A DNA stretch of 23,331 bases from a virus: the IMG/VR virus record IMGVR_UViG_3300010370_000256, positions 1 through 23,331 of that record; one strand, written 5' to 3'. The position numbers and the translations under genes were made by a program. The stretch's first letter is position 1; each line of letters starts with the position of its first letter. The notes beneath the pieces are model-generated. The model was not told the origin of the DNA. It saw only the letters and a program-made list of their open reading frames with translations, and did not search any database. Shown piece after piece: positions 1 to 23,331 of the stretch.

Positions 1-777
1 CAATTGCCCACCGCCACCGCCACCGCCAGGTGGAACGTAGGTGCCTGTTTCAAATTCCCTAAACATTAGTCCAAGTACAGTAACACTAGAGGTTCCATTA
101 GGTAAAAATCTTACAATAGGATCAGCTGCATCATTTGTTTTTACTAAAACCGTTGTTAAAACACAAGGCATAGGTTCTCCCAACCAATCAGCTGTAAGCG
201 TTGGCGAAGATCCGCTTATTGTTCCCGGCAAAACTTCTATTGTCCATAAATTTTGAGGATAAGTTCTTTCCGGCAATCCCGCTGATCTTGGATAAGATGC
301 TTTTCTAAAACTACCAACAATATCAATAACTTGCCTTGTTTCATTTTCATTTTTAGGTACAAATAAATATTCAAAGTAATATTCTTTTCTAGCTTCAGAT
401 ACTAAAGTTGCTTCTGAAATATTAGAAAATCTTCTAAATGTAGTAGTTGCATACATATATTCATTTTGAAACATACCAGGATCTATTAAACGGTTCCACA
501 GTGTATCAAAATCGCCCCCACTATTTTGCAAAGAAGCTAAAGATAATACTGGCCCCACTGGGTTAGTTCCTTCGCCATATTCATGTCTAACTTGATAGCC
601 AGGCTCTTTTGGCAACGGTAAAACTAAATCAATTTGAGAATTGGCAGAAATATATGATCTAGTCCTCTGTGATGCAATTAAAGAATAAGGAGTAGTACTA
701 AATTTTAACCATAAAGGTTGTTCTAAAGCTGCTAGCGTTCCTACAGCAGGATATTGTCTAGTATAACTGGCTGGCAT
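1..777 (-). CDS. Baseplate tail-tube junction protein (gp48/gp54-like), C-terminus beyond the window
   Basis: The frame is open from an ATG at 777 to the left edge, giving 259 residues without a stop. It is missing from a list of complete ORFs because it is cut by the edge. The segment around residues 195-245 has a W, then GEPMPCVL, then LPNG, then a hydrophobic strand ending FREFET. This pattern resembles the C-terminal region of T4 tail-tube-like baseplate proteins gp48 and gp54, which join the hub to the tail tube. The visible sequence ends in a run of glycines (PPGGGGGGGQL), so a Gly-rich extension probably follows. Tail genes follow on the opposite strand, which fits. An ACTAAATA late-type promoter lies 7 nt before the ATG and no Shine-Dalgarno sequence is seen. 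The choice between gp48 and gp54 is not secure. Confidence 0.6.
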   Translation of the reverse strand, partial: MPASYTRQYPAVGTLAALEQPLWLKFSTTPYSLIASQRTRSYISANSQIDLVLPLPKEPGYQVRHEYGEGTNPVGPVLSLASLQNSGGDFDTLWNRLIDPGMFQNEYMYATTTFRRFSNISEATLVSEARKEYYFEYLFVPKNENETRQVIDIVGSFRKASYPRSAGLPERTYPQNLWTIEVLPGTISGSSPTLTADWLGEPMPCVLTTVLVKTNDAADPIVRFLPNGTSSVTVLGLMFREFETGTYVPPGGGGGGGQL

Positions 778-784
778 ATATTAT

Positions 785-792
785 TATTTAGT
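785..792 (-). promoter_or_regulatory. Late-type promoter ACTAAATA for the minus-strand baseplate gene
   Basis: Read on the minus strand this is ACTAAATA, 6 of 8 matches to the T4 late consensus TATAAATA. It ends 7 nt before the ATG at 777, so transcription would begin within about 2 nt of the start codon. It is the mirror image of the element at 801-808, separated from it by 8 nt. Confidence 0.5.
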
Positions 793-800
793 CAAATTTA

Positions 801-808
801 ACTAAATA
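801..808 (+). promoter_or_regulatory. Late-type promoter ACTAAATA for gp4
   Basis: ACTAAATA followed by exactly 5 nt (ATTTT) and then the ATG at 814. With T4 late promoter geometry (octamer at -13 to -6) the A of the ATG is the first transcribed base. No Shine-Dalgarno sequence is present. Confidence 0.55.
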
Positions 809-813
809 ATTTT

Positions 814-1233
814 ATGGCTTACAAAACCATATTCAAACCAAAAAATATAAAAAAATATGTTGGAGACTATACAAAAATTAAATGTAGGTCGCTTTGGGAA
901 AGACGTGTTTGTAAATTTTTAGATGAAAATAATAGTATATTAAAATGGTCTTTTGAGGAAATAGTAATACCGTATACTAGTCCAATAGACAAAAAAGTGC
1001 ACAACTATTATCCAGATTTTTTAGTTAAGTTTACAGATGGATCTAAAGAACAATGCTGGATGATTGAAGTCAAACCTAAAAAACAAACAATACTTAAAGA
1101 AAATTGTTCTAAAAAAGATAAAATTACCTGGATAATAAACAAAGCTAAATGGGATGCTGCAGATAAATACTGTAAAGAGCACAATATATCATTTAAACTA
1201 TTAACAGAAGAAGAATTATTTAAAAATGGCTGA
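814..1233 (+). CDS. 4: Head completion protein gp4-like (PD-(D/E)xK nuclease fold)
   Basis: A 139-residue protein close in size to T4 gp4 (about 150 residues), which acts after DNA packaging to finish the head before tail joining. The sequence shows a restriction-endonuclease-like core: an early Glu in SLWER (E29), PD at residues 67-68, and E85-V-K87 after a beta strand, which is the PD...ExK signature. T4 gp4-type head completion proteins have this TnsA-like fold. It lies immediately before the tail tube gene, whose ATG overlaps its stop by 8 nt, so the two are cotranslated. Recognition is from motif and neighbourhood; nuclease activity in the virion is an inference. Confidence 0.8.
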   Translation: MAYKTIFKPKNIKKYVGDYTKIKCRSLWERRVCKFLDENNSILKWSFEEIVIPYTSPIDKKVHNYYPDFLVKFTDGSKEQCWMIEVKPKKQTILKENCSKKDKITWIINKAKWDAADKYCKEHNISFKLLTEEELFKNG

Positions 1234-1813
1234 TACACCACTTACTAACTCCATAGACAGTATTAAAAATTACTTTGCCAACCATGGTGGTTTGCAATTG
1301 GCAAATCGTTTTAGTGTATCTTTTAATTTACCGGCATCTTTGGGGTTGGGCGATAGCTTAAAAGTTTTACCAGCTGAATTTATTAGTTTAGGGCCAAGAT
1401 CAATAAATACAATTCAAGATGGGCTACAGGGGTATGGTAATGGTAGATTTGTACCAAGATCACAAAATCAATTAAGTGGCGGTAATGGAATAATAATTGT
1501 TTTTCCCATATCAAATGATAATGTTGTATTAGATGCATTTAATAAATGGTTTAATACTTTTTATACTGGACCAAGAAATGCCATTTCTACTAGAAATGCA
1601 TATGTTCTTCCATACTATTATGATGTAATTAGCCCAGTAGTAATGACGATTAACATTTTAGATCCAAATGGAAACGTAAATTCAAGATTTGAATTTTTTG
1701 AAACGTTTCCTGTAGAAACGCAACCAATAGAATTAAGTATGGCATTTACTGATAAATATCTTCGTTATGCAGTTACATTTGGATTTAGAGAATTTAAACA
1801 AACAGTATTATGA
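1226..1813 (+). CDS. Tail tube protein (gp19/gp54 family)
   Basis: A 195-residue protein with the general plan of the T4 tail tube family: LANRFSVSFNLP near the start, a beta-rich middle, and a C-terminal FREFKQ strand. T4 gp19 is 163 residues and polymerises as hexameric rings inside the contractile sheath; gp54 is a related initiator ring. The next gene is a tail assembly chaperone, the usual neighbour of a major tube protein, which favours the tube rather than the initiator. The start overlaps the end of gp4 and the stop overlaps the next ATG, so three genes are translationally coupled. Confidence 0.7.
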   Translation: MADTPLTNSIDSIKNYFANHGGLQLANRFSVSFNLPASLGLGDSLKVLPAEFISLGPRSINTIQDGLQGYGNGRFVPRSQNQLSGGNGIIIVFPISNDNVVLDAFNKWFNTFYTGPRNAISTRNAYVLPYYYDVISPVVMTINILDPNGNVNSRFEFFETFPVETQPIELSMAFTDKYLRYAVTFGFREFKQTVL

Positions 1814-2481
1814 CTATTGAAACTTTATATAATAGCTTACTTCCATGGTATGAAACTACTTTACCTGTATCAAAAATTAAAGTTTTTTTTACACCATTTA
1901 AAGTTAAAGATTCAAAAAATATTGCAATTATATTAAAAGAACAAAATAAACAGTTAGCTTTAAATGCTTTAGTAAACTTAGTAAAAAATAATAGTAAAGA
2001 ATTAGATGTAGAAAGTTTATGCCTAGCTGATGCCGAATATCTTTATCTAAAAATAAGATCAAAAAGCGTAGGTGAAGAAATACAATTAAAAATTAATGAA
2101 GAAGCCGCAAAAATTCATATTGATGAAATTAAAGTTCGCAACAGTATTTTTTCGGATTCTATAGTTTTGCAAAATGGAATAAATTTAATTGTAAAAACCC
2201 CAAAAATAAAAGATTTACTAGAAATAAATTTAGATGACGAACATGCATTATTTAAAAAATATATTAAAGCAATTTCAGTAAATAAAGAATTATATGAACT
2301 AAACAAGTTTGTACCGGAAGAAATACAAAAAATAATTGAAAATCTCCCATATTCGTGTATTGAAAGTATAAAGCAAATTAGCAAAAAACAACCAGAACTT
2401 TATGTTTCCGTAAAATTAAAAGACGGAGAAAGAGAGGTGTCTGGTACCCTAAGTTTTTTTACCTTGCTTCAAACTTTTTAA
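1810..2481 (+). CDS. 26: gp26-like baseplate hub / tail assembly chaperone, short (zero-frame) form
   Basis: A 223-residue protein resembling the T4 gp26 family (T4 gp26 is about 208 residues and acts in baseplate hub assembly). It is rich in Lys, Glu and Ile and mostly helical. It sits between the tail tube gene and a further structural gene, the place where many tailed phages keep a chaperone made in two lengths by -1 frameshifting (lambda gpG/gpGT). Its last codons run through seven T residues arranged as AGT TTT TTT ACC, a proper slippery heptamer in the zero frame. The short form ends 6 codons after ACC at TAA 2479-2481. Start by ATG overlapping the tube gene stop. Confidence 0.7.
   Translation: MTIETLYNSLLPWYETTLPVSKIKVFFTPFKVKDSKNIAIILKEQNKQLALNALVNLVKNNSKELDVESLCLADAEYLYLKIRSKSVGEEIQLKINEEAAKIHIDEIKVRNSIFSDSIVLQNGINLIVKTPKIKDLLEINLDDEHALFKKYIKAISVNKELYELNKFVPEEIQKIIENLPYSCIESIKQISKKQPELYVSVKLKDGEREVSGTLSFFTLLQTF
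2454..2460 (+). promoter_or_regulatory. Candidate -1 ribosomal frameshift site (T TTT TTT)
   Basis: Seven T residues in the phase X_XXY_YYZ relative to the chaperone frame. Slipping back one base moves ribosomes into a frame open until 2649-2651. The -1 frame is also open for at least 60 nt upstream. A homopolymer sequencing error is the alternative. Confidence 0.65.
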
Positions 2482-2651
2482 ATTTATTTGATTATTATCA
2501 AACAAATTTTTCTTTAATTCACTTTTATAAATGGAATTTACAAGATATTGAAAACATGATGTTCTGGGAAAGAGAAATATACGTTAGCCTATTGGCTGAA
2601 GAAAAACAAAAAGAATACGAACAAAAGTTAAATAAACAATTTAATTACTAA
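2460..2651 (+). CDS. -1 frame extension of the tail assembly chaperone (GT-type C-terminal domain)
   Basis: After slippage at 2454-2460, translation continues as YLASNFLNLFDYYQ and on through IHFYKWNLQDIENMMFWE to a stop at 2649-2651, adding 63 residues to the first 217 (280 in total). The added part looks like the gpT domain of other tail chaperones: a helix with a W near IHFYKW, then a turn with D/E residues and a W-containing helix followed by a charged tail. The stop lies 1 nt before the next ATG (2653), so this segment fills what would otherwise be a 171-nt gap in a region with no gaps. A separate start at the double ATG 2556-2561 is possible but lacks a good ribosome site. Confidence 0.65.
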   Translation, partial: YLASNFLNLFDYYQTNFSLIHFYKWNLQDIENMMFWEREIYVSLLAEEKQKEYEQKLNKQFNY

Positions 2652-2652
2652 A

Positions 2653-3138
2653 ATGGAAGAAAATAAAACAAAAGAAATTATAGCAGAACAAATAACTCAA
2701 AATTATTTGTTACAGCCTCAGGACCTTTTTAATTCACAAGAAAAAGCTTCTTATAGTTTTGCTGACATGAGTATGCCTGAAGTTGAAGCAATTTCTATAA
2801 ACAATTATATTTTTAAAGATGACACAAATATTAATGAAGAAATTTTACAAAAAGATATAGATTTTACTAATGTAAATTCCATACCCAAAGAATCTTCACC
2901 AATTATTTTTAAAGCACCCTCTCAAAATTTAGAAACTAATAAAAAAATTAATACAATTGAACAACAATTAATTTCTAATATTACTCCCGCAATTTCAAAT
3001 TTGTATAAATCGGTTTCTGCACTTTTAAATAAAGGAAAAGACCCAAAAGGTTATACAGAAGCAAGACCGACTTACGCTGGTATAAATTTGTATTTTAATG
3101 ATGAAAAATTAAGAGTATCTAAAACAGTTGAGTGGTAA
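2653..3138 (+). CDS. Unrecognised protein, tail gene cluster
   Basis: A 161-residue acidic protein I do not recognise. The N-terminal 110 residues are low in structure and rich in Asn, Ile, Glu and Ser; the C-terminal 50 contain a helix (ISNLYKSVSALL) and end with GINLYFNDEKLRVSKTVEW. It is the last gene of the tail operon, 1 nt after the frameshifted chaperone stop and followed directly by a strong terminator. Its position suggests a small virion or tail assembly protein. A IIAE tripeptide pattern (I-A-E) at residues 10-12 fits the prohead protease rule but lacks the surrounding capsid-targeting pattern, so I do not claim it. Confidence 0.55.
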   Translation: MEENKTKEIIAEQITQNYLLQPQDLFNSQEKASYSFADMSMPEVEAISINNYIFKDDTNINEEILQKDIDFTNVNSIPKESSPIIFKAPSQNLETNKKINTIEQQLISNITPAISNLYKSVSALLNKGKDPKGYTEARPTYAGINLYFNDEKLRVSKTVEW

Positions 3139-3140
3139 TA

Positions 3141-3166
3141 AAAAAAGCCCCTTTCGGGGCTTTTTT
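3141..3166. terminator. Bidirectional intrinsic terminator
   Basis: AAAAAAGCCCC, a TTTC loop, GGGGCTTTTTT: an 11-bp stem with A and T tracts on both sides. It closes the plus-strand tail operon and, read on the minus strand, ends gp32, whose stop codon (3165-3167) overlaps its edge. Confidence 0.9.
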
Positions 3167-4019
3167 AATCATTCTCCATTTCTGAGAAATACTGCAAAGG
3201 ATCTTTTTCTTCTGTTTCAGTAATTGTGGGTTCTTCCACATCATCCTCTACACTCTTGGATTCGATAAACTGTGCACGGATATCATCACCAACAGCCTTT
3301 TTAAACCTCTCATTAAGCTCCTCAAAGCTCTTGAATTGACTCTTATCAATGAATGGCTTGAGTGGGTATTGCTTCTTCCAAAGCTCTTCTAGCTTCTTAT
3401 CCTCACCTCCAAATAGAGGAGCGGGGGAAGCAAATTCGCTTCGATCATAATTTACATAACCGCCAACATTACGAATTTTTAGTTTAAAGTCTGCACCAGT
3501 CCAAAAATTAAATGGATCTACTGCAACTTCATCTTGAAACTCCGGATGAGCAAGACTTTGGATTTTTTGAAAAATCTTAGTACCGTACTGATAAAGGAAA
3601 ACTTTTCCTTTGTTTTCTGGATTTGCTGGATCCTCAAGAACTAAAATGTTTGAAATATAAGTCAACTTACGCTTGCGTTGACGAGCAATATTTTTATCAT
3701 CTTCAATTCCACTGTTCCAAAGTTCCGTATTTGCTGCACAAACCGGGCATTTTTCACCAATGGTAGTTGGGCAATTTTCATAAAGCCAACCACCTTTTCC
3801 TTTAAAAGTATGGCTATAAACAGCCACAAATGGACTATCTTCACCATCAATTTCTGGAAGAAAACGAATTACAGCATAACCATTTCCAGCTTTATCAATT
3901 CCAGGCTTCCAAAGCCGTTCATCTTTATAGCTGTCCTTCGATGTCATCTTTTCAAGACGTTGGGTTAAATTTGCGACAGAGTTTTTACTTTTCTTTTTAA
4001 AATCTGAAAAATTTGGCAT
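3165..4019 (-). CDS. 32: Single-stranded DNA-binding protein gp32
   Basis: A 284-residue homologue of T4 gp32 (301 residues), which coats ssDNA during replication, recombination and repair. The N-terminal basic FKKKS at residues 7-11 matches the T4 LAST motif used for cooperative binding. The zinc site is visible as H70, C83, C91, C94 (the His-Cys-Cys-Cys arrangement of T4). RKRKLT near 115-120 resembles the second basic LAST-like motif. The C-terminus is strongly acidic (residues 253-284), as in T4, where it recruits replication partners. Start ATG at 4019 follows GGGA in a leader containing a 6-bp hairpin. A sigma70-type promoter lies upstream and gp33 precedes it, as the T4 gene neighbourhood would predict. 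Confidence 0.95.
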   Translation of the reverse strand: MPNFSDFKKKSKNSVANLTQRLEKMTSKDSYKDERLWKPGIDKAGNGYAVIRFLPEIDGEDSPFVAVYSHTFKGKGGWLYENCPTTIGEKCPVCAANTELWNSGIEDDKNIARQRKRKLTYISNILVLEDPANPENKGKVFLYQYGTKIFQKIQSLAHPEFQDEVAVDPFNFWTGADFKLKIRNVGGYVNYDRSEFASPAPLFGGEDKKLEELWKKQYPLKPFIDKSQFKSFEELNERFKKAVGDDIRAQFIESKSVEDDVEEPTITETEEKDPLQYFSEMEND

Positions 4020-4027
4020 AATATTTC

Positions 4028-4044
4028 CCGAGGATCTACCTCGG
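4028..4044 (-). promoter_or_regulatory. Hairpin in the gp32 leader, possible translational operator
   Basis: On the minus strand CCGAGG, loop TAGAT, CCTCGG: a perfect 6-bp stem whose last base lies 8 nt before the gp32 ATG. The GGGA that could act as ribosome site overlaps its 3' edge. T4 gp32 represses its own translation by binding a structured leader; this element is in the right place but is not a recognised pseudoknot. Confidence 0.5.
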
Positions 4045-4057
4045 CCTTTCTGTGTTC

Positions 4058-4085
4058 AGTATATATTTAATCTAGATTTAGTCAA
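4058..4085 (-). promoter_or_regulatory. Sigma70-type promoter for gp32
   Basis: Minus-strand TTGACT (4085-4080), 16 nt spacer, TATACT (4063-4058); each box has 5 of 6 consensus matches. Transcription would start near 4051, giving a leader of about 32 nt with the hairpin. The -35 box overlaps the gp33 stop codon. Confidence 0.7.
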
Positions 4086-4311
4086 CAGGTAATTTAGTAG
4101 TTTTTTTGTTTTTTAAAATATTCAATCTTTTACCTTCTTGCTCTATTTTTTCAATAATGGGTTTTGTAAGAAGTTTTCCTGCTGCAGATGGTTCTAAACC
4201 CATTTCTTCACTTAACTCCAAAACACAATCCATAAATGATAATTTTGTTTTAGATACTCTTTGTAAAACTTGATTTGAAAATTTTTCTTTTGCTGTGTCG
4301 TCTATATACAT
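4078..4311 (-). CDS. 33: gp33-like late transcription coactivator
   Basis: A 77-residue protein when started at the ATG at 4311, which has GGAGAC 7 nt upstream; the longer frame to 4416 overlaps the divergent gene and has no ribosome site. The core (TKLSFMDCVLELSEE, then KPIIEKIEQEGKRLNIL) matches the small gp33 family of T4-type phages. In T4, gp33 bridges the sliding clamp gp45 and the RNA polymerase beta flap to activate late promoters, together with the sigma-like gp55. Its presence explains the many TATAAATA elements in this window. It lies directly upstream of gp32. Confidence 0.75.
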   Translation of the reverse strand: MYIDDTAKEKFSNQVLQRVSKTKLSFMDCVLELSEEMGLEPSAAGKLLTKPIIEKIEQEGKRLNILKNKKTTKLPVD

Positions 4312-4365
4312 AATGTCTCCAATAAAATATACCACATAAAGACGGTAAAGCAATCTTTTTGCTGT

Positions 4366-4373
4366 TCTAAATA
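4366..4373 (+). promoter_or_regulatory. Late-type promoter TCTAAATA upstream of the 4400 gene
   Basis: TCTAAATA, 6 of 8 matches to the late consensus. A start near 4379 would leave a 21-nt leader holding the AGGA at 4390-4393 before the ATG at 4400. Confidence 0.4.
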
Positions 4374-4382
4374 TTCTAGAAC

Positions 4383-4390
4383 TATTTATA
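4383..4390 (-). promoter_or_regulatory. Exact T4 late promoter TATAAATA for gp33
   Basis: The minus strand reads TATAAATA, a full match. It would start transcription near 4377, about 65 nt before the gp33 ATG, which has its own Shine-Dalgarno sequence. Confidence 0.6.
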
Positions 4391-4399
4391 GGACAAACC

Positions 4400-5347
4400 A
4401 TGGCCAACGATACCAACGAAAATATTATTATCGAAACAGCAGGTTTAACAGCTGCTGTAGCAACTGATGTTGCACAATTTGCGGGAATAACAGCACACTA
4501 TCAAATTTTTAAATTAGCATATGGTGCTACAGGAGTAGCTACCCTGGCTTCTTCTACCAATCCCCTTCCAGTTACAGTAAATGCTGGTATAACCGCGACT
4601 ATCAGTGGTTTCAGTGGTTTAATTTCAGTTCAGGGTACAGGTGGTGGATATCCATTGCCAGTCAGTGGAACAATTATTGCTACTGGTTCAACCGCATCTC
4701 CAGTTTATGTAAAAACATATACCGGCAATCAAGTAGAAATTACAGGAGGCCGTTTATACACAACAGCAGATTCAATTTCTACTTATGGCCCATCTGGTGC
4801 GACTTCAATATTTGTTAAATTAGTTGGATCAACTGGTTGGAGCTTGGGAACCGATGGTGACGCATTAAAAGTTTCTATTGTTGGAGCCACAATAAATGCA
4901 ACCATTCCTTCAACTGTTACTGTAGTCGGTTTGTCTGGAGCTACTGCAGTTGCAGTAACAGTCGGAAATACTGTTTGGATTAATAATACAACAATTACTA
5001 CTGGTATAACTGACATTTATTCACAGGTTGTTGGTCTCAGAACAGATTTACAAGCTCTTGGCGTTGGTAGGCCAACCGCATTTAAGACGGGGAGGGTATC
5101 TCCAACATCGGCTTCCGTTTCACAAATGGATACTGCTGGGTATACATGCTTGGCTGGAATTAATATTAAAGCGCTATCTACAAACACAGACTTTGTATAT
5201 CTTGGAAATACAAGTGCCTTAGTAGGATCCTCGTTTGGATATGCACTAGATCCAGGTGAGAATGTTTTCTTAAACATTCAAAATACAAATACCGTTTACG
5301 CAATTTCAAATACTGGAACACAAATCGTAACATATATGGCAAGCTGA
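4400..5347 (+). CDS. Unrecognised virion-like protein, Thr/Ala/Gly/Val-rich beta protein
   Basis: A 315-residue protein I cannot assign. It is rich in Thr, Ala, Gly, Ser and Val with repeated short beta-strand patterns (for example TVNAGITATISGF and SGATAVAVTVGN) and has very few charged residues until residue 215, as in phage fibres and head decoration proteins. The C-terminal 80 residues (from about 240) form a separate compact-looking segment with two cysteines. It has a good Shine-Dalgarno AGGA and is followed after 1 nt by the next gene, so they form a two-gene operon ending at a terminator. A structural role is inferred from composition and from the late-type promoter. Confidence 0.6.
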   Translation: MANDTNENIIIETAGLTAAVATDVAQFAGITAHYQIFKLAYGATGVATLASSTNPLPVTVNAGITATISGFSGLISVQGTGGGYPLPVSGTIIATGSTASPVYVKTYTGNQVEITGGRLYTTADSISTYGPSGATSIFVKLVGSTGWSLGTDGDALKVSIVGATINATIPSTVTVVGLSGATAVAVTVGNTVWINNTTITTGITDIYSQVVGLRTDLQALGVGRPTAFKTGRVSPTSASVSQMDTAGYTCLAGINIKALSTNTDFVYLGNTSALVGSSFGYALDPGENVFLNIQNTNTVYAISNTGTQIVTYMAS

Positions 5348-5348
5348 T

Positions 5349-6650
5349 ATGTCTTTATATACATTAAATGCTACAAAAAATTTATCAAATTATGGTTTAA
5401 AAATTTATGGCTCTACATATGATCCTTGTTTTTCACAAGGTTATATGGAGTCTAAACCAAATGTTTCTATAATTGGGTCTAGTTGTTTTATAGACTATAG
5501 TTCAACAAATAGTATTTCGGATTTAACTTATCTTAAAAAATTATTTGATGCAACTCCAGTTGGAACTACATTTTCGTTCACTGATGGCGATTATTACGAT
5601 CCAGACTACAATTATACTGTAGATGTAAGTGGTGTTTTTTCTTTTGAAAGTTTAACAGCAACAGACAAAATGATTGTTGCCGGTATAGTTTCTGGATTTA
5701 CATATTCAACCAATTACAAGTACTACAACAAAGTTAATTTTGTAGATCCACCACAGTATACAACAAATTACACCGGTGGAGCAACTGCACAAAATTATAT
5801 TCAAAATAATTTAACAAATATTGGTAAATCTTTTGTTAATTTTGGAGCAATCGGATCTGCATTTAGTAAAGAAGAATATATCGAAATTTCTGGTTCCACA
5901 TACAATTCCGGAAAATTAAAAATTAATTCTGTTATAAAATTAAAAGATGATAGAGAACTAATATACACAGATACAACTTTACAAAATGAAGATAGATCAA
6001 CACAAAATTCTACTCTAACTTTATATCTTAGAGGAAATGCAAATCCAGAAATCTTATCAAAAAGTAAAATAAATGTTGGATGTTATGTTGTATACGATTC
6101 TACTGGAAATCAAATAGAATGTTTTGAAAATCAAAATCAACTACAAGCATTTTTAAGAAGTCAATTTTTAACAGGATCATATACTGCAAAATGGTTCCCA
6201 TGTCTTTACTGTTCTAGAATAACAGGAGATGGGTTCAATGCATCATCTTCAGACAAATCAACTCTTTATGATTCTCAAATTTTTGCTTATGTAGAAGAAG
6301 TACCAGTTGGTGTGGTTGACGCAAGCGGAAATTTTTCTTTTAACTATTCATATTATTTGAAAACAAATGCTCTTGGGAACGAAAATAAAACTACAACACC
6401 TATTGTTAATTTTACAATAGATAGCGGTTTTAAAATTGATTTAAGCCATCCTTCTCTAAAAGGATTTAGTGTTAATTTTTATGTAGATGAAAAGAAAAGT
6501 ATTTTAATGACAGAAAACATCTATGTAATTGGAATACCGGGATTTGATCAGTCTGGAATTTTATATACTAAAACTCCATCAAGTAGCAAAACAATATATC
6601 TTGAATTTACTGGTCCATCCGTGCTTGAAATGCAAATCAATGTTACATAA
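5349..6650 (+). CDS. Unrecognised virion-like protein
   Basis: A 433-residue protein rich in Ser, Thr, Asn, Tyr and Phe with alternating hydrophobic and polar residues, suggesting a mostly beta structure. No signal peptide, membrane segment or catalytic motif is visible. Two repeats of a phrase like V(D)(A/V)SG(N/V)FSF occur near residues 91-99 and 323-331, which may mark two related domains. It starts 1 nt after the previous stop without an evident ribosome site of its own, so it is probably translated by coupling. A surface or fibre component is likely but unproven. Confidence 0.6.
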   Translation: MSLYTLNATKNLSNYGLKIYGSTYDPCFSQGYMESKPNVSIIGSSCFIDYSSTNSISDLTYLKKLFDATPVGTTFSFTDGDYYDPDYNYTVDVSGVFSFESLTATDKMIVAGIVSGFTYSTNYKYYNKVNFVDPPQYTTNYTGGATAQNYIQNNLTNIGKSFVNFGAIGSAFSKEEYIEISGSTYNSGKLKINSVIKLKDDRELIYTDTTLQNEDRSTQNSTLTLYLRGNANPEILSKSKINVGCYVVYDSTGNQIECFENQNQLQAFLRSQFLTGSYTAKWFPCLYCSRITGDGFNASSSDKSTLYDSQIFAYVEEVPVGVVDASGNFSFNYSYYLKTNALGNENKTTTPIVNFTIDSGFKIDLSHPSLKGFSVNFYVDEKKSILMTENIYVIGIPGFDQSGILYTKTPSSSKTIYLEFTGPSVLEMQINVT

Positions 6651-6677
6651 AAAAACCCCGCTTGCGCGGGGTTTTTT
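6650..6677. terminator. Bidirectional intrinsic terminator
   Basis: AAAAAACCCCGC, loop TTGC, GCGGGGTTTTTT: a 6-bp G+C stem extended by A-T pairs. It lies between the convergent genes ending at 6650 and 6696. Confidence 0.9.
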
Positions 6678-6695
6678 CTTCACAGACCGTATGTA

Positions 6696-6932
6696 TTAGC
6701 GTGGCCGATTACGAGCAACACGATAATATGAGCGACCATTACGAAGCTCGCGAACTACAGTGTAGTTCATATCAAAGCGATCAAATGCCTCGCGTAGATC
6801 GTGCATAGTTGCACGCATGTTTCCAACTCGGAAACGCTTGCGAGCCTCGCCTGCGGTTAGGGGTGAACCCTTACGCATGTAATCAAAAACTCTTTGAATC
6901 TTGGTCGGACGGTCAACAGTAGTAATCTCCAT
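6696..6932 (-). CDS. Small winged-helix / HTH DNA-binding protein
   Basis: A 78-residue protein when started at ATG 6932, which has AAAGGAA upstream; the longer frame to 6977 runs into the promoter. The order helix (IQRVFDYMRKG), LTAGEARKRF, RATMHDLREAF and a final strand RSYYRVA matches small phage helix-turn-helix proteins of the HTH_39 type. It probably binds DNA as a regulator. Its G+C content is near 48%, against about 30% for neighbours, and it uses CGC and CGT arginine codons freely, which suggests later acquisition. It has its own sigma70-type promoter, so it is likely expressed early. Confidence 0.7.
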   Translation of the reverse strand: MEITTVDRPTKIQRVFDYMRKGSPLTAGEARKRFRVGNMRATMHDLREAFDRFDMNYTVVRELRNGRSYYRVARNRPR

Positions 6933-6959
6933 ATGGTTCCTTTCTAAAAGAGATGCTAC

Positions 6960-6987
6960 AGTATAAACCATAAACAAAGGTCGTCAA
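6960..6987 (-). promoter_or_regulatory. Sigma70-type promoter for the HTH gene
   Basis: Minus-strand TTGACG (6987-6982), 16 nt, TATACT (6965-6960); each box has 5 of 6 consensus matches. The -35 box overlaps the stop codon of the phosphatase gene upstream. Confidence 0.7.
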
Positions 6988-7670
6988 GAAATAGATGGTA
7001 GTTTTATTAAGTTGTGTGAAAATAAAGTATCTGCCAAAATTTTAGAAATTTTGTTATCAGATGGATAATGGACTCCAGCAACAAACCTACTATATGCCAT
7101 ATCATTGCAAAACTTATTTATCTCATGTCTTTGATCTGGTTTTATTGAATTTAAAACATGTTCAATTACAAATGCGTCCAACCCATGACCAGAAGGATAA
7201 GCAGGATGAAAAGCATCTACTGGTATTTGAAATTTTAACTGTATATTATAATATGGTGCAAGCTGGTATGGTCTTGGTCTATTAAAATGATTTTTTAATA
7301 ACATTAATAATGGATCTGTTTGTTCCATTATTTTTTCAAAATATATGGTGTTAACATCCAATTTAAGAACATTTTTACAAAAATTTACATAACATTTTTT
7401 TTCTTCAATTTCTGCTAAAGTTGAAAAATTAATTTCTTCTTGTGTTGCATTATTAGTAACTCTTTCCAAAAATAATAATTCATTTATAGTCTCTTGACTA
7501 GAATTTTTTGGTGGTACTAAAGAAAAAAATTTGTTAATTAAACCTGTAGCAAAACAATAATTTATAATTTTATCTTCGCAAGTAATTTTTGATTTATTAT
7601 CTAACATCAAATCGCCATAAACAATATTGTCAATGGGGTTATTTGTGTTATACTGTCTAAATCCTTGCAT
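6984..7670 (-). CDS. PAP2 / vanadium haloperoxidase-type acid phosphatase
   Basis: A 228-residue protein when started at ATG 7670. All three motifs of the PAP2 superfamily are present in order: K126-x6-R133-P134, P159-S-G-H162 and S194-R-x5-H201-x3-D205. H162 and H201 would be the acid and nucleophile of phosphoester hydrolysis. There is no signal peptide and no clear membrane span, so it may be a soluble enzyme like class A acid phosphatases, but acting inside the cell or in the virion; the substrate is unknown. The start is chosen because TATAGATA ends exactly 5 nt before it, the leaderless late-promoter spacing; a longer frame to 7757 would overlap the divergent gene. Confidence 0.8.
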   Translation of the reverse strand: MQGFRQYNTNNPIDNIVYGDLMLDNKSKITCEDKIINYCFATGLINKFFSLVPPKNSSQETINELLFLERVTNNATQEEINFSTLAEIEEKKCYVNFCKNVLKLDVNTIYFEKIMEQTDPLLMLLKNHFNRPRPYQLAPYYNIQLKFQIPVDAFHPAYPSGHGLDAFVIEHVLNSIKPDQRHEINKFCNDMAYSRFVAGVHYPSDNKISKILADTLFSHNLIKLPSIS

Positions 7671-7675
7671 AACAA

Positions 7676-7683
7676 TATCTATA
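7676..7683 (-). promoter_or_regulatory. Late promoter TATAGATA for the phosphatase gene
   Basis: Minus-strand TATAGATA, 7 of 8 consensus matches, then TTGTT and the ATG at 7670. A leaderless transcript is predicted. Confidence 0.5.
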
Positions 7684-7684
7684 C

Positions 7685-7692
7685 CATAAATA
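7685..7692 (+). promoter_or_regulatory. Late promoter CATAAATA for the metallopeptidase-like gene
   Basis: CATAAATA, 7 of 8 matches, back to back with the minus-strand element. It leaves about 15 nt of leader holding the strong AGGAGG (7703-7708) before ATG 7713. Confidence 0.55.
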
Positions 7693-7712
7693 TTGTAGAC
7701 TGAGGAGGACCT

Positions 7713-8312
7713 ATGGCTAAGAGGGATCATCAGTTTGTCAAATTTGTGAAAAAACACCTATCACAATATGATATGAAATTAATTATTGGAAAGGGCAAGC
7801 GCGTTAACTGTAATGGTTTTCGTTGCGAAGGCTACTTTGACGAGAGTCGGGGCATAATAAAGGTAGCAGCCAAAGATCCATGTTTTTTACAGACACTTTT
7901 ACATGAATACTGTCATTTTTTGCAATATTTAAAGCAATTAAAAGTATACAAACAGTCTGATTCTGCCGGTATTATAGTAGACAACTGGTTTCAAGGTAAA
8001 AATTACAATAAAAAAACTCTCAAAAAAGCTTTTTTTAAAGTTAGAGCTATGGAACGAGATTGTGAAAAAAGAGCTGTAAAATTAATAGATAAGTTTAATC
8101 TAAAAATTGATAAAAAACTTTATGCAAAAAGAGCACATTGTTACATTTATAGTCATTTTATAATGGAAAAGAAAAGAAAGTATGGTATGTACAAAAAGAG
8201 CCCATACTATAGCAAAAATGTTTTAAAAATTATGCCATCAAACATGGCAGTATTAAGTCACAAATCAATACCACCAAAAATTTATTCAGTTTTAGAGTCT
8301 TTTACTGTATAA
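7713..8312 (+). CDS. HExxH metallopeptidase-like protein
   Basis: A 199-residue basic protein. Residues 62-71 read LLHEYCHFLQ, giving the zinc motif H64-E65-x-x-H68; acidic residues in MERDCEKRA (E114, E118) are candidates for the third ligand or support. Cysteines at 33, 38, 57 and 67 may add metal sites. The overall size and the HEYCH core suit small SprT- or ImmA-like phage peptidase folds, but I cannot assign a family. It has an excellent ribosome site (AGGAGG). Its 3' end overlaps the convergent gene by 31 bp. Substrate and role are unknown. Confidence 0.6.
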   Translation: MAKRDHQFVKFVKKHLSQYDMKLIIGKGKRVNCNGFRCEGYFDESRGIIKVAAKDPCFLQTLLHEYCHFLQYLKQLKVYKQSDSAGIIVDNWFQGKNYNKKTLKKAFFKVRAMERDCEKRAVKLIDKFNLKIDKKLYAKRAHCYIYSHFIMEKKRKYGMYKKSPYYSKNVLKIMPSNMAVLSHKSIPPKIYSVLESFTV

Positions 8313-8650
8313 ATTGGTTTATAAAATGGTGTAAAAATTAAAATATTATCATTGCCGTAAGGCCATCGATCATCTTTTTCTATAAATTTATACCATAGCA
8401 ATTGATTTAAATGATCTTCCAACATTTGAAGAGATGTTTCACAAATATTATAATTATCAATTTCATCATTTTCAGTTTTTGATGGTTTATTTGCAGACTT
8501 ATATTCTGCAACAACTAAATCTGAAACTTTTGCTAAGTTTCCTAATATTTCCATCGCTTTAGCAGATTGAAAAAGAAGATCCTTTTTTACAGGATCTTCT
8601 TCTTTGCGTGCAAGATTACGAACTTCATATACCAATTCTGGGATCTTCAT
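8282..8650 (-). CDS. Unrecognised small protein
   Basis: A 122-residue acidic protein that looks helical in its first 95 residues (LVYEVRNLARKEEDPVK, then AKAMEILGNLAKVSDLVV) and ends with an aromatic segment. No motif is recognised. It follows the ferritin-like gene by 32 nt and has AAGGAG before its ATG, so the two form an operon. It overlaps the end of the metallopeptidase-like gene tail to tail. Confidence 0.6.
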   Translation of the reverse strand: MKIPELVYEVRNLARKEEDPVKKDLLFQSAKAMEILGNLAKVSDLVVAEYKSANKPSKTENDEIDNYNICETSLQMLEDHLNQLLWYKFIEKDDRWPYGNDNILIFTPFYKPIYTVKDSKTE

Positions 8651-8682
8651 ACATAACTCCTTTATGGTAACTTTAGAAAATA

Positions 8683-9045
8683 TTATTTGAGAGTCAACAA
8701 ATATTTTGTTTTTTGTACTACTCCTAATATTTCATCTCTTATGTTTAGTAAAGCTGTTTGGCTTTCGTCAATTTCTTTTGGTAGATCATTCATTAAAAAT
8801 TCTTCAAATGAATCCAATACTTTTTCTGGTGGCAACTCATCTGGTCCATTAAATTCTAAATTTTTAATGGTATAGATTTCATTGCGCCCATAAACACCAA
8901 TATAAGATTCTGTAAATGTATCCAAAAGATCGTCAATTGTTTCGTATGCCATTCCAAGAGCTTGGTGAGCTGCGAAAGATTGTGTTCCCCAGTGATGGAG
9001 TCTTAATTCATTTTGAAAATTTAGTATTACTTTTATGCAAGACAT
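8683..9045 (-). CDS. Ferritin/Dps-like helical protein
   Basis: A 120-residue protein when started at ATG 9045. LRLHHWGTQSFAAHQALG followed by ETIDDLLDTFTE has the H, H, D, E spacing of ferritin-like and Dps-like ferroxidase helices (candidate ligands H17 or H18, H27, D42, E46). Small ferritin-like proteins of this type occur in many T4-type phages as uncharacterised families. The protein is shorter than a Dps (about 160 residues), so iron storage is not proven. The longer frame to 9183 runs through the divergent promoter region, so 9045 is preferred; a CATAAATA element lies 8 nt upstream of it. Confidence 0.6.
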   Translation of the reverse strand: MSCIKVILNFQNELRLHHWGTQSFAAHQALGMAYETIDDLLDTFTESYIGVYGRNEIYTIKNLEFNGPDELPPEKVLDSFEEFLMNDLPKEIDESQTALLNIRDEILGVVQKTKYLLTLK

Positions 9046-9053
9046 CTTAATAC

Positions 9054-9061
9054 TATTTATG
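9054..9061 (-). promoter_or_regulatory. Late promoter CATAAATA, minus strand
   Basis: Minus-strand CATAAATA, 7 of 8 matches, 8 nt before the ATG at 9045. It shares base 9061 with the plus-strand element that follows. Confidence 0.5.
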
Positions 9062-9068
9062 ATAAATA
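9061..9068 (+). promoter_or_regulatory. Late promoter GATAAATA, plus strand
   Basis: GATAAATA, 7 of 8 matches, then ATTTT (5 nt) and ATG 9074. A leaderless transcript is predicted. Confidence 0.55.
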
Positions 9069-9073
9069 ATTTT

Positions 9074-9259
9074 ATGGAAAAAAGAAATACTAAAAGTTTA
9101 GAGGATACTATTAGAGAATTGCACAAACGGTACAAAAATACTGCATCTCCGCTAGTGGAAAACAATAGATTGGGTTTTGTCACACCTCCTCAAAAAATAG
9201 GAGGTCCGCAGAACCATCCAATATTTGGAGATTTTAAACCAACACCAAAATCGTGGTAA
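9074..9259 (+). CDS. Unrecognised 61-residue protein
   Basis: A short protein starting at ATG 9074 (MEKRNTKSLEDTIRELHKRY), with a basic N-terminal helix and a Pro/Gly-rich C-terminal half (GFVTPPQKIGG, FGDFKPTPKSW). An upstream ATG at 9035 would extend it across the promoter and is rejected. It is coupled to the next gene by a 7-nt overlap. Function unknown. Confidence 0.6.
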   Translation: MEKRNTKSLEDTIRELHKRYKNTASPLVENNRLGFVTPPQKIGGPQNHPIFGDFKPTPKSW

Positions 9260-9495
9260 CTTATAAAAACAATTTAAAAGAAACTGAAATTATTTTAAAC
9301 TTTGATAAAAAACAAATCAAAGATGATATTGTACAAATAAAAAAATTAATATATTCATCTCAAAAAATACCTTTTCATTCTATTTTTGTTTTTATTCCAA
9401 AGGATTTAATAAAAATTTTGTTAAATGATTTAACTGCTGACTTGAATTTAAAAAATATTTCAAATAATAAAAATTATTCAATTTTGGAATACTAA
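9253..9495 (+). CDS. Unrecognised 80-residue protein, GTG start
   Basis: It starts at GTG 9253 inside the end of the previous gene and stops at TAA 9493-9495, which overlaps the ATG of the next gene. It is rich in Lys, Ile, Leu and Asn with alternating helix and strand patterns; no motif is seen. The tight packing on both sides (TAATG overlap) supports it as a real coding unit in a four-gene run. Confidence 0.5.
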   Translation: MVTYKNNLKETEIILNFDKKQIKDDIVQIKKLIYSSQKIPFHSIFVFIPKDLIKILLNDLTADLNLKNISNNKNYSILEY

Positions 9496-10181
9496 TGAGC
9501 CAATTTCCATATTCAATTTCAAATAATGATGGTTTTTTAAATCCAAAAAATGAAGTTGACAAATATCCAGCACTGGATATATCCGCAAATGACCCCATCA
9601 ATTTAAGTTTAGAAAGTAATGTAGAAGATCAACTACAAGCAAGTTTTTTAGAAAGTAATCTTTTTGATATTAATAAAACAGATAAATTAATTCAAAAAGA
9701 TTATATGTATTCAGAAAAAAGAATAGAAAATTATAAAAATTTATTAAATAAAGATTTAGAATTTAATAAATTTATAAAAAATACTTACGGTTCTGTAGAA
9801 AATTATTTGCAATTAAATGAATCTTTAACTAGAACTCGGTTGTATGATCCCAATACTGATTTTTTAGCAGAAGTTGATATAATAACCGAAGATGTTTATT
9901 ATAAAACAGGATTTATATCTCTTTTTGAAACTAATTTTGAACTTATGAGTGGTGTTTGCACCGTTGAATATGTACAAACAGATGGAAGAGCAGATAGAAT
10001 TGTTGGCACTTTAAGTGAAAATATAGTGCCTATTAGCCAAAGACTTACAAGATTGCAGGCTTTTGGTGGATTGCGAGGCAGTAGAGTTTTATTTTGGGAT
10101 ATTGTAAAACAAAAGTGGGCTTCATTTTATATGGGAAATTTAAAAAGATTTGTCAGAGATGAAAATAGTGGAATCCAATAA
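9495..10181 (+). CDS. WYL_2 / Sm-like SH3-barrel protein
   Basis: A 228-residue protein. The first 140 residues are acidic and probably helical and disordered (Asn, Asp, Leu-rich). The last 75 contain TVEYVQTDGRADRIVGTL, then VLFWDIVKQKWASFYMGNL, which fits the small beta-barrel WYL_2 (Sm-like) domain found in many T4-type phage proteins: strand, D-G turn, strand, then a W-D-x-x-x-x-x-W-x-S-F pattern. The role is unknown; related domains are thought to bind nucleic acid or proteins. It is coupled to the preceding gene by overlap. Confidence 0.6.
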   Translation: MSQFPYSISNNDGFLNPKNEVDKYPALDISANDPINLSLESNVEDQLQASFLESNLFDINKTDKLIQKDYMYSEKRIENYKNLLNKDLEFNKFIKNTYGSVENYLQLNESLTRTRLYDPNTDFLAEVDIITEDVYYKTGFISLFETNFELMSGVCTVEYVQTDGRADRIVGTLSENIVPISQRLTRLQAFGGLRGSRVLFWDIVKQKWASFYMGNLKRFVRDENSGIQ

Positions 10182-10184
10182 ATA
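10177..10184 (+). promoter_or_regulatory. Late-type promoter AATAAATA for the 10190 gene
   Basis: AATAAATA, 7 of 8 matches, overlaps the stop codon of the previous gene. GTATT (5 nt) separates it from GTG 10190, so this spacing also supports the GTG start. Confidence 0.5.
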
Positions 10185-10189
10185 GTATT

Positions 10190-10372
10190 GTGGACAATCA
10201 TAAATCAAAAAAAGATCACCTCTACGCAATTCTGTTAAGAGAATCAAAACTCATAATTTCAAATTATGAAAATTATCTTAAAGAAAAAATTTCTTCGAAA
10301 GAATTAGCACAAAAAATGTTAAGTCTAAGAGATGCAATCAAAAGAATTGAAGAAGAAACAAAAGATATTTGA
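10190..10372 (+). CDS. Unrecognised 60-residue helical protein, leaderless GTG start
   Basis: A lysine-rich protein (DHLYAILLRESKLIISNYEN, then KELAQKMLSLRDAIKRIEEE) that should form two amphipathic helices. No family is recognised. GTG is chosen because it lies exactly 5 nt after AATAAATA, the same spacing seen at other late genes here, and no ATG or Shine-Dalgarno sequence competes. Function unknown; a small coiled-coil adaptor is one possibility. Confidence 0.5.
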   Translation: MDNHKSKKDHLYAILLRESKLIISNYENYLKEKISSKELAQKMLSLRDAIKRIEEETKDI

Positions 10373-10396
10373 CAATTTGTTTTTTTGTGTTAATAT
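10369..10396 (+). promoter_or_regulatory. Sigma70-type promoter for GMP reductase
   Basis: TTGACA (10369-10374, full match), 16 nt, TAATAT (10391-10396, 4 of 6). The first transcribed base would be about 10403, the A of the ATG, so this transcript may be leaderless too. Confidence 0.6.
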
Positions 10397-10402
10397 CATT
10401 GT

Positions 10403-11437
10403 ATGATTGTAAATTACGAACCAAAAATGGACTACTCTGATGTCCTAATTGTTCCAACAATTTCAAATGTATCTTCAAGAAAAAATGTAGACTTGGAGGT
10501 ACAGGCAACATTTAAAAATGGTAAAATGTGGTCCGGTGTTCCTATTATGGCAGCTAATATGTCTACTATAGGAACCCATAGTATGGCGCTTGCATTATCT
10601 GAATTTAAAGTTGTAACTTGCCTTAAAAAAGGTGGAAGTTATTATTCAAATTTTGCTACAAGCTATCCTGAAAAAGAAAAATATGTGTCATTGACACTTG
10701 GATTGGATGCTGATAGTAAACTATTTGTTGATACTGCAAATATAAATGATCCAACATTTATTTGCTTAGATGTCGCAAATGGTTACATGACCGAATTTCA
10801 TAATTTTACAAAGAAAGTGAGAGATAAATGGCCGACATCAATTTTGATTGCAGGGAATGTGGTAACCCCAGAGGGGGTAGAGGCATTGTCACTGGCTGGC
10901 GCAGACCTAGTAAAAATAGGGATAGGCTCGGGGTCGATGTGTTTGACGAGACGAGTAGCAGGTGTGGGGTATCCACAACTCTCCGCAGTGCTAGAGTGTG
11001 CTCCAATAGCCGAAGCATTAGGTATTGGGATCGTTGCTGATGGTGGTATAATCCATCCAGGAGATTTTTCTAAAGCATTTGTAGCTGGTTCTGCATTTGT
11101 AATGGCAGGTGGAATATTTTCTGGACATGATGAGTGCGGTGGAGAAATAAAACATGGTGAACATGGAGAAATGAAAATGATTCACTATGGTATGAGTAGC
11201 AAAACAGCAAATGAAAAATACAATGGTGGGCTTTCAGACTATAGAGCTTCTGAGGGCAGAACCGTTGAAGTTCCATATAAAGGATCTGTAAAAAATACAA
11301 TTCAAGATATTTTTGGTGGACTCAGATCTTCTTGCTCATATGTTGGAGCTTTTAACTTGCCTGAACTCTATTCTCATGGTAAACTAATCAAAGTAAATCG
11401 CACCATTAACACTATTTTTGAACACAACGAAATATGA
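10403..11437 (+). CDS. guaC: GMP reductase
   Basis: A 344-residue TIM-barrel enzyme of the IMP dehydrogenase/GMP reductase family, the usual length for GuaC (about 345). GMP reductase converts GMP to IMP and ammonia with NADPH. The diagnostic loop KIGIGSGSMCLTRRVAGVGY holds the catalytic Cys180 and Thr182. The phosphate and K+ loops follow (ADGGI; GIFSGHDE). GMSSKTANEKYNGG and RASEGRTVEVPYKG match the flap and C-terminal signatures of reductases, and there is no CBS domain as in most IMP dehydrogenases. In a phage it would help rebalance purines from degraded host guanine nucleotides. A sigma70-type promoter implies early expression. Bases 10861-11040, around the active site, are 54% G+C, against about 32-38% on either side. 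Confidence 0.9.
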   Translation: MIVNYEPKMDYSDVLIVPTISNVSSRKNVDLEVQATFKNGKMWSGVPIMAANMSTIGTHSMALALSEFKVVTCLKKGGSYYSNFATSYPEKEKYVSLTLGLDADSKLFVDTANINDPTFICLDVANGYMTEFHNFTKKVRDKWPTSILIAGNVVTPEGVEALSLAGADLVKIGIGSGSMCLTRRVAGVGYPQLSAVLECAPIAEALGIGIVADGGIIHPGDFSKAFVAGSAFVMAGGIFSGHDECGGEIKHGEHGEMKMIHYGMSSKTANEKYNGGLSDYRASEGRTVEVPYKGSVKNTIQDIFGGLRSSCSYVGAFNLPELYSHGKLIKVNRTINTIFEHNEI

Positions 11438-11994
11438 ATATTTTTGTCCTTGCTGAAGATGCTGCTGAATCTGCTCGCATGATGTGTGATAAGCACGTTA
11501 TTAAAATGATTCTTGAATCTTGTCAGTTGCTTTCAACCGCTCATCACGTTCTTGATGGCGATGAATTGCATGTAAATACTGGCAAACGCAAGTATAAAAC
11601 TTATATTTGCACTAAAAAAAATATTTGTAAAGCAACAATGATCAATCATCCATGTACTATTTGGACTAGAGAAACTAGAGCAAATTACATTTGGCTTTGG
11701 CGGCATGCATACGCCTTGTGCAAAGAATATACTCGTCGGTATAAAAAAGTTCATGCAATGGAACAAATGTTGATGGATGAACTTTATGATCCCCCTATTA
11801 ATATTGCTAAAGGTAAAATTACCCCATTTGCCCAAGCAATGCCAGATCAATACAAAGATACCAACGCAGTAGTTGCATATCGTAAATACTATATTAACGA
11901 GAAGGTCCGCTTTGCGAAGTGGAAGGATTCTTTGCCCCCCGAGTGGTTTGTTTCGAAGAACCACGAACTTGTTGTGGAAGAACTTCCGTTTTAA
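11434..11994 (+). CDS. Conserved phage protein of unknown function (MNIF...CDKHVIKMI family)
   Basis: A 186-residue protein starting MNIFVLAEDAAESARM with CDKHVIKMILESCQLLSTAHH, then CKATMINHPCTIWTRE and NYIWLWRHAYALCKEY. I know this pattern from many phage genomes as a conserved protein without a settled function; conserved His, Cys and Asp residues suggest a metal or catalytic site. The ATG overlaps the GMP reductase stop (ATGA), so the two are cotranslated. The last 101 bases overlap the convergent lysozyme-like gene. Some databases link such proteins to DNA repair, which I cannot confirm. Confidence 0.6.
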   Translation: MNIFVLAEDAAESARMMCDKHVIKMILESCQLLSTAHHVLDGDELHVNTGKRKYKTYICTKKNICKATMINHPCTIWTRETRANYIWLWRHAYALCKEYTRRYKKVHAMEQMLMDELYDPPINIAKGKITPFAQAMPDQYKDTNAVVAYRKYYINEKVRFAKWKDSLPPEWFVSKNHELVVEELPF

Positions 11995-12685
11995 CCTTTT
12001 CTAATTTTTTAATATATTCTTCTGAATCTGGAGAGGGTGGTCCATAAATTGTGGTACCAGGAGCTCCTGCTGGAAGACGGTTAACTTCACTGCTTATTAC
12101 AGCAGCATCATCGTCCATTCTCAAAGCTATACCACGATCTCTAACTTTGTTGTCTTTTGGATGCGGTGTTCTATTTTTTGAAGACCTATACTCATCACTA
12201 TTTTTATATTCTTTGCTCGCCGCATCAAACTGTCCAGCTTTTAGTAATTTCATAGTTTTTGGTGAGCCCTGTAAACTTCCTCTATATTCCATAGTAAAAA
12301 GTCTAGTTTGTAGTTCTGGACTATATTGTTCATAATCTGGTAATATGCGATACATTGTATCTGCTCGCACCCTAACATCTCTATCAAATAATTTTTCTAC
12401 TTCGTCCCTAGTCATACTTCCGGTTCCAGTTGTAATATTTTTAAACCAATTTGGGTTTTTCATTTTTTCTGGAAAAAGTTCTGTAAAAATTTGTCTTGAT
12501 TTTTCTTTATCTTGTAGACTATGACCAATTCCAATTGTTGGATCGCCTTTTTCTGATCTATGTAATTTTAAAACTTCATCTGGTTTTGATTTGCTTTGCT
12601 CTAATGGGCGCAAAACTTCTTTAAACATATCAATATTTTGTTGTTTTTTATTTTGTTCTATAAGAAATTTTTTAAACCCAATCAT
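11894..12685 (-). CDS. T4-lysozyme-like muramidase with candidate capsid-targeting N-terminus
   Basis: A 263-residue protein. Residues 20-185 resemble phage T4 lysozyme: a helix with E37 as the likely catalytic acid, then T50-I-G-I-G-H55 as in T4, then MTRDEVEKLFDRDV matching the lysozyme helix ITKDEAEKLFNQDV. The T4 Asp20 is not in its usual place; E45 or D48 might replace it. The first residues MIGFKKFLIEQ match the T4 internal-protein capsid-targeting pattern (M-x-x-[FY]-x-x-F-[IL]-x-E) and contain L-I-E, a gp21-type cleavage site. The C-terminal 75 residues are Pro, Ser and Lys-rich. It could be an endolysin, but the N-terminus suggests a packaged virion lysozyme. No clear promoter or strong Shine-Dalgarno is seen. 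Confidence 0.7.
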   Translation of the reverse strand: MIGFKKFLIEQNKKQQNIDMFKEVLRPLEQSKSKPDEVLKLHRSEKGDPTIGIGHSLQDKEKSRQIFTELFPEKMKNPNWFKNITTGTGSMTRDEVEKLFDRDVRVRADTMYRILPDYEQYSPELQTRLFTMEYRGSLQGSPKTMKLLKAGQFDAASKEYKNSDEYRSSKNRTPHPKDNKVRDRGIALRMDDDAAVISSEVNRLPAGAPGTTIYGPPSPDSEEYIKKLEKVKTEVLPQQVRGSSKQTTRGAKNPSTSQSGPSR

Positions 12686-12690
12686 ATTAC

Positions 12691-12718
12691 TTGCTTTCTT
12701 TTTACATTGAGCTATAAT
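12691..12718 (+). promoter_or_regulatory. Sigma70-type (possibly middle) promoter
   Basis: TTGCTT (12691-12696), 16 nt, TATAAT (12713-12718, full match). The upstream part contains TGCTTT, like a T4 MotA box, but the spacing is uncertain. Leader about 16 nt with AAGGAA before ATG 12741. Confidence 0.5.
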
Positions 12719-12740
12719 ATAGACCTAACAAAGGAACTAT

Positions 12741-13058
12741 ATGAACGTAAAAGTATTTAGACTAAATTCTAATGAAGAAATTTTAACAAGATTTGAAGAA
12801 ACTGAAACTTCTTATATCTTTAAAGATCCAGCAATTTTAGTTCCAATGAGACAAGGCCAAATTGGTTTAATGCCTTGGTTAATCTATACAAAAGCAGCAA
12901 AAGGAATTACTATTCCAAAATCCTATATTGCTTTTATTGTTGAACCACTAGATGAATTAAAAGAACAATACGACAGTAGCATTAATAACGGTATTGTTAC
13001 TCCAAATAATAAACTTGAACCTCCAACGGGTGGCTCTAAACTGAAGCTGACGACGTAA
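12741..13058 (+). CDS. Sm-like beta-barrel protein
   Basis: A 105-residue protein with VKVFRLNSNEEILTRF, ETSYIFKDPAILVP, GLMPWLIYTKA and a last strand SYIAFIVEPLDELKEQY. This strand order with the L-x-P-W loop is typical of small Sm-like proteins common in T4-type phages. Related folds bind RNA, but phage members are mostly uncharacterised. The stop overlaps the ATG of the next gene (TAATG), so the pair is coupled; a good ribosome site AAGGAA precedes it. Confidence 0.65.
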   Translation: MNVKVFRLNSNEEILTRFEETETSYIFKDPAILVPMRQGQIGLMPWLIYTKAAKGITIPKSYIAFIVEPLDELKEQYDSSINNGIVTPNNKLEPPTGGSKLKLTT

Positions 13059-13432
13059 TGAATATTGAGACCGTATTGCAAAATTATATGCCGATAGCCA
13101 AGCCACTTTCAATGGCAATGGAAAGACAAAAGAAACATATTTCTTTGGTTATTTACAAGCGTAAAATTATTGCAATAGGTCAAAATATTTTTAAAACACA
13201 TCCAGAAAGTGTTCGACTCGGATATCGCTGTGCCGAAATGCATTCTGAGTTGGATGCTTTTCGTAAAATTCCAAAAGGATTGATGGATAAAAAATTGATA
13301 CTTTTGAATTTTAGATTTAATAGATTTGGTAATTTTAGAAATTCAAAACCTTGCCCTGTTTGTGAAAAATGGTGTAAAGAATCATTTCACAAAATTTACT
13401 ATACTACAGATGCAGGACTAAAAGTGCTATAA
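13058..13432 (+). CDS. Cytidine-deaminase-fold protein
   Basis: A 124-residue protein with the zinc deaminase signature: C58-A-E-M-H62-S-E64 and P98-C99-P-V-C102. H62, C99 and C102 would hold zinc and E64 would shuttle protons, as in cytidine and dCMP deaminases. The spacing between the motifs (about 34 residues) is usual. Whether the substrate is a nucleotide, nucleic acid or another amine is unknown; a dCMP-type role in pyrimidine supply would fit a T4-type phage. The start overlaps the previous gene. Confidence 0.7.
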   Translation: MNIETVLQNYMPIAKPLSMAMERQKKHISLVIYKRKIIAIGQNIFKTHPESVRLGYRCAEMHSELDAFRKIPKGLMDKKLILLNFRFNRFGNFRNSKPCPVCEKWCKESFHKIYYTTDAGLKVL

Positions 13433-13435
13433 ATA
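13428..13435 (+). promoter_or_regulatory. Exact T4 late promoter TATAAATA for the large virion gene
   Basis: A full consensus match overlapping the stop of the deaminase gene. About 12 nt of leader hold CGAGGT (13442-13447) before ATG 13454, so this late gene uses a conventional ribosome site. Confidence 0.7.
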
Positions 13436-13453
13436 TAGTGTCGAGGTATGTGA

Positions 13454-16400
13454 ATGGCTAAAAAAATATGTTGTTGTAAAGATGAAACTCAACCACCAGT
13501 TGCTTTAGAAAAACACTATATTGCAATACCTTGTTGGGAATATAATTCCAATATCTATTCGGATATTACATTAGGAATTAAAAATCTTTATAGATATCCA
13601 ACACAATCACCAGTAAATCCTTCTGTTGTAGCTGGTTTTACAAATCCTGTAAAAATTACATCCATGAGTACTGTAAATGGTACTTATGTATGCAGTCCAG
13701 ATTATGACAGAATGAGTAGAGTTATGCTCAGGGGCGGTGGTGGAGGATCCAACACTGGTGGATCTGGTGGAAATGGGGCGTATATTGATGCTAATATCGT
13801 GCCATCAAAAATAAATCCACAAGCAAATCAAATAGGATATTTTATTGGTGCAGGCGGAACTGGACCGATTCTTCCATATGATTTTAGTGTAAGCACCACC
13901 ACGATATTATCTGGAGGACCAGCTCAACCAATGTCTGGTAGAGGTGGAGCTGCTGCTTCAGTGGGTCCAAACAGTACCTCACCATATTTATTTTTTGCTG
14001 CTGGTGGTGGCGGGGCTGGTTCTACCACAGGAAGTAATGGTGGCCACGGTGGCGTAATAGAGGGTCATGATGGACTTGGTGACAGGCCAGGAATAGGTGG
14101 ATCTCAATTGTACGGTGGTACATTTGGAGATACACAAGCTTTTAGAGGTTCTTTTCCAAGCCCATATATTGGTGGACGTGGATCTTACAGCTGGTTACCT
14201 ACAGTAGATCCTACTTTATCAAATACAAGTGGAGGTGGTGGTGGTGGTGGATGGAAAGGTGGTGGTGGAGGTGGTCAAAAAAGCGGAGGTGGCGGTGGGT
14301 CTAGTTCTCTAGAACCATATTCACCAACCCAAACAACCTATCCTGACAAAATTGAAGTTGTAGTTGGTGCAGATGGAACAAATATTGGTCCAGGAAATAG
14401 ATGCTCTCCATATTTTACTTTTAATTATGATCCTGGATTAGGTGCAAATAGATCTGGCAGATATATTGCTGGTAATACATTTTTTACACCATATAGAGGG
14501 ACAAATTCACAGGTAGCATCTTATTTTAAAAAGAGATGGTGTGTTGGTAGTGAATCTCAAAGTACAGAATATCCTTGGGGAAATGTTACAGGAGTACTTT
14601 CTGATACAGAACCACTTCATATCTGTTTAACCCAAGCACAGTATGATGTTATAATTGCAAATATGCCCGGAGAGGCTGCACCAATCGCAAATACGTCACA
14701 GACACCATTAAAGGGTGTAAGATTAAGTTTTGAATTAAATCAACAAAAATATATACTAGCTCAAATAAATGATCTTAACTGCAAAGATACACAAAATCAT
14801 TATTCTTGCACTTTAAGTTGCGAGTCAAACTTTTTAGAAGACGGAACTCCATCAAATGTTAAATTTTATATTCCATCAGTTAATTTTGGTACTATAAAAG
14901 ACTCAGTAAATTGGTTTAAAGCTAATTGGCCAACTTATGATTTTAGAAATGTTACAAGTTGTTGTGATAAAATTGTAGCGGAGCCAATTTGCATAGGTGG
15001 TTATGGAAATTATTGCACGGGTACTGTAGATGTTAATACAGGTGTTGCTAGTGGTTGCTTATGCGATAGACCTCCACCACCACCAATAACATCTGGTAAT
15101 AAACCATCTGGTGTAAATGGAGCCTACATACATAGAGCAGAAAATGGCTGGTATTTTTTATGTCTTCCAGCTTTTGGTTGGGCTAATTATGGAGATTCTG
15201 AAATTGTACAGAGATATACTAATGACAGAGATGATGTCTATTCTCCAGTATTAAATTTTACTGATGTACTTTCACCAAATATTACTGCAAATGCACCTAG
15301 CATAAATTTAACAACACTGCAATCAATTTACTGCCAAGATAGTGGTGGTGGTCCAAATACATGTACAAATCAAGGCACTAATTGGAGCGAAGAAGATTGT
15401 AAACCAATATTATTAGCAAGATATCCATATCCAGATTTTTATGGAATAAATTCACCTGTCTATGTTAGTTCCGGCGGTGGGTTTTGCATGAGGGGATGTC
15501 AGGGGTATGCAACCTGTTCAAAACCAGAGGGAAAAGCCCAGGGAAGCGCCGGCGCAGGAGAAGAAATGATAGCCATAGATGAAACAGGAAACAAGTCTGA
15601 TTATTGCAAATATTTTGATCCTGACGCAGAAAATTGTGGTAATATTGCTTGTACTTATTCATTATGCGACCCAGTTCCAGAATGTTGTACCGATGGTTGT
15701 GGCTGTCTGTGCCCAGATCCTAATTGTGTTCCAGATGTTGATAATCAAGGTGGGGGTGGTCAACAATTTAAATCTAGCAACAAAAAAGACATATTAATTT
15801 CATACACAGAACAATCTACCTCAGTTTCAAGTATTAATAAAAAAACAAAAACAATAGAAGAATTAAATATTGAAAAAGAATTTAGTGAAACCGCTGGAAA
15901 TTTAGCAACTATAAAAAGAATTGTTCAAGATAATGGACAAATAAAATATGTTATTCCTGAAACTACTTCATATTATTATAATGAAGAAACTGAAACTATA
16001 CAAAATAGAAGTTTAAGTTTAAGTTTAAATCCATGCGCCGGTGGAAATGGTCCGGGGCAAGGAGCATTTTGTGCAAATGGTGACGAAACTTTACAAGTTA
16101 AAGTTGTTAATATAAAAAGAGGTTGTGCTCCCCCCTGTGCGTTTGCAAGTTGTACAATTCCCCCATATACATGTAACCATTTATGTTCTTGTGTATGTAG
16201 AATAAATGTTGGTGCCAACGGAGGTGAGCGAGGATGTGGAGTAAAGGAGCTAGAATCATTTGAAGCAACATTGTGTTACAACCAACAAAAAGTTGATAAA
16301 ATAGAATCTACAGAAATTTTTGAAATAGAATTTCCACTATGTTTATTTCCAAATGTTGGTTTAACAAATGAACAACTATTAATTGAAATAAAAAAATATA

Positions 16401-17389
16401 TACAAATAACAAATAATGTTAATAAAACTATAAATTATAGTTTTATATACCCATCAATGCAAATTAGCGGAATATCATTAAAAATGTGCCCACTCACTGC
16501 GGGGAACTTTGAAACTAGTTCGTTTGACATGTTTATAGGTTCAGCATCACCGGAATCAATTGTGGGTAAAATAAATTCATGTTTATCAGGTATTTCTGCC
16601 AGATTAATAACACCCGAACTTGATGAAAAAAAATATTATTGGTTTGGTAAAAGATTATTTACATACTATTATACTGATGAGAATAATGTTGTAAAACCTG
16701 GTTATTCCCAAAAGCGCGGAGATACTTTAGAATTTAGTAGAGCTTATAGAACAACAATTGGTTCAAAGGCTGTAGTTGTTTTTAAAGCAGTTTCCAATGA
16801 AGCTAGAATTTTTGAAGGGACTATGGAAGGCAAACCAATTTGTTTCCTTGGAGAGTATTGTGGTTCAGACTTCAAACAATGCTTTCGAGACAACACCCCA
16901 ACTTCTATAAGAGAATGGGCAAGCGGAACTGGTCGTCCAACTATGGAAAAATTAAAAGTAAGAACTACAACTTTGGGTTATTGTGGATCCCAGGGTTCCA
17001 GTACAACACCTTTTGAAATATTTTGTTATGGTGACAATGTATATGGAGAGGAACCCCAAGATCCAGAAAATTATTGTAGTGATGGTCGAGTTGGATGTCA
17101 ATTTTGTTACATGAACGGGTTTACCTGTTTTGCGGGCGATAATGCTAATTGTGATCCAAGTCAAAATAATTGTTGTGTTACTGATTGTCCTTGTAATGAT
17201 GAATGGACTCAAATTGGGTGTCCTGGATCTGCTTTAGGCACATGTACTTGTACATGTAATTGGAATGACCCGTGTTCTTGCGGTGGTATAAATTATGGAC
17301 AAGGAAACTGTGATGCAAATGATTATCAATGGCTAATACAAGTAAAGGCAGATTGCAGCAGTGGTGCAGGAGCTATGAATGTACAATAA
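13454..17389 (+). CDS. Very large Gly- and Cys-rich virion protein, adhesin-like
   Basis: A 1311-residue protein. Residues about 92-286 are glycine-rich with runs of 5 to 7 Gly, as in phage adhesins with polyglycine cores (the gp38 tips of T-even phages) and ALK-type Gly-rich domains. Cysteines are unusually common: MAKKICCCKDE at the start, and clusters near residues 500-535, 740-760, 895-920 and 1205-1290 with CxCxC patterns such as CTCTCNWNDPCSCGG. Between them lie beta-rich parts and two helix-rich stretches (around 785-845 and 960-1000). Cysteines in this number suggest disulfides on an exposed structure or several bound metals. The exact late promoter and clear Shine-Dalgarno imply high late expression. 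A receptor-binding or fibre role is likely but not shown. Confidence 0.6.
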   Translation: MAKKICCCKDETQPPVALEKHYIAIPCWEYNSNIYSDITLGIKNLYRYPTQSPVNPSVVAGFTNPVKITSMSTVNGTYVCSPDYDRMSRVMLRGGGGGSNTGGSGGNGAYIDANIVPSKINPQANQIGYFIGAGGTGPILPYDFSVSTTTILSGGPAQPMSGRGGAAASVGPNSTSPYLFFAAGGGGAGSTTGSNGGHGGVIEGHDGLGDRPGIGGSQLYGGTFGDTQAFRGSFPSPYIGGRGSYSWLPTVDPTLSNTSGGGGGGGWKGGGGGGQKSGGGGGSSSLEPYSPTQTTYPDKIEVVVGADGTNIGPGNRCSPYFTFNYDPGLGANRSGRYIAGNTFFTPYRGTNSQVASYFKKRWCVGSESQSTEYPWGNVTGVLSDTEPLHICLTQAQYDVIIANMPGEAAPIANTSQTPLKGVRLSFELNQQKYILAQINDLNCKDTQNHYSCTLSCESNFLEDGTPSNVKFYIPSVNFGTIKDSVNWFKANWPTYDFRNVTSCCDKIVAEPICIGGYGNYCTGTVDVNTGVASGCLCDRPPPPPITSGNKPSGVNGAYIHRAENGWYFLCLPAFGWANYGDSEIVQRYTNDRDDVYSPVLNFTDVLSPNITANAPSINLTTLQSIYCQDSGGGPNTCTNQGTNWSEEDCKPILLARYPYPDFYGINSPVYVSSGGGFCMRGCQGYATCSKPEGKAQGSAGAGEEMIAIDETGNKSDYCKYFDPDAENCGNIACTYSLCDPVPECCTDGCGCLCPDPNCVPDVDNQGGGGQQFKSSNKKDILISYTEQSTSVSSINKKTKTIEELNIEKEFSETAGNLATIKRIVQDNGQIKYVIPETTSYYYNEETETIQNRSLSLSLNPCAGGNGPGQGAFCANGDETLQVKVVNIKRGCAPPCAFASCTIPPYTCNHLCSCVCRINVGANGGERGCGVKELESFEATLCYNQQKVDKIESTEIFEIEFPLCLFPNVGLTNEQLLIEIKKYIQITNNVNKTINYSFIYPSMQISGISLKMCPLTAGNFETSSFDMFIGSASPESIVGKINSCLSGISARLITPELDEKKYYWFGKRLFTYYYTDENNVVKPGYSQKRGDTLEFSRAYRTTIGSKAVVVFKAVSNEARIFEGTMEGKPICFLGEYCGSDFKQCFRDNTPTSIREWASGTGRPTMEKLKVRTTTLGYCGSQGSSTTPFEIFCYGDNVYGEEPQDPENYCSDGRVGCQFCYMNGFTCFAGDNANCDPSQNNCCVTDCPCNDEWTQIGCPGSALGTCTCTCNWNDPCSCGGINYGQGNCDANDYQWLIQVKADCSSGAGAMNVQ

Positions 17390-18236
17390 TAAATTTTCTT
17401 TCGTAGATGATCAATTAATTTATGGAAATTTAGTACAATGTTCTGTTAAAGGAAAATATTTACATAATATTAATTGCCAATACTGGAATGTGGATAATAA
17501 TATATGTTCTGCGTCGTGTTCACTTAAAAATTTAGAAAATGTTTCTTTTCAAACATGCAAAACATGCACTGATAGAAAAAGTTTTAAAAATAAAAAAATA
17601 GCAACAATAGATCCAAAAACAAAAAAATATATCATAACAGATGTCAACAATTCTTTTTTAAATACTATGAGAAATAAAAATAAAATATTACAAGTAGATC
17701 CATGGTTAGCGCATGAATTATATAAAAATGTTCCGGTTTTTGCAACAGAGGTAAAAGATGGTAAAATGGTAAATGCGAGTAGAGTTGAAAATTCAGAAAA
17801 ACTAGTAAATAAACAAAGTGAAATTATGGCAGAACTAATACAAAATAACCAAAATAATTTGGTAAAAAATCCATCATTTATTGAAAAAACTAAAAATTAT
17901 TTTAAAGCAGAATCTTCTCAAGCCTTATTGGGTAAGGTATCAGAAAAAATATTTAAAAAGCGCAAACAAATCTGCATGGCGTGTGAATTTAGAGTTTCAA
18001 GTGCCAAAAACGCAACAGATTCAATAGGTTGGTGCAAAGGTGGTTGTGGTTGTTCAGTTGGAAATCCAAGAGCAGCATTATCTCAAAAATTATACATGCC
18101 AACTCTTTCATGTCCCAAAGGAAAATTTGGTAAGGAAGAGGGTCGTGGATTTAGTGTTGAAGATGCAGTAGATTCTGGCAAAGGATTTTTTAAATCATTA
18201 GCATCACTTATTAAGGGTCAAAAATCTGATAAATAA
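17379..18236 (+). CDS. Cysteine-rich protein with C-terminal CxxC...CxxxCxC...C zinc motif
   Basis: A 285-residue basic protein. The N-terminal part has several cysteines (residues 21 to 63). The last 95 residues have ICMACEF, then GWCKGGCGCSVGN, then LSCPKGKFG, a pattern (CxxC, CxxxCxC, CPxGK) seen in small uncharacterised zinc-binding proteins of T4-type phages. The gene starts 11 nt inside the end of the large Gly/Cys-rich gene with GGAG upstream, so the two are coupled. Partner roles (chaperone, capping protein or second fibre subunit) are possible. Its end overlaps the next late promoter. Confidence 0.6.
   Translation: MYNNKFSFVDDQLIYGNLVQCSVKGKYLHNINCQYWNVDNNICSASCSLKNLENVSFQTCKTCTDRKSFKNKKIATIDPKTKKYIITDVNNSFLNTMRNKNKILQVDPWLAHELYKNVPVFATEVKDGKMVNASRVENSEKLVNKQSEIMAELIQNNQNNLVKNPSFIEKTKNYFKAESSQALLGKVSEKIFKKRKQICMACEFRVSSAKNATDSIGWCKGGCGCSVGNPRAALSQKLYMPTLSCPKGKFGKEEGRGFSVEDAVDSGKGFFKSLASLIKGQKSDK
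18228..18235 (+). promoter_or_regulatory. Late promoter GATAAATA for the 18241 gene
   Basis: GATAAATA overlaps the previous stop codon; ATTAT (5 nt) then ATG 18241. A leaderless transcript is predicted. Confidence 0.55.
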
Positions 18237-18240
18237 TTAT

Positions 18241-18777
18241 ATGCTCAAGTTTAAACAATTTTTACTTTTTGAAGATCTTGGAATTGGTCCAGAAGGTGGT
18301 TTAAAAAACCCATCACTAAAAGATAATATTAAAAAAGATAAACAAGAAGAGCAAGATCTTTATAGAAGATGGAAAATGACCGAACCAGGAACAGAAAAAG
18401 ATTTGTTGCGCGATCAATTAATGAAAAAAAGATTTGATATAGCAAGCTCAAAATCTTTAGCTTCTTCAGCAGCTACTACTAAACCCACTGACACTACTGA
18501 TACTGTTGTTATTCCACCGACAATAACTGAGCCAAAAATAACAGGACCAGACGGTAGGCCACTTAGTAAAGATGATGCAAAAACAATGTTAGGTGAATTT
18601 CCCAAAACTTCAGCACCTACATCTTCTTCAAGTATTTCTACAACGCTTCCAACTGGTACTGGTCAAATTTATAACGTATCACCATCTTCCAGTTTACAAA
18701 ATTCTGGTACTAGATCAGATTTAACTAATTTTTCAATAGAACAATTAGGTAAAACTGCAAAATCATATAGATTGTAA
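18241..18777 (+). CDS. Putative capsid-targeted internal protein (T4 IP-type N-terminus)
   Basis: A 178-residue protein starting MLKFKQFLLFEDLG. This is close to the T4 internal-protein targeting pattern (MKTYQEFIAEA), with aromatic at 4, F7, L8 and an acidic residue one position later; L9-F10-E11 fits the prohead protease rule. After a charged helical part (to about residue 65) the chain is Ser/Thr/Pro-rich (residues 75-165) and probably disordered. No enzyme motif is visible. It stands just before the array of proteins with a second type of shared N-terminus. Confidence 0.55.
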   Translation: MLKFKQFLLFEDLGIGPEGGLKNPSLKDNIKKDKQEEQDLYRRWKMTEPGTEKDLLRDQLMKKRFDIASSKSLASSAATTKPTDTTDTVVIPPTITEPKITGPDGRPLSKDDAKTMLGEFPKTSAPTSSSSISTTLPTGTGQIYNVSPSSSLQNSGTRSDLTNFSIEQLGKTAKSYRL

Positions 18778-18787
18778 TTTTTTATTG

Positions 18788-18795
18788 CATAAATA
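18788..18795 (+). promoter_or_regulatory. Late promoter CATAAATA for the 18801 gene
   Basis: CATAAATA, then TATGC (5 nt) and ATG 18801. The element lies in a perfect inverted repeat TGCATA-AATA-TATGCA (18786-18801) that reaches the A of the start codon. Confidence 0.55.
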
Positions 18796-18800
18796 TATGC

Positions 18801-19637
18801 ATGGAAGATTTTGTCTATTACAATAAATGTAAAAAATTACAAAATAGAATAAAACTGTTAGAAAATTTTTTAACAGAATATTATATTCCCCCAACAGAAT
18901 TTCAAACATCACCATGGCCCTCAATACCAACAGGCGAACAGTGGTGGCGGGATCCCAATTTTAATAAACCACAACAGGGCCCACAAGAATCTCCTGATCA
19001 AGAAATAGAAAAACCAGGAACTCCAACATATGTTTGGCCATCTTTGCCAAAATATAAAGTTCCACCAAAAGATTCTGATTATTTTCCACCAAATTATGGA
19101 AATCCAAAAAAACCACCAGATCCCAAATTATATAAACCAGGTGGTGTAAATCATCCCCAATATAGATTAGATTATGAAAAATGGGAAAAGGCTTTTAAAC
19201 TTTGGAAAGAACATTTATATAAATTTAATACTACCCCAGGTGGAAAAAGATACCCATCAACAAAAAATCTTAATTTGGAAAATAATTTTTTACCAAAAAC
19301 AAAAAAATTTAAATCTTGGAATCTTAATGAAATGGCTACAGAGGCGGGTCCGCCAACGGAAATTCCAAATCCTTTTGCACCGAATATGTATCAGCCACCA
19401 AAAGAAAAAGATGATTCTTTAGATTCTTTATTTCCTAGAGGACAAAATTATACGACACGGCCACCTCGTCCAATTGGATATCCCGCAGATTGGGATTGGC
19501 CACCAACAACAGAAGTTACCTGGACTTATAATGGGACAACTTATAAAGTAGGCCCACCAGGATTTTCTATTTGGGTTTGGAATCCAGATCCAAGGAACCC
19601 AAATCAGGGAACATGGTTTTGGAGAGATTGGTACTGA
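18801..19637 (+). CDS. Shared-N-terminus family, member 1: Pro/Trp-rich protein
   Basis: A 278-residue protein. Residues 1-26 (MEDFVYYNKCKKLQNRIKLL...) are a diverged copy of the amphipathic N-terminal helix shared by the next genes, with L-L-E21 and L-T-E26 as candidate gp21 cleavage sites. The remainder is very rich in Pro, Trp, Tyr, Asn and Lys with repeated phrases (WPSIP and WPSLP) and a final aromatic segment (GFSIWVWNPDPRN). Such composition suggests an extended, unfolded or polyproline-type chain rather than an enzyme. It starts a transcription unit of four family members with gaps of 0-8 nt. Confidence 0.55.
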   Translation: MEDFVYYNKCKKLQNRIKLLENFLTEYYIPPTEFQTSPWPSIPTGEQWWRDPNFNKPQQGPQESPDQEIEKPGTPTYVWPSLPKYKVPPKDSDYFPPNYGNPKKPPDPKLYKPGGVNHPQYRLDYEKWEKAFKLWKEHLYKFNTTPGGKRYPSTKNLNLENNFLPKTKKFKSWNLNEMATEAGPPTEIPNPFAPNMYQPPKEKDDSLDSLFPRGQNYTTRPPRPIGYPADWDWPPTTEVTWTYNGTTYKVGPPGFSIWVWNPDPRNPNQGTWFWRDWY

Positions 19638-19639
19638 AT

Positions 19640-20158
19640 ATGAATTACATAACAAATTATTATAAAAATGTATGCAAGCAACTTCAAAATAAAATAAATT
19701 TACTTGAAGTTTCTCTTGGCAATGCAAATTATAATTACAATTTGCCTAAATTTTTTAAAAAATCTAGTGAATTTGACGATGAGGGTGGAATCGGAGATAG
19801 TTTTTTAAATTTGCAAAAATTGCAAAATTTAGCTCCACCGTTAAGCCCCCCAAATACACCAATTAGCCCGAGTAAGCGCGGAACAGTAATTGTAAGTGGC
19901 GGAGCTACAGCAAAATCTATAACATCACCTACTATTCCTGTAAGACCTGGGAAAAAAGGTACTGTTGTTGCAACTGGTGGCTCTAGTTCGGAGTCAATTA
20001 TTGACCCATCAGTTGAACAAAGAGTAAGACTGGCTTCCGGTGAGGTAACACCGGGAACATGGATTCAGCAAAAAGGCTTTGATCCAAATGAAGAAGAAAA
20101 ATTAAAAATTCTTTCTAATTATGATTTACTACAAAAAGTTTTAAAAAGGTATGTTTAA
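19640..20158 (+). CDS. Shared-N-terminus family, member 2: protein with two 26-residue repeats
   Basis: A 172-residue protein when started at ATG 19640, the start shared with its family and 2 nt after the previous stop; a longer frame to 19571 lies inside that gene. Residues 1-24 are the family helix (MNYITNYYKNVCKQLQ) ending at L21-L-E23, a possible prohead protease site. Residues 71-122 are two adjacent 26-residue repeats with P..P..P..(K/R)GTV..(S/T)GG....SI. The end (from 130) is a separate helical part. No enzyme motif is seen. Confidence 0.55.
   Translation: MNYITNYYKNVCKQLQNKINLLEVSLGNANYNYNLPKFFKKSSEFDDEGGIGDSFLNLQKLQNLAPPLSPPNTPISPSKRGTVIVSGGATAKSITSPTIPVRPGKKGTVVATGGSSSESIIDPSVEQRVRLASGEVTPGTWIQQKGFDPNEEEKLKILSNYDLLQKVLKRYV
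19850..20005 (+). repeat. Two tandem 78-bp coding repeats
   Basis: The two units (19850-19927 and 19928-20005) encode 26 residues each with the same order of P, GTV, GG and SI. They are diverged at the DNA level, so an older duplication. Confidence 0.6.
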
Positions 20159-20659
20159 ATGGACTACTTAACAAATTATTACAAAAATCTTTGCGAACAA
20201 CTTCAAACAAGAGTTAATATCCTTGAAGCTGGATATGCTAAAGCCTTGCGTTCTGGTAGTAAAGAAAGAATGGAAAAAGAATTAGCCAGACAAAAATATT
20301 TGCAAAAATTTAAAGAAGAACTTTCAGATAAAGGTATTGATATAGGAACTGAAAACTTTAACACATTGGATCCAGAAGTACAAAGACTTATGAATCCTTC
20401 AGACGCAAAAAGAATGAATCTTGTTAATATCAGAACAGGTAATATCAAAACAGGTACTGACGGAAAAGAATATACTACAGGCAGAAAAGGACATAAAGAG
20501 AACATACAAAATCTTGCAATGCCCTTGGATATAGAATATCCTCTCCCTGGAGGAAAAAGAAGAGTTACCTTAAAAGATCTTCCAGCAGAGAGCCCATTCC
20601 CATCAGACCTACCATTTGGAAGTAGGATGATTCCACACAGCTCAAACGCAACGTATTGA
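20159..20659 (+). CDS. Shared-N-terminus family, member 3
   Basis: A 166-residue protein starting directly after the previous stop. Residues 1-23 (MDYLTNYYKNLCEQLQ...) are the family helix; I21-L-E23 followed by Ala fits the T4 prohead protease site best of all members. The remainder is charged: a Lys/Arg/Glu-rich helix to about residue 55, then a region with RTGNIKTGTDG and GRKGHKENIQN, then a short Pro-rich end. I do not recognise a fold. G+C rises after the N-terminal module. Confidence 0.55.
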   Translation: MDYLTNYYKNLCEQLQTRVNILEAGYAKALRSGSKERMEKELARQKYLQKFKEELSDKGIDIGTENFNTLDPEVQRLMNPSDAKRMNLVNIRTGNIKTGTDGKEYTTGRKGHKENIQNLAMPLDIEYPLPGGKRRVTLKDLPAESPFPSDLPFGSRMIPHSSNATY

Positions 20660-20667
20660 GGGCTATT

Positions 20668-21276
20668 ATGAATTACATAACAAATTATTATAAAAATTTA
20701 TCAGAACAACTTCAAGAAAAAATTTTCAAATTGGAAAAAACTTTAAATGAAGTAGTTCGACCAACTTTTATTCCCTTAACCGTGGCATATGATGACAGCG
20801 GTGATCCACCACCACAGGTAGCGACATTGACCGATGCTGAAGAAGAAGAATTGCTTAAAGTGGACGCTTACGGTGGCAGATACCCAAATAAAGAATACGC
20901 TCACCATGACAGGGCCTGGAGAGCGTATGAAATGGGAATAAGCGACATCAACACCTCATTATTTCTTAACAAGCACAGAGCGAAACAAGATCTACTGGCA
21001 AAAAATACATACCGTGGAAGACCACTCAGCAGCATGCCCGGGTCTAAAACAGCACAAAATCTTATAGCTAATTTCGAAAGATCTTACCAAGATTCACCTG
21101 ATTTGGTGGCCCAAAAAGCAGGAAAAGAAATTCTAAAAAACTTGAGCATGCGCATACTGGATAACTTCCCAGGGGACAAAGAATTCCTGAATGCCGAAGG
21201 AGAAAGAATAGACCGCATTGCAGGCAGAAGACAGACAAAAAACAACTGGCCATTTGGTACATACACGGGAGATTAA
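20668..21276 (+). CDS. Shared-N-terminus family, member 4
   Basis: A 202-residue protein when started at ATG 20668 (MNYITNYYKNLSEQLQEK), the family start; the frame extends upstream to a TTG at 20656 but the family alignment favours the ATG. L26-N-E28 is the candidate cleavage site. The tail has a charged helical part (ATLTDAEEEELLKVDAYGGR), then many His, Arg and Lys residues and a final GRRQTKNNWPFGT. It is richer in G+C than the module and has no known motif. It ends before a bidirectional terminator. Confidence 0.55.
   Translation: MNYITNYYKNLSEQLQEKIFKLEKTLNEVVRPTFIPLTVAYDDSGDPPPQVATLTDAEEEELLKVDAYGGRYPNKEYAHHDRAWRAYEMGISDINTSLFLNKHRAKQDLLAKNTYRGRPLSSMPGSKTAQNLIANFERSYQDSPDLVAQKAGKEILKNLSMRILDNFPGDKEFLNAEGERIDRIAGRRQTKNNWPFGTYTGD
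20678..20721 (+). repeat. 44-bp direct repeat, copy 1
   Basis: Identical to 21992-22035 and lying inside the N-terminal module of two family members; it begins TAACAAATTATTA and ends TTCAAGAAAAA. Other members carry similar but diverged copies (19640, 20159, 21600). Confidence 0.85.
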
Positions 21277-21336
21277 ACCATATTATGCACTTCCAACCAC
21301 CTTGGAGGCCACCGGGTTTTTAAAATTTTTTCGATA

Positions 21337-21372
21337 AAAAATTGGGCCCCCCAAAAAGGAGGCCCAATTTTT
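21337..21372. terminator. Bidirectional intrinsic terminator
   Basis: AAAAATTGGGCC pairs with GGCCCAATTTTT, with an inner CC...GG around AAAAA. It lies between the plus-strand gene ending at 21276 and the minus-strand gene ending at 21389. The stretch 21277-21336 holds no gene. Confidence 0.8.
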
Positions 21373-21388
21373 ATTTTAGTGCTTTTTC

Positions 21389-21553
21389 TTACTTAGTTTC
21401 AACTACTGCTTCAGCAGCCTTTTCAGCCTTGTGGTGCTTCTTGTTGCTGTTTTCTTTAGTTAAAGCAACAAAAAGAGCTAATGCAGCAATTCCTAGAACG
21501 ATCCATTCAATTTTAGTAACCTTAGCCAAAACATTTTTAATTTTTGTTAGCAT
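21389..21553 (-). CDS. Small single-span membrane protein
   Basis: A 54-residue protein below the size of most gene lists. It starts at ATG 21553 after AAGGAAAA, runs through a basic N-terminus (MLTKIKNVLAKVTK), one membrane span (WIVLGIAALALFVAL, residues 17-31) and a soluble tail with KKHHK and an alternating Ala/Lys/Glu helix. The positive N-terminus and charged tail on the other side fit an inner-membrane anchor. It could be a small holin-like or superinfection-type protein; nothing proves either. It stands antisense within the shared-N-terminus array and ends at the terminator 21337-21372. Confidence 0.65.
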   Translation of the reverse strand: MLTKIKNVLAKVTKIEWIVLGIAALALFVALTKENSNKKHHKAEKAAEAVVETK

Positions 21554-21570
21554 AATATTTTCCTTTTACA

Positions 21571-21578
21571 TATTTAGA
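21571..21578 (-). promoter_or_regulatory. Late-type promoter TCTAAATA for the membrane protein gene
   Basis: Minus-strand TCTAAATA, 6 of 8 matches. It would leave about 12 nt of leader with AGGA before ATG 21553. Confidence 0.4.
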
Positions 21579-21586
21579 ATCATTTT

Positions 21587-21594
21587 TATAAATA
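21587..21594 (+). promoter_or_regulatory. Exact late promoter TATAAATA for the 21600 gene
   Basis: Full consensus match, then ACTTT (5 nt) and ATG 21600. No Shine-Dalgarno sequence; a leaderless transcript is predicted. Confidence 0.7.
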
Positions 21595-21599
21595 ACTTT

Positions 21600-21926
21600 A
21601 TGGATTACCTAACAAATTACTACAAAAATTTGTCTGAAGAACTTCAAATAAGAGTAAATTATCTTACCTTCATATTAAATGAAGCAGAAATGCCATTTTC
21701 AAGATACGATAATGCAAAAAATGATCCGTATCTTACAGGAGAATATCCAAGAACAGATTGGCTACCGGATCCCTATCCGGGAGATCGATATGGTGACCAA
21801 GACGGGCTGGAAGACTGGATTACAATTCCAAGAATCAAAAAACCCCGTGGCCCCGGATTCAAACCAACGGTCTGGGATCTTGTGATAGATCGTTGGGAGA
21901 ACAAGAAGAAAAAGAACGTACAATAA
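21600..21926 (+). CDS. Shared-N-terminus family, member 5
   Basis: A 108-residue protein. The frame is open upstream to 21342, but that part is antisense to the membrane protein gene; the family start at ATG 21600 is chosen. Residues 1-28 are the helix, ending L26-N-E28 followed by Ala, a good prohead protease site. The tail is short, acidic and aromatic with PYLTGEYPRTDWLPDPYPGDR and a C-terminal WDLVIDRWENKKKK. No known domain. It has its own exact late promoter. Confidence 0.55.
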   Translation: MDYLTNYYKNLSEELQIRVNYLTFILNEAEMPFSRYDNAKNDPYLTGEYPRTDWLPDPYPGDRYGDQDGLEDWITIPRIKKPRGPGFKPTVWDLVIDRWENKKKKNVQ

Positions 21927-21968
21927 AAAATAAAAAATAACTTAAATTTTATATCATAATTGTCTGTT

Positions 21969-21976
21969 TATAAATA
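21969..21976 (+). promoter_or_regulatory. Exact late promoter TATAAATA for the 21982 gene
   Basis: Full consensus match, then AATTT (5 nt) and ATG 21982. No Shine-Dalgarno sequence; a leaderless transcript is predicted. Confidence 0.7.
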
Positions 21977-21981
21977 AATTT

Positions 21982-22584
21982 ATGGATTACCTAACAAATT
22001 ATTATAAAAATTTATCAGAACAACTTCAAGAAAAAGTTAATAATTTAGAACAACTTTTGGAGTACAGGCAGAAAAGGACAGTCTACCTTGATGTAGTGGA
22101 TGTAGATCCTTACACTGGTGAAGATGTTCCTCGTATTATTGGAACAGAAGTAACCGCACAAGGAAACCCTCTCGGCAAGGGAGCCAGAAAAGAACAAACA
22201 TTCTCCGTATACCCTGGTATGGGAGCAATTCGAAACGTTCCTGACCAAGAATATCATACACGGGAGATCGTATCAAACTCGGGCAGACCAACCGTAAAAG
22301 ACAATCCAATCTATGCTTCAATGAAAGGCAAAGGACCAGCAATAGAAGTTGGAAGTGGAGAAATATTCCAAGATACCTCTGACATGAGAATAAGAGGTGG
22401 ATCTGTTCCAGGAACAGGCAAAAAGTTAAGAAAGAAAAATTTAGCAATTGCATTAGCACAAATAGAAGCTCAAAAAGCTTCCAGAGATCTAAACCCAAAT
22501 GTACATGATGGTCCAGATCCAGATACTACTGCAAGTGCAGCTGAGGTTGCAGCATCTCAACAAAGAAGACAATTAGGCCAATAA
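21982..22584 (+). CDS. Shared-N-terminus family, member 6
   Basis: A 200-residue protein whose residues 1-27 are the family helix (MDYLTNYYKNLSEQLQEK), with L25-L-E27 as candidate cleavage site. The tail contains DVVDVDPYTGEDVPRIIGTE, many Gly, Pro, Lys and Arg residues, and ends in an Ala/Gln-rich helix (AAEVAASQQRRQLGQ). It is richer in G+C than the module. No enzyme motif is seen. It is the last AT-rich gene before the change in base composition and is followed by a strong terminator. Confidence 0.55.
   Translation: MDYLTNYYKNLSEQLQEKVNNLEQLLEYRQKRTVYLDVVDVDPYTGEDVPRIIGTEVTAQGNPLGKGARKEQTFSVYPGMGAIRNVPDQEYHTREIVSNSGRPTVKDNPIYASMKGKGPAIEVGSGEIFQDTSDMRIRGGSVPGTGKKLRKKNLAIALAQIEAQKASRDLNPNVHDGPDPDTTASAAEVAASQQRRQLGQ
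21992..22035 (+). repeat. 44-bp direct repeat, copy 2
   Basis: Identical to 20678-20721, within the module of member 6. Confidence 0.85.
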
Positions 22585-22610
22585 AATAATTTAAAATTTT
22601 TGAATAAACT

Positions 22611-22642
22611 TTTTGGGCTCCTTCGGGGGCCCAAAATTTTTT
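22611..22642 (+). terminator. Intrinsic terminator with UUCG tetraloop
   Basis: TTTTGGGCTCC, loop TTCG, GGGGCCCAAAA, then TTTTTT. An 11-bp stem (one T-G pair) with a C(UUCG)G loop, 26 nt after the last family gene. Confidence 0.9.
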
Positions 22643-22814
22643 ATGGCATACCATGTATTTTAAGGTTTGGGGTAATGGGGGGTGGCCAAAAAATTTTTAG
22701 ACCATCCAGGATATTTGAGAATATTTAAGAAAATTTGAGGGGATGGGAGCTAGCCGTTCCGATAACGCTGTGGTCTATGGGACCCAAATCACTACTCGGA
22801 CATTGCGAAAACAA
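22643..22814. other. Intergenic stretch containing the compositional change
   Basis: No gene is seen. The plus strand is G-rich with AT tracts (GGGGTAATGGGGGGTGG) up to about 22740, then becomes balanced and finally G+C-rich. I found no direct repeat, attachment core or tRNA in it by eye. Confidence 0.5.
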
Positions 22815-22843
22815 AGATGCTCGGCGCTTCGCGCCGAGCATCT
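22815..22843 (-). terminator. Intrinsic terminator of the zinc-ribbon gene
   Basis: A perfect 13-bp stem AGATGCTCGGCGC with a 3-nt loop (GAA on the minus strand), followed on the minus strand by TTGTTTTCG. It lies 24 nt after the minus-strand stop at 22868. Confidence 0.8.
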
Positions 22844-22867
22844 GAGGGGCTGAGGGGAGGGCTGGGG

Positions 22868-23074
22868 TTACCAGTCCGGGTACTCATCCTCGGGCACATC
22901 CCACCCGTAGGGCCGCTCATCGTCGGCCTCGTAGCCAGTCGGGTAGTCGTCTTCCATCGCCTCCACGCAGTTCTCGCACAGGTCGTGGTCGTTGGGCGCG
23001 TCCTCGCTGTTGCCGCAACGCGGGCAGCGGGGCTCGGGGCGGGGGGTTTCTTCGTTGGTGGTGCTGTTGAGCAT
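22868..23074 (-). CDS. Small zinc-ribbon-like protein
   Basis: A 68-residue acidic protein when started at ATG 23074. CPRCGNS and CENCV form a CxxC...CxxC pair about 16 residues apart, a likely zinc site. The end is rich in Asp, Glu, Pro, Tyr and Trp. A GTG at 23092 could extend the frame, but that segment contains the -10 box. Base composition (about 69% G+C in 22861-23040) and codon use differ completely from the phage genes to the left. Function unknown. Confidence 0.6.
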   Translation of the reverse strand: MLNSTTNEETPRPEPRCPRCGNSEDAPNDHDLCENCVEAMEDDYPTGYEADDERPYGWDVPEDEYPDW

Positions 23075-23080
23075 GCGCGT

Positions 23081-23109
23081 AGTATAGCACACCGCCCCCT
23101 CGGTTGCAA
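23081..23109 (-). promoter_or_regulatory. Sigma70-type promoter for the zinc-ribbon gene
   Basis: Minus-strand TTGCAA (23109-23104), 17 nt, TATACT (23086-23081). The seventh base after the -10 box is the A of ATG 23074, so a leaderless mRNA, common in actinobacteria, is predicted. Confidence 0.5.
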
Positions 23110-23148
23110 GGGGTGCGGTGGAAGTTTATTCGAATTTCTTTCGGGGGC

Positions 23149-23331
23149 TTACATCTCGCCCCAACCGGCTGATGCCAGCCAGTCGTTATCGGCATCCCAG
23201 TCCTCGCGGGTCATGCTCCCGCAGGCATCCGCGAACGCCTGATTGTCCGCCTCACGGCTCGCGTCCTCAAACGAGGGCTCGGCGTGCTCGCCGTTCCTGC
23301 GCGCCTCGCGCTCGCGCTCGCGCTCCTCTTC
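23149..23331 (-). CDS. C-terminal part of an acidic protein, 5' end beyond the window
   Basis: The frame is open from the right edge to TAA at 23149-23151, giving 60 residues. They begin with a Glu/Arg alternation (EEERERERE), then a mixed part ending DWDADNDWLASAGWGEM. High G+C in third positions supports coding. It lies upstream of the zinc-ribbon gene on the same strand with its own gap of 74 nt. No family is recognised from the visible part. Confidence 0.5.
   Translation of the reverse strand, partial: EEEREREREARRNGEHAEPSFEDASREADNQAFADACGSMTREDWDADNDWLASAGWGEM

Follow-up and report, generated by a model that had tools for sequence, protein, structure and literature searches.

A candidate second, longer capsid-targeting tag on unrelated proteins of uncultured T4-like phages

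Why neighbouring proteins of one virus should share an N-terminal helix and then continue into unrelated sequences was the question raised by positions 18801–22584 of the window, the 23,331-nucleotide stretch of viral DNA analysed here. A sequence-only reading had described six adjacent genes whose products begin with the helix M-[DN]-Y-[LI]-T-N-Y-Y-K-N. All six ORFs were confirmed on the plus strand (18801–19637, 19640–20158, 20159–20659, 20668–21276, 21600–21926 and 21982–22584). The coordinates agreed with the description; however, the run was broken by a small ORF on the opposite strand (21389–21553). The features are given below, with the shared N-terminal segment termed the module and the tail behind it the payload.

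11894–12685, minus strand: protein with the second T4-type tag of the window, MIGFKKFLIEQ, and a lysozyme-like TIGIGH motif
18241–18777, plus strand: neighbour gene immediately before the six-gene run, on its upstream side, with the T4-type capsid-targeting sequence MLKFKQFLLFE
18788–18795, plus strand: T4 late-promoter-like CATAAATA, upstream of 18801
18801–18878, plus strand: module 1, MEDFVYYNKCKKLQNRIKLLENFLTE, divergent; predicted cut after E26, earlier site at E21
18879–19634, plus strand: payload 1, 252 aa, Pro/Trp-rich, no Cys; single internal [LI]xE ending at residue 177
19640–19708, plus strand: module 2, MNYITNYYKNVCKQLQNKINLLE; predicted cut after E23
19709–20155, plus strand: payload 2, 149 aa, without Cys or [LI]xE
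20159–20227, plus strand: module 3, MDYLTNYYKNLCEQLQTRVNILE; predicted cut after E23
20228–20656, plus strand: payload 3, beginning AGYAKALRSG; relatives carry the module or a T4-type tag
20668–20751, plus strand: module 4, MNYITNYYKNLSEQLQEKIFKLEKTLNE; predicted cut after E28
20752–21273, plus strand: payload 4, beginning VVRPTFIPLTVAYDDSGDPP; found with other tags in G003 and L026
21587–21594, plus strand: T4 late-promoter-like TATAAATA, upstream of 21600
21600–21683, plus strand: module 5, MDYLTNYYKNLSEELQIRVNYLTFILNE; predicted cut after E28
21684–21923, plus strand: payload 5, 80 aa, without Cys or [LI]xE
21969–21976, plus strand: T4 late-promoter-like TATAAATA, upstream of 21982
21982–22062, plus strand: module 6, MDYLTNYYKNLSEQLQEKVNNLEQLLE; predicted cut after E27, AlphaFold helix over residues 2–29
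22063–22581, plus strand: payload 6, 173 aa; relatives in many contigs

The motif M[DN]Y[LI]TNYYKN..LQ was common to five of the six proteins, the exception being that of 18801. The five clear copies had eleven invariant columns out of 27 and were 59–70% identical to the first of them. Module 1 was a divergent copy, which aligned with the others only when small gaps were allowed and was missed by the search with the module consensus; the shared helix was clear in five proteins and diverged in the sixth. [LI]xE was present in every module at the positions originally read, with E at residues 21/26, 23, 23, 28, 28 and 27 in the order of the run. The tails were unrelated, as had been claimed, and the only family matched by any of them was phrog_9391, of unknown function, by the tail of 21982 (E=4e-4). 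Payload 1 had no relative among the collected module proteins or in the Pfam and PHROG profiles.

The five clear window copies were used as queries to scan contigs for the module. It was N-terminal in 180 proteins from 72 IMG/VR contigs and the window, and 179 proteins had it begin at an ATG; four further matches were internal or lacked an ATG, and two of these four lay inside fused proteins. The tails fell into 61 unrelated clusters, 36 of which were singletons. The module was 23–33 residues long, started with MNYLTNYYKNLSEQLQ, carried its site at residue 21–28 and lost its conservation at LNE|A (residues 26–29). It occurred in up to six tandem genes. Tagged genes adjoined each other in 96 pairs with a median gap of 18 nt, and 20 of the pairs placed the module beside a T4-type tag. 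A late-promoter-like site lay upstream of 53 of 153 tagged genes, compared with 21 of 334 others. No relative was found by tblastn among 50,697 phage records, either with the 29-residue module consensus or with two whole window proteins and a 1311-aa neighbour, and the module was not recovered from any cultured phage. The scan of bacterial and archaeal genomes was likewise negative. The window modules had no significant match to a described family or docking domain in Pfam or PHROGs (weak hits included phrog_14763, E=0.16, with no assigned function), and no family in these databases was shared by more than 9 of 148 module proteins.

The position of [LI]xE was the first evidence bearing on function. 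The motif started at residues 20–34 in 120 of 123 distinct modules (the other three lacked it there), whereas 42.3 ± 4.9 were expected from row shuffles and 70.7 ± 3.7 from column shuffles. The control motifs [LI]xQ, [LI]xK, [LI]xD, [LI]xxE and Ex[LI] did not exceed the column-shuffle level; composition was therefore rejected as the origin of the enrichment. The enrichment was position-specific and stopped where module conservation stopped. Modules without the later site (start 24–34) tended to carry the earlier one (start 20–21; Fisher p=5e-12), and in 58 of 61 tail clusters the module of every member ended in the motif. Inner [LI]xE sites were also present at residues 11–13 and often at 15–17, and with these sites the protease may make several cuts in one module.

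The payloads had the opposite property. In the six window tails, one [LI]xE was seen where 6.4 were expected. For all tails the count was 88 against 197 (0.45), and for one tail per cluster it was 48 against 80.5 (0.60); the cluster-weighted ratio was 0.54 (95% bootstrap 0.41–0.68). Depletion was strong, not absolute, as the internal site of payload 1 illustrates. Control ORFs of the same loci showed no avoidance (1.18 times expected), and low-L/I control ORFs reached 1.30, which excluded a general scarcity of the motif in L/I-poor proteins. T4-CTS-like proteins of the same contigs, by comparison, were at 0.50 of expectation. Moreover, any Cys was found in 6% of 151 mature payloads, compared with 84% of other genes.

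These results bear on a reading in which the module is a recently duplicated 5' segment, spread together with its promoter (for example by recombination at shared late-promoter or start regions), with no targeting role and with [LI]xE as a by-product of an L/E-rich helix. Late-promoter-like sites at about a third of the genes would suit it, as would the shuffling of internal-protein genes known in T-even phages. However, neither composition-matched shuffles nor other motifs gave the [LI]xE enrichment, and tail avoidance and the exchange of tags at the site are unaccounted for, so that this explanation is extremely improbable.

Exchange of tags was observed directly. In five payload families, the payload followed the module in some phages and a T4-type capsid-targeting sequence (CTS) of 10 residues in others. 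Unforced alignments of the two kinds of tagged payload began no more than 3 residues from [LI]xE. Among the relatives of payload 3, 'GLKKAL' immediately followed [LI]xE behind either the module or a T4-type tag, and it came after the earlier site in some and after the later site in others. Payload 4 occurred with other tags in G003 (3467–4093, minus strand) and L026 (11319–11882). Further swaps linked the module with two other tags, MSYSFFPNDF..NLQDQ.FLMKQKQ and MFKDHL.FSNNLQDAA... A broader reading, which is moderately likely, is that this uncultured T4-like branch loads its head by means of at least four interchangeable N-terminal tags (the module, the T4-type tag and these two), each with its end at or close to the protease site. 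The tags would carry dozens of unrelated payloads, and later passage through the tail into the host would be the reason why these evolved to be poor in sites and Cys.

The main alternative of the sequence-only reading, a docking or coiled-coil module, can be weighed against these swaps; it would attach the proteins to a tail, baseplate, fibre or whisker and be retained on the mature protein. An amphipathic helix was predicted over residues 2–32, the AlphaFold models being of modest quality (pLDDT 66), and in the 21982 protein beta strands began at residue 33, just past the tag helix. Such a helix would suit docking, as would the EF-hand/dockerin repeats in some tails, since surface proteins can have domains of this type as well. 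Docking leaves unexplained, however, why [LI]xE stands at the module end, why the tails avoid it and why the same payload carries a T4-type CTS in place of the module. This alternative was accordingly disfavoured and is considered very unlikely.

The protease and capsid genes were consistent with processing in the head. The window, as a 23-kb fragment, encoded neither gp21 nor gp23; gp21 (PF03420) was found in 15 of 49 records, and gp23 (PF07068) in the same 15. These gp23 proteins carried [LI]xE at residues 12, 40 and 53 (one had an extra site at 25) and a single further site in the remaining ~410 residues. In T4, the internal proteins IPI–IPIII had no [LI]xE after the CTS and no Cys, the core proteins gp22, gp67, gp68 and gp21 were rich in the motif (2.41 times expected), and other T4 proteins were at 1.19. 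The tagged proteins could also be scaffold or core components, with structural tails degraded or lost before DNA packaging instead of kept as mature-head cargo. This would agree with the richness of T4 core proteins in sites and with the inner sites of the module, of which there are one or two. The tails, however, were site-depleted like T4 internal proteins and unlike T4 core proteins, and their variability over 61 clusters was high. A core role is hence given little probability, about as little as docking.

Taken together, the terminal [LI]xE, the tail avoidance, the tag swaps and the co-occurrence of gp21 and gp23 indicate, at the level of sequence, that the module is very probably an N-terminal propeptide which targets proteins to the capsid and is removed by a gp21-type protease; it would function as the CTS of T4 internal proteins does but is longer. 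The earlier proposal of a second, longer tag with payload tails is supported by the same evidence and by the T4 IPI–IPIII signature. The tagged proteins would be made by late transcription, and the amphipathic helix would bring them into the prohead during its assembly by docking into the scaffold core. A gp21-type protease would then cut after [LI]xE at the helix end, and probably inside the helix too. The released tail would stay in the head, packed with DNA, and ejection into the next host may follow. The predicted head targeting and cleavage are well supported by sequence comparison, injection of the payloads is only plausible, and ejection and the role of each payload are the least certain part of the model. 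Because the label would send proteins into the head and then be removed, the heads of these phages probably hold a large and swappable cargo, perhaps delivered to the host.

The closest known counterpart is the T4 CTS of IPI, IPII, IPIII and Alt, which likewise stands at the N-terminus, has at its end an [LI]xE cut by gp21 and precedes unrelated payloads, whose mature parts in IPI–IPIII lack [LI]xE and Cys. In IPIII the first 10 residues suffice for targeting, with residues 4 and 7 used for targeting and 8 and 10 for processing (PMC9026906). The module lacks the IPIII pattern (~10 residues with aromatics at positions 4 and 7, L/I at position 8 and E at position 10) and is therefore treated as a separate tag type; in sequence it shows no clear resemblance to the T4 CTS, it differs from MKTYQEFIAE in its 23–33 residues, inner sites and tandem genes, and it coexists with the T4-type tag in the same phages. 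It nevertheless resembles a T4-type CTS in its extreme N-terminal position, terminal [LI]xE, site-depleted mature part, unrelated payloads, exchange with the CTS and gp21 in related records. The T4 gp23 propeptide also has several clustered N-terminal [LI]xE sites (three in 55 residues in gp23 of the module clade), but on a shell protein, not variable cargo. In SPN3US and phiKZ, head and ejection proteins have N-terminal propeptides that are cut by the prohead protease and are proposed to target the head; several exceed 100 residues, and AVE and ALE are among their sites (PMC5694885). Removal by a prohead protease is predicted for the module as well, which differs in being one short conserved helix swapped among dozens of unrelated proteins. 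The N-terminal 30 residues of DarB of P1, an unrelated phage, are enough to carry a reporter into the capsid, as a comparable N-terminal signal, and no common consensus was found among the Dar N-termini (PMC9024508). In the literature covered, to which subscription papers mostly did not belong, only T4, P1 and giant-phage tags were described, and none matched the module.

Few payloads matched Pfam or PHROGs (EF-hand/dockerin, DUF7178 and a shared segment of PHROG peptidase/endolysin profiles), and none of these domains pointed decisively to injection. The AlphaFold model of one payload gave no significant Foldseek match, and the Pfam scan of the 11894–12685 protein gave no match. In T4, Alt and the anti-restriction protein IPI are among the proteins that the virion delivers. 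If the proposed reading is true, a tag, an [LI]xE boundary and a site-poor, Cys-free tail form a DNA-readable signature of head-packaged proteins in uncultured T4-like phages, and dozens of new protein families join the probable virion-delivered proteins. Head-import tags would then be exchangeable modules and new candidates for loading proteins into phage heads, and the head contents and injected proteins of phages known only from metagenomes would become testable.

As a separate observation, the last ~600 bases of the window were GC-rich, and similar-looking stretches occurred in related contigs; a variable region is thus likelier there than a chimeric assembly.

The six adjacent ORFs proposed in the sequence-only reading (starting at 18801, 19640, 20159, 20668, 21600 and 21982) were confirmed, all on the plus strand. 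They followed one another closely apart from two breaks, of 55 nt ahead of 21982 and a longer one at 21277-21599 that held the following feature:
21389-21553, minus strand, small ORF of 54 aa, membrane peptide.
A similar ORF (MLTKIKNFVKKVTVLEWVVLGIAILAL..) adjoined the homologue of the 20668 payload in the related contig G003 (3226-3405). The shared N-terminus (the module) held for five copies, M[DN]Y[LI]TNYYKN[LV][SC][EK][QE]LQ with 11 of 27 residues invariant, and 18801 was only a divergent relative. T4 late-promoter-like boxes were located upstream of 18801, 21600 and 21982. The window carried T4-type genes for head closure, tail tube, baseplate hub, a gp32-like SSB and a late transcription regulator, and gp21 (the prohead protease) and gp23 (the capsid protein) were absent from its 23,331 bases.

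A profile of the five copies retrieved 77 loci on 72 contigs from IMG/VR. A rebuilt HMM placed the module at the N-terminus of 179 proteins (180 counting 18801), of which 153 remained distinct at 90%; the ORF calls were simple and some contigs near-identical. Behind the module, 61 tail groups were distinguished, including 36 singletons. A single contig could hold as many as six consecutive module genes, T4-like tags being interspersed among them, and the median gap between neighbouring tagged genes was 18 nt.

T4 gp21 cleaves after L/I-x-E, and the first 10 residues of IPIII are enough for targeting (PMC9026906). In the column profile of the module, conservation was strong to about L26; the consensus read L-N-E-A at 26-29, beyond which the columns fell to background. 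Of 123 modules distinct at the 75% level, 120 had an [LI]xE starting at residues 20-34, versus 42.3 ± 4.9 after row shuffling and 70.7 ± 3.7 after column shuffling. The search patterns spanned residues 1-15 only and so did not select for the site region directly, although 27 residues entered the tblastn confirmation. [LI]xQ, [LI]xK, [LI]xD, [LI]xxE and Ex[LI] were not enriched above the column shuffle. Moreover, an earlier site (start residue 20-21) tended to occur where the later one was missing (Fisher p = 5e-12), and just past the module, at residues 35-50, [LI]xE was depleted (2 vs 14-18 expected).

Tails searched against all ORFs revealed other N-termini in front of the same payloads. About 70 proteins in these contigs carried a T4-type tag, MKSFKQFLxE; they were gathered by a regular expression requiring E, so only their tails, not the tag site, count as evidence. 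Unconstrained local alignments between module and T4-type proteins started at or within three residues of [LI]xE in both, with E matching E.

Payloads shared by the module and the T4-type tag, from local alignments; a slash follows the site
..NLLE/AGLKKAL with ..HLHE/SGLKKAL and LQE/SGLKKAL
..YLTE/VENWDEQ with ..FLRE/AVENWDEQ
..IAE/QKIASGETTLDPDFLEKK with ..LRE/QVVPEGSTTSDPEFLEKK
..LIE/AELSKKT with ..LNE/APLSPAT
..LLE/AQIYSPE with ..LQE/AEIYSPE (short, weaker family)

In the family of the 20159 payload, the tag end moved by five residues (LLE/AG, or LSEAG or LNEGG) and GLKKAL remained directly behind it. The 20668 payload was borne by the tag MSYSFFPNDF..NLQDQ.FLMKQKQ in L026 (end VNE/ASRPTFIPLT), and in G003 by a relative (end TLNE/MGRPNFIPLT) of the tag MFKDHL.FSNNLQDAA.., which was present in L072 and L037. 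Alignments to the MSYSFFPNDF and MFKDHL types extended into the tag, so a distant relationship among the three long tags is possible. For the L063/L037 pair, the alignment was not at the site.

From residue 37 onward, the tails contained 88 [LI]xE against 196.7 expected (0.45), or 0.60 with one tail per cluster. Weighting by cluster, which allows for homologous tails being non-independent, gave 0.54 (bootstrap 0.41-0.68). Controls reached 1.18 (782 further ORFs from these loci) and 1.30 (ORFs equally low in L/I). As a T4 control, IPI, IPII and IPIII lacked [LI]xE beyond the capsid-targeting sequence (CTS), though at their short length only 2.8 were expected in all; the other proteins of that stretch gave 1.19, and the core group gp21/gp22/gp67/gp68, processed by gp21, gave 2.41. 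Cysteine occurred in 6% of 151 mature payloads (0.06% of residues), versus 84% of other genes of at least 150 aa (1.3%; two contigs). It was absent from 53 of 61 tail clusters, the six window tails (18879-22581) and T4 IPI, IPII and IPIII, intermediate in T4-type-tag payloads (35%), and present at tag position 12 in 67 of 153 modules. Low cysteine might reflect a restriction confined to the mature part, e.g., tail passage or life outside the reducing cytoplasm.

Of 49 records, 15 encoded peptidase S77 (gp21), and exactly these also encoded gp23. The gp23 propeptides had [LI]xE at residues 12, 40 and 53 (a fourth at 25 in one), with one further [LI]xE outside them. Three contigs of 82-117 kb had neither gene; in most other records their absence says little because these are fragments. 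The module matched no cultured phage record and no prokaryote genome contig, and the nearest cultured relatives by gp23 were cyanophages at about 53-54% identity, indicating that its bearers form a distant, apparently uncultured branch.

On this comparative evidence, the module is best read as a removable head-import tag. Its helix (residues 2-32, AlphaFold, modest confidence) would dock in the prohead core, gp21 would cut at the helix end, and the payload would remain in the head. It would resemble the T4 CTS in working, but is not a CTS by sequence. One short tag with diverse tails was already known for T4 internal proteins (PMC3012670), as were long propeptides in giant phages (PMC5694885) and the P1 targeting signal (PMC9024508); relative to the searched literature, novelty lies in the module tag, in the scale on which it occurs and in its swapping with the T4-type tag at the protease site. 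Module payloads were mostly of unknown kind, with recurring EF-hand/dockerin repeats. T4-type-tag payloads of the same contigs included an ADP-ribosyltransferase domain (the activity of T4 Alt), a methyltransferase and lysozyme, which fits delivery to the host:
L076:12877-13671, minus strand, T4-type-tagged protein with ADP-ribosyltransferase domain (ART-PolyVal), probable head-carried enzyme
L020:8688-9230, T4-type-tagged protein with methyltransferase domain, probable head-carried enzyme
window 11894-12685, minus strand, lysozyme-like protein, T4-type tag MIGFKKFLIE
L018:1878-2753, lysozyme-like protein, T4-type tag MKTFKQFLNE, Phage_lysozyme and LysM domains
With such domains behind a head tag, the L018 protein suggests that the head may carry a lysozyme.

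Single ORFs at L063:10001-11302 and L032:3931-4671 held a second, internal module copy ending in [LI]xE and are predicted polyproteins that would each yield two payloads on cleavage; in L037, the latter of the two L063 payloads was a separate gene behind another tag. Tandem double tags, with another tag type in frame immediately N-terminal to the module (MAYSFFPNDF..PNLQ.NA.MNYLTQHYKNL..), occurred at L032:3868, L036:9938, L043:9938 and L070:4889. Between gp21 and gp22 lay a variable gene (L085:2082-2882, L088:2079, L096:2079, L097:2079) whose product began with a different N-terminus again, with its end near LLE-A or LVE-S; it possibly encodes a further tagged internal protein. The GC content rose sharply to about 50% at the window end (22700-23331); since G003 and G016 held similar-looking GC-rich stretches, this is more likely a variable region than an assembly error. 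A C-terminal tyrosine, often ..QY, ..ATY or ..SHY, was present in 24 of 151 module proteins versus 8 of 381 control ORFs, with window examples at 20656 (..PHSSNATY) and 19634 (..WRDWY).
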